From contig NZ_WPCF01000008.1 of assembly GCF_009741975.1 (NCBI RefSeq), positions 1 through 44,636 on the forward strand: DNA of 44,636 nucleotides. Direction: 5' to 3'. This stretch comes from Halobacterium sp. CBA1126. Its GTDB lineage: Archaea; Halobacteriota; Halobacteria; Halobacteriales; Halobacteriaceae. The notes under the pieces were generated by a model. It made no database searches. It was not told the origin of the DNA and saw only the letters and a program-made list of their open reading frames with translations. The translations under genes were made by a program, and so were the position numbers. Positions within the stretch are counted from its first letter, which is position 1; every line of letters begins with the position of its first letter. Shown here one piece after another: positions 1 to 44,636 of the stretch.

Positions 1-688
1 CGCCGTCGCGCTCCTCGACGGCCGGCACGTCGTCGATGTCCACGCCGAGTTCCTTCGCCAGCCCGCGCGTCGCGGGCGCCGCCAGCGTCTTCTCGCGGCC
101 CGCCGGCGCCTGTCCGCTCGCGCCGGCCGGCTCGCCGCTCTCTGTGTGGTCGGCGGCCTGCTCGCCAACGGGTTCGACGGCCGAGCGCACGTCCTCGGGC
201 GGTTCCTCCTGCGGCTCGGTCGCGTCGCTCTCGGCCGCGGCGCGCACGTCGCCCTCGGTCACGCGGCCCGACGGCCCCGTGCCCTCGACGGCATCGAGGT
301 CCACGTCGAGCTCGCGCGCGAGTCGACGCACGCTCGGCGGCGCGAACGTCCGCGTCGACGCTTTCTCGGTCGCGGACGCGGACGCTTCCTCGGTCGCCGA
401 TTCCGCGGCTTCCTCATCTTCCGATTCCGCCTCCGCTTCGGGCGCTTCGCCCTCCACGTCGAAGGTCACGATGACGTCGCCGACCGGCACTACGTCCCCG
501 GCCTCGAAGTGGAGCGTCCGCACGGTGCCGTTCACGGGCGACGGCACTTCCACGACCGCCTTGTCCGTCTCCACTTCGGCGACCGGCTGGTCCTCGGCGA
601 CGGTGTCGCCCTCCTCGACCAGCCAGTTGACGATTTCGCCCTCCGCTACGCCCTCGCCGACGTCCGGTAGCTTGAACTCTCGTGCCAT
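1..688 (-). CDS. pdhC: Dihydrolipoyl acyltransferase (E2) of pyruvate/2-oxoacid dehydrogenase, 3' end cut by window
   Basis: E2 core subunit that carries the acyl group on a swinging lipoyl arm and passes it to CoA. Seen: 229 N-terminal residues. The lipoyl domain spans about 1-78, with the lipoylated lysine at residue 43 in ETDKA. An acidic Ala/Glu linker follows, then a peripheral-subunit-binding domain at about 116-150 (PSVRRLARELDVDLD) and what looks like a second binding domain from about 203 (APATRGLAKELGVDIDDV). The catalytic acyltransferase domain lies beyond the window. The ATG start comes one base after the pdhB stop, so the genes are co-transcribed and probably translationally coupled. 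Substrate (pyruvate or branched-chain oxoacids) cannot be fixed from sequence. Confidence 0.93.
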   Translation of the reverse strand, partial: MAREFKLPDVGEGVAEGEIVNWLVEEGDTVAEDQPVAEVETDKAVVEVPSPVNGTVRTLHFEAGDVVPVGDVIVTFDVEGEAPEAEAESEDEEAAESATEEASASATEKASTRTFAPPSVRRLARELDVDLDAVEGTGPSGRVTEGDVRAAAESDATEPQEEPPEDVRSAVEPVGEQAADHTESGEPAGASGQAPAGREKTLAAPATRGLAKELGVDIDDVPAVEERDG

Positions 689-689
689 C

Positions 690-1667
690 TCAGAACTCCA
701 CGGTCTCGCGGATGCCCGACTCGATGCGCTCGGGTTCGGGCAGGTAGTAGTCTTCGAGCGCGGCCAGCGGGAACGGCACGTCGAACCCCGTGACGCGCTT
801 GATCGGTGCCTCCTGGTGGAGCAGCGACTCCTCCTGGAGCGTCGCAGTGAGTTCCGCGCCGACGCCCGCCGTCTTCGGCGCCTCGTGGACGATGGCCGCC
901 CGGCCCGTCTTCTCGAAGGACTCCACGATGGCGTCCTCGTCGAGCGGGCTGAGCGTCCGCAGGTCGACGACCTCCACGTCCACGTCGTCGGCCATGTTTT
1001 CGGCGGCTTCCAGCGTCGGCCGCGTCATCGCGCCCCACGTGAACACGGAGACGTCGCCGCCCTCGCGGCGCACCGCGGCCTCCCCGAGGTCGACCTCGTA
1101 GGGGCCGTCGGGGACCTCCTCGCGGAACGCGCGGTAGATCTTCTTCGGCTCGAGGAAGATGACCGGGTCCGAGTCCCGAATCGCCGCGATGAGCATCCCC
1201 TTCGCGTCGTGGGGCGTGCTCGGAATCGCGACCTTCAGCCCGGGCTCGTGGACGTAGAACGCCTCCTTCGACTCCGAGTGGTGCTCGGGCGCGCGGATGC
1301 CGCCGCCGAACGGCGCGCGCAACACCATCGGACATGTGAACCGGCCGCGGGACCGGGTGCGGAGCCGCGCCATGTGGCTCACGATCTGGTCGAACGCCGG
1401 GTACATGAACCCCGAGAACTGGATCTCGGGCACCGGCTTCAGGCCGTACGCGGCCATCCCGATGGCGGTGCCGACGATGCCGGACTCCGCCAGCGGCGTG
1501 TCGACGACGCGCTCCTCGCCGAACTCGTCGTACAGTCCCTCGGTGGCGCGGAACACGCCGCCGTTCTTCCCGACGTCCTCGCCCAGCACGAGCACGTCGT
1601 CGTCCTCGGCCATCGCGTCGCGGAGGCCGTCCCGTACCGCCTGCACTAGGGTCAAGTTCTCTCCCAT
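690..1667 (-). CDS. pdhB: 2-oxoacid (pyruvate) dehydrogenase E1 beta subunit
   Basis: 325-residue thiamine-diphosphate E1 beta subunit that pairs with the upstream alpha subunit to decarboxylate a 2-oxoacid and reductively acylate E2. Family features are the N-terminal MGENLTLVQAVRDGL, the GEDVG segment, the TPLAESGIVGTAIGMA stretch near residues 57-72 and the C-terminal transketolase fold (VDLRTLSPLDEDAI). Length is typical of the family. The start lies just past the pdhA stop and the stop one base before the pdhC ATG, giving a tight A-B-C operon. Assignment to pyruvate rather than branched-chain oxoacids is inference; haloarchaea carry several paralogous sets. Confidence 0.93.
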   Translation of the reverse strand: MGENLTLVQAVRDGLRDAMAEDDDVLVLGEDVGKNGGVFRATEGLYDEFGEERVVDTPLAESGIVGTAIGMAAYGLKPVPEIQFSGFMYPAFDQIVSHMARLRTRSRGRFTCPMVLRAPFGGGIRAPEHHSESKEAFYVHEPGLKVAIPSTPHDAKGMLIAAIRDSDPVIFLEPKKIYRAFREEVPDGPYEVDLGEAAVRREGGDVSVFTWGAMTRPTLEAAENMADDVDVEVVDLRTLSPLDEDAIVESFEKTGRAAIVHEAPKTAGVGAELTATLQEESLLHQEAPIKRVTGFDVPFPLAALEDYYLPEPERIESGIRETVEF

Positions 1668-1668
1668 G

Positions 1669-2784
1669 TTAGTCCTCCAGTAGCGCTTCGTCGCCGTGTT
1701 CGGCGCGGACGGACTCGAACCACTCCAGCTGTTCCTCGAGGCGCTGTGGCATCCCCGCGTAGGCGTTCCGGAACATCTCCACGGGGTCGGGCCGCGGCGT
1801 CTCCTCGGCGGCCGCGATGGCGTCCGCCACGCGGTCCTCGACGTCCTCCTCGATGGCCGTAATCGCGTCGTCGTCCAGCCGGTCGGTGCGCTGCAGGAAC
1901 GTCTCCAGCCGCGGAATCGGGTCCTTGGCCTTCCACTTCTCGACCTCCTCCTCCTCGCGGTAGACGGAGGGGTCGTCGGCGGTCGTGTGCGCGCCGAACC
2001 GGTACTGCACCGCCTCGATCATCGTCGGCCGCAGCTCGCCCTCGTCGGGGTCTTTGGCCTTCGCGACCGCTTCCTCGGTCACCTTGTAGACGGCCAGCGG
2101 GTCCATCCCGTCGACCTGCACGCCCTCGAAGCCGTACGCCTCGGCCTTCTGCGCGAGCGTCTTCGACGCCGTCTGGCGCTCGCGGGGCACGCTGATGGCC
2201 CACTGGTTGTTGTTGCAGAAGAACACGTTCGGCGTGTCGAAGACGCCCGCGAAGTTCAGTCCCTCGTGGAAGTCGCCCTCGCTGGTCGCGCCGTCCCCGA
2301 AGTAACAGAGGAACGCCTTGTCCCGCTCGTCCTTGAGCTTCGACGCCCACGCCAGCCCGGTGGCGTGGGGAATCTGGGACGCGATGGGCACCGCGACGGT
2401 GAACAGGTTCACGCCCTCCGGGATGTGCGAGCCGTTCTCGTCGCCCATCCAGAGCCGCAGCGTCTGCTTCAGCGGGAGGCCCTGCACGAGCGCCGCGGCG
2501 TGCTCGCGGTAGCTGGGGACCATCCAGTCGCCGTCGCCGAGCGCCATCGCGGAGCCGACCTGCGCGCCCTCCTGGCCCGACAGCGGCGGGTACGTGCCGA
2601 TGCGACCCTGCCGCTGGAGGCTCACGGCCCGCTCGTCGAAGCGCCGCGCGAGCTTCATCGTCCGGTACATCTCGACGAGCTCGTCGTCGTCGAGGTCCGG
2701 CACCTCGGCGCCGTCGACGAGCTCGCCGTCCTCGTCGAGCACCCGAACCATGTCGTCGGGTTCTCGGTGCACGGTCGCAGTCAC
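1669..2784 (-). CDS. pdhA: 2-oxoacid (pyruvate) dehydrogenase E1 alpha subunit
   Basis: E1 alpha subunit, 371 residues from a GTG start at 2784. The reading frame stays open upstream to 2913, but the extension is basic and unlike the acidic family N-terminus, and the GTG start gives the expected opening (TATVHREPDDMVRVLDEDG). Family motifs are RRFDERAVSLQRQGRIGT, the ThDP-binding GDG...NN motif (GDGATSEGDFHEGLNFAGVF then FFCNNNQWAIS) and the phosphorylation-loop-like YRFGAHTTADDPS. It is first gene of the pdhABC operon, with lipA upstream on the same strand after a gap of about 370 bases. Confidence 0.92.
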   Translation of the reverse strand: MTATVHREPDDMVRVLDEDGELVDGAEVPDLDDDELVEMYRTMKLARRFDERAVSLQRQGRIGTYPPLSGQEGAQVGSAMALGDGDWMVPSYREHAAALVQGLPLKQTLRLWMGDENGSHIPEGVNLFTVAVPIASQIPHATGLAWASKLKDERDKAFLCYFGDGATSEGDFHEGLNFAGVFDTPNVFFCNNNQWAISVPRERQTASKTLAQKAEAYGFEGVQVDGMDPLAVYKVTEEAVAKAKDPDEGELRPTMIEAVQYRFGAHTTADDPSVYREEEEVEKWKAKDPIPRLETFLQRTDRLDDDAITAIEEDVEDRVADAIAAAEETPRPDPVEMFRNAYAGMPQRLEEQLEWFESVRAEHGDEALLED

Positions 2785-2827
2785 GGGTACCCCCGTCCTG
2801 ACATGTGTGGGAAGTCGCTCCCTGCGA

Positions 2828-2841
2828 CTATATGATTTTCG
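2828..2841 (-). promoter_or_regulatory. Candidate TATA region of the pdhABC operon
   Basis: The only A+T-rich stretch upstream of the pdhA GTG (read on the minus strand as GAAAATCATATAG). It sits about 45-55 bases upstream, allowing a short 5' leader. It also argues against starting pdhA at 2913, since it lies inside that extension. Confidence 0.4.
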
Positions 2842-3102
2842 TAACGGTCTTTCTAGCGGGTTACCGACGCGGCGTTTTGCACAACTCTCGTCCACTACTA
2901 GACGACTCTGCACACTGAACGTTCGATAGGACTCGCGTAAACTGGGCGGACAGCCACTCCTCTCGAAGTATTGCCGGAGTTCGAGCGGTGGCTAGACCGG
3001 TCGCAGATGTGGTTCGTGGCCCGCTTCGCTCCCCGTTCGCGGGTCACGTGTGTTCCACGCTCACGTTCTCGTGGCCTCCCTTCGCTCTCCGTTCGTTCAG
3101 TC

Positions 3103-3127
3103 GGAGGCCGCCCTTTGGGCGGCCTCC
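3103..3127 (-). terminator. Perfect 11-bp hairpin after lipA
   Basis: GGAGGCCGCCC and GGGCGGCCTCC form a perfect 11-bp stem around a 3-base TTT loop (AAA on the lipA strand), starting 25 bases past the lipA stop. No long T run follows, so it may act as a 3' end stabiliser as well as, or instead of, a terminator. Confidence 0.45.
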
Positions 3128-3151
3128 CTGCTCGCGGCTGCCGCCGCTCGC

Positions 3152-4087
3152 TCAGTTAGATGCGGCCTGCCGGGCCGCATCTCGCGCCTCTTCGATGCTC
3201 TTCCCCTCCCGCAACACCGCGTCGACGAACAGCTCCCCCGCCTTGTACGACGACCGCACCATCGGCCCCGAGGCGCAGTAGAGGAAGCCGAACTCCTCCT
3301 CGGCGACGCGGCGCCACGTCTCGAACTTCTGGGGGTGGACGTAGTCCGCGACGTCGAGGTGCGAGCGCGACGGCTGGAGGTACTGGCCGAGCGTCACCAC
3401 GTCTACGCCCACCTCCCGGAGGTCCGCGAGCGCCTGGTACACCTCGTGGTCGTACTCGCCGACGCCCAGCATCAGGCTCGTCTTCGTGTAGATGTCCGAC
3501 TCGCGGTCCACCTGCTCGAGGACCGAGAGGGACTGCTCGTAGCCCGCGCGGCGGTCCCGCACCGGGAACTGCCGGCGCTCGACGGTCTCGACGTTGTGCG
3601 CGACGACGTCCGGCCCCGCGTCGATAATCTCCCGCACGAGGCCCTCCTCGCCCCGGAAGTCCGGAATCAGGACCTCCACCAGAATCGACGGGTCGCGCTC
3701 CTTGATCTCCCGAATCGTCTGCGCGAAGTGGCCCGCGCCCTGGTCGTCGAGGTCGTCGCGGTCCACGGACGTCAGGACCACGTAGTCCAGCCCGATCTCC
3801 GCGACCGACTCGGCGACGTTCGCCGGCTCCTCGGGGTCCAGCGGCTCCATCCCCCCGGTCTCGACGTCGCAGAAGTTACAGCCCCGCGAACACCGGTCGC
3901 CCATCAGCATGAACGTCGCGGTCCCCGGGCCGTTCCGCCCGCTCCAGCACTCCCCCATGTTCGGGCAGGACGCCTCCTCGCAGACCGTGTGGAGGTCGTG
4001 CTCCCGGAGCGTCTCCTTGATGTCCGTGAACCGCTCGCCGGACGGCGGCCGCATCTTCAACCAATCCGGCTTCCGCCGACTACTCAT
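3152..4087 (-). CDS. lipA: Lipoyl synthase (radical SAM)
   Basis: Inserts two sulfurs into the octanoyl chain on lipoyl-domain proteins such as the PdhC encoded downstream. 311 residues. The auxiliary-cluster cysteines are C36, C41 and C47 in the C-x4-C-x5-C motif (CEEASCPNMGEC). The radical-SAM cluster cysteines are C66, C70 and C73 (CSRGCNFC). The conserved C-terminal serine ligand region is present as SGPMVRSSY. The ATG start gives the usual N-terminus (RKPDWLKMRPP). Same strand and near neighbour of pdhABC, which fits its role. Confidence 0.96.
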   Translation of the reverse strand: MSSRRKPDWLKMRPPSGERFTDIKETLREHDLHTVCEEASCPNMGECWSGRNGPGTATFMLMGDRCSRGCNFCDVETGGMEPLDPEEPANVAESVAEIGLDYVVLTSVDRDDLDDQGAGHFAQTIREIKERDPSILVEVLIPDFRGEEGLVREIIDAGPDVVAHNVETVERRQFPVRDRRAGYEQSLSVLEQVDRESDIYTKTSLMLGVGEYDHEVYQALADLREVGVDVVTLGQYLQPSRSHLDVADYVHPQKFETWRRVAEEEFGFLYCASGPMVRSSYKAGELFVDAVLREGKSIEEARDAARQAASN

Positions 4088-4237
4088 ACACGCTCCTTCG
4101 CGGGGGACCGCAAAAACTGTGGGGTTCGGGTCGCCCGCCGTTTCGGGTCGATATTGCGTGGGTGGCGGTTGTGGTTCCGCGTACGCTCGTTCTCGCTCAC
4201 GCTGCTCGCGGCTCCTTCCAGTCGCCGCTCGCTGTAA

Positions 4238-4273
4238 CGCGGTTCTCGCTCACTTCGTTCGCTCCGAACCGCG
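4238..4273. repeat. Hairpin element, 8-bp stem with 20-base loop
   Basis: CGCGGTTC and GAACCGCG form a perfect stem around the loop TCGCTCACTTCGTTCGCTCC. The loop, but not the stem, is shared with the elements at 4367-4402 and 41900-41930. Confidence 0.7.
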
Positions 4274-4292
4274 CTCGCGGGTCGCTATACTC

Positions 4293-4313
4293 ACGGCTCG
4301 CTACGCTCGCCGT
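4293..4313. repeat. Short hairpin, 5-bp stem
   Basis: ACGGC and GCCGT flank an 11-base loop TCGCTACGCTC, a shorter relative of the neighbouring repeat loops. Confidence 0.5.
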
Positions 4314-4323
4314 TCGTCGTTCC

Positions 4324-4346
4324 GTGCTCTCCCTGCGGTCGAGCAC
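4324..4346. repeat. Hairpin, 6-bp stem with 11-base loop
   Basis: GTGCTC and GAGCAC flank the loop TCCCTGCGGTC. It is a second hairpin type inside the same intergenic cluster. Confidence 0.5.
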
Positions 4347-4366
4347 GCTCTCCCCGCTCGCGTCAA

Positions 4367-4402
4367 CGTAGTTCTCACTCGCTACGCTCGTTCCGAACTA
4401 CG
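4367..4402. repeat. Hairpin element, 8-bp stem with 20-base loop
   Basis: CGTAGTTC and GAACTACG form a perfect stem around TCACTCGCTACGCTCGTTCC. The loop matches that at 4238-4273 at most positions and in exact length, while the outer stem bases differ on both arms together. Confidence 0.7.
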
Positions 4403-4448
4403 CCACTAAGGAAACGCCTATCCGCCCGCCTGCCCTCCCCAACTGGTG

Positions 4449-6785
4449 ATGGAAGTCGCCGAGGTCGTCCCCGAGTTCGCCGACGCCTTTCCCTTCGACG
4501 AGTTCAACGAGATGCAGCGCGAGGCGGTGCCGGCGCTCGTGAACTCCGACGCGAACGTCGTCGCGTCCGCGCCGACGGGCAGCGGGAAGACCGCGCTCGC
4601 GGAGCTGGCCATCTGCCAGACCCTCGACGCCGGCGGCACCGCGGTGTTCGTCGCGCCGCTGCGCGCGCTCACCAACGAGAAGGAGTCCGAGTGGGAGCGC
4701 TTCGAGGACCTCGGCTACTCCGTGTACGTCGTCACCGGCGAGCGCGACCTCAACCCCCGGCGCGCGGAGCGCGCGGACGTGCTCGTGATGACCCCGGAGA
4801 AGGCCGACTCCGCCACGCGGAAGCACGACTCGCCGCGGTACTCGTTCGTGACGGACGTCGACTGCGTGGTCATCGACGAGGTCCACCTGCTGGACTCCGA
4901 GAAGCGCGGCAGCGTCCTCGAAGTCGTCGTCTCGCGCTGGCGGCGGCTCTGCGACCCCCGAGTGGTCGCGCTGTCGGCGACGATGCCGAACATCGACGAC
5001 GTGGCGGCGTGGCTCGACGCCGAGCCGGAGACGACCTTCGAGTTCGGCGACGACTACCGGCCCGTGGACCTCCACGCGGGCGTGCGGACGTACACGCACG
5101 GCGACAACCCCTTCGCGGACAAGTACCGGCGGCTGTTCACGACGCTGGACCTCGCCGAACCACACCTCCGGGAGGACGGACAGGCGCTCGTGTTCGTCTC
5201 CTCGCGGCAGGACACCGTGCAGGCCGCGAAGAAGACCCGGGACGAAATCGGCGAACGGGACATCCCCGTGGGGTCGCGGGGCGACTACGAGTTCCACACC
5301 GAGACCGAGGAGCTTGACAACGCGACGCTCCGGAAGTCCGTGCTGGACGGCGTGGCGTTCCACCACGCCGGCCTCTCCACGAACGACAAGAACCTCGTCG
5401 AGGAGTGGTTCCGCGAGGGGAAGATCCGCATCCTGTTCTCGACGTCGACGCTCGCGTGGGGCGTGAATCTCCCCGCGCGCTGCGTCGTCATCCGGGACAC
5501 GAAGCTCCACGACCCCCTCGAGGGCGAGGTGGACATGAGCCCGCTGGACGTCCTCCAGATGCTCGGGCGCGCGGGCCGCCCCGGCTACGACGACGTCGGC
5601 TACGGCTGGGTGGTCTGCGACGAGTCGGACGCCGACAAGTACCGGACTCTCCTCCGCGAGGGCAAGGAAATCGAGTCCCGGCTCGCGGGCAACCTCGCGG
5701 AGCACCTGAACGCGGAAATCGCGATGGGCACGATTCGCGGGCTCGGGGACGTGATGGACTGGCTGGAGACGACGTTCTACTACCAGCGCGCGCAGTCCGA
5801 GCCCGACGCGTACGACTTCCCGGGGCTCCGCGACCGCGTCCGGGACACCCTCGACGACCTCGTCGAGGAGGGGTTCGTGGAGACCGACGACGACCTCGGC
5901 CTCTCCGCGACCCGCCTCGGCGTGCTCGCGTCGACGTACTACCTCCGCCTCGAGACCGCCCGCGAGTTCCGGGACGTCGCGGACGGCGAGGGGGACGCCG
6001 ACAGCGTGCTCCGCGCGGTCGCGAGCGCCGGCGAGTTCGACAGCGTGAGCGCGCGCAAGTCCGAGCGGGACGCCGTCGACCGCATCGTCGGCAGCGAGGC
6101 CGACGACCTCGACTCCGGCCCGCGGAAGGTCCTCGCAATCCTGCGCGCGAGCATGGACGGCTCCGTCCCCCGGGAGCTGCGCTCGGACGCGTGGGTCATC
6201 AAGCAGAACGCGCTCCGCCTGCTCGCCGCGCTCGGCGCGTTCTTCGAGCGCTACGACGACCCCGCGGGCGCGAACGTCGCGGCCCGCCTCGAAGCCCGCA
6301 TCGACACCGGCGTCCCCGAGGACGCCGTGGGCCTCACCGCCCTCGACGGCGTGGCCGCGGGCCGCGCGCACAAGCTCGCCGACGAGGGTATCGAGACGCC
6401 GGCGGACGTCCGCGAGGCGGGCGTCGACGGCCTCGAGGCTGCCGGGCTCGGCCCAGGCGTCGCCGAGAGCGTCCACGAGCAGGCCGCCGACATGCCCGAC
6501 GTCGTCGTCGACTGGAGCGACCTCCCCGACAGCATCCCGGCCGGCGACAACCGCATGTGCGAGGTCGTCGTGCGGAACGCCGGCGGCGGCGCGGCCGCGG
6601 GCGTCGCGGTCACCGTCAACGGCGTGGAGATGACCGAAACCACGGGCTACCTCGACGACGAACTCTCCGTCCCGGTCGGCGTCTTCGGCGCCGACGCAGA
6701 CGTTCTCGAGTTCGAGGTCACCGTCTCCTTCTCCGACCTCCCGCTGCTCCCCGTCACCGAGGCGCGGACGGTTCGCGTGGAGTAA
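4449..6785 (+). CDS. Ski2/Brr2-like DExH-box superfamily 2 helicase
   Basis: About 778 residues. Helicase motifs in order: Q-like MQREAVPAL, Walker A APTGSGKT near residue 40, DEVH box in VVIDEVHLLDS, SATMPN (motif III), FSTSTLAWGVNLPA (motif V) and QMLGRAGRPGYDDVGYG (motif VI). A winged-helix/ratchet region and helix-hairpin-helix-like repeats follow (LTALDGVAAGRAHKLADEGI). The C-terminal ~120 residues look like an Ig/FN3-type beta domain (VVVRNAGGGAAAGVAVTVNGVE). This is the Brr2/Sec63-like domain order found in haloarchaeal Ski2 helicases. It is not Hel308: the start motif and the tail differ. RNA versus DNA substrate is unknown. A GTG directly precedes the chosen ATG. Confidence 0.9.
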   Translation: MEVAEVVPEFADAFPFDEFNEMQREAVPALVNSDANVVASAPTGSGKTALAELAICQTLDAGGTAVFVAPLRALTNEKESEWERFEDLGYSVYVVTGERDLNPRRAERADVLVMTPEKADSATRKHDSPRYSFVTDVDCVVIDEVHLLDSEKRGSVLEVVVSRWRRLCDPRVVALSATMPNIDDVAAWLDAEPETTFEFGDDYRPVDLHAGVRTYTHGDNPFADKYRRLFTTLDLAEPHLREDGQALVFVSSRQDTVQAAKKTRDEIGERDIPVGSRGDYEFHTETEELDNATLRKSVLDGVAFHHAGLSTNDKNLVEEWFREGKIRILFSTSTLAWGVNLPARCVVIRDTKLHDPLEGEVDMSPLDVLQMLGRAGRPGYDDVGYGWVVCDESDADKYRTLLREGKEIESRLAGNLAEHLNAEIAMGTIRGLGDVMDWLETTFYYQRAQSEPDAYDFPGLRDRVRDTLDDLVEEGFVETDDDLGLSATRLGVLASTYYLRLETAREFRDVADGEGDADSVLRAVASAGEFDSVSARKSERDAVDRIVGSEADDLDSGPRKVLAILRASMDGSVPRELRSDAWVIKQNALRLLAALGAFFERYDDPAGANVAARLEARIDTGVPEDAVGLTALDGVAAGRAHKLADEGIETPADVREAGVDGLEAAGLGPGVAESVHEQAADMPDVVVDWSDLPDSIPAGDNRMCEVVVRNAGGGAAAGVAVTVNGVEMTETTGYLDDELSVPVGVFGADADVLEFEVTVSFSDLPLLPVTEARTVRVE

Positions 6786-7002
6786 CCAAGTCGCTGGCCC
6801 CTCGCCCCACGGTGGTTTCTCCTCCTCGACCACCGGTAGGGCGGGAACTCGAACGGGGCCGACCGGTCGCCGTACGTGACGACGTAAGCACCGCAGGAGC
6901 GAGCGTAGCGAGCGACGAGGCGCGCAGCGAGTCAGGTGCAGCGAGCGGGAGGGGGCGTTCGGTTCGGTAATGTTCCCGGAGCGACCGTCTCCCACCTCCA
7001 AC

Positions 7003-7014
7003 TTGAAATACTAG
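7003..7014 (+). promoter_or_regulatory. TATA box of the zinc-ribbon gene
   Basis: TTGAAATACTAG is centred about 26 bases before the ATG at 7034, the spacing expected for a leaderless haloarchaeal transcript. Confidence 0.55.
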
Positions 7015-7033
7015 ACCGGGACCAACCCGGGCC

Positions 7034-7770
7034 ATGCAGGACGCGATTCGCGTGCTCGCCGGCGAGTGTGCCGTCCGGTACGAGTCCGACGGACGAACCG
7101 AGCGCGACCTCCGGGGCGACGTCGTCGTCATCGTGAAGCCAGACGACACCGTGCTCGTGCACGACGCGGACGGCTACCAGCCCGCAGCGTGGCTCACGCG
7201 CCCCGGCGTCGTCCGGTACACGCGGGACGCCCGCGGCTTCCGCATCGACGCGGCGGACGGCGACGAGCGCCTCGTCGTGGAGAGCGCGACCGAGCACGGG
7301 GACGCCCACTACCCCGCGTCGCCCGCCGGGCCGCCCGTCGGCACCTGCGAGTGCGAGGGGACGCTCGTCCGGGACGGCGGGCGCGTGGTCTGCATCGACT
7401 GCCGGACGAGCTACGCGATTCCGCGGGACGCCGCGGTCGTCGACGACCCCTGCCCGGACTGCGGGCTCCCCCAGTTGCGGGTGGAGCGCGGCGACGCGGT
7501 GACGGCGTGTCTCGACCGCGACTGCACGCCAATCGCGGACGCGTCGCCGCGCGCTTCGGCGGCGAGTGGGCGTGTCGCTGCGGCGCCGCCCTCGACATCG
7601 CGGCCGACCGCGGCCTCCACGCGAGGTGTCCGGACTGCGACGCCAGCTACCGGCTCCCGCGCGGGACCGTCGACGGCGCCTGCGAGTGCGGGCTGCCGGC
7701 CTTCGAGACGCCGAGCGGGCCGCGGTGTCTCGACGTCGACTGCGAGCGAGCGGCGGAGACGGGGCCCTGA
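7034..7770 (+). pseudogene. NucS-N-like zinc-ribbon protein, interrupted by a one-base deletion near 7541
   Basis: One locus read in two frames. Residues 1 to about 168 come from the ATG frame; the remainder, from ARFGGEWACRCGAALD to CERAAETGP, comes from the +1-shifted frame. Restoring one G in GACGCGTCGCC at 7539-7544 joins them into about 245 residues. The N-terminal ~80 residues (IRVLAGECAV, GDVVVIVKPDDTVLVHDADGY) resemble the N-terminal DNA-binding domain of NucS. Two or three zinc ribbons follow, with CxxC-type pairs (CECEG..CIDC, CPDCG, CRCG..CPDC, CECG..CLDVDC). No NucS nuclease domain is present. Probable role is nucleic-acid binding. The break is more likely a sequence error than decay, since both halves keep good codon use. 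Confidence 0.75.
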
Positions 7771-7815
7771 CGCGACGCGGCGAGAAATTGGATACGGGAC
7801 GGCAGGTGGCGGTGC

Positions 7816-8534
7816 TCACTCGGCTCCGACGGCTCGGCGGTCGACTGCCGTCCAGACGACGAACCCGACCGCGGCGGCAGCGAGCGCGAGCCCCGCCTTC
7901 GCCGTCCCGGCCGTGGCGAACGCGACGCCGCCGAGGCCCGTCGAGAGCGCCAGGCTCGCGCGGGCCGTTGGTCGGTGAGGCGAATCGCTACCGCGAGGAA
8001 GGCGACGCCCACGAGGCAGCCGGCGACGACGTCCACCGTGTAGTGGACGCCGAGGAAGACCCGCGACGCCGCGACCAGCGCGGTCACGAGTCCAGCGACG
8101 GCGAGTCGGCGGCGGCGGTTCCAGACGTCCAGCGCGAACGCCGCGCCGCCGTACACGACCGTCGTCTTCAACGCGTGCCCGCTCGGGAACCCGAACCCGT
8201 CGCCGGTCACCAGTGACTCGTAGGCGCCGCGTCCGAGCGCGGGAATCCACGACGGCGCGGTCGCCGTCGCCGCCCCCGGCGGTCGCGGGAGCGCGAACGC
8301 GTGCTTGAGCGCGACGGTCAGCGAGTACGCGCCGACGGCGAGCGCGAGGAGGTAGACGCTGTCGCTCGCCGGCGAGTCCGTGAGCCACTGGTACTTCCGC
8401 CCGAGCACGAACAGGAGCGCGATGGCGACCACGACGAACCACATGTCGCCGAGTTGCGTCACGAGCCCGGCGACGGCGACGACGACGTCCGGCAGCTGCG
8501 ACGCGAACTCCGCCCCGCCGAATCCCCTCGTCAT
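7816..8534 (-). pseudogene. PAP2-family membrane phosphatase, interrupted by a one-base deletion near 7955-7975
   Basis: Integral-membrane PAP2 phosphatase (lipid or polyprenyl phosphate type). Motifs in the first frame: KHAFALPRPPG (KxxxxxxRP), PSGHA with catalytic His, and SRVFLGVHYTVDVVAG (SRxxxxxHxxxD). Five or so membrane helices are visible. After RLTDQRPARA the frame loses sense, but the adjacent frame continues LALSTGLGGVAFATAGTAKAGLALAAAAVGFVVWTAVDRR to a stop at 7816, a plausible last helix. The corrected protein would be about 240 residues. The ATG at 8534 is preferred over an upstream in-frame GTG because a TATA-like element lies 29 bases before it. Its 3' end faces the zinc-ribbon gene 45 bases away. 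Confidence 0.75.
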
Positions 8535-8555
8535 GTGTAGGACGAACACACCACT

Positions 8556-8570
8556 CACTTATTCATTACT
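8556..8570 (-). promoter_or_regulatory. TATA region of the PAP2 gene
   Basis: The A+T-rich segment TTATTCATT (plus strand) is centred about 29 bases before the ATG at 8534, consistent with a leaderless start. Confidence 0.45.
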
Positions 8571-8741
8571 ACTGCGTCTCTTCGGCGCAGAACGACGCCG
8601 TTGCGCGGCGGTGTTCGGATTCGGTACCGGCTCGCTGAGCGGCCGCCCGGACGCCGGGGGCGCGACGAGGGGGTCAGCGGTACCGCGGGCCCGCGGAAAT
8701 ACACCGGAAGCCGTTTGACGCCGCGAACCGGAACGACTCGC

Positions 8742-9773
8742 ATGGACGGCGAACTTCGCGGCGACGAGGTCCGGGTCGGCGGGGACGCCCGCCAGCGGTT
8801 CCACGACGCCCGCGGCTACGGCCACCCGCTCGACGGCAACGCCGTCGCGCTCTCGCTCGTGGAGGCCGCCCACCTCCTCTTCCGCGGCGACCTCGACGCG
8901 GTCGACGGCGCGGGGTTCCGGGAGTTCTTCGCCGCGCGCGACGCCGGCTTCGCCGCGCGCTTCCTCGTGTACGCGGACCTCCGGGACCGCGGGTTCTACC
9001 TCGCGCCCGACCGCCGGCCGTGGTGGGACGACCCCGGCGACGGCGACTTCGTGGTGTTCCCGCGCGGGAAGGGGCCCGGCGACGGCGTCGTGAAACACCG
9101 GATTCGCGTCGTCGACGAACGCACGACCGTGCCGGCCGAGGACCTCGGCGGCGTCGTGCTCGCGGTCGTCGACGAGGAGAGCGAAATCACGTACCTCGAG
9201 GTCGAGTCGTTCGCGCCCGACGGCGACACCGAGTACGCGCCGCCGACCGGCGTCGAGGGCGTGCTGCTCGACGACCGCGTGCTCGTCTGGGACCCGCCCG
9301 CGTCCCTCCACGAACAGGGGTTCTACGGGCAGCCGCTCGGCGGCCGGGCCGCCGAGCACGACGCGCTCCAGCTCTCCCTGCTGGAGGCCGCGTACCTCGC
9401 CGCGCAGGGCGTCCTCGACCTCGGGGACGACGACGTCGAAGCGGTCTTCGAGCGCGGGCGAGCGGGCGAGGCCGACCGCTTCGACCGGCGGCTGCGGGTC
9501 TACCGCGCGCTCCGGGACCGCGGGATGGTGCCCAAGACCGGGTTCAAGTTCGGCGCCGACTTCCGCGTCTACGGCGAGGTCGAGTCAGTCGACGAACTCG
9601 GGCACTCCGAACTGCTCGTGCGCGTGCTCCCCGCCGACGTCGTGTTCTCGCCGCGGGACCTCTCGCTGGACGTGCGGCTCGCCCACGGGGTCCGGAAGCG
9701 AATGGTTTTTGCGCTCGACAGTCCCAGTGCGGACACGATTCGCTGGCTCGCCGTGAGCAGGCTCACGCCGTGA
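8742..9773 (+). CDS. endA: tRNA-splicing endonuclease EndA, two-repeat type
   Basis: Cuts bulge-helix-bulge (BHB) motifs in tRNA introns and pre-rRNA. 343 residues made of two tandem endonuclease units: an N-terminal degenerate unit (about 1-170, with LSLVEAAHLL, VYADLRDRGFYL) and a C-terminal catalytic unit (about 180-343, with LSLLEAAYLA, VYRALRDRGMVPKTGFKFGADFRVY). Candidate catalytic residues are Tyr in FRVY, His in HSELLVRVL and Lys in VRKRMVFAL. The fused length matches the homodimeric euryarchaeal type. The ATG at 8742 fits the family start; the frame is open further upstream without a plausible protein. trpS begins 4 bases after its stop. Confidence 0.95.
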   Translation: MDGELRGDEVRVGGDARQRFHDARGYGHPLDGNAVALSLVEAAHLLFRGDLDAVDGAGFREFFAARDAGFAARFLVYADLRDRGFYLAPDRRPWWDDPGDGDFVVFPRGKGPGDGVVKHRIRVVDERTTVPAEDLGGVVLAVVDEESEITYLEVESFAPDGDTEYAPPTGVEGVLLDDRVLVWDPPASLHEQGFYGQPLGGRAAEHDALQLSLLEAAYLAAQGVLDLGDDDVEAVFERGRAGEADRFDRRLRVYRALRDRGMVPKTGFKFGADFRVYGEVESVDELGHSELLVRVLPADVVFSPRDLSLDVRLAHGVRKRMVFALDSPSADTIRWLAVSRLTP

Positions 9774-9777
9774 CACC

Positions 9778-11331
9778 ATGACCGACACTGACACAGACGC
9801 CGACGAGACGGACGCGCCGGGCGCCGACAGCGTCGCCCTCGACCCGTGGGGGTCCTCGACGGTCTCGGACTACCGCAAGCTCTTCGACGAGTTCGGCATC
9901 GAGTCCTTCGAGGACGTCATCGACGAGGTGCCCGACCCGCACTACCTGATGCGGCGGGCCATCATCTTCGGCCACCGCGACTACCGCCGGGTCGCCGACG
10001 CGATGCGCAACGACGAGCCGTTCGCCGCGCTGTCGGGATTCATGCCGACCGGCGACCCCCACATCGGCCACAAGATGGTGTTCGACGAGATCATCTGGCA
10101 CCAGCAGCAGGGCGCCGACGCGTACGCGCTCATCGCGGACCTCGAAGCCCACGCCGCCCGCGGGCTCTCGTGGGACGAGATCGACGAGCACGCCAGGGAC
10201 TACCTCCTCTCGCTGCTCGCGCTCGGCTTCGACGCCGACGACGGCGAGCTCTACCGGCAGTCCGCGAACCGCGAACTGCAGGACCTCGCGTTCGAGCTCG
10301 GCGCGGAGGCGAACTTCTCGGAGTTCGAAGCCATCTACGGGTTCGACGGCGAGACCGACGTCTCCCACATGCAGAGCGTCGTCACGCAGATGGCGGACAT
10401 CCTCTACCCGCAACTCGAGGCGTCCAAGCCCACGGTCATCCCGGTCGGCCCCGACCAGGACCCCCACATGCGGCTCGCGCGCGACCTCGCCGAGCGCACC
10501 CGCTACTTCAAGGTCACCGAGGCGTACGCGAGCGTCGCGTTCGACGACGACGAGCGCCCGCTGGTCGCCGCCGCCTACGACGCCCGCGACCGGTACGCCG
10601 AGGACGCCGACCAGCCGCGCTGCACGGAGGCCGCCGACTGGCTCCGCGAGGACCCCGCGGTCGTCGGCGAGTACGACGACGACCTCGTCGCCGGCGTCGT
10701 CCAGAAGCTCGAGAACGCGGGAATGGAGCCGCTCCGCCCCCGGATTCGGTTCTTCGACCGGCAGGCGACCGACGAGGCCTTCGAGGCGCTCATCGACGAG
10801 GTCGCCGGCGAGAAGCGCGTCTTCGAGGGCCACGTCGACGCCTTCGAAATCGACCGCGAGACCGCCGAGGACCTCGCGCTCGCCGTCGAGGTCGACCACG
10901 GCGGCTACGGGTTCGTGCCGCCCTCCTCCATCTACCACCGCTTCATGACCGGGCTCACGGGCGGGAAGATGTCCTCCTCGATTCCCGCGAGCCACATCAG
11001 CCTCCTCGACGACCCCGAGGACGGCTACGACAAGGTGAAGGCCGCGACCACGGGCGGCCGGGAGACCGCCGAGAAGCAGCGCGAACTCGGCGGCGAGCCC
11101 GACCAGTGTCCCGTCTACGAGCTGTACGCGTACCTGCTCGCGGGGGACGACGACGAGTTCGCCGAGCGCGTCTACGAGGAGTGCGCCGGCGGCGAGCGCC
11201 TCTGCGGCGGCTGCAAGGAGGAAGCCGCCGAACTCATGGCGGAGTTCCTCGAGGACCACCAGGAGAAACGCGAGGAAGCGAAGGAAGTGCTGGACGACCT
11301 GGACGTCGAGCTGGACTCCGCGCGGGCGTGA
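9778..11331 (+). CDS. trpS: Tryptophanyl-tRNA synthetase
   Basis: Class I aminoacyl-tRNA synthetase charging tRNA-Trp. 517 residues with an acidic N-terminal extension typical of haloarchaea. ATP-binding signatures are PHIGHK (HIGH, residues 95-98) and GKMSSS (KMSKS, about 396-401). VGPDQDPHMRLARDLAER is also characteristic of the archaeal/eukaryotic TrpRS group. A C-terminal cysteine group (CAGGERLCGGC) precedes a charged helical tail. Co-directional with endA across 4 bases, so the two form an operon. Confidence 0.96.
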   Translation: MTDTDTDADETDAPGADSVALDPWGSSTVSDYRKLFDEFGIESFEDVIDEVPDPHYLMRRAIIFGHRDYRRVADAMRNDEPFAALSGFMPTGDPHIGHKMVFDEIIWHQQQGADAYALIADLEAHAARGLSWDEIDEHARDYLLSLLALGFDADDGELYRQSANRELQDLAFELGAEANFSEFEAIYGFDGETDVSHMQSVVTQMADILYPQLEASKPTVIPVGPDQDPHMRLARDLAERTRYFKVTEAYASVAFDDDERPLVAAAYDARDRYAEDADQPRCTEAADWLREDPAVVGEYDDDLVAGVVQKLENAGMEPLRPRIRFFDRQATDEAFEALIDEVAGEKRVFEGHVDAFEIDRETAEDLALAVEVDHGGYGFVPPSSIYHRFMTGLTGGKMSSSIPASHISLLDDPEDGYDKVKAATTGGRETAEKQRELGGEPDQCPVYELYAYLLAGDDDEFAERVYEECAGGERLCGGCKEEAAELMAEFLEDHQEKREEAKEVLDDLDVELDSARA

Positions 11332-11346
11332 CGGCCCGCTGACGGA

Positions 11347-11356
11347 ACCCTTTTGA
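11347..11356 (+). promoter_or_regulatory. TATA-like element before the pheST leader peptide
   Basis: ACCCTTTTGA is centred about 27 bases before the leader ATG at 11380, the position expected if the transcript starts at that ATG (leaderless). It lies about 15 bases past the trpS stop. Confidence 0.45.
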
Positions 11357-11379
11357 GCGGCTGTGTCATTCTGGCGCAC

Positions 11380-11457
11380 ATGGCGTCCGAACCCCACGCC
11401 GGTCGCAGCGCACGCGAAGCAGCCGCGGCTCCGGGGTTCGGGTTCTTCTTCGCCTGA
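11380..11457 (+). CDS. Putative 25-residue Phe-rich leader peptide upstream of pheST
   Basis: A 26-codon ORF (ATG 11380, TGA 11455-11457) in the gap between trpS and pheS. It begins MASEPHAGR and ends PGFGFFFA: four Phe (residues 20, 22, 23, 24) in the last six positions, all TTC. The next gene on the strand encodes the phenylalanyl-tRNA synthetase alpha subunit. Bacterial pheST attenuators use a short Phe-rich peptide in this position (E. coli pheM). I know of no established archaeal counterpart. A TATA-like element 27 bases upstream suggests leaderless expression. Function is inferred from composition and location only; chance occurrence of the Phe run is the main alternative. Confidence 0.6.
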   Translation: MASEPHAGRSAREAAAAPGFGFFFA

Positions 11458-11528
11458 GCGAGCGGTGGACGCCCCACGGCGGCGGGAGCCGTCGCGGGGC
11501 CGAACCCGCTCGTTCGGGCCGGGAGCGG
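11456..11528 (+). promoter_or_regulatory. Competing RNA hairpins between the Phe leader and pheS
   Basis: GAGCGAGCGG (11456-11465, overlapping the leader stop) can pair over 10 bp, with one G-U, with CCGCTCGTTC (11506-11515). This would enclose a second hairpin GCCCCACGGC / GCCGT-cgc-GGGGC (11471-11500). The same CCGCTC can instead pair with GAGCGG at 11523-11528, or serve as the loop of CCGAAC/GTTCGG (11500-11517). These states exclude each other. No T run follows, so a bacterial-type terminator is not evident. Confidence 0.45.
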
Positions 11529-11563
11529 AACGGATAACTGACTGCCACACACCCCTACGCACA

Positions 11564-13073
11564 ATGAAACTGCCACCACAGCAGGTCGCGGTGCTCGAAG
11601 CGGCGAGCGCCGACGAACCGAGACGTATCGCCGACCTCGCGGCCGACATGGAGCGGCCGCCGGAGACGGTCACGGGCGCGGCGTTCGAGCTGGAGGACGC
11701 CGGCCTCGTGGACGTCGTCGAGGAGACCGAGGAGGAGGTCGAACTGACCGAGGAGGGCCGCGAGTACGCCGAGGACGGACTGCCCGAGGTCCGACTCTAC
11801 GAGGCCGCGCTCGAGGCCGGCGCCGACGAGTCGCCCGTGTCGATGGGCGAGGTCATCGGCGCGTCCGGCCTCGAGGGCCCGCAGGTCGACATCGCGCTGT
11901 CGAACTACGCCCGGAAGGGCTACGGGGACATCGAGAGCGGCGAGCTCTCCGCGGACCCCGACGCGGACCCGAGCGGGGACGCGGAGGCCGCCGCACTCGA
12001 GGCGCTTGCTTCCGGGGGGTCCGTCGCTGACGACGACGCCCTCGACCAGTTGGAGCGCCGCGACCTCGTCGCCGTCCGCGAGCGCACCGTCCGCTCGGTG
12101 CTGTTGACGGAGGCGGGCGTCACGGAACTCATGGCGGGCGTCGAGGCGAGCGAGGAGGTCGGCCAGCTCACCCCCCGACATGCTCGCGTCCGGCGAGTGG
12201 CGGGACGCGGAGTTCGCCGACTACAACGTCGAAGCAGACGCCGCCGAGTACACGCCCGGGAAGACCCACGTGCTCCGGCAGGCCGCCGAGCGCGTCAAGG
12301 ACGTGCTCGTCGGGATGGGGTTCCAGGAGATGGAGGGGCCCCACGTCGACGCGGACTTCTATATCAACGACTGCCTGTTCATGCCCCAGGACCACCCCGC
12401 GCGCAACCACTGGGACCGGTTCGCCTTGGAGCAGCCCGAGAAAATCGACGACCTGCCCGACGACCTCGTCGAGCGCGTCGAGCGCGCCCACCGCGAGGGC
12501 GTCGGCTCCGAGGGCGACGGCTACCACTCGCCGTGGGACGAGGAGTTCGCTCGCTCACTCGCGCTCCGCGGGCACACGACGAGTCTCACCGCCCGCTACC
12601 TCTCCGGGGTCGCCGGCGCGGACGTCGAGCCGCCCCAGCGGTACTTCAGCGTCGAGAAGGCCTACCGTAACGACACCCTCGACGCCACCCACCTGCTGGA
12701 GTTCTTCCAGATCGAGGGGTGGGTGATGGCCGAGGACCTCTCCGTCCGGGACCTCATGGGCACCTTCCGGGAGTTCTACAGCCAGTTCGGCATCACGGAC
12801 ATCGAGTTCAAGCCCACGTACAACCCCTACACCGAACCCTCGTTCGAGCTGTTCGGCCGCCACCCGGAGACCGGCGAGCTCATCGAAATCGGGAACTCCG
12901 GCATCTTCCGCCCGGAGATGCTCGAACCGCTCGGCGTCGAGGCGGACGTGATGGCGTGGGGGCTCGCCCTCGAACGGCTGCTCATGCTCGTCACCGGCTT
13001 CGAGGACATCCGCGACGTCCACGGGACGCTGTGTGACCTGGAGTTCCTGCGGGACGCGGAGGTGGTGTACTGA
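11564..13073 (+). pseudogene. pheS: Phenylalanyl-tRNA synthetase alpha subunit, with a +1 base in a C run at 12171-12176
   Basis: Class II synthetase catalytic subunit. The N-terminal ~200 residues carry winged-helix tRNA-binding domains (MKLPPQQVAVLEAASADEPR...). The frame breaks at CACCCCCCGAC: with five rather than six C's, QLTP continues to DMLASGEWRDAEFADYNV and then the catalytic core. Core motifs are GFQEMEGPHVDADFYI, QDHPARN, RYFSVEKAYRNDTLDATHLLEFFQIEGWV (motif 2) and MAWGLALERLLM (motif 3). The corrected length is about 502 residues. PheRS is essential, so the extra C is almost surely a sequencing or assembly error. The stop overlaps the pheT start (TGATG). Confidence 0.93.
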
Positions 13074-14787
13074 TGCCCGTCGTCGACATCGACCCCGACG
13101 AACTCCGCACGCTCACGGGCCACACGGAGAAGAGCGACGACGAACTCAAGGACGACCTCTTCGGGCTCGGCGTCGAGTACGAGGGCGAGACGACGAGGGC
13201 GAGTTCAAACTCGAGTTCGAGGCCGACCGCCTCGACCGGCTCTCCGTGGAGGGCATCGCGCGCTCGCTGCGCTACCACTACGGCGACGACCGCGGCGTCT
13301 ACGTCCCCGACACGAACAGCGCCGAGTGGACCATCGACGTGCAGGACGTCCCCGACGAGCGGCCCTGCGTCACGGGCGCCGTCATCCGGGGCGTGGACCT
13401 CGACGAGGACGCCCTCGACTCGCTCATCCAGCTGCAGGAGAAGCTCCACGCGACGATGGGCCGGAAGCGCGCGAAGGGCGCCATCGGCATCCACGACCTC
13501 GCCATGCTGAAAGGTGAGTCCGTCAGCGGAGCGGACGGGAACGCGAGGCGCTCCATCACGTACACGGGCGTCGAGCCGGACGGCGACACGTTCGTCCCGC
13601 TGGACGACGACGCCGAGCGCACGCCCGCGGAAGTCCTCACCGAACACCCGACCGGCGAGCAGTACGCGGACCTGCTCGCGGAGTACGACACCTTCCCCGC
13701 CATCTACGACGACATCGGGCTGTTCTCGTTCCCGCCGGTCATCAACGGCCGGCGCACCGAGGTGTCGACGGACTCCCGGGAGCTGTTCGTCGAACTCACT
13801 GGCACCGACCAGTGGACCATCGACCGGATGTGCGCCATCGTCTGTTACGCCCTCGACGCCCGCGGCGCCACCGTCGAGGACGTCACCGTCGAGTACGGCG
13901 ACACCGAGCTCGTGCGCCCGGACTTCGAGGTCCGGACCAAGCGCGTCCCCCACGAGCGCGTCGAGACGCTGCTCGGCATCGACCTCGAACCCGACGAGGT
14001 CGTCGACCTCGCGGAGCGCGCGGGCCTCGACGCCGAGCCCGAGGGCGGCGACGACCTCACCTACGACGTGGAGATTCCGCCGTACCGCGTCGACGTGCTC
14101 CACCCCGTCGACGTCGCCGACGACATCGGGCGCGCGTACGGATTCAACGAACTCGTGCCGCGCTACCCCGAGGTCGGCACCATCGGCGGGCGCACGGAGA
14201 CCTCGAGGCTGGAGGCCGCCGCCCGGGAGACGCTCGTCGGCCTCGGCTTCGAGGACCTCCTGAACTTCAACATGACCAGCGAGGCCGACAACTTCGAGCG
14301 GATGCGCCTCTCCCCCGAGGACGACGCCGTCGGGGCCGCGGCGCCCGCGACCATCGAGGAGCCCTACAGCGAGGACTTCACCATCCTCCGCACGTGGGCG
14401 CTCCCGTCGCTGGTCTCCGTCCTCGAGAACAACACGCACCGGTCGTACCCGCAGGACCTCGCGGAGATCGGGTTCGCCGCGGGCGTCGACGATGCCACCG
14501 AGACCGGCGTCGCCGAACGCCGCACCGTCGCCGCCGTGCTCGCGCGCCACGACGCCTCCTACGAGGACGCGAAGGCGCGGCTCGCAGCGCTCTGCGAGGA
14601 GTTCCACGTCGACCTCGAGACGCCCGCCACCGACCACCCGTCGTTCATCGACGGCCGCGCCGCCAGCGTCGTCGTCGACGGCGAAGCAGTGGGCGTCGTC
14701 GGCGAACTCCACCCCGCGGTCATCGTCGACCACGACGTCGAAGTGCCGGTCGCCGGCTTCGAGTTCGAACTCGGCGCGCTCCGGTAA
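13073..14787 (+). pseudogene. pheT: Phenylalanyl-tRNA synthetase beta subunit, with a one-base deletion near 13191
   Basis: Beta subunit carrying the B5 and other tRNA-recognition/editing domains. Starts MPVVDIDPDELRTLTG with a one-base overlap of the pheS stop. The frame breaks at GAGACGACGAGG: adding one C (GAGACCGACGAGG) restores ETDEGEFKLEFEADRLDRLSVEG and the rest to a stop at 14787, about 571 residues. B5 domain features are visible in FEVRTKRVPHERVETLLGI and VEIPPYRVDVLHPVDVADDIGRAYGFNEL. The typical catalytic-like C-terminal fold ends the protein. As for pheS, an error in the sequence is more likely than a broken essential gene. Confidence 0.93.
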
Positions 14788-15837
14788 TTAGAGGTCCGCG
14801 CCGACCGCGTCCTCCACGGACGCGAAGCCGTCGCGGTCTAGCAGGCCGAGCAGGCCCTCGTTGATGTCCTTCGCGATGGCGGGCCCGCGGTAGACGAGGC
14901 CCGTGTACAGTTGGACGACGGACGCGCCCGCGCGAATCTTCTCGTAGGCGTCCTCCGCCGTGAACACGCCGCCCACGCCGACCACCGGGAGGGCCGTGCG
15001 CTCGGCGACGAAGCGCACCTGGTCGGTCGCGCGCTCGCGAATCGGCCGGCCCGACAGGCCGCCCTTCTCCGCGGCGTTCGGGCTCCGGAGGGAGTCCGGG
15101 CGGTCGGTGGTCGTGTTCGTCGCGACGACCCCGTCCAGCCCGAGGTCGTTCGCGAGCTCGACCGCGTCCACGACCGCCTCCCGGTGGAGGTCCGGGGAGA
15201 GCTTCACGAGCAGGGGCGCCGCGCCAGCGTCCTGCAGCGCCTCGAGAATCGACGCGAGCTGCTCGCGGTTCTGGAGCTCGCGCAGCCCCGGCGTGTTCGG
15301 ACTGGAGACGTTCACCACGAAGTAGTCGCCGCCCTCGGCGACCCGTTCGTACGTGTACCGGTAGTCCTCCGGCGCCTCGGCCAGCGGCGTGGACTTCGAC
15401 TTCCCGACGTTCACGCCCACGGGCACGTCCGGGAGTCGCTGGTCGGCGAGGCGCTCGCCGACGACGTCCGCGCCCGCGTTGTTGAACCCCATGCGGTTCA
15501 CGAGCGCGTCGTCCTCCCGGAGGCGGAACATCCGCGGCCTCGGGTTGCCGGGCTGGCCCTCGGCGGTGACCGCGCCGACCTCGACGTGGCCGAACCCGAG
15601 CGCAGCGAGTGCTCGTGGTATTTCGGCGTTCTTGTCGAAGCCCGCGGCCACGCCGACGGGGTTCGGGAACGGCTGCCCGAACGCGTCGACAGCCAGCCGG
15701 TCGTCCTCGACGGTGTAGTGGCTCGCGTACGCGCGCTCGAGGCCCGTTCGCTGTGCGACGCGCAACAGCCCCGTTATCGCCCCGTGGGCGGTCTCCGGGG
15801 GGAGGCGGAACAGCAGCGGTTTGGCCAGCCGGTACAT
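14788..15837 (-). CDS. pyrD: Dihydroorotate dehydrogenase, quinone-type (class 2)
   Basis: Oxidises dihydroorotate to orotate in pyrimidine synthesis, passing electrons to membrane quinone. 349 residues. The N-terminal membrane-associating helices (MYRLAKPLLFRLPPETAHG) mark the class 2 type. Other landmarks are NPVGVAAGFDKNAE, FGHVEVGAVTAEGQPGNPRPRMFRL, NRMGFNN, the catalytic-serine region VNVSSPNTPGLRELQ, LVKLSPDL, NTTTDRP and GVGGVFTAEDAYEKI(R)AGASVVQLYTGLVYRGP. The ATG at 15837 fits the family; an upstream in-frame ATG would only add a shadow of the neighbouring gene. Convergent with pheT (stops adjacent) and 4 bases downstream of a small AbrB-like gene. Confidence 0.96.
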   Translation of the reverse strand: MYRLAKPLLFRLPPETAHGAITGLLRVAQRTGLERAYASHYTVEDDRLAVDAFGQPFPNPVGVAAGFDKNAEIPRALAALGFGHVEVGAVTAEGQPGNPRPRMFRLREDDALVNRMGFNNAGADVVGERLADQRLPDVPVGVNVGKSKSTPLAEAPEDYRYTYERVAEGGDYFVVNVSSPNTPGLRELQNREQLASILEALQDAGAAPLLVKLSPDLHREAVVDAVELANDLGLDGVVATNTTTDRPDSLRSPNAAEKGGLSGRPIRERATDQVRFVAERTALPVVGVGGVFTAEDAYEKIRAGASVVQLYTGLVYRGPAIAKDINEGLLGLLDRDGFASVEDAVGADL

Positions 15838-15841
15838 TCGG

Positions 15842-16039
15842 TCAGAAGTCGTGTTCGACGTCGTCCTGGTCGGCCCGCTGGATGATGATCTTGTCCTCGC
15901 GCACCCGGACGAAGACTTCGTCGCCGATGTCGAGGCCGGCGACCGACAGTTCGTCCTCGTGGAGGTTGACGTGGGCGTTGTGGTACTCCCCGTCGTCGCC
16001 TTTGGCGCCACTCGGGCTGAGCGTCTTCTTGCGAACCAT
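15842..16039 (-). CDS. Small AbrB/SpoVT-like haloarchaeal protein
   Basis: 65 residues: MVRKKTLSPSGAK at the start, then VNLHEDELSVAGLDIGDEVFVRVREDKIIIQRAD. The pattern of a beta strand, a short helix, GDEVFVRVREDKIIIQ and an acidic tail is that of the swapped-hairpin AbrB fold, so DNA binding is possible. The protein resembles conserved uncharacterised haloarchaeal families; I do not assign a function. It is the first gene of a two-gene unit with pyrD, 4 bases apart. Confidence 0.8.
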   Translation of the reverse strand: MVRKKTLSPSGAKGDDGEYHNAHVNLHEDELSVAGLDIGDEVFVRVREDKIIIQRADQDDVEHDF

Positions 16040-16073
16040 CGCGAAGTGTCTACGTTGCCTTTCGCCGCACACC

Positions 16074-16085
16074 GTACTTAAGTTC
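16074..16085 (-). promoter_or_regulatory. TATA box of the AbrB-like gene and pyrD
   Basis: The palindromic ACTTAAGT lies about 40 bases before the ATG at 16039, leaving a leader of roughly 10-15 bases. Confidence 0.5.
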
Positions 16086-16214
16086 TTCCGACCGCCCGAG
16101 TTCCCTCCCGCTGGCGGCGACTGGCCGGATACGGGCGGTCGGCGCCGCGGTCTCGGACCGTCGCTCTCCCCGAACCAGCGGAACTCGTACATAAATCTAC
16201 CGGCAAAATCGGCG

Positions 16215-16224
16215 ATATATTTAT
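16215..16224 (+). promoter_or_regulatory. TATA box of the MC1 gene
   Basis: ATATATTTAT, the most A+T-rich decamer in the area, lies about 40 bases before the MC1 ATG. A short leader of about 15 bases is expected. Confidence 0.6.
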
Positions 16225-16261
16225 CACCCGGCCTTGTGTTCCCATAGCATGGAGCAAAACC

Positions 16262-16570
16262 ATGGTACGTGAGGACGGCAAGCGCAACTTCGCGCTCCGA
16301 GAGTCCGGCGACGAGACGAGCGTCTTCAGCGGGAACACCCCACGGCAGGCCGCACTGAAGGCGGCTCGCCGCATCGAAGACGTCGCCGACAGTGAACAGG
16401 ACGCCGACCGCAAGGAGCTCCGGCTCCGCGAGAAGGGCACCGACAAGGTCCACATCTACGAAGCGTGGGCGTGGGAGGAGGAGGCGCCCGGCGACAAACC
16501 CGACTGGATGCCCGGCGAGATCACGAAGGCGAACGTCTCCAAGGAAGGCATCAAACACATCGAAGACTGA
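16262..16570 (+). CDS. Non-histone chromosomal protein MC1
   Basis: 102-residue architectural DNA-binding protein that bends and compacts DNA. It matches the MC1 family along its length: RNFALRESGDETSVFSGNTPRQAALKAARR, then ELRLREKGTDKVHIYEAW and the C-terminal PDWMPGEITKANVSKEGIKHIE. Compared with methanogen MC1 it is acidic in the middle (DVADSEQDADRKE), in line with salt adaptation. It has its own TATA box and a T-rich 3' end, so it is monocistronic. It lies immediately upstream of the rRNA promoters on the same strand. Confidence 0.95.
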   Translation: MVREDGKRNFALRESGDETSVFSGNTPRQAALKAARRIEDVADSEQDADRKELRLREKGTDKVHIYEAWAWEEEAPGDKPDWMPGEITKANVSKEGIKHIED

Positions 16571-16597
16571 CGCCGCCCGGCACGACTGCTGCTAAAC

Positions 16598-16602
16598 TTT
16601 TT
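16598..16602 (+). terminator. T-run terminator after MC1
   Basis: TTTTT within AAACTTTTTGTT, about 28 bases past the MC1 stop. Archaeal RNA polymerase commonly ends at such T runs. Confidence 0.5.
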
Positions 16603-16797
16603 GTTCGCGTGCGCGACGCGTAACGGCTTAGTCGCTCCCGCCAGTAGCGACTCCCGCGTGGGCACCACTCGGCCCGACCGCACGCACCTGCGCGGGACGA
16701 CCGGTCGACCTCCACCCACGCGGCATTTTCGCGCCCAGTCCTCGGTACGCCGTCACGTGGTTTTCTGGCATGTGGTGGCGTGTCGAACCGTCTCCGG
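16603..16797 (+). other. Gap between MC1 and the first rRNA promoter
   Basis: No gene or clear element is seen. The first repeat-type promoter module of the rRNA operon begins at 16798. Confidence 0.5.
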
Positions 16798-16874
16798 TTC
16801 GATGGGGTTTTACGTAACCCGGCACTCGGATGGGATGCGAACGACGTGAGGTGGCTCGGTGACCCCGACGCCAC
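16798..16874 (+). promoter_or_regulatory. rRNA operon promoter module A (most upstream)
   Basis: TTCGATGGGG followed by TTTTAC (16808), then TGCGAACGACG exactly 28 bases later (16836), the expected initiation region. A hairpin follows at 16851-16874 (GTGGC-TCGG / CCGA-c-GCCAC), then TGATTGACGC. It is the most diverged of the four modules. Confidence 0.65.
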
Positions 16875-16927
16875 TGATTGACGCCTCGACGCCCCCGCGT
16901 CGAACCCCTCGCCTTCGGCGAGTCTGG

Positions 16928-17004
16928 TTCGACGCCCTTAAGTGATACCGGGCGCTTCGGAAGAATGCGAACGACGATGAAGTCACTCGGGTTTCCCGGG
17001 TGAC
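16928..17004 (+). promoter_or_regulatory. rRNA operon promoter module B
   Basis: TTCGACGCCC with TATA-like TTAAGT at 16938; TGCGAACGACG at 16966, 28 bases downstream. Hairpin GTCACTCGGG/CCCGGGTGAC at 16982-17004 with a TTT loop, then TGACGC. It lies 130 bases from module A. Confidence 0.8.
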
Positions 17005-17058
17005 TGACGCACGCTTCCGACGCCCGCTCCGTGCTCGATCGGGCTCTCACGAGTCCGG

Positions 17059-17136
17059 TTCGATGCCCTTAAGTAATAACGGGGGATACGAGGTAATGCG
17101 TACGATGATGAGGTCGTCCGGGTCTCTCCGGACGAC
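17059..17136 (+). promoter_or_regulatory. rRNA operon promoter module C
   Basis: TTCGATGCCC with TTAAGT at 17069; TGCGTACGATG at 17097, 28 bases downstream. Perfect 9-bp hairpin GTCGTCCGG/CCGGACGAC at 17113-17136, then TGATGC. It lies 131 bases from module B. Confidence 0.8.
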
Positions 17137-17190
17137 TGATGCATTACCTCGGTCCCGTTTCGGGGTTCGGACTCGCTCTCACGAGCGCGG

Positions 17191-17261
17191 TTCGATGCCC
17201 TTAAGTAATAACGGGGCGTCGGAGGAAATGCGAACGTCGTCTCGGACCGAGCGAAGTCCGA
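17191..17261 (+). promoter_or_regulatory. rRNA operon promoter module D (proximal)
   Basis: TTCGATGCCC with TTAAGT at 17201; TGCGAACGTCG at 17229, 28 bases downstream. Hairpin TCGGAC/GTCCGA at 17242-17261. It lies 132 bases from module C and about 245 bases before mature 16S. Confidence 0.8.
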
Positions 17262-17348
17262 TGGGTTTATGACCCGTCGTGGACTACGTTCAGGTCCGAA
17301 GGAATGAGGATTCCACCCCTGCGGTCCGCCGTACAGATGGAATCTGAT

Positions 17349-17381
17349 GTTAGCCTTGATGGTTTGGTGACATCCAACTGG
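17349..17381 (+). other. 5' strand of the 16S precursor BHB processing stem
   Basis: GTTAGCCTTGATGGTTT (17 bp outer helix), GGTG (4-bp central helix), ACA (3-base bulge), TCCAACTGG (9-bp inner helix). It pairs perfectly with 18998-19030, where the opposite bulge is TAC. This is a canonical bulge-helix-bulge, the EndA cleavage motif. Between it and 16S lie four small hairpins (about 17380-17470), such as GGAACAC/GTGTTCC. Confidence 0.9.
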
Positions 17382-17473
17382 CCACGGCGCTTTGTCGTGG
17401 CTATGAGGAACACTTTGTGTTCCCGCCAAACCAGGACTTTTAGTTCTGGTCGCTGGGGCTTGACCCCAGCAAA

Positions 17474-18946
<1,473 letters not shown>

Positions 18947-18997
18947 AACGATCGGGACCGGGGCGTAGCCCCGGCCCACCTTTCGACGACGCCGTGA

Positions 18998-19030
18998 CCA
19001 GTTGGACACCTACAAACCATCAAGGCTAAC
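18998..19030 (+). other. 3' strand of the 16S precursor BHB processing stem
   Basis: CCAGTTGGA, CACC, bulge TAC, AAACCATCAAGGCTAAC: the exact complement of 17349-17381 with the two 3-base bulges on opposite strands around a 4-bp helix. A small hairpin CCGGGGC-GTA-GCCCCGG lies between 16S and this strand. Confidence 0.9.
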
Positions 19031-19055
19031 GCAACCTCCTCCCGATTCGGGAGGT

Positions 19056-19127
19056 GGGCCCATAGCTCAGTGGTAGAGTGCCTCCTTTGCAAGGAGGATG
19101 CCCTGGGTTCGAATCCCAGTGGGTCCA
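19056..19127 (+). tRNA. tRNA-Ala (anticodon TGC)
   Basis: 72 bases in the 16S-23S spacer, the usual haloarchaeal position. Acceptor GGGCCCA pairs with TGGGTCC (one G-U). Anticodon stem CCTCC/GGAGG encloses CTTTGCAAG, giving anticodon TGC. The T arm is CTGGG-TTCGAAT-CCCAG. Discriminator A; no encoded CCA. Confidence 0.96.
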
Positions 19128-19134
19128 TCCCGTC

Positions 19135-19191
19135 CGGGATTCACCGCGAACCGTGTCCCTTAAGTGGGACACGGCGCAACGATGAATCCCG
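19135..19191 (+). promoter_or_regulatory. Internal spacer promoter embedded in a two-tier hairpin
   Basis: CCGTGTCCC-TTAAGT-GGGACACGG (19151-19174) is a perfect 9-bp inverted repeat whose loop is the same TTAAGT TATA element used by modules B-D. An outer 9-bp pair CGGGATTCA/TGAATCCCG (19135-19143 and 19183-19191) encloses it. Downstream ACTGATGCA recalls the sequence after the module hairpins. Spacer promoters are known in haloarchaeal rRNA operons. Confidence 0.6.
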
Positions 19192-19279
19192 ACGAAGACT
19201 GATGCACCACCCCGCGAAAGTGCGGGTGGGAAGGGTCTATGTACGCTCCTCGTTCACCACGAGGACGTACGATGACGAC

Positions 19280-19320
19280 CGTGTGTAAGTGCAATCCAGG
19301 CGCTCACTGGACTCGACCAC
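19280..19320 (+). other. 5' strand of the 23S precursor BHB processing stem
   Basis: A 20-base outer helix (19280-19299), GCGC (central helix, one G-U), bulge TCA, and CTGGACTCGACCAC (14-bp inner helix). It pairs with 22433-22473, where the opposite bulge is TAA. This is a canonical BHB geometry. Confidence 0.88.
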
Positions 19321-19495
19321 CGTGGTCGAGTACCGACTGTTGGTCACATCCGTGACTCAACAGCGCTCACCCACAGTGGTGAGCATCGTCGACTGTTCTA
19401 CAGTCGACATTCATCGTCGTTGGCTTCACCGCCAACAACCCTCGACCACTTCGTGTGGTTGAGTACCATCGTCAGCTGCTCTGCAGCTGACATCC
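19311..19495 (+). repeat. String of seven local hairpins in the 23S leader
   Basis: Successive stems: ACTCGACC/GGTCGAGT, CTGTTG-GTCAC/GTGAC-t-CAACAG, GCTCACC/GGTGAGC, GTCGACTGT/ACAGTCGAC, GTTGGC/GCCAAC, CTCGACCAC/GTGGTTGAG and GTCAGCTGC/GCAGCTGAC, mostly 6-11 bp with short loops. No gene lies here. The first hairpin uses the same bases as the BHB inner helix. Confidence 0.65.
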
Positions 19496-19498
19496 AAC

Positions 19499-22415
<2,917 letters not shown>

Positions 22416-22432
22416 TGCACTTAACCACATAC

Positions 22433-22473
22433 GTGGTCGAGTCCAGGCGTTAACTGGATTGCACTTACACACG
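22433..22473 (+). other. 3' strand of the 23S precursor BHB processing stem
   Basis: GTGGTCGAGTCCAG, GCGT, bulge TAA, then a 20-base outer helix complementary to 19280-19299. Together with 19280-19320 it forms the 23S BHB. Confidence 0.88.
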
Positions 22474-22480
22474 GACGTTC

Positions 22481-22540
22481 GCCGATACTGGCGTCCCGGA
22501 CTTCCGTCCGGGGACAACGGTTCGATTCCGTTGGTCGGTA
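22481..22540 (+). ncRNA. tRNA-like t-element directly before 5S rRNA
   Basis: A T-arm AACGG-TTCGATT-CCGTT (22516-22532) is followed by an acceptor-like 3' strand GGTCGGT, which pairs with GCCGAT at 22481-22486 (with G-U ends). Between them is one perfect hairpin CCCGGAC-TTCC-GTCCGGG in place of the D and anticodon arms. 5S begins on the next base. In Haloferax volcanii a tRNA-like t-element in this position directs tRNase Z to make the 5S 5' end; the same role is inferred here. Confidence 0.8.
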
Positions 22541-22662
22541 TTAAGGCGGCCATAGCGGCGGGGCAACTCCCGTACCCATCCCGAACACGGAAGATAAGCC
22601 CGCCTGCGTTCCGGTCAGTACTGGAGTGCGCGAGCCTCTGGGAAATCCGGTTCGCCGCCTGC
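22541..22662 (+). rRNA. rrf: 5S ribosomal RNA
   Basis: About 122 bases, TTAAGGCGGCCATAGCGGCG to TTCGCCGCCTGCC. GGCGGC pairs with GCCGCC as the terminal helix. The conserved CCCGTACCCATCCCGAACAC and GGAAGATAAGCCCGCC segments match haloarchaeal 5S. Confidence 0.97.
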
Positions 22663-22680
22663 CAATCATACTTCATTCAG

Positions 22681-22714
22681 CCTCGAACAGCAGCTGTGCT
22701 GTTCGGGGCTTTTC
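22681..22714 (+). terminator. Terminator hairpin after 5S rRNA
   Basis: CCTCGAACAGCA and TGCTGTTCGGGG form a 12-bp stem (one G-U) with loop GCTG, followed by CTTTTC. It ends the main rRNA transcript before the separately promoted tRNA-Cys. Confidence 0.65.
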
Positions 22715-22751
22715 GCATTTGTAGCGCGGAGTGGCGACGCTCCGGACCGCT

Positions 22752-22763
22752 ACGTTTAAGCGA
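22752..22763 (+). promoter_or_regulatory. TATA box of tRNA-Cys
   Basis: ACGTTTAAGCGA is centred about 30 bases upstream of the tRNA 5' end, so tRNA-Cys has its own promoter. Confidence 0.55.
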
Positions 22764-22787
22764 GCGAGCGCAGTACCACCAGACGGT

Positions 22788-22863
22788 GCCAAGGTGGCAG
22801 AGTTCGGCCTAACGCGGCGGCCTGCAGAGCCGCTCATCGCCGGTTCAAATCCGGCCCTTGGCT
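22788..22863 (+). tRNA. tRNA-Cys (anticodon GCA)
   Basis: 76 bases. Acceptor GCCAAGG/CCTTGGC; anticodon stem GCGGC/GCCGC around CTGCAGA (anticodon GCA); T arm GCCGG-TTCAAAT-CCGGC; discriminator T (U). It lies distal to 5S, a common haloarchaeal arrangement, and ends directly in a T6 run. Confidence 0.95.
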
Positions 22864-22868
22864 TTTTT
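22863..22868 (+). terminator. T6 terminator of tRNA-Cys
   Basis: Six T's begin at the discriminator position, typical of an archaeal tRNA transcript end. Confidence 0.6.
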
Positions 22869-22964
22869 GCGCGCGCTGCGGCCCGCTAATCCGCAGCCTC
22901 GTCGCCGCCTGCGACACGCGACGGGAAAGTAACGATTATACGACGCCCTCCCCACGCTTCGAGT

Positions 22965-23765
22965 ATGCAACGACGTGCTGCGGCGGTGTCTGTCGTGGTC
23001 TTCCTTCTGCTGGCGGCCGGCGCGTACACGTTCATCGGCGCCGCCCAGCAGCCCGACGTGACACTCGAGGACCCTGATCACACGCTCTCCGCGAGCGAGA
23101 CGCTGACGGTGGCGGGGACGTCGTACAGCTTCACGGAGGTCTCGGACGGCTCGGCGACCGCGGAGTGGACCAACGAGTCCGCGCGGTACACGGAGACGTG
23201 GGAGGCCGACGACACCGTGGTCTACGAGGGCGACAACTACTCGGTCGCGATCCCGAACCAGACGGACCCGAGTGAGTTCGAGCTCCGCGAGGTCCAGACG
23301 GTCGAATGGCCGACCGTCGAGCAGAACGGCACCACGTACGTCATCGTCGAGGAGGACGGCGAGCGCCGCCTCGTCGAGCGCGACGAGTACCTCCCCGAGC
23401 CCGTGGTCCACGAGTTCTCGGAGGGCGACGCGATCGAGCGCCCGGACAACGACAACGAGACGGTCGTCGCCTCGGTCACCAACACCTCGGTGACTATCGA
23501 GTGGTTCGCGCCGCGGACGAACGAGCTCAGCTTCGCCGAGGGCGAGAACACCACGCTCGGTGACACGGCGTACCTCGCGCACTTCGAACAGCAGGGCGGG
23601 GAGTCGGTCCTCCAGCTGACGACCGACTACCAGGACTACAACTCGGACGTCGCGGCGCAGTCGACGTTCCACGAGCGCATGAACGGCCTCTGGGGCATCG
23701 TCATCCTGAGCTCGCTGGCCGCGGCGCTGCTCGTGATGCTGGCGTTCATGCCGTCGCGGTACTGA
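22965..23765 (+). CDS. Uncharacterised exported membrane-anchored protein
   Basis: 266 residues. An N-terminal hydrophobic segment (VSVVVFLLLAAGAYTFIGAA, about 8-27) and a C-terminal one (WGIVILSSLAAALLVMLAF, about 243-261) bracket a ~210-residue acidic, Thr/Glu-rich domain. That domain has several N-x-S/T sites (NES, NYS, NQT, NGT, NET, NTS), suggesting a surface-exposed, possibly glycosylated part. No family is recognised. A TATA-like ATTATACG lies 28 bases before the ATG, giving a leaderless start. The next gene follows after about 50 bases on the same strand. Confidence 0.75.
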   Translation: MQRRAAAVSVVVFLLLAAGAYTFIGAAQQPDVTLEDPDHTLSASETLTVAGTSYSFTEVSDGSATAEWTNESARYTETWEADDTVVYEGDNYSVAIPNQTDPSEFELREVQTVEWPTVEQNGTTYVIVEEDGERRLVERDEYLPEPVVHEFSEGDAIERPDNDNETVVASVTNTSVTIEWFAPRTNELSFAEGENTTLGDTAYLAHFEQQGGESVLQLTTDYQDYNSDVAAQSTFHERMNGLWGIVILSSLAAALLVMLAFMPSRY

Positions 23766-23818
23766 CGCCACCGGGGCGTTCCGTCACCGTTAACGTGTTC
23801 GGCGGCGAGGCGTCGTGC

Positions 23819-24022
23819 ATGCAACAGCCATTCGCTGACACGCTCGACGTCTACGGCGTCCTCGTCGGCGCGTTCGTCGCGCTCGTCGGTATCGGGACGC
23901 TCGTCGGTATGCCGTGGCAGTACACGAACAGCGGCGTCGTCACCGTCCTGCAGGTCCTCGGCGCGCTCGGCGCCGTCGGCGTCGGGGTCGGGCTCGCCTG
24001 GCTCGCACACACGCAAGCGTAG
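23819..24022 (+). CDS. Small two-helix membrane protein
   Basis: 67 residues, MQQPFADTLDVYGVLVGAF onward. Two hydrophobic helices (VLVGAFVALVGIGTLVGM and VVTVLQVLGALGAVGVGVGLAWLA) are joined by PWQYTNSG. The frame also opens at an upstream GTG at 23795, but ATG is preferred. Function unknown. It is co-directional with and close to the preceding membrane protein. Confidence 0.6.
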   Translation: MQQPFADTLDVYGVLVGAFVALVGIGTLVGMPWQYTNSGVVTVLQVLGALGAVGVGVGLAWLAHTQA

Positions 24023-24084
24023 CACGTTCCTCGTTCTCAACGTCCCCCAGTGGCGACGCCGTACTGACTCGGCCGACGGCAGAA

Positions 24085-24100
24085 TACGGGCCGAGAGGGA
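24085..24100. repeat. Duplicate of the tRNA-Lys 3' end (direct repeat copy 1)
   Basis: TACGGGCCGAGAGGGA occurs here and at 24230-24245, where it is the last part of tRNA-Lys plus two flanking bases. The two copies are exact, in the same orientation and 145 bases apart. This is the pattern left by integration or excision at a tRNA 3' end. Confidence 0.6.
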
Positions 24101-24199
24101 GTGCTGCGGGGGATTTGAACCAGAGGAAGACGTTCCTGCTCACCTCGCTTCGCTCGGCTGCGTGGGCTGCGACTTCCGGGGTTCGAATCCCTCCACCCG
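24101..24199. other. Two opposed tRNA T-arm-like fragments
   Basis: Reading minus, GGTTCAAATCCCCCGCAGCAC (24101-24121) looks like a T loop running into an acceptor strand. Reading plus, GGGGTTCGAATCCCTCCACCCG (24178-24199) does too. Neither has a recognisable D or anticodon arm beside it. Between them is CGCTTCGCTCGG-type repeat sequence. They look like remnants of tRNA 3' ends, not genes. Confidence 0.45.
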
Positions 24200-24203
24200 A
24201 TTC

Positions 24204-24225
24204 GTCGCTCGCGTTCGCTCGCGAC
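24204..24225. repeat. Short hairpin between tRNA remnants and tRNA-Lys
   Basis: GTCGC and GCGAC flank TCGCGTTCGCTC. It belongs to the same general class of TCG-rich haloarchaeal hairpins seen at 4238-4402. Confidence 0.4.
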
Positions 24226-24231
24226 GGAGTA

Positions 24232-24305
<74 letters not shown>

Positions 24306-24386
24306 TCGATTTCACGTCGGGCAGCGCGACGTTAAACGTTTACCATCCAGCGAAACCCTTACGCGGCCGTCGGCGAACCCGTTGGT

Positions 24387-25622
24387 ATGCAGCGCGTACG
24401 CGAGTTCGCGTCCGAACTGGTCGCCTTCGAGTCGACGGACGCGAACGAGGCGCCGGTGGCGGCGTGGTTCTCGGCGAAGCTGGCGGAGTTGGGCTTCGAG
24501 ACGTACGAGTGGGACGTGGACGCGGAGTTGCTCGCGGGCCACCGGTCGTTCCCGGACGACCCGGCGGAGATCCGGGCGGCCGACCGGCGCAGCGTCGGTG
24601 GCGTCCTCGAACTCGGCGACCCGGACGCGGGGCCGACGCTCGTGTTGAACGGCCACCTCGACGTGGTGCCGGCGGACGAGGCGGTGTGGTCGTCGCAGCC
24701 GTTCGAAGCGCGGTGGCGCGGCGACGAACTGACGGCGCGGGGCGCGGCGGACATGAAGGCCGGGCTCGCGGCGTGCGTGTTCGCGGCGCTCGCGCTCGCG
24801 GAGCGTGACGTCGACGGCCGGGTCGTCGTCGAGGGCGTGGTCGGCGAGGAGGCGGGCGGCCTCGGCGCGGCGACCGCGGCGCTGGACAACCCCTACCCGT
24901 TCGAGCGGGACGCCGCGATTATCGCGGAGCCGACCGCACTCACGCCCGTGGTCGCCTCGGAGGGGAGTCTGATGAAGCGCCTGCGGCTGACCGGCCGGTC
25001 GTCGCACGCGGCGACGCCGTGGCGCGGCGAGTCCGTGCTCCCGCACTTCGACCGGGTCCGGGACGCGTTCGCGGAGCTCGCCGCGGAGCGCGAGCGGGCA
25101 GTCACCCACCCGCTGTACGAGGAGTACCCGACGAAGTGGCCCGTGGTCTGCGGGACGGTCGAAGCGGGCGAGTGGGCGTCGACGGTGCCGGCGTCGCTGA
25201 CCACGGAGTGGCGCATCGGCGTCGCGCCCGGGGAGACCGTCGCCGAAGTGGAGGCGGCGTTCGACGAGCGGCTCGCCGAGGTGGTCGCGGACAGCGAGTG
25301 GCTCGCCGACCACCCGCCCGAGTTCGAGCGGTTCTCCGTCCAGTTCGAGGCGTCCGAGATCCCGCCCGACGAGCCGGTCGTGCGAGCCGTCCAGTCGGGG
25401 ATGCGCGCGAACGACCTCGCGGAGACCGAGCCCCGGGGCGTGACCTACGGCGCGGACGCGCGCCACTACGTCGAGGCGGGGATTCCCGCGGTGCTGTTCG
25501 GGCCGGGGAGCATCGAGCAGGCGCACTTCCCGGACGAGACCATCGACTTCCGGGAGGTCGAGACCGCGGTGGACGCGCTCGCGGACGCGGGCGAGGCGTT
25601 CCTCGCCGAGAACTACAGGTAG
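24387..25622 (+). CDS. M20-family metallopeptidase / amidohydrolase (ArgE/DapE type)
   Basis: 411 residues. Zinc-dependent hydrolase of N-acyl amino acids or small peptides; the exact substrate cannot be read from sequence. Metal-site motifs are VLNGHLDVVP (first His-x-Asp), ARGAADMKAGLAA (bridging Asp) and VGEEAGG (catalytic Glu pair). A lid domain follows (about 170-290, GRSSHAATPWRGES), then the late metal His near IEQAHFPDE. An A+T-rich AAACCCTTA lies about 28 bases before the ATG. Its 3' end overlaps by 10 bases the end of the convergent DUF7119-like gene. Confidence 0.88.
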   Translation: MQRVREFASELVAFESTDANEAPVAAWFSAKLAELGFETYEWDVDAELLAGHRSFPDDPAEIRAADRRSVGGVLELGDPDAGPTLVLNGHLDVVPADEAVWSSQPFEARWRGDELTARGAADMKAGLAACVFAALALAERDVDGRVVVEGVVGEEAGGLGAATAALDNPYPFERDAAIIAEPTALTPVVASEGSLMKRLRLTGRSSHAATPWRGESVLPHFDRVRDAFAELAAERERAVTHPLYEEYPTKWPVVCGTVEAGEWASTVPASLTTEWRIGVAPGETVAEVEAAFDERLAEVVADSEWLADHPPEFERFSVQFEASEIPPDEPVVRAVQSGMRANDLAETEPRGVTYGADARHYVEAGIPAVLFGPGSIEQAHFPDETIDFREVETAVDALADAGEAFLAENYR

Positions 25623-26268
25623 TCGCGGAGCGCCTCGGCGACGACGTCGTCGGCGTCGCGGTCGGAGACGGTGGCGTGTCGCCGGAGGTCCCGGTACACC
25701 GGTGACGGGAGCGTGACCGTGAGTTCGCCGGGGGTGACGCCGAGTTCTTCGAGGACGTCGTCGAGCGCGTCGCCCTCGTTGACGGCGCTGGCGGCCTGCC
25801 GGACGTCCCGGACGGTGAGGTCGTTGTCGACGACGGCCCACGCGAGGAGGTAGCGGTCGTCGCCGCCGACGCGCGCGATGTGTTTCGCGGCGGTCGGCGG
25901 GATGTGGCCGGCGGCGACGTGCTCGCGGACGGCCGCGGGAGGTCGTGGACGCGCGCCCACTTCCGGATGAAGGAGACGCCGACGTCGCCGTCCGCGCGCT
26001 CGGCGGCGGCCTTGTAGGAGTTCTCCGCGCGGACGAGCGCGGCGCAGGCGGCGGCGCCGCGGAGCATGTAGAGGTGGCTGTCGCCGAGCTCGTTGCGCGC
26101 GAACGCGCCGACGGTGTCGGCGGCTTCCGCGACGCTGTCGGGGTCGTCGGGGTCGAACGAGACGGCTTCGCGGGCGTGCTCGCCGGTGACGCGTTCGTCG
26201 CCGCGGACGACCGGCTCGCCGACGGGCGACTCGCGGTCCGTCGGCGGGAGCCGCTCCTCGTCAGTCAT
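25613..26268 (-). pseudogene. DUF7119-like haloarchaeal protein, interrupted by a one-base deletion near 25938
   Basis: One conserved haloarchaeal protein read in two frames. The N-terminal part is MTDEERLPPTDRESPVGEP ... NELGDSHLYMLRGAAACAALVR ... VSFIRKWARVHDLPR. After a missing G in CTCCCGCGGCCG it continues AVREHVAAGHIPPTAAKHIARVGGDDRYLLAWAVVDNDLTV ... TLPSPVYRDLRRHATVSDRDADDVVAEALRDYL. The joined product is about 218 residues. KWARVHDLP...HIPPTAAKHIAR suggests a helix-turn-helix, ParB-like core and the tail a ribbon-helix-helix-like segment, so nucleic-acid binding is possible. The DUF assignment is from memory and not certain. Confidence 0.7.
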
Positions 26269-26300
26269 GCCATCGAGTAACGGGGTCGCGCGTAAAACAC

Positions 26301-26527
26301 CTACTCCTCGTCGTCGTGGTTCTCCCGGCGCTCCGAGAGGTGCTCCCAGATCTCCGTGCAGCCGGCGCCGGGTTCGACGTCGGCGAGGTGGTCGTCGTCG
26401 CGCTGCTCGTCGCGGTCGGCGTCGCGTTCGGCGTGTTGGTTCACTCGCCGTCCACCTCCGCTGCGAACAGCTCGGGTGCGGCGTCGGCGGACGCGTGTTG
26501 GCGGTTGCCGCGCGTACGGGTGTGCAT
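26301..26527 (-). CDS. Small acidic protein, one gene with a missing base or two overlapping mini-genes
   Basis: From ATG 26527 a 28-residue frame (MHTRTRGNRQHASADAAPELF...) ends at TGA 26441. From GTG 26444 a 47-residue frame runs to 26301 and ends VEPGAGCTEIWEHLSERREN. The stop and start share four bases (GTGA). Either the two are coupled, or one base is missing and they form one protein of about 75 residues. The GAGCTEIWEHLSE segment looks conserved and structured. A TATA-like AGTTATCC about 25 bases upstream of 26527 supports expression from the first ATG. Function unknown. Confidence 0.45.
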
Positions 26528-26681
26528 ACGCCACGGTAGGGAGCGCACACGGATAACTGTCGCTTCGCGCGCAACGCCCGCCAGCGCTGACCGGTACCAG
26601 AGAGTCTTGACGGTAGTGGTGACGACAGGCAGGCGTTACCAGCGCCGACGGGAGTACACGGCTGGCCGACCGAGGGGGAGT

Positions 26682-26969
26682 ATGGCGACGCGACTCCGGC
26701 TGCTCGACGACGCCGCGTGGGTGAGCGTGAACGACGAGCGCGCGGTGGGGACCAGCGAGGTGTGGCCGGTCGCGGAGACGTTCTGTTCGTGCGAGCTCGC
26801 GTGGCTCGTCGTGGAAGCGTTCGTCGACGTGGGCGTGAACGGCCGGCGGGTGGAGGCGCGGCCGCACGGCCACTGCCTGAACTGCGGGGAGTCCGGCACG
26901 GCGCCGTGGCTCCCGGTGGGGAAGGTGACCGACGACGGCTTCCGGCTGGTCGAAGGTGTTCGGCGATAG
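26682..26969 (+). CDS. Small conserved-looking protein with cysteine pairs
   Basis: 95 residues starting MATRLRLLDDAAWVSVNDE. It contains FCSCELAW (C-x-C) and HGHCLNCGES (H-x-C-x2-C), which together could bind zinc. The N-terminal half could form a small beta fold. The frame stays open far upstream but without protein-like character; ATG 26682 is the sensible start. No family assigned. Next on this strand is the siroheme reductase, about 90 bases downstream. Confidence 0.6.
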   Translation: MATRLRLLDDAAWVSVNDERAVGTSEVWPVAETFCSCELAWLVVEAFVDVGVNGRRVEARPHGHCLNCGESGTAPWLPVGKVTDDGFRLVEGVRR

Positions 26970-27056
26970 CGGTAAGAGTCTCCGCTACCGGACGGCCGCG
27001 GGGAACCTTGACGGCAAGCACGCTTTGGTAAGGGAGGGAGCCGAGTATGTGTCTAC

Positions 27057-28817
27057 ATGCCCACGGACGTCGAGCAGTGGAAGGACGAGGTCTACGGTAA
27101 CGAGATCCGGGAGCATCTCTTCCGGTTCGCCGAGGAGGGCTGGGACGCCATCCCCGAGGAGGAAGAGGACGCGTGGTTCGAGCGCTTCAAGTGGTGGGGG
27201 CTGTACCACCAGCGGAAGGGCCAGGAGAGCTACTTCATGATGCGCATCGGGACGCCGAACGGCGTCCTCGAGCCCGGCCAGCTCCGCACGGTCGCGGAGG
27301 TCGCCGACGAGTACGCCCGCGGCCCGGTCGACAACCCCGAGTTCGGCGCGGCGTACTGCGACTGGACGACCCGCCAGTCCATCCAGCTCCACTGGATCAA
27401 ACTGGAGGACGTCCCGGACATCTTCGAGAAGCTCGAATCGAACGGCCTCACGACCCAGCAGGCCTGCGGTGACTCGTGGCGGAACATCGTCGGCTGTCCG
27501 GTCGCCGGCAAGGACACCCACGAGCACGTCGACGCGTGGCCGGTCGCCGAGGAGCTCCACGAGACGTTCAAGGGCAACGACGACTACTCGAACCTCCCGC
27601 GGAAGTGGAAGGTCTCGGTGACGGGCTGCGACCAGGGCTGCGGGCAGGGCGACATCAACGACCTCGCGTTCGAGCCCGCGGAGAAGGACGGCGAACTCGG
27701 CTTCAACGTCCGCATCGGCGGCGGCCTCGCGCGCAAGGAGCCGCGGTTCGCTCGCGACGTCGACATCTGGGTGCCCGAGGAGAAGGTCACCGACATCGCG
27801 GGCGCCGCGACCGAGCTGTTCCACGACCACGGCGATCGCGAGGACCGCTACAACGCCCGCATCAAGTTCCTCGTCGACGAGTGGGGCGCCGACAAGGTCC
27901 GTCGCGTCCTCCAGGAGGACTACGTCGACTGGGAGCTGGAGAGCGCGGGCGACGACCTCCGCGACCAGTACACGTACAACGCCGGCGGCCACGAGCACGG
28001 CGACCACGTCGGCGTGCACGAGCAGCCCGACGGCAACTACTACGTCGGCCTGAACGTCCTCGTCGGCCGGCAGGGCGTCGACGACGTCTACGAGCTCGCC
28101 GACCTCGCCGACGAGTACGGCAGCGGCGAGGTCCGGCTCACGCAGCGCCAGAACGTCATCGTGACGGACATCCCCGAGGAGGACCTCGACGACTTCCTCG
28201 CGGCGGACCTCCTCGATGACTACTCGCCGGACCCCCACCCGTTCATGCGGGGCTCCATCGCGTGCACCGGCACCGAGTACTGCTCGCTGTCCATCGTGGA
28301 GACGAAGAACCGCCAGGTGCGGTACGCGCGCTGGCTGAAGGAGAACGTCGACGTCCCGGACGGCGTCACCGACTTCCACATCCACCTCTCGGGCTGCACC
28401 GCCTCCTGCGCGCAGCCCCAGATTGCGGACGTCAGCCTCCGCGGGATGAAGACCCGCAAGGACGGCGAGCCCGTGGAAGCGCTCGACGTCGGCCTCGGCG
28501 GCGGCCTCGGCGAGAACCCCCAGTTCGCGGAGTGGGTGGAGATGCGCGTGCCCGCCGACGAGGTGCCGGGGTACATCCAGAACTTACTCGCGACCTACGA
28601 GGACGAGCGCGAGGGCGAGGAGACGTTCCGCGAGTTCATCCAGCGGCAGGACGAGGACGCCCTGCAGGCGCTCGCTGACCCCGAGGAGACCGACTACGAG
28701 GACCCGTACATGCACAACACGAAGATGACGTGGTACCCGTACGCCGACGAGGACGACATGGGCTCCAGCCCGGCGCCGACGAACGGCGACGGCGAACCCA
28801 TCTCCGCGGACGACTAA
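27057..28817 (+). CDS. Ferredoxin-dependent nitrite/sulfite reductase (siroheme, 4Fe-4S)
   Basis: 586 residues. Six-electron reduction of nitrite to ammonia or sulfite to sulfide. It has the two-fold repeat of the family: half 1 has DSWRNIVGCPVAGKD and LPRKWKVSVTGCDQGCGQGD; half 2 has the siroheme/4Fe-4S cysteines in CTGTEYCSLS (C-x5-C) and GCTASCAQPQIADVSLRG (C-x3-C). Length is typical of assimilatory NirA/Sir. Which substrate is used cannot be told from motifs; no nitrate-reductase gene is visible nearby, whereas a cysteine-synthase-like gene lies 6 kb away. A TATA-like TTTGGTAA near 27023 would give a near-leaderless start. Confidence 0.9.
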   Translation: MPTDVEQWKDEVYGNEIREHLFRFAEEGWDAIPEEEEDAWFERFKWWGLYHQRKGQESYFMMRIGTPNGVLEPGQLRTVAEVADEYARGPVDNPEFGAAYCDWTTRQSIQLHWIKLEDVPDIFEKLESNGLTTQQACGDSWRNIVGCPVAGKDTHEHVDAWPVAEELHETFKGNDDYSNLPRKWKVSVTGCDQGCGQGDINDLAFEPAEKDGELGFNVRIGGGLARKEPRFARDVDIWVPEEKVTDIAGAATELFHDHGDREDRYNARIKFLVDEWGADKVRRVLQEDYVDWELESAGDDLRDQYTYNAGGHEHGDHVGVHEQPDGNYYVGLNVLVGRQGVDDVYELADLADEYGSGEVRLTQRQNVIVTDIPEEDLDDFLAADLLDDYSPDPHPFMRGSIACTGTEYCSLSIVETKNRQVRYARWLKENVDVPDGVTDFHIHLSGCTASCAQPQIADVSLRGMKTRKDGEPVEALDVGLGGGLGENPQFAEWVEMRVPADEVPGYIQNLLATYEDEREGEETFREFIQRQDEDALQALADPEETDYEDPYMHNTKMTWYPYADEDDMGSSPAPTNGDGEPISADD

Positions 28818-28882
28818 CTCTCCTCTCTTCTCTCTGCTGCCGCTGTCGAAACACCCACGGGGCTGTCCCGCGTTCGCCCCTC

Positions 28883-29152
28883 ATGGCCGACCGCATCATC
28901 AAGGTCAACGCGTACACGACGTTCAACCTCCTCGACGGCGAGGCCGAGGGCCACGGGTGGACGGAGGAAGCCCTCGCCGTGTTGAACGTCACGACCGACG
29001 ACGGCGACGTGCTCCTCGAGCTCGAACTGGACAACACGGACACCGAGCGCGTGCCCGCGCACGCAGAGCGCGCGACCCTCTCGCCGGACGAGGCCCGCGA
29101 GCTCGCCGACGCCCTCGAGTCGTACGCCGACCGCGCGGAGAGCGACGAGTAG
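28883..29152 (+). CDS. DUF6360-like small haloarchaeal protein
   Basis: 89 residues, MADRIIKVNAYTTFNLLDGEAEGHGWTEEALAVLNVTTDDGDVLLELELDNTD... with the closing LSPDEARELADALESYADR. Alpha/beta pattern, very acidic. It strongly recalls a conserved haloarchaeal family I remember as DUF6360, of unknown function. It follows the siroheme reductase by 65 bases on the same strand; its stop abuts the stop of the convergent nuclease gene. Confidence 0.7.
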   Translation: MADRIIKVNAYTTFNLLDGEAEGHGWTEEALAVLNVTTDDGDVLLELELDNTDTERVPAHAERATLSPDEARELADALESYADRAESDE

Positions 29153-30403
29153 CTACACCGTGAGCGTCGGCCCGCGCTCGGGCGCGCTGGCGTCGAAGCC
29201 GTCCGCGCGCAGCTGGTCGGCGAACCACTCGCAGCGGTCGCCGTGGTTGACGAGCACCTCGGCGCCCCGGTAGTCCTCGAGGAAGTCGAGCAGCCCCTCG
29301 CGGTCGGCGTGCGCGGAGAAGTCGTAGCTGTTGACGCGCGCGGCGACCCGGCGGTGGCGGCCGCCGAGTTTCGCGCTCCCCGTGTCCAGTAGCTCGCGCC
29401 CGGGCGTCCCCTCGACCTGGTAGCCGGTGAGCGCGAGTTCGTTCTGGGGGTTGCCCGCGATTGCGGGGACGTACGTCATCGCGGGGCCGCCCGAGAGCAT
29501 CCCCGCGGTGGTGACGATGGCCGTCGGCTTCTCGGCGATGCGCTCGCGCTGGCCGTTCCGCGTCGACTTGTCGAGGAAGCGCGCGTGCCCGCGAGCCCGC
29601 TGGAAGGCGTCGGCGTCCCGGAGGAACTCGTCGGTCTCCGCGAACCGCTCGGTGACGGCGACGCCCATCCCGTCGACGTAACACGGGACGTCGTGGGCGG
29701 CACACACCATGAACAGCTCCTGCGTGCGCCCGACCGCGAACGCGGGGACGACGGCGGTGCCGCCGCCGCGAATCGTCTCTTCGACCGACGCCGCGAACCG
29801 CTCCTCGATGCCGGCGCGGTCCTCGCGAGTGACGTCCGCGTACGTCGCCTCCGTGATTACGACGTCCGCGTCCGGGCGCGCGGTCGTCCCCGCGAGCAGG
29901 CGCTGGTCCTCGGTGTTGAAGTCCGCGGTGTACAGCAGGCGCGTATCTCCGTCGTCCACTAGGACGTGTGCGCTCCCGGGGATGTGGCCGGCGTCGTAGA
30001 ACGTCACCTCGTAGCCGGCGGCCTCGAAGGACTCCCGGTAGCCGTGCGTCACGGAGACTTCGCCGAGTGCGGCCACCTCCGCGCGCGTGAACGGGCAGTC
30101 GTAGCGGCCGCCGCGCTCGCCGCCGCCCTGCAGTTTGAGCGTGTCCTGCGCGAGCAGGCGCGTGAGGTCCCGGGTGGGGGGCGTCCAGTGAATCGGCGGC
30201 CGGCGGGTGCCGGCGACGAGCGCGGGGACGGCGCCGGCGTGGTCGAGGTGGCCGTGGCTCACGACGACCGCGTCCGGCTCGACGTCCGCGGGGTAGCCCG
30301 GTGGCGTTCCGGGCTTCATCCCGTAGTCGAGCAGCAGCGAGTCGTCGACGAGAACCGCGCTCCGCCCGACCTCGCGGGCGCCGCCGAGGAACCGCACGTC
30401 CAT
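29153..30403 (-). CDS. Metallo-beta-lactamase/beta-CASP ribonuclease (CPSF/RNase J-like)
   Basis: 416 residues. Zinc nuclease of the mRNA 3'-end processing / exonuclease type. MBL motifs are LDYG (motif 1), SHGHLDHAG (HxHxDH), DAGHIPGSAH and LYTADFNTEDQ. The beta-CASP part has VVPAFAVGRTQELF, VTTAGMLSGGPA and the final SAHADREGLLDF, then VLVNHGD. No KH domains, so it is the shorter haloarchaeal form, not the KH-bearing aCPSF1. Ends against the DUF6360-like gene. Confidence 0.9.
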   Translation of the reverse strand: MDVRFLGGAREVGRSAVLVDDSLLLDYGMKPGTPPGYPADVEPDAVVVSHGHLDHAGAVPALVAGTRRPPIHWTPPTRDLTRLLAQDTLKLQGGGERGGRYDCPFTRAEVAALGEVSVTHGYRESFEAAGYEVTFYDAGHIPGSAHVLVDDGDTRLLYTADFNTEDQRLLAGTTARPDADVVITEATYADVTREDRAGIEERFAASVEETIRGGGTAVVPAFAVGRTQELFMVCAAHDVPCYVDGMGVAVTERFAETDEFLRDADAFQRARGHARFLDKSTRNGQRERIAEKPTAIVTTAGMLSGGPAMTYVPAIAGNPQNELALTGYQVEGTPGRELLDTGSAKLGGRHRRVAARVNSYDFSAHADREGLLDFLEDYRGAEVLVNHGDRCEWFADQLRADGFDASAPERGPTLTV

Positions 30404-30521
30404 ACCCGCGATTGGCGAGCGCGGCGTTTGGGTCCGTCGGTCCGCCCCGCGAACCCAGCCGCCACCCCCGAATGTGGGGAGTTAGCATTCGACTCGAAAC
30501 TGCCCGCCCTAACCCCTGCCG

Positions 30522-30533
30522 CGAACGTGTTCG
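30522..30533. promoter_or_regulatory. Inverted repeat CGAAC-GT-GTTCG before the multicopper oxidase
   Basis: Palindromic arms spaced by two bases lie about 45 bases upstream of a TATA-like GGTTTACG (30563-30570) and about 80 bases before the gene. A one-mismatch relative stands at 36678-36689 before the NO reductase. CGAAC...GTTCG-type repeats have been linked to haloarchaeal denitrification control; identity of the binding protein is not shown here. Confidence 0.4.
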
Positions 30534-30607
30534 GCTCCGTTCCCGGCTCGTAGTACTGTGGTCTCCGGTTTACGTGTGTCTGGCGCCGACCGACCACGTG
30601 AGACAAC

Positions 30608-31735
30608 ATGGACGAACACTACTCCCGAAGACGGTTCCTCGCAAGCACTGGCGTCGCCGGCGTCGCGGCGCTCGCCGGCTGTACCGCACCGGCCCGGCAG
30701 GGCGAGAGCGTGACGGAGACGACCCCCAGCCAGCAGGCCTCCCAGTCGACGCTCCCGACGACCAGCCCGCCCGAGGTCGTCGACGCGACCGAACAGGGCA
30801 ACCAAGTGACGCTGAAGAGCGTGCCCGCCGTCCACCACGCCCACCCGCTCGAGTCGATGGGCGGCCCCGTGGAACTCCCGCGCGTGTGGGCGTTCGCGAC
30901 CGAGGACGGTGACCCGAGCGTCCCCGGCCCCATCGTCCGCACCGAGGAAGGCGAGGACATCGAAGTCACCCTCGACAACACCGAGGGCAAGCGCCCCCAC
31001 ACCCTGCACTTCCACGGCACGCAGAAGGCGTGGGAGGACGACGGCGTCCCGACCACGACGGGCATCCGCGTCGACCCCGGCGAGAAACACACGTACACGA
31101 TTCCCGCGAACGTCCCCGGCACGCACGTCTACCACTGCCACTACCAGACCCACCGGCACATCGACATGGGGATGTACGGCATCTTCCGCGTCGACCCCGA
31201 GGGCTACGAGCCCGCGGACAAGGAGTACTTCATGACGGTCAAGGACTGGGACTCCCGGCTCAACCGGAAGATGGCCGGCGAGGACGTCTCCTACAGCCCC
31301 CGCACGCGCAGCCCGGACGTGTTCACGGTCAACGGGAAGGCCGCGCCGCGCACCCTCCACCCCGAGGACGGCTCGCCCATCATCGTCGACGAGGGCGACA
31401 CGGTGCGCATCCACTTCGTCAACGGCGGCTACATGAACCACCCGCTGCACCTCCACAACCACCGCTTCCGGCGCATCGAGAAGGACGGCGGGCAGATTCC
31501 CGAGGCCGCCCAGCACGAGATGGACATCACGAACATCGCGCCCGCCGAGCGCCACACCATCGAGTTCGAGGCCGACGCCGAGCCCGGCATCTACCTGATG
31601 CACTGTCACAAGGTCAACCACGTGATGAACGGCTCGTACTACCCCGGCGGCATGCTCTCCGGCATCGTCTACCGGGACGCCATGGACACGGACATCTTCG
31701 CCCAACTGATGGAGTACGCGGGCTACGAAGCCTGA
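30608..31735 (+). CDS. Two-domain multicopper oxidase, Tat-exported lipoprotein
   Basis: 375 residues. N-terminal SRRRFLAST twin-arginine motif, hydrophobic stretch and lipobox LAGC at about residue 23, so it should be folded with copper in the cytoplasm, exported by Tat and lipid-anchored. Two cupredoxin domains carry the four His clusters: LHFHG, HCHYQTHRHIDM, HPLHLHNH and HCHKVNH. The domain 1 cluster has the full laccase-type type 1 pattern (HCH-x3-H-x4-M); the domain 2 cluster ends in Ser at the axial place. A substrate of nitrite, a phenol or a metal ion is possible; the spacing differs from classical NirK. The halocyanin gene follows after 9 bases. Confidence 0.88.
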   Translation: MDEHYSRRRFLASTGVAGVAALAGCTAPARQGESVTETTPSQQASQSTLPTTSPPEVVDATEQGNQVTLKSVPAVHHAHPLESMGGPVELPRVWAFATEDGDPSVPGPIVRTEEGEDIEVTLDNTEGKRPHTLHFHGTQKAWEDDGVPTTTGIRVDPGEKHTYTIPANVPGTHVYHCHYQTHRHIDMGMYGIFRVDPEGYEPADKEYFMTVKDWDSRLNRKMAGEDVSYSPRTRSPDVFTVNGKAAPRTLHPEDGSPIIVDEGDTVRIHFVNGGYMNHPLHLHNHRFRRIEKDGGQIPEAAQHEMDITNIAPAERHTIEFEADAEPGIYLMHCHKVNHVMNGSYYPGGMLSGIVYRDAMDTDIFAQLMEYAGYEA

Positions 31736-31744
31736 CCCAGGACC

Positions 31745-32758
31745 ATGACCACGCACGACACCCCCACGGTCACGAGGCGCAACGTGCTGAAGACGACGGC
31801 TGCCGCGGGCGCCGCGGCGGCCACCGGCGCGGCGTTCACCGGCGCCGCGGCCGCACAGGACGGCGGCCTCGAGTCGTGGTTCGAGGGCGTCGGCAACTAC
31901 GACGGCGTCGTCGACGAGACCGGCAAGTCCGAGGTCACCGTCGAGGTCGGCGTCGATGCCAACGGCGGACCGTACGGCTTCGGCCCGGCGGCGATTCGCG
32001 TCGATCCCGGGACGACGGTGACGTGGGAGTGGGTCGAAGGCTCACACAACGTCGCGGCCGAGGACGGGAGCTTCGAGAGCGAGCTCACCGACGAGTCCGG
32101 GTTCACGTTCACGCAGACGTTCGACGAGGAGGGCGTCACCCGGTACGCGTGCACGCCGCACAAGACGATGGGCATGAAGGGCGCCGTCGTCGTCGGCGAC
32201 GTCGACGTCGGCGCCTCGTCGTCCAGCGGCTCCGGCGAGCAGTCCGGCTCCGGCGGCGCCCAGGCGGTCGACTTCGACGGCTGGTTCGAGGGCGTCAGTA
32301 ACTTCGACGGCGTCGTGGACGAGACCGGCCAGTCGCAGGTCACCGTGGAGGTCGGGACGGAGGCCAACGGCGGCCCGTACGGCTTCAGTCCCGCCGCGAT
32401 TCGCGTCGACCCCGGCACCGAGGTCGTCTTCGAGTGGGTGAACGGCACCCACAACGTCGTCGCGGAGGACGGCAGCTACGAGAGCGAACTCACCAACGAG
32501 TCCGGGTTCACGTACTCCCGGACGTACGACAGCGAGGGCGTCTCGAAGTACTACTGCAACCCCCACAAGACGATGGGGATGAAAGGCGCCGTCGTCGTCG
32601 GCAGCGGCGGCGGTAGCAGCGGCGGCGGTGGCGGCGGCAGCGACTTCTCGACGTCCGACATCGGCGTGCTCGCGTTCGCGGGCGCGCTCGTCGGCGGCCT
32701 GCTGTCGCCGTTCGCGCTGCGCGCCACGAAGTCCTCGTCGTCGCCGTCGAACCGCTGA
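31745..32758 (+). CDS. Halocyanin with two tandem blue-copper domains
   Basis: 337 residues; membrane-anchored electron carrier. Twin-arginine signal TRRNVLKTTAA then an Ala-rich segment ending AAAAQDG. Plastocyanin-like domain 1 (about 41-152) has ligands in GSHN and CTPHKTMGM; domain 2 (about 176-287) has GTHN and CNPHKTMGM. The two domains are about 73% identical by eye, pointing to a recent internal duplication. They are joined by a Ser/Gly linker; a Gly-rich stretch then leads to a C-terminal membrane helix (DIGVLAFAGALVGGLLSPFAL). Co-transcribed with the multicopper oxidase, its likely electron partner. Confidence 0.93.
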   Translation: MTTHDTPTVTRRNVLKTTAAAGAAAATGAAFTGAAAAQDGGLESWFEGVGNYDGVVDETGKSEVTVEVGVDANGGPYGFGPAAIRVDPGTTVTWEWVEGSHNVAAEDGSFESELTDESGFTFTQTFDEEGVTRYACTPHKTMGMKGAVVVGDVDVGASSSSGSGEQSGSGGAQAVDFDGWFEGVSNFDGVVDETGQSQVTVEVGTEANGGPYGFSPAAIRVDPGTEVVFEWVNGTHNVVAEDGSYESELTNESGFTYSRTYDSEGVSKYYCNPHKTMGMKGAVVVGSGGGSSGGGGGGSDFSTSDIGVLAFAGALVGGLLSPFALRATKSSSSPSNR

Positions 32759-32811
32759 CGGTAGCGGGAGCCACGAGCCATAAGTGGCTCCGCACAGACC
32801 GTCCGCGTACC

Positions 32812-33039
32812 ATGGACGAAGTACTCGAAGTCGCCGAGCTCGCGACCGACGCCGGCGTCGAAGGCGTACTCGTCTGGGTGTTCCGACTGCTCGGCCTCGT
32901 GCTCGCGCTCGCGGGGCTCGGGCTGTGGCTGCTCGCGGACTTCTCGTTCCTCTGGATTCCCGCGGTGCTGCTCGTCCTCGGAATCCTGCTCGCCGTCGTC
33001 CCCGACCTCCTGCTGTCGCTGGTCGAACTCGCGGGCTGA
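32812..33039 (+). CDS. Small two-helix membrane protein
   Basis: 75 residues. A short acidic N-terminus MDEVLEVAELATDAGVEG, then two hydrophobic helices (VWVFRLLGLVLALAGLGLWLL and FLWIPAVLLVLGILLAVVPDLL). No recognised family. It follows halocyanin by 53 bases on the same strand and ends 3 bases from the stop of the convergent lipoprotein gene. Confidence 0.6.
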   Translation: MDEVLEVAELATDAGVEGVLVWVFRLLGLVLALAGLGLWLLADFSFLWIPAVLLVLGILLAVVPDLLLSLVELAG

Positions 33040-33041
33040 CG

Positions 33042-33647
33042 CTACTCGTTCTGAACCGTGCGCTCGGTGACGTAGACGGGATACCGGTCCTCGTGCGTGC
33101 GGCCGGCGAACTGAACCGTCGCGTCGACGCTGTGCGGGGTCGCCCGCGACACCTCGTGGCGCGACGCCGCCGGCTCCGAGAGCACCTCGCCGTCGCGCGA
33201 AAGGCGGGTGGTCAGCGAGACCACGATTCGAAAGCCGTCCTGCTCGCCGCGAGTACTGATGCCGACGGTCGGCGTCTCCTCGCCCGAGAGCCGTTCGTCC
33301 AGCAGCGAGCGGACGTACTCCGCGGCGACCGACGCGCCCTCGACGTGACCCCACTCTTCGAAGGGCTCGTAGTCGTACTCGACGACCTCGTCGCCGGCCA
33401 TCGTCGCCGGGTACCGCACGGTGTCGTTCGACTCGACGTACCGGTAGTCGGCGTCCGTCACCGTGCGCTCGACGGTGGCCTCGGCGGCCCCGCCGCGAAC
33501 CGGCTCGCGTTCGGTGGCCGTGGTCGTCGTGTCGGTCGCCGAGGCGTCCGTGGTCGTCACCGCGGGGTCGCTCGGCGCGGCGAGACAGCCCGCGACCGGG
33601 AGCGTGCCGGCGGCTACGAGGCCGAGGACGCGGCGTCTGGAGGGCAT
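33042..33647 (-). CDS. Tat-exported lipoprotein of unknown function
   Basis: 201 residues. MPSRRRVLGLVAAGTLPVAGC: twin-arginine, hydrophobic core and lipobox with Cys21. A Thr-rich linker (TTTDASATDTTTTATERE) follows, as in many haloarchaeal surface lipoproteins, then a ~145-residue beta-rich domain with no recognised motif. The start is set by the signal peptide. Confidence 0.75.
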   Translation of the reverse strand: MPSRRRVLGLVAAGTLPVAGCLAAPSDPAVTTTDASATDTTTTATEREPVRGGAAEATVERTVTDADYRYVESNDTVRYPATMAGDEVVEYDYEPFEEWGHVEGASVAAEYVRSLLDERLSGEETPTVGISTRGEQDGFRIVVSLTTRLSRDGEVLSEPAASRHEVSRATPHSVDATVQFAGRTHEDRYPVYVTERTVQNE

Positions 33648-33740
33648 CGCGCGGACCGAGACGGGGAACCGATAAAAGTCTTCAGGGGCGGGCCGGCGCG
33701 GCTCGGATGCCGAACGGCGGGCCGACGGTCGAATACGGCG

Positions 33741-34343
33741 TTACTCGAACTTCTCGACGAGGTCCGCGTAGCGCGCGGCGGGCTCGTCCCAGTCGACGAC
33801 TTCGAAGAAGTTGTCGACGAAGTCGCCGCGGTCGGGGCCGTAGTCGTAGTAGTAGGAGTGCTCCCAGACGTCGAGGGCCAGAATCGGGTGCGAGCCCCAG
33901 AGGGCGCCCTGGTCGTGTTTGTCGACGACGACGTTGCGGAGCTGCTCGGAGTGGCTGTCGTACACGAGGAGCGCCCAGCCGCCCGCGGCGGAGGCGGCCG
34001 CGCGGAACTCGCCCTCCCACGCTTCGTAGGAGCCGAAGTCCTCCTCGATGCGGGCTCGCAGGTCGCCCTCGGGCTCGTCGCCGCCCTCGGGGCTCATCGA
34101 CTGCCAGAACAGGTCGTGGAGGATGTGGCCGGAGCCGTTGTGCGTGACGTTCCCGATGGCACCGGCGGAGGAGGAGAAGTCGCCGTCCTCGCGGTTGGCT
34201 TCGAGGGTTTCCTCGGCGGCGTTCCAGCCGTTGACGTAGCCCTGGTGGTGCGTGTCGTGATGCCACGTCAGCACCTGCTCGGAGACGTGCGGTTCGAGTG
34301 CGTCGTAGTCGTACGGCAGCGGCGGCAGTTCGTAGTCAGTCAT
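33741..34343 (-). CDS. sod: Superoxide dismutase (Mn/Fe type)
   Basis: 200 residues; cytoplasmic dismutation of superoxide. Metal ligands: His in LTWHHDTHHQGYV (about residue 29), His in GSGHILHDLFW, and Asp and His in LALDVWEHSYYYDYGPDRGDFV. GGWALLVYD precedes and NFFEVVDW follows, as in the family. ATG at 34343 gives the standard start YELPPLPYDYDALEPHVS. A TATA-like CAACTAAAACG lies upstream on the minus strand near 34390-34405, next to a 7-bp inverted repeat. Confidence 0.96.
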   Translation of the reverse strand: MTDYELPPLPYDYDALEPHVSEQVLTWHHDTHHQGYVNGWNAAEETLEANREDGDFSSSAGAIGNVTHNGSGHILHDLFWQSMSPEGGDEPEGDLRARIEEDFGSYEAWEGEFRAAASAAGGWALLVYDSHSEQLRNVVVDKHDQGALWGSHPILALDVWEHSYYYDYGPDRGDFVDNFFEVVDWDEPAARYADLVEKFE

Positions 34344-34397
34344 TCCAGTTAACCCCAACGCGGCCCTGCCTCTTGGTGGTTTCCGGAAGCGCGTTTT

Positions 34398-34413
34398 AGT
34401 TGGAAGTCCAACT
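34398..34413. promoter_or_regulatory. Inverted repeat AGTTGGA-AG-TCCAACT between sod and the cysteine-synthase-like gene
   Basis: Seven-base arms with a two-base spacer overlap the stop codon of the upstream gene and sit about 55 bases before the sod ATG. Candidate operator for sod; a terminator role is less likely because no T run follows. Confidence 0.4.
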
Positions 34414-35413
34414 ACTCGACGTGCTCGGCGTACGGCTCGCGGTCGGGGTAGCGGTCGCCGCGGTCCGGTAGCGGCACGACCACGACGTCGTCTGCGTCGA
34501 GGGTGCCCCGCTCGGCCAGCCGGTCGACCATCGCGACGGCGCCGCCCGAGGACGGCCCGACGAGGAACTCGCCGTTCACGCGGAGCTCCGACCGGACGAA
34601 CCCCCGGGACCACTGCCCGGCGTCCCGAATCTCGGGTGCTGCGTCGGCGTGACGGCACCGGAGCCGGCGCACGTAGTCGTAGGCGGTGTCGGTGTCGACG
34701 TACTCGCGGCCGTCCAGCGCGTCGAACTCGTAGGTGTCGGGGACGAACGTCCCCGGGTCGTGCATGTGCTTCAGCCCCGCGATGTCGTGGTCGGTCGCGG
34801 GCGGCTCGTAGCCGTGGACGCGCACGCCGCGCGGCCGGAGCGCGTGGCTCACCCCGACGAGCGTGCCGCCCGTTCCGGCGCCCGCGACGAAGTGCGTCAC
34901 CTCGCCGCCGGTCTGCCGCCAGATCTCGGGCCCGGTCGTGCCCGCGTGGACCGCGGGGTTCGCGGGGTTCTGGTACTGGTTCGGGTAGACGTACTCCTCG
35001 GGGCGCTCGGCCGCGAGGTCCCGGCAGCGCATCACGAACGCGTCGTAGCCCGCCTCGGCGTCCACGAACCGCAGTTCGGCGCCAGCGTCCCGGATGGCGT
35101 CGACCTTCCCGCCGCCGGCGTCGTCGGGCAGCACGATTTCGACGTCGTGGCCCATCGCGGCGCCGACGCGCGCGACCGCCGAGCCCGTGTTCCCGCTGGA
35201 CGCCTCGAGTATCGTGCGGTCGCCGTCGAGGTCGCCGCGCGCGGCCGCCGCCTGCAGCATCGCCTGTCCGATGCGGGTCTTCACCGACCCGCCGCCGTGG
35301 TCGAGGGGCGCGAGGTTGAACCACTCGGCTTTCCCGTAGACGGTCGGGGCGACGCCGGCGTCGAGTTCCACCAGCGGCGTCCGTCCGACCTCGCTGCGGT
35401 CCACGTCGGCCAT
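34412..35413 (-). CDS. Cysteine-synthase-family PLP enzyme
   Basis: 333 residues, fold-type II PLP enzyme. GRTPLVELD at the N-terminus; probable PLP lysine in [20 protein letters not shown] binds substrate carboxylate; [11 protein letters not shown] is the phosphate loop; the C-terminal serine lies in [19 protein letters not shown] replaces the usual NPxGSxKDR, so this may be a variant using a different acceptor or amino acid. Sulfide from the nearby siroheme reductase would be a natural substrate if it makes cysteine, but that link is inference. ATG 35413 is preferred over an upstream in-frame start. Confidence 0.85.
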
Positions 35414-35525
35414 GTGCGGCGGTTCGGGGGACGCCGGCAAAAGCGGTTGGGCCGCGCGGAAGAACCCCGGGGGAATTGTTCGGGGTTTACGAGCGTTTTT
35501 GTCCCGGTGTTCGGTACACGTCAAC

Positions 35526-36671
35526 ATGGACTTCGGGTTGACCGACGAGCAGCAGGCGATACAGGAGGAGGTCCGGCGGTTCGCGGACAACGAGATTCGG
35601 CCGGTGGCCTCCGAGTACGACAACGAGGAAACGTACCCCTACGAGGTGATGGACGCGGCCGCGGACGCCGGCCTGCTCGGGCCGACCATCCCTCTCGACT
35701 ACGGCGGCGCGGGCTACTCGCCCGTCGAGGCCGCGCTCATCACCGAGGAGCTGTTCGCCGCCGACCCCGGCATCGGGCTCTGCGTCTCCAGCGCCGGCTT
35801 CGGCGCCGAGTCCATCATCGAGTTCGGCACCGAGGACCAGAAGGAGCGCTGGCTGCCTGACGTCGCGTCCGGCGACGCCGTCATGGGGTCGGCAATCAGC
35901 GAACCCGACACGGGGTCGGACGTCTCCAGCGTCTCCACGCGCGCCGAGCGCGACGGCGACGAGTTCGTCCTCAACGGCAACAAGATGTGGATCACGAACG
36001 GCTCCGTCGGGGACTTCTTCGTCGTGCTCTGCGAGACCGACCCCGACGCGAGCGGCCGGTACAACGGCTTCAGCCAGATCGTCGTGGAGGCCGACCGGGA
36101 CGGCTTCGAGGCCGAGAAGATCACGGGGAAGCTCGGGATTCGCGCCAGCGACACCGCGGAGCTGCGCTTCGACGACGTGCGCGTCCCCGAGGAGAACCTC
36201 GTCGGGACGGAGGGCGGGGGGTTCCTCCAGCTGATGCAGTTCTTCGACGAGACGCGCACGATGGTCGCCGCGCAGGGCGTCGGCATCGCGAAGGGCGCCG
36301 CCGAGCGCGCGCTCGACTACGCCCAGGAGCGCGAGCAGTTCGGCCGCCCCATCAGCGACTTCCAGGCCATCGAGCACAAGCTCGCGGAGATGCACACGCA
36401 GACGGAGGCCGCGCGCACGCTCACTCGGAAGTCCGCGTGGAGCGTCGAACACGAGGACGACCAGCTCACCGCGCTCGCGTCGATGGCCAAGGAGTTCGCC
36501 TCCCGGGTCGCCGTCGAGGTCGCCGACGAGGCCGTCCAGATTCACGGCGGCGCCGGCTACGTCGACGACTTCGACGTCGAGCGGTTCTACCGGGACGCCA
36601 AGATCACTCAGATCTACGAGGGGACGACCGAGATTCAGAAGAACATCATCGCGCGCGAGCTGCTCGAGTAG
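35526..36671 (+). CDS. Acyl-CoA dehydrogenase
   Basis: 381 residues; FAD enzyme forming trans-2-enoyl-CoA. [24 protein letters not shown] start, [12 protein letters not shown] and [14 protein letters not shown] (FAD region), [25 protein letters not shown] signature, [23 protein letters not shown], and catalytic-type Glu in [16 protein letters not shown]. The frame is open upstream, but the ATG at 35526 matches the family start. A T-rich GCGTTTTTGTC about 28 bases before it fits a TATA-like element. Confidence 0.93.
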
Positions 36672-36677
36672 CGGCCC

Positions 36678-36689
36678 CGAACATCTTCG
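36678..36689. promoter_or_regulatory. Imperfect inverted repeat CGAACATCTTCG before the NO reductase
   Basis: Seven bases past the acyl-CoA dehydrogenase stop and about 90 bases before the NO reductase ATG. One arm mismatch from the palindrome at 30522-30533. A TATA-like CCTTTTCC follows near 36750. Confidence 0.35.
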
Positions 36690-36778
36690 AGCGGCCGTAC
36701 ATCCGGGGCTGACGGGTCCGTCCCCAGGGTCTCGGAATCCGCCGTAGCCTTTTCCAGCAGCCACCTGAACCCCGCAAC

Positions 36779-39067
36779 ATGGACGTCACCAGGTCAACGC
36801 TCGCGAAGATACTCGCGGTCGTGTTCGTCCTGAACCTCGTCGTCATGGGCGCCGGTGCCGCCTACTCCTACCAGCACCAGCCCCCGATTCCCGACGAGAT
36901 CGTCGGGCCGGACGGCGACGTGCTCGCCACCCACGAGTCGATTCAGGACGGCAAGGCCGTCTTCCAGTCGAACGCGCTGATGAACCACGGGTCGATTCTC
37001 GGCAACGGCGCGTACTTCGGCGCCGACTACACCGCCGACGCGCTCGAACTGAAGACCGAGTTCATGCGGGAGTACTACGCCGACGAGCGGTACGGCGAAC
37101 CCTACGCCGACCTCTCCGCGGAAGCGCAGGCCGGCGTGGACAGCCGCGTGACCGCCGACCTCGACCGCTCGATGTCCGGCGACTCCGCCGACTACACCGC
37201 CGCCGAAGCGTACGCCCACGAGCAGGTCCGCGAGGTGTACGTCGAACGCTACCACGAGGGCGACGCCGAGCGCGGCATCCCCGAGGGGATGATCGGCTCC
37301 GCGGAGGACGCCCGCAAGTTCGCGGACTTCGCGATGTGGACGGCGCTGGTCTCCCACGCCGAGCGCCCCGGCACCGACCACAGCTACACGAACGACTGGC
37401 CGTACAACCCGCTCGCCGGCAACGAACCCACGGGCGCGACGATGGTGTGGAGCGCCATCTCGATGGTGTTGCTCGTCGGCGGCGCCGGCCTCGGCGTCTG
37501 GCTGTACAACAGCATCGAGCTCCCCGAGCCCTCCACGGAGGGCATCAAGGTCCCCGACCCCGCGGACGTCGACCTGCTCCCGAGCCAGCGCGCCGCCACC
37601 CGGTTCATACCGGTCGCGGCGCTGCTGTTCGTCGGCCAGGTGTTGCTCGGGGCGCTGCTCGCGCACTACTACGTCGAACGCGACGCGTTCTTCGGCATCG
37701 GGGAAGCGCTCGGCGTCGACGTCATCCAGTGGCTGCCGTTCGCGCTCGCGAAGACCTACCACCTCGACCTCGGCATCCTCTGGATCGCGACGATGTGGAT
37801 CGGCGCCGGCCTCTTCCTCCCCGGCCTGCTGACCGGCCACGAGCCCGACAGACAGGTGCCCGCCATCAACGGCCTGCTCGGCACCCTGCTCCTCGTCGTC
37901 GTCGGCGGGTTCGTCGGCATCTACCTCGGGTCGAAGGGGTTCTTCGACGGCCCGCTGTGGTGGCTGCTCGGCAACGAGGGCCTCGAGTACGTCGAAGTCG
38001 GGCGCGTCTGGCAGGTCGGCCTCCTGCTCGGGTTCGCCATCTGGGCGTTCCTCGCGTACCGCGGCCTCAAGCCGCTGCTCGACCGCGAGCAGCGCTTCGG
38101 GCTCGCGCACATGATCCTGTACGCGGGCGGCTCCATCGGCCTGCTGTTCGTCGCGGGCATGCTGTACACGCCCGACTCGAACATCGTGATGACGGAGTTC
38201 TGGCGGTGGTGGGTCGTCCACATGTGGGTCGAGGGCGCCTTCGAGTTCTTCATCGTCGCCATCGTCGGCATCACCCTCGTCTCCATGGGCCTGCTGCGCA
38301 AGCGCTCCGCGGAGAAGGCCGTCGCCCTGCAGGTGTTGTTCGTGATGGGGAGCGGCGTCATCGGCGTCAGCCACCACTACTGGTGGATCGGTCAGCCCGA
38401 CGTCTGGATTCCGTTCGGGAGCGTCTTCTCCACGCTCGAGCTCGTCCCGCTCATCCTCATCCTCTTCGAGGCGCTCGGGCAGTACCGCGCGCTCGCCGCC
38501 AGCGACGACACGTTCCACTACAAGCTCCCGTTCGCGTTCATCATCGCGTCCGGGGTGTGGAACTTCTTCGGCGCGGGCGTGCTCGGGTTCTTCATCAACC
38601 TCCCGCTCATCAACTACTACGAGCACGGCACCTACCTCACGGTCGCGCATGCCCACGCCGCGATGTTCGGCGCGTTCGGGCTGCTCGCGCTCGGCATGGC
38701 GACGTACATGCTGCGGCTCTCCGTCGACCCCGCGGAGTGGGTGGGCAAGCGCCTCTGGTGGGCGTTCTGGCTGTGGAACGCCGGCCTCGCCGTGATGGTC
38801 GGGCTCTCGCTGCTTCCCGTCGGCTTCCTCCAGCTGGAGGCCGCGTTCACCGAGGGGTACGCGGCCGCCCGCTCGCTGGCGTTCTACAACCGCGACCTCG
38901 TCCAGCTGCTGTTCTGGGCGCGGTTCCCCGGGGACACCATGCTCATCCTCGGCACCGTCGTCTTCGCCTACGACGTCGTGAAGAAGCGGTTCGTGCTCCG
39001 GGACGTCACGGAGGACGCCTCCACGGGTCCGGTCGCCTCCCGCGTGCTCGGTGACGACGACGACTGA
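36779..39067 (+). CDS. norB: Quinol-dependent nitric oxide reductase (qNor/NorB-like)
   Basis: 762 residues. Reduces NO to N2O at the membrane with electrons from quinol. An N-terminal helix (ILAVVFVLNLVVMGAGAAYSY), a ~190-residue external domain fused to the catalytic part (the qNor mark) and then about 12 helices of the heme-copper-oxidase-like fold. Candidate heme/FeB histidines: AKTYHLDLG, WWVVHMWVEGAFEF, IGVSHHYWWIG and LTVAHAHAAMFGAFG. The Glu in WVEGAFEF corresponds to the conserved acidic position near FeB. Ends in an acidic cytoplasmic tail. Monocistronic by spacing. Confidence 0.93.
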   Translation: MDVTRSTLAKILAVVFVLNLVVMGAGAAYSYQHQPPIPDEIVGPDGDVLATHESIQDGKAVFQSNALMNHGSILGNGAYFGADYTADALELKTEFMREYYADERYGEPYADLSAEAQAGVDSRVTADLDRSMSGDSADYTAAEAYAHEQVREVYVERYHEGDAERGIPEGMIGSAEDARKFADFAMWTALVSHAERPGTDHSYTNDWPYNPLAGNEPTGATMVWSAISMVLLVGGAGLGVWLYNSIELPEPSTEGIKVPDPADVDLLPSQRAATRFIPVAALLFVGQVLLGALLAHYYVERDAFFGIGEALGVDVIQWLPFALAKTYHLDLGILWIATMWIGAGLFLPGLLTGHEPDRQVPAINGLLGTLLLVVVGGFVGIYLGSKGFFDGPLWWLLGNEGLEYVEVGRVWQVGLLLGFAIWAFLAYRGLKPLLDREQRFGLAHMILYAGGSIGLLFVAGMLYTPDSNIVMTEFWRWWVVHMWVEGAFEFFIVAIVGITLVSMGLLRKRSAEKAVALQVLFVMGSGVIGVSHHYWWIGQPDVWIPFGSVFSTLELVPLILILFEALGQYRALAASDDTFHYKLPFAFIIASGVWNFFGAGVLGFFINLPLINYYEHGTYLTVAHAHAAMFGAFGLLALGMATYMLRLSVDPAEWVGKRLWWAFWLWNAGLAVMVGLSLLPVGFLQLEAAFTEGYAAARSLAFYNRDLVQLLFWARFPGDTMLILGTVVFAYDVVKKRFVLRDVTEDASTGPVASRVLGDDDD

Positions 39068-39128
39068 GCACGCCTTCTCGGCCGATTCGCAACGCCTAAA
39101 CCCGGCACGCGCGGACTACTCGACGCGT

Positions 39129-39213
39129 GCGAGGGTAGCCAAGCTCGGCCAACGGCGACGGACTCAAGATCCGTTCTCGTAGGAGTTCGAGGGTTCGAAT
39201 CCCTTCCCTCGCA
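39129..39213 (+). tRNA. tRNA-Leu (anticodon CAA)
   Basis: 85 bases, class II with a long variable arm (TCTCGTAGGAGTTC region). Acceptor GCGAGGG/CCCTCGC, discriminator A; anticodon stem ACGGA/TCCGT around CTCAAGA gives CAA; T arm GAGGG-TTCGAAT-CCCTT. A TATA-like GCCTAAACCC lies about 30 bases upstream. Confidence 0.95.
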
Positions 39214-39242
39214 TCGCCGGCGCCTCGTGCGCCGCGGGATGC

Positions 39243-39267
39243 GGGAAGTCCGCGAGGCGGACTTCCC
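39243..39267. repeat. Perfect 11-bp hairpin repeating the tRNA-Leu 3' end
   Basis: GGGAAGTCCGC-GAG-GCGGACTTCCC. Its right arm and the next five bases read TTCCCTCGCA (39263-39272), the same ten bases that end tRNA-Leu (39204-39213). It may be a terminator or a scar of recombination at the tRNA end. Confidence 0.45.
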
Positions 39268-39353
39268 TCGCAAAACTTCACTGCACGACGCCGCCCAGCG
39301 ACGGCTCCGGGTCGACCGACGGGACTTTGGGGCGGCGGACCGCCACTCCGGGC

Positions 39354-40139
39354 ATGGACGAGGACCGCGCGAGCGTCGCCGAGCGCGCCGCGCTCGCAGG
39401 CAGCGAGGTCGCCTACGAGGCGTTCCGCACCGGCATCGACGTGGAGACGAAGTCCGGGAAGACGGACGTCGTGACGCAGGCCGACCGGGACGCCCAGCGC
39501 CGCGTCATCGAGGTGATTCGGGAGACCCACCCCGAGGACGCCATCGTCGGCGAGGAGGAGGACGAACTGAAGGAGGTCCCTGAGACGGGCGCCGCGTGGA
39601 TTATCGACCCCATCGACGGCACGAACAACTTCGTGCGGGACACCCAGATCTGGGCAACGTCCGTCGCCGCGGTGAAGGACGGCGAGACGGTCGCCGCCGC
39701 GAACGTGCTGCCCGCGCTCGGCGACAAGTACGTCGCCGGCGACGGCGACGCGACGCGGAACGGCGAGCCAGTCACGGTCAGCGAGAAGACCGACCCGGAG
39801 ACGTTCGCCGTCGCGCCGACCATCTGGTGGGGGTTCGACGACCGCGACGAGTACGCCCGCGCCTGCGAGGCCGTCGTCACCCGGTTCGCGGACCTCCGGC
39901 GGTACGGCTGCGCGCAGGCCGTCCTCTCGATGGTCGCCAGCGGCCAGCTCGAGGGCGCGATTACGAACGTCCGCGTGAACGCGTGGGACTCCGTCGCGGG
40001 CGTCCACCTCGTGCGGCAGGCCGGCGGCGTCGTCACCGACGTCCACGGCGACCGCTGGGAACCCGTCTGCGAGGGCTTGGTGGCGTCGAACGGCGAAGCC
40101 CACGACGTCGTCCTCGACGCCGCGCAGGACATCGAGTAG
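39354..40139 (+). CDS. Inositol-monophosphatase-family phosphatase
   Basis: 261 residues; Mg-dependent sugar-phosphate phosphatase (inositol-1-phosphate and, in many archaea, fructose-1,6-bisphosphate). Motifs: KTDVVTQADRDAQ, VGEEED, IDPIDGTNNFV (metal-binding DPxDGT) and WDSVAGVHLVRQAGGVV. The ATG at 39354 gives the family start; a GTG 27 bases upstream is also in frame. Substrate not determined by sequence. Confidence 0.9.
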   Translation: MDEDRASVAERAALAGSEVAYEAFRTGIDVETKSGKTDVVTQADRDAQRRVIEVIRETHPEDAIVGEEEDELKEVPETGAAWIIDPIDGTNNFVRDTQIWATSVAAVKDGETVAAANVLPALGDKYVAGDGDATRNGEPVTVSEKTDPETFAVAPTIWWGFDDRDEYARACEAVVTRFADLRRYGCAQAVLSMVASGQLEGAITNVRVNAWDSVAGVHLVRQAGGVVTDVHGDRWEPVCEGLVASNGEAHDVVLDAAQDIE

Positions 40140-40199
40140 CGCGTCGCGAAACTCGGGCGAGCAGTAAGCGTATTGGGCGCCTCGCCCGACTGTCCGCGT

Positions 40200-40649
40200 A
40201 TGGAGCTAGACGAGACGGACCGCGAGATTCTGCGCGCGCTCCAGGCGGACGCCCGCAAGCCGTTCAGCGAGATCGCGCGCGAGATCGACATGTCCAGCGC
40301 GACCGTCCACGACCGCGTCAACCGCATGGAGGACGCCGGCGTCATCCGCGGCTACCACGCCGACGTCGACCCGAAGGCCGCCGGCCTCGGCACCTCCGCG
40401 GTCGTCGGCCTGCGCGTCGAACAGGGCCGCGAGCAGGACGCCCTCGACCGCCTCGCGGACATCGACGGCGTCCAGGAGATCCACCTCACGACCGGCGAGT
40501 GGGACATCGTGTTGCGGGTGTACGCCGAGGACACGGACACGCTCCGCGAGCTCATGTTCGAGGAGATCGCGGACGTCGACGGGTTCGCGCGCTCCCAGAC
40601 GATGGTCGTCCTCGCCACGGAGTACGAGTCCCACGAGCTCCCGCTGTAG
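40200..40649 (+). CDS. Lrp/AsnC-family transcriptional regulator
   Basis: 149 residues. N-terminal winged helix-turn-helix MELDETDREILRALQADARKPFSEIAREIDMSSATVHDRVNRMEDAGVIRG, then a RAM effector domain (GTSAVVGLRVEQGREQDALDRL..VQEIHLTTGEWDIVLRVYAEDTDTLRELM). Typical length. Amino-acid effector unknown. It sits between the phosphatase and the DUF63 protein, each about 50-60 bases away on the same strand, so a three-gene transcript is possible. Confidence 0.93.
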   Translation: MELDETDREILRALQADARKPFSEIAREIDMSSATVHDRVNRMEDAGVIRGYHADVDPKAAGLGTSAVVGLRVEQGREQDALDRLADIDGVQEIHLTTGEWDIVLRVYAEDTDTLRELMFEEIADVDGFARSQTMVVLATEYESHELPL

Positions 40650-40698
40650 CCGCGCCCAGACCGCAACCGTAAAACCGCCACCGGCCGCCACTTCCAGT

Positions 40699-41835
40699 AT
40701 GACGTTCCCCGAGACCGACCGCGAACGCGCGTGGACCGCGCTCGTCGCGGTCGCGGTCGCCGCCCTCGCCGCCGGGTCGCTGTTGTTCCCCGACACCGTC
40801 TACGGCGGCTTCGTCTGGCACTACTTCTGGGGCCCAGTCGTCGCCGACGCCAACGGCGCGCACTGCGCCGCGTGGAACGGCGGCGCCGTCGAACTCCTCT
40901 ACGACGCCGGCGCCTGCTCGGCCGCCGCCGAGCCCGTCGCGTACCCCGGCTACACGCTCGTCTCCGAGGTCGGCTACGCGGTCACGCTGCTCGTCTCGCT
41001 GGTCGGCGTCACCTTCCTCCTCGACAACCTCGAAGTCGGCGAGGACCTCGACATGCTGTACGCCCTCTTCCCGTTCGTCCTGCTCGGCGGCGCGCTCCGC
41101 GTCGTCGAGGACGCCAACGACGCCGCCGCGGCCGCCCCGGGCGTCGAGCAGTTCCTCTCGTTCCCCGCGAACACGCTCATCATCAGCCCCATCATCTACT
41201 TCGTGATGTTCGCCATCACGCTCGTCGCGCTCGTCGCCTGCGTCGCGCTCGCGCGCCGCACCGACGCCGTCGACGGCTACCTCCGGCCGCTCGCGGGCGT
41301 CGGCACCGCCCTCCTCCTCGCGACGGTCGGCTTCCTCGTCTACCTCGCCGTGAGCACCGACTACGTCTCCCTGCTCCCGCAGTTCACGCTGCTCACGCTC
41401 CTGTTCGCCACGATAATCACCGCGGGCGTCTGGTACGTCGTCCGCCGCCGGCTCCCCGAGGTCGCCTCCGGCACGGAGTTCGCGGGCGCCGTCGTCCTCT
41501 GGGGGCACGCCGTCGACGGCGTCGCGAACGTCATCGGCCTCGACTGGGCGGACGAACTCGGCCTCCCGTACGACCTCGTCCCCAAGCACCCGGTCAACGC
41601 CGCGGTCGTCGACATCACGCAGGACGTCCTCCCCGCCTCCATCATCCACTACACGGGCGACGCGTGGCCGTTCCTCGTGCTCAAAGTCGTCGCCGCGCTG
41701 TTCGTCCTCTGGCTGTTCGACGCCCGCCTCCGCGAGGACGCCCCCCGGTACTTCACGCTCATGCTCGTCGCCGTCCTCGCCGTCGGGTTAGGTCCGGGAA
41801 GTCGGGACATGCTCAGAGCGACGTTCGGTATCTAA
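40699..41835 (+). CDS. DUF63-family multi-helix membrane protein
   Basis: 378 residues with about nine predicted membrane helices. Features recalled from the archaeal DUF63 family: an early FVWHYFWGPVVADANG, a central FPFVLLGGALRVVEDAN, LSFPANTLIISPIIYF, VVLWGHAVDGVANVIGLDW, and KHPVNAAVVDITQ. Function of the family is not known to me. It ends in a hairpin-rich 330-base gap shared with the convergent ycaO gene. Confidence 0.85.
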   Translation: MTFPETDRERAWTALVAVAVAALAAGSLLFPDTVYGGFVWHYFWGPVVADANGAHCAAWNGGAVELLYDAGACSAAAEPVAYPGYTLVSEVGYAVTLLVSLVGVTFLLDNLEVGEDLDMLYALFPFVLLGGALRVVEDANDAAAAAPGVEQFLSFPANTLIISPIIYFVMFAITLVALVACVALARRTDAVDGYLRPLAGVGTALLLATVGFLVYLAVSTDYVSLLPQFTLLTLLFATIITAGVWYVVRRRLPEVASGTEFAGAVVLWGHAVDGVANVIGLDWADELGLPYDLVPKHPVNAAVVDITQDVLPASIIHYTGDAWPFLVLKVVAALFVLWLFDARLREDAPRYFTLMLVAVLAVGLGPGSRDMLRATFGI

Positions 41836-42165
41836 GAAGCGCTTTATTCGCACTTTTCCAGCGCTCGTGGCGCTTCGCGGTGCTTAGTCGGTCGTCGGCC
41901 TGCGTTCTCTCACTTCGTTTGCTCACGCAGTGAACCGGCGACCTTCCGGGGCCTCCGGCCCGCTCGGTCGCCGGACGCTCGCGACCGGTTGACCCAACCG
42001 CTGACGAGAATCGGCGAGCGAGCGGTTCGAAGAACCCGAGCGAAGCCGTTCACCGCGAGCCGGAGGCTCGCGGGCCGACGAACGACCGTAGGGAGTGAGG
42101 AGTGCTTTTGGTGAAGCTTTTGCCGAGCAAGCGGCGCGTAGCGCCGCTCGCGCAGCGCAAAAGGT
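41836..42165. other. Convergent intergenic region with stacked hairpins
   Basis: No gene seen in these 330 bases. Hairpins: CTGCGT/ACGCAG at 41900-41930 with the TCTCTCACTTCGTTTGCTC loop; CCGGCGACC...GGTCGCCGG at about 41936-41976; CGCGAGCC-GGA-GGCTCGCG near 42055; AGCGGCGC-GTA-GCGCCGCT near 42130. These may stop transcription from both sides. Confidence 0.6.
41900..41930. repeat. Hairpin element with the TCACTTCGTT-type loop (third copy)
   Basis: CTGCGT and ACGCAG enclose TCTCTCACTTCGTTTGCTC. Loop sequence and length (19) match the 20-base loops at 4238-4273 and 4367-4402; the stem sequence is different. Confidence 0.55.
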
Positions 42166-43868
42166 TCAGGGGAAGGGATGGAACGGCTTGTCCAGCCGCG
42201 CCTGAAACCCCATCTCCCGCGGAATCTCACGCGCGCGCTCGCCGAAGAACGCGTCGTTGACGAACAGCGGCTGGGCTTCCGGCACTAACACCCGGACGGC
42301 TTCGAAGCGCGGGATTCGAGGTCGCGGGTGGTGAGGCGGGCGGCGTAGGCGTCGAGGTCGGCGTCCGCGAGCGCGTCGAGCACGGCGTCGAGTTCGTCGG
42401 CTCCCGCGGGCGGGTCGTCCGGGCCGACGTCGGCGGCCGGAATCGTCGTCTCGGGGTCGACGAACCCGCGGACGTCGCGCGGGAAGTCCGCGTACTTGCC
42501 GATGGCGCCGTCCTCGTCGGCGGCCTGCTCGGGGCCCATGGCGCGGAGCTCCATCCAGTTCTGGACGGCCTCGCAGAGCGCGTCCGTCGCGGCGGCCTCG
42601 GCGTCGAGGTCGGCGGCGGAGCCGAGCGCGAACCGCGGCCACTCGTCGCGGTGGACCGCGACCGCGACCACCGGGACGTCGACGTCCTGCGTGCAGAGCA
42701 GCGGCGTGACTGTGAGGTTCTCCGCGCGAGCGCGCCGCGCCAGCTCATCGAAGCCGGAGTCGTCGACGGCGAGCCCGAGCGGGTCGAAGGTGGAGTACCA
42801 CGACAGCATCGTGGCGTCGCGTTCGACGACCTCGTAGAGCCCCGAGAGCACCGCGCCGACTCCCGAGTTCCCGAGGCCGAGCCCCGTGGTAATCGACGGG
42901 CCCGTGCTGTCCTCGGGCGGCGGGAAGACGACGCGGTCCGCGGGCAGCAGCGCCGACTCGTCCGCGCCGAGCTGCCGGCCGCGTACCCACTCGCGTTCGC
43001 CGCCGTCGTCGCTGGCGGTCTCGGGGCGGACGAAGCGCTCCGGCGGGACGGCGGCCGGGTGGTCGGCGGGCGCGGTCTCGAAGTCGCTCTCGCGGTAGAC
43101 GCCCGCGGCGTAGCGCTCGGAGCCCTCGCCGACGGCCTTCATGTAGGCGGCGTTCCAGTCGGCGGCGACGCCCGCGGACTTCGTGGTGGCTTCGGCGTCG
43201 CTGAACCCCGTGGTGTCGGTGCCGACCGCGAGGTAGTACGGCGCGGGGAACGACTCGCGCTCGCCGACCGCCGACAGCACGCCCACGCGGTCGTCGACGA
43301 GCGGTTCGGCGGCCGCGAGCGCGTCGTCAAGCGACCGGTCCTCGTCACCGAGTTCGAGGCCGTCGCTCGGCCCGCCGGCCGCACACGAGCAGTTCGGGAC
43401 GGGGGCGAGCGAGCGCTCGGCGTACGGGAGTTCGACGACGGTCCCGGGTTCAGCGTTTCCGCGGAGCGCGTCCGCGGCGAGGCGGCCGGCGTGGGCGCCC
43501 GCGAGCCGGACCGCGCTCCGGTCGGCGCTCGGCGATTCCGCCGGTTCGTGGCCCGTCGCGGTCACGCGCGCCGCTAAACACTCGAAACACGGCCCCTCCG
43601 GTGCGAGCAGTGAGACGCCCGCGTCGACGTCCGCGAGCGGGCGGCCGCCGAGCCCGCCGACCTCGACGGTGAGCAGCGGCGTCCCGCCCTTGCGGGCGTT
43701 CTCGTTCGCGGTGGTGAACCCGCCGGAGCCGGCGACGCCGACGACGACCGCGAACGCCGCGTCCGCGACGCCCCCGACGCTCGTGCTCTCGACGGCGGCG
43801 TCGACGTCCGCGAGCGCGTCCCGGACCGCTTCGACCGCCGGGCCGTCGCCGACGACGGCGACGGTCAC
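42166..43868 (-). pseudogene. YcaO-domain enzyme with E1-like N-terminus, interrupted by a one-base deletion near 42309
   Basis: YcaO enzymes use ATP to activate peptide amides, making azolines or thioamides. The N-terminal ~170 residues form an E1/ocin-ThiF-like segment with a zinc-type Cys set (GPCFECLAAR and NCSCAAGG). The YcaO core follows with AAYMKAVGEGSERYAAGVY, SGLYEVVERDATMLSWY and ATDALCEAVQNWMELR, which carry the ATP/Mg glutamates. After TTRDLESR one G is missing in CGCGCTTCG; the restored frame reads GFEAVRVLVPEAQPLFVNDAFFGE and ends KPFHPFP, the proline-rich YcaO tail. Corrected length about 567. The GTG start has GGAGGAG upstream. No precursor peptide gene was found beside it. 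Confidence 0.88.
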
Positions 43869-43940
43869 GGCGACTCCTCCAGTGGCATGGCTACTGGGTG
43901 GGGCGACGCGGGGAAAACAGTACGGGATTCGGCGGACGGC

Positions 43941-44636
43941 CTACGAGAGGACCGACTGGGCGGCGTTCGCGAGTTCGGCGGGCGGCGCGTCCTCGAGGCG
44001 GTCGTCGGCGAGCTTGAGTCGGAGGCGCGGTCGGCCGACGTCGATGGGGACCTTCTCGGTGTCGATGAGGCCGAGGTCCTCGAGTTTGGTCTTCGTGCGG
44101 GAGAACGTCGCCTTCGACGCGATGCCGACGTCCTCGCCCCACTTGCTGATGTCGTAGAGCAGTTCGCGGTTCTTCGCGGCGACCAGCAGGCTGACGGTCA
44201 CTTCGTCGAGGCCGTCGCCGTCGCCGCGCGCGGTCTCCATGGACGCGAGCACGTCGCCGAAGTCCTCCTCGACGTCGGGCCCGATGTCCTCGCCGAGGGT
44301 CCGGCGGACGCGGTCGATGGCGGGCGTGCGGAGCGTGAACTGTTCGGCGTCCGCCCAGTCGTCGGCGACGGCGTCGTAGGCGGTCGCGGCGAACTCCTCG
44401 TCGTCGGTGGTGAGGCCGCCGACGAGGCCGCCGACGTCGACGAGCGCGACCGTGCGCTCCTCGGTGACGAGCATCGACGAGCGCGCGTCGCCGGCGAACG
44501 TGCGCAGCTCCAGCGTGCCGTCTTCGACGAGGTTCGCGGCGTTGCTCGCGACGATGAAGTCGTCCATGACGTCCTTGAGCGTGCGCTCGTCGCCGAGCAG
44601 TTTGATGGCGGGGAGCTCGCCTCGTAGGCGTTGACG
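43941..44636 (-). CDS. tbsP: Transcriptional regulator TbsP (DUF5821-like), 5' end cut by window
   Basis: C-terminal ~231 residues of a haloarchaeal regulator; the frame is open to the window edge (LRGELPAIKLLGDERTLKDVMDDF) with no start inside it. The C-terminal winged helix is clear: DEVTVSLLVAAKNRELLYDISKWGEDVGIASKATFSRTKTKLEDLGLIDTEKV, then RPRLRLKL. Matches my recollection of TbsP, a regulator of central carbon metabolism in haloarchaea working alongside TrmB. It lies 72 bases upstream of ycaO on the same strand. Confidence 0.85.
   Translation of the reverse strand, partial: RQRLRGELPAIKLLGDERTLKDVMDDFIVASNAANLVEDGTLELRTFAGDARSSMLVTEERTVALVDVGGLVGGLTTDDEEFAATAYDAVADDWADAEQFTLRTPAIDRVRRTLGEDIGPDVEEDFGDVLASMETARGDGDGLDEVTVSLLVAAKNRELLYDISKWGEDVGIASKATFSRTKTKLEDLGLIDTEKVPIDVGRPRLRLKLADDRLEDAPPAELANAAQSVLS

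Follow-up and report, generated by a model that had tools for sequence, protein, structure and literature searches.

A short open reading frame ending in a cluster of phenylalanine codons precedes pheS in haloarchaea, and we consider it likely, on the strength of comparative sequence evidence, that it encodes a cis-acting leader peptide through which the charging of Phe-tRNA would be sensed for the control of pheST. Comparison among relatives establishes the reading frame and its coding constraint, the placement of its promoter, two RNA helices (H1 and H2) and the linkage to pheST; stalling, the response to charging and the direction of control are inferred. The first-pass annotation of this DNA had read the frame as a Phe leader before an archaeal pheST, and that reading is supported by the conservation of the frame, the constraint on its Phe cluster, a promoter fixed relative to its ATG, and the covariation of both helices.

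The leader reading frame and its neighbors

In the window (the whole 44.6 kb stretch of Halobacterium DNA that was analyzed), the leader MASEPHAGRSAREAAAAPGFGFFFA occupies positions 11380..11457 of the forward strand as a frame of 25 residues that starts with ATG and ends in PGFGFFFA and a TGA stop, with Phe codons at 11437, 11443, 11446 and 11449 and hence four Phe among the last six residues. A single instance of GGNTTYGGNTTYTTYTTY was found in the window, and 100 shuffles of the sequence gave none. Upstream lies trpS (517 aa, 9778-11331; NCBIfam NF008928); the next gene downstream is pheS, encoding the alpha subunit of Phe-tRNA ligase (11564..13073, forward strand; Pfam PF01409), whose ATG at 11564 is separated from the leader stop by 106 nt and which is followed by pheT, starting at 13073. 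The frame, its Phe-rich end and its position before the synthetase genes are thus as first annotated, and the TATA-like element claimed for it was recovered as CTTTTGA (11350-11356), which together with the BRE CGGAACC (11343-11349) makes up promoter P1 (11343..11356, forward strand), with the transcription start placed at the A of the leader ATG. The assembly is a draft of 209 contigs, and its pheS is best matched by those of Halobacterium species. The frame of pheS seems to shift near 12175 and that of pheT near 13190; these frameshifts are probably assembly errors, since the frames of relatives are intact, and the leader is unaffected. The leader peptide matched no Pfam or NCBIfam model at E 1.

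Conservation and distribution

With PheS as the query, 80 named loci and the genomes of the family, class and phylum were collected, and a Phe leader was scored as an ATG-initiated frame of 18-50 codons with at least three Phe in its last nine residues, located within 350 nt before pheS. Such a frame is present in 122 of 162 distinct haloarchaeal loci compared to 0.0008 expected per locus (the background being four instances over 1.42 Mb taken from these loci and two in 3240 dinucleotide shuffles), and its occurrence before pheS is not due to chance. The first-pass annotation had proposed that regions upstream of pheS be compared for a short frame with Phe codons clustered near its end, and had named the absence of such a frame from related genera as grounds for refutation; the frame proved instead to be widely conserved. 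Examples are MAPESH...SGFGFFFAR in Natrinema, MPSESQ...TGFGFFTAA in Haladaptatus, MTSEPD...AGFGFFFRA in Halogranum and MAPEPT...RSGFGFGFFSGA in Halosimplex, and the leader is kept before pheS even where trpS is distant.

A covariance model of the leader region (R1), built on 67 sequences, listed 95 genomes, one of them through a chance hit. With that hit removed, the leader was recovered from 94 of 116 Halobacteria genomes and 38 of 45 genera, each time at pheS and once per genome. Four weak additional matches were inspected and all were chance occurrences away from pheS, most of them in coding sequence. Judged from these surveys, the leader is present across most families of Halobacteria, and, with 23 pheS loci from other classes of the same phylum showing no leader of this arrangement, it is by the same measure restricted to the class, with some losses. 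No Phe leader was found in Halarchaeum, Halonotius and Halohasta (two loci each), in Haloquadratum (one locus) or in some others, apparently reflecting repeated losses.

Coding constraint on the leader

All 106 loci scored (106 of 106) have the GGRTTCG element at a distance from the leader ATG that is divisible by three, without an intervening stop and with variable length, and leaders range from 24 to 29 codons across species. Codons Phe2 to Phe4 switch between TTC and TTT yet stay Phe, and Phe2 and Phe3 are essentially never replaced by Leu; the rare TTT is used for 21% of the Phe codons in leaders but for 4.5% of those in pheS (P 5e-29). Only the Phe tail and the codons accounted for by helix H1 are conserved, the middle of the peptide being free in both sequence and length. 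In 127 of 128 loci the 12-mer with the highest U content in the leader transcript falls within the Phe tail, a property that is largely a consequence of the Phe codons themselves.

Promoters and spacer

Alignment of 128 leaders on the ATG alone revealed C at -37 and A at -34 and -33 (BRE), TTTT at -29 to -26, and a pyrimidine at -1. This P1 geometry is standard for a haloarchaeal start at the A of ATG, indicating that the mRNA of the leader peptide is itself leaderless. A candidate second promoter, P2 (CGGAACGGATAAC, 11526..11538, forward strand), has a predicted start at 11563 that would yield a near-leaderless pheS mRNA. Of 128 loci, 83 carry the motif CGGAACCGCTAAC at 37-68 nt ahead of pheS, and the 65 strict copies are followed at 36-37 nt by a pyrimidine-A (YA) initiator; because the geometry is that of P1, pheS is likely to have a near-leaderless transcript as well, and from the motif's distribution this is probably the case in many species. 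A logo aligned on the pheS ATG had given the impression that pheS lacks a promoter of its own, which was wrong, the P2 motif having been blurred by its variable spacing. Leader and pheS may lie on one transcript from P1, but transcription from P2 may bypass the leader, which counts against a sensor. In Haloferax volcanii, Table 2 of a published study gives a transcription start site upstream of the pheS uORF and, within that table and for optimal growth, none at pheS itself, and a long 5'-UTR has been published for pheS (PMC4983044).

The spacer between the leader stop and pheS measures 35-259 nt. A run of four or more T between these points was found in 0 of 128 loci where 3.7 were expected, so that an intrinsic terminator of the bacterial type is unlikely.

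Two covarying helices

RNAalifold, given the alignment alone, returned two helices. H1 pairs codons 3-5 (CCGAAYCC) with the Gly1-Phe1-Gly2 codons (GGRUUCGG); in the window its 5' arm CCGAACCCC spans 11387..11395 (leader codons 3-6) and its 3' arm GGGGTTCGG spans 11433..11441, both on the forward strand. Codon 5 CCC is accompanied by Gly1 GGG in 61 of 65 loci and by GGA in none, and codon 5 TCC by GGA in 38 loci and by GGG, as a wobble, in eight; the pairing thereby accounts for the conservation of MxxE(P/S) at the N terminus as well as for the codon bias at Gly1. The spacing between the arms changes by whole codons only. Mapped on a pheS tree, the codon-5 trait changed at least 10 times and the Gly1 trait at least seven, nearly always together where scorable, the well-supported pairs being too few for significance.

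H2 (11459..11512, forward strand) follows directly after the leader stop and comprises an outer stem (11459-11465/11506-11512), an internal loop (11466-11470/11501-11505) with the conserved sequence YGGAC/CGAAA (CGAAC in the window), and an inner stem (11471-11475/11496-11500), laid out across species as CGGYGGAC, a variable stem-loop, and CGAAACCG. The YGGA/GAAA core has what we take to be a resemblance, and only that, to a motif of three consecutive sheared G-A pairs. Paired cells amount to 93% in H1, 79% in the outer stem of H2 and 90% in its inner stem. Changes on both sides of a pair number 189 for H1 and H2 together versus 70 in shuffles, with none of 500 shuffles as high, and the covariation signal of both helices is abolished when the pairing partners are slid. 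An Rfam scan of the region gave a best E of 0.19, to unrelated families and all under the gathering score.

H2 is missing in some loci that bear a leader (L010, L101 and L102). In L101 and L102 the Phe leader stands just 35-37 nt before pheS, and H2 is thus dispensable at least there. Pairing of the 3' arm of H1 with the 3' strand of H2, which would make the two helices mutually exclusive, was also considered; six of eight pairs are possible, but they are invariant, show no covariation and include a conserved mismatch, and the pairing is neither supported nor excluded.

A tryptophan leader upstream of trpS2

A table of H. volcanii uORFs published in 2016 contains, with mapped transcription start sites, a 26-aa uORF before HVO_2948 pheS and a 23-aa uORF before the Trp-tRNA ligase gene HVO_A0127 (PMC4983044 Table 2, rows 12 and 13), and trpS2, the paralogous second haloarchaeal trpS, was therefore examined, including both plasmid and chromosomal loci. 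An upstream frame starting with ATG or GTG and containing at least two Trp within five residues was found in 32 of 37 trpS2 loci, where 0.04 were expected. The Trp residues form motifs such as WRW, WQWRW and WRWW (for example MTSALRWRWHAVSRADSVVAARDAA), and the leaders lie 100-300 nt upstream of trpS2 (loci L187-L193 and L271-L300). Codons 3-5 (TCCGCTCCC, TCCGCTCTC or TCCACTTCCC) form a helix with an arm located just past the Trp codons (GGGAGCGGA, GAGAGCGGA or GGGAAGTGGA), for which 92% of cells are paired in 29 sequences and 31 changes affect both sides versus 10.7 in shuffles, none of 500 of which matched the observed number.

In L189 and L193 the trpS2 leaders have 13 codons, a GTG start and a lone Trp codon by the stop (VSTSRETDERRWR and VSTSPETDERLWR), and the helix arm is found beyond the stop.

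In 33 of 35 loci, a pyrimidine-rich, near-invariant element, GCTC(A/C)CTC...TTCTC, occurs 21-70 nt past the stop of the Trp leader. This element bears a partial resemblance to the 5' arm of the helix, and it could serve as a rival arm or signal termination. As far as sequence comparison can tell, the combination of leaderless start, start-proximal arm, cognate codons and closing arm is one that recurs with another amino acid at its own synthetase, and the cognate-codon leader is thus not a one-off. No convincing Phe leader was found before pheA in 20 loci, and no convincing Trp leader before trpC in 20 loci or before the main trpS, the kind present in the window, in 17 loci.

Proposed mechanism and alternatives

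With transcription starting at the A of its ATG, the leader would be translated by a ribosome that loads on the 5' end and proceeds through 24-29 codons to the Phe cluster. Under a shortage of charged Phe-tRNA, the ribosome would stall at the Phe codons and cover the Gly-Phe-Gly arm of H1, so that the 5' end stays open and H2 can form past the stop; with ample Phe-tRNA, it would reach the stop, cover the base of H2 and leave, whereupon H1 could close over the 5' end. The stalling and its dependence on Phe-tRNA charging are inferences, and so is the direction of control: the stalled state would favor pheST expression, starvation being expected to raise the synthetase. The step most likely affected is transcription, with the stalled ribosome shielding the U-rich tract of Phe codons from the termination factor FttA/aCPSF1 and so letting RNA polymerase traverse the untranslated spacer. 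FttA/aCPSF1 binds U-rich RNA, and its steric exclusion by coupled ribosomes has been proposed (PMC11616081). The U-rich Phe tract and the U preference of this factor make ribosome-protected antitermination our first choice, with control of translation or mRNA stability next; this termination step is likewise inferred, and we favor it only tentatively and without proof.

That the same sensor acts on translation or mRNA stability is itself possible, if on balance doubtful: H1 might close the 5' end, H2 might be exposed to a protein or nuclease, or ribosomes might pass on to pheS. H1 does abut the 5' end, where leaderless initiation requires open RNA, the conserved internal loop of H2 would suit protein binding, and the spacer lacks a U-tract terminator. 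Against this, the spacer of 35-259 nt is in most species too long for simple stop-start coupling, and the pheS AUG region was open in every state modeled, its openness barely changing when a stalled ribosome was included in the folding. Leader-dependent masking of the pheS start codon was rejected on the same grounds, with no clear effect in 74 modeled loci.

Explanations that dispense with sensing fare worse when set against the pattern of constraint. It is improbable that the leader is a constitutive uORF setting only the basal expression of pheST; H. volcanii uORFs do precede unrelated genes as well, according to the tabulated part of the published data (PMC4983044 Table 2), but here the clustered codons specify the cognate amino acid at two separate synthetase loci, and in the 17 or 20 loci compared for each, pheA, trpC and the main trpS have no convincing cluster of this kind upstream. 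A trans-acting role of the leader as a small functional peptide, with no cis sensor, would be in keeping with a conserved frame under coding constraint and is nonetheless very improbable, given that only the Phe tail and the H1-explained codons are conserved, that the leader is always at pheS and once per genome, and that its counterpart at trpS2 carries Trp instead. We give equally little credence to a cis-acting RNA structure or DNA operator alone, in which the Phe codons would be incidental: the two helices are real and some codon choices (GGR at Gly1) do follow from H1, yet Phe2 to Phe4 lie outside H1 and retain TTY with the third base free to be C or T, the arms of H1 move apart by whole codons only, and Trp codons replace Phe before a Trp synthetase.

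Returning to the leader peptide as a sensor of charging, a broader proposal, which we regard as speculative and on present evidence less than probable, is that archaea have an amino-acid attenuation of their own, built from leaderless leader peptides (Phe at pheST, Trp at trpS2), a helix near the start that is reset as the ribosome moves, and antitermination by the stalled ribosome against FttA/aCPSF1, a factor of the CPSF type, without the remodeling of an intrinsic terminator.

Relation to known systems

In Escherichia coli, pheM encodes a leader peptide with clustered Phe codons and is associated with the pheST attenuator. The archaeal leader is likewise a short frame with clustered Phe codons that immediately precedes the genes for Phe-tRNA ligase and is followed by a hairpin, from which a readout of Phe-tRNA charging would be expected. 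It differs from pheM in starting leaderless at the 5' end without a ribosome-binding site, in having the start-proximal H1 that closes on the Phe codons, and in lacking a terminator composed of a GC-rich hairpin and a U run; no sequence relation has been shown. Of the features that define control of the pheM/trpL type, a short frame in which cognate codons cluster ahead of the matching gene is thus present, with a Trp parallel, and a U-run intrinsic terminator before the structural gene is not (no T4 or longer in any of 128 spacers); as for mutually exclusive hairpins, H1 and H2 each covary and the pairing that would exclude one or the other does not. In control of the tnaC/Rho type, a stalled ribosome blocks factor-dependent termination, and the ribosome proposed here would similarly keep a termination factor off the RNA while stalled near the leader stop. 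The archaeal factor would be FttA/aCPSF1, which is unrelated to Rho (PMC11616081), and its involvement is only a proposal. The T-box riboswitch also places synthetase genes under the control of tRNA charging but needs no reading frame, and neither it nor any other Rfam family was matched in the leader region.

The first-pass annotation had considered leader-peptide control not to be an established archaeal mechanism, in agreement with a paper according to which neither attenuation nor antitermination of transcription had a known example in archaea (Blombach et al. 2021, PMC8448881). The searchable literature, which largely does not cover subscription journals, yielded no description of an amino-acid leader peptide from an archaeon. 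The Phe leader resembles the kind of phenylalanine-supply sensor that has until now been known in bacteria alone, and constitutes a concrete and genetically tractable candidate for archaeal attenuation, being present in H. volcanii. If the proposal is true, the reading of tRNA charge by ribosomes arose or persisted in cells that lack Rho and whose transcription is eukaryote-like, and the leader offers a direct test of regulatory transcription-translation coupling in archaea.

The reading frame itself is not wholly new, having been tabulated without interpretation for H. volcanii in 2016. For the uORFs at pheS and at the Trp-tRNA ligase gene, the tabulated entries give length, mass and pI only, and Phe or Trp codons, conservation, structure and regulation do not figure in them (PMC4983044). 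In the genome we took to be Haloferax, the Phe leader has 26 aa, a mass of 2822 Da and a pI of 5.9, versus 2772 Da and 5.9 in that table.

Follow-up and report, generated by a model that had tools for sequence, protein, structure and literature searches.

The window, a stretch of 44,636 nucleotides of contig NZ_WPCF01000008.1 from Halobacterium sp. CBA1126, contains an rRNA operon with one tRNA gene between 16S and 23S and another after 5S (Table 1). Four promoter modules had been described in an earlier note on this DNA, and rechecking of the coordinates placed all of them upstream of 16S, with the same spacings of 130, 131 and 132 bases and, in each case, the same 28 bases from the TATA-like box to TGCG. 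All four share the layout of TTCGA, five bases, TATA-like box, 28 bases and TGCG, and the same modules occupy the same places in related Halobacterium genomes. In Halobacterium salinarum (leader L049), we identified five modules at positions -765, -640, -519, -387 and -254 relative to the 16S search pattern, and the module 765 nt upstream of that pattern is the orthologue of module 1. Five rRNA promoters have been reported in H. cutirubrum, where the strongest, P1, is the most upstream and lies about 750 nt from 16S (PMC4983044), which is the place of module 1. The combination of TTCGA and a TATA-like box about 28 bases before TGCG was found in about 350 modules in 141 leaders and in none of the reversed leaders. 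From these results, the four modules are very probably the promoters, in tandem, of the one rRNA operon in an archaeon whose likeness to H. salinarum L049 marks it as Halobacterium-like. Tandem haloarchaeal rRNA promoters have long been known, as the note acknowledged; the RNA element that sits on the modules is the less known part.

Table 1. Features of the rRNA operon and its leader, in positions of the window.
Feature	Position	Strand	Details
Promoter module 1	16798..16839	+	TTCGATGGGG; TATA-like TTTTAC at 16808; initiation TGCG 16836-16839
Module 1 RNA element	16848..16884	+	GA 16848-49; hairpin 16850-16875; GA 16876-77; then TTGACGC
Promoter module 2	16928..16969	+	TTCGACGCCC; TATA-like TTAAGT at 16938; initiation TGCG 16966-16969
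Module 2 RNA element	16950..17025	+	Outer arms 16950-54/17021-25 and 16957-63/17014-20
Module 2 element core		+	Closing stem UGCG 16966-69/CGCA 17008-11; GA 16979-80; GA 17006-07; inner hairpin 16981-17005
Promoter module 3	17059..17100	+	TTCGATGCCC; TATA-like TTAAGT at 17069; initiation TGCG 17097-17100
Module 3 RNA element	17083..17156	+	Outer arms 17083-87/17152-56 and 17089-96/17144-51
Module 3 element core		+	Closing stem TGCG 17097-17100/TGCA 17140-43; GA 17110-11; GA 17138-39; inner hairpin 17112-17137
Promoter module 4 (last strong one)	17191..17232	+	TTCGATGCCC; TATA-like TTAAGT at 17201; initiation TGCG 17229-17232
Module 4 leader	17242..17299	+	TCGGACC 17242-48 can pair with GTCCGA 17256-61 or GGTCCGA 17293-99
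Fifth, weaker promoter-like site	17257..17298	+	TCCGATGGG; TTTATG at about 17266; start-like T at 17295
16S	17474-18946		rRNA operon
tRNA	19056-19127		Between 16S and 23S
23S	19494-22413		rRNA operon
5S	22542-22663		rRNA operon
tRNA	22788-22863		After 5S

The note had proposed that each module carries its own covarying hairpin 13-16 bases after the initiation region. The four hairpins begin 13-15 bases after the T of TGCG. We found a hairpin of the proposed kind in modules 1-3, whereas module 4 carries something different (see below); TGAYGC or TGATTGACGC does follow the hairpin in the three modules that have it. The sequence after TGCG is AACGACGUGA in module 1, AACGACGAUGA in module 2 and UACGAUGAUGA in module 3, and the RNA of this type reads AACGACRUGA-like, then the hairpin, UGA and YGCA. 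Downstream of its hairpin, module 1 has UGAUUGACGC in place of UGA and YGCA (CGC).

Conservation of the hairpin was assessed in alignment A1, which holds 32 internal-type modules of the same family, found with the first, Halobacterium-based matrix and aligned by plain MAFFT without fitting to structure; L138 module 2, an exact duplicate, was omitted. We found that the pairing is kept despite differing sequence, with 96.6% of cells paired, and 46 cells had changed on both sides compared with a shuffled mean of 13.5 (0 of 500 shuffles as high), a count that overstates independent events as many rows are close relatives. Both-side changes occurred at seven pairs, and sliding the partner lowered the pairing to 21-55%. 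Outside the 3b/3n pair, G·U outnumbered A·C by 31 to 1, while the shuffled means were 53 and 23, indicating selection on pairing of the sense-strand RNA. Across the family, a hairpin of at least 7 bp was present in 43 of the 43 Halobacteriaceae modules lying more than 300 nt upstream of 16S, compared with 58% of the same set after one dinucleotide shuffle each; in 42 of the 43, such hairpins started a median of 14 nt after TGCG. Hairpins of the module-1 type are nearly invariant, with TGAGGTGGCYCGG...GCCACTGA in most of the 19 sequences of alignment A2, where the second module of L136 was placed on sight. Leader L134, which repeats H. salinarum L049, was dropped from the later matrix scan and kept in A1-A3, which are without L049. 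Folding energy does not single out the inner hairpins of modules 1-3 (z of -1.1 to -1.3), and the family median z was -1.41 for the post-start stretch and -1.73 for the stretch before the start; by energy alone, the inner hairpin would have gone unnoticed. The inner hairpin is one layer of a larger RNA element in modules 1-3, the structure of which is well supported and the function of which we infer.

The position of the start relative to the hairpin was judged from Haloferax. Modules in the Haloferax prahovense leader (L013) at -302 and -194 correspond to 293 and 185 nt upstream of 16S after correction by a 9-nt offset (16S nt 1 at 17474, search pattern at 17483), and dRNA-Seq starts of Hfx. 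volcanii have been reported 293, 185 and 444 nt upstream of 16S (PMC4983044). These two modules, which the same matrix detected, fall on the first two of the starts, and a third pair is formed by a module at 441 and the reported start at 444. This agreement suggests that the modules start at TGCG or at most one base off. Since the Haloferax modules agree with mapped starts at TGCG, the 5′ ends would lie outside the inner hairpin, which is further downstream; 5′ ends inside the hairpins, which the note had named as evidence against its proposal, are not what these starts indicate.

The inner hairpin is flanked by GA on both sides, the 5′ GA standing before one further, usually G·U, pair. This arrangement was found in 43 of 51 modules, comprising 24 of the 32 internal-type rows in A1 and all 19 module-1-type rows in A2. 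The eight others comprise three with A·A at 2b-2n, three with GG/GA, one with GU/AA and a misaligned row; on the bulged strand, GG occurs in 3 of 32 rows and GU in one. GA is preceded by U in 25 of the 32 A1 rows (by C in 2 and by a gap in 5) and in all 19 A2 rows. An A·A at 2b-2n is a natural kink-turn variant, as in Kt-23, and is still bound by L7Ae (PMC3985660). Modules of the 1-3 type have G·A at 1b-1n and A·G at 2b-2n, and the GA/GA flanks are predicted to form the tandem sheared-pair core of a kink-turn. A standard kink-turn has a three-nucleotide bulge (PMC5061560), while about 9 nt separate UGCG from GA here, with AACGACGAU and UACGAUGAU as the unpaired strands of modules 2 and 3; on the 3′ strand of module 1, additional bases also precede the closing pairs. 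Because of this bulge of about 9 nt instead of 3, we describe the RNA element as kink-turn-like and do not class it as a kink-turn member.

Two further parts of the element had been missed by the earlier note. The YGCA after the hairpin (CGC in module 1) can pair back to the initiation UGCG, and in modules 2 and 3 the pairing extends upstream of the start, over -16 to -1. Folding of 16950-17030 and 17080-17160 gave z values of -5.8 and -5.6, which none of 200 shuffles reached in either case, and both start-spanning helices are retained when the whole read-through leader (16836-17473) is folded to minimum energy. As the arms include pre-start sequence, the complete helix would form only in RNA begun further upstream. 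Module 1 has no stem upstream of its start, and none appeared in the consensus fold of the module-1-type sequences. In A1, 80.5% of cells in the helix from -8 to +4 (outer and closing parts) are paired, compared with 29-46% for slid partners, and 48 double changes were counted against 21.4 in shuffles (0 of 500).

The same contrast between first and middle modules was seen in Halobacteriaceae. The arm-pairing z had a median of -2.57 in middle modules (n=33) and of 0.30 in first modules (n=20), with a p-value of 6.5e-8 that, like the cell counts, overstates independent events owing to the many closely related rows; an upstream control partner gave 0.50 and 0.43, respectively. This test took in the middle modules of L123, L124 (-393), L140 and L141, which were found with the later matrix only and are not in A1. 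Similarly, downstream pairing of the start segment was 0.78 in middle modules against 0.45 with flanks shuffled, and 0.29 against 0.38 in first modules. In genus g4 (L149 and L150), which was not used in the derivation, modules 2 and 3 have the helix and the last module is different, and module 1 of L149 is without the outer stem. There are exceptions. Genus g6 (L142 and L143) has a partial outer stem in the first detected module, and these two modules are included in A1; the second module of L136 is of the module-1 type and has no start-spanning stem; and arm pairing is weak in the middle modules of g2 and g5. Taken together, the predicted start-spanning helix recurs across Halobacteriaceae, with exceptions, and first modules are without it in most genera.

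The leader of module 4 holds an element unlike that of modules 1-3. Its hairpin has no TGA..TGA flanks. The short 6-bp hairpin (17242-17261) competes for the same 5′ strand with a longer pairing to 17293-17299; among the 13 rows of the own genus, out of 18 in all, 5-6 of 6 pairs are retained in the short pairing and 7 of 7 in the long one, and the long pairing is the minimum-energy fold in the last modules of the genus. In family modules near 16S, hairpins occurred about as often as in shuffles (17 of 25, 0.68, against 0.64). We therefore rejected a single hairpin common to all four modules, as module 4 and its orthologues are without the element of modules 1-3; homologous modules lacking the pairing, the other observation that the note had held would count against it, thus do exist in part. 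The two exclusive pairings could act as a folding-order (co-transcriptional) switch before the 16S precursor stem. Their shared letters may also reflect chance or promoter constraint; GTCCGATGGG is also the upstream box of a fifth promoter-like site. This site, which was absent from the note, scored 33 with the matrix at -188, and the corresponding sites in Haloferax fall on the start that dRNA-Seq mapped 185 nt before 16S. It overlaps the module 4 leader, and its start-like T lies inside the 3′ strand of the long pairing.

To describe the distribution of the element beyond the genus, a model of it was run against 293 genomes of the order. The best matches were in the same family, with weak ones outside; in the own genome, three matches had E below 1e-5, all in the rRNA leader, and the next had 0.15. 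The scan of genome contigs covered at least 119 stretches, and one sequence search took in 100 of 120 sources. Outside the family, a hairpin of at least 7 bp was present in 92 of 104 upstream modules, compared with 62% in shuffles, but GA flanks accompanied only 8 of those 92. No overall excess of start-spanning pairing was found outside the family (0.41 against 0.38 shuffled), and a start-spanning stem common to haloarchaea in general was rejected, although individual leaders from other families (L075 and L162) resemble the start-spanning form. We conclude that the post-start hairpin is a haloarchaeal trend and that the GA/GA flanks and start-spanning stem are its Halobacteriaceae form. Being rare or unseen outside the family, the flanks and the stem are not needed for haloarchaeal rRNA synthesis generally.

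Several other structures were noticed in these leaders. In L075, L159 and L162, which belong to other families and have modules about 80 nt apart, the start region pairs with the TCCGACGCCC-like upstream box of the next promoter; the example in L162, 464 nt before the 16S search pattern, has a different geometry and a similar outcome. About 530-585 nt upstream of the search pattern, leaders of Natrinema, Haloterrigena and similar organisms (L010, L074, L077, L103 and the like) have in common a conserved hairpin after the start, ACGTGGC...GCCACGT, which is followed by a second strong hairpin and has no GA flanks. The spacers between modules are strongly structured in the family: at +62 to +118, the median z was -3.9 following first modules and -3.8 following middle ones. 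Within the first spacer of the window, the TTCGA box of the next module pairs with an upstream repeat (16897-16906 with 16926-16935). Traces of recent module duplication were also seen: in L136 the second module is almost a copy of the first, and L007 has two near-identical modules 90 nt apart.

In the element that we propose, the initiation UGCG leads into an unpaired, purine-rich strand with UGA at its end; a covarying hairpin of about 10 bp comes next, and then GA and a YGCA that would pair back to the start. In a transcript from its own promoter, the 5′ end would be secured by a small hairpin of kink-turn-like form. Transcripts from a promoter further upstream would read through modules 2 and 3, where the pre-start RNA would add a clamping helix, so that RNA from any promoter would carry the folded element; such read-through RNA should be abundant because the strongest H. 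cutirubrum promoter is the most upstream (PMC4983044). The element would emerge from RNA polymerase some tens of nucleotides after the start, in the promoter-proximal zone. Once folded, it may hinder loading of a nuclease or an aCPSF1-type termination or decay factor, aid escape of the early elongation complex and shield the long untranslated leader until 16S processing, and a protein of the L7Ae family may hold the GA/GA loop. In Saccharolobus, escape of the elongation complex is reported to be one of the steps at which rRNA synthesis is controlled, and recruitment of aCPSF1 correlates with lower escape (PMC8448881). We tentatively favour, with a probability of roughly 0.4, the reading of the element as packaging for the nascent leader at each start, which would aid early elongation and protection, perhaps via an L7Ae-type protein; the binding of a protein and the effects on elongation and stability are what we infer here. 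A full archaeal counterpart of rrn antitermination, in which L7Ae or L30e would bind the kink-turn-like nascent RNA, early complexes would escape aCPSF1/FttA, rRNA output would be tied to free ribosomal protein and the start-spanning stems at internal promoters would keep read-through RNA folded, seems to us distinctly improbable.

The start-spanning helices might instead be nuclease sites that trim read-through leaders at TGCG, in which case some of the 'promoter' 5′ ends would be cuts. TGCG sits in a stem only in read-through RNA, and haloarchaeal rRNA transcripts are described as rich in processing sites (PMC8303175), both of which fit such processing. However, the modules combine TTCGA with a TATA box at an unvarying distance of 28 bases from TGCG, similar Haloferax modules coincide with TEX-enriched starts (PMC4983044), no bulge-helix-bulge was recognised by eye in the stems, and module 1 has its hairpin with no upstream RNA to trim, so we regard trimming as unlikely. 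An action at the DNA level, with the arms forming an inverted repeat around the start (a cruciform or the site of a dimeric regulator) that affects promoter melting, draws on a different part of the data. In the outer arms upstream of the start, G·U and A·C were equally frequent (15 each) and gave no strand signal, which makes a DNA role conceivable for these arms, and DNA stability around the start is reported to matter for archaeal promoters (PMC8448881). Yet G·U is favoured over A·C in the closing stems as in the inner hairpin, the whole outer helix has G·U 40 to A·C 16, the arm sequence is not conserved, and the conserved GA/GA has no obvious role in DNA; this explanation also appears improbable.

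The structures could also be a by-product of module duplication, the hairpin being a simple aid to early elongation and the outer pairing a functionless relic of GC-rich, repeat-prone sequence. The recent duplications in L136 and L007 are in line with this, the outer stem is confined to one family, and swapped arms still pair fairly well: when arms were exchanged between rows, pairs dropped only from 5.78 to 4.90 of 8, and a row's own arms were best in 11 of 32. Against it, column shuffles and slid controls fall short of the observed outer pairing, first and middle modules contrast in arm pairing, and the outer stem recurs with different letters in genera g1, g4 and g7. We consider a by-product rather unlikely.

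Archaeal rRNA operons must keep polymerase going through a long untranslated leader, and the element is a conserved one at each rRNA transcript start that would form differently in promoter-initiated and read-through RNA. Halobacterium salinarum is genetically tractable and its five modules show the element, which makes it a concrete and cheap test target. Moreover, start sites of tandem promoters may lie within RNA helices, which can confuse 5′-end mapping. The tandem rRNA promoters described for Halobacterium (H. cutirubrum/salinarum; Dennis 1985 as cited in PMC4983044) belong to the same operon and the same module type, and the five promoters of H. cutirubrum, the strongest at about 750 nt, match the five modules of H. 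salinarum L049 between -765 and -254. The passages on these promoters in PMC4983044 make no mention of a hairpin, GA/GA flanks or a start-spanning stem, and the original papers may describe inverted repeats. A word search of the open-access literature, with the 1980s classics outside its scope, gave no account of hairpins after haloarchaeal rRNA starts.

Among known RNAs, the element is like the kink-turns bound by L7Ae (box C/D, U4 and the L7Ae mRNA leader) in its tandem G·A and A·G beside a stem, in the U that is the last bulge nucleotide of most rows and in its A·A 2b-2n variants; it differs from them in the longer unpaired strand before GA and in the GG or GU that some rows have on the bulged strand. 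Archaeal box C/D sRNAs offer another likeness, as AUGAUGA ... CUGA in module 3 matches the C and D box consensus (PMC5539422). However, the element has a hairpin in place of guide sequences, lies within an rRNA leader and has no C′/D′ boxes that we could see, and an Rfam search of the leader gave nothing above the gathering score and only chance-level hits below it (best sR35, E 4.5). For these reasons, the hairpin filling the guide place and the Rfam hits being at chance level, we rejected a C/D guide RNA. As of 2021, no attenuation or antitermination mechanism was known in archaea according to PMC8448881. The likeness to the antitermination signals of bacterial rrn leaders (boxB hairpin, boxA and boxC; PMC10250234) lies in a small hairpin close to the leader's 5′ end that is repeated at successive promoters.
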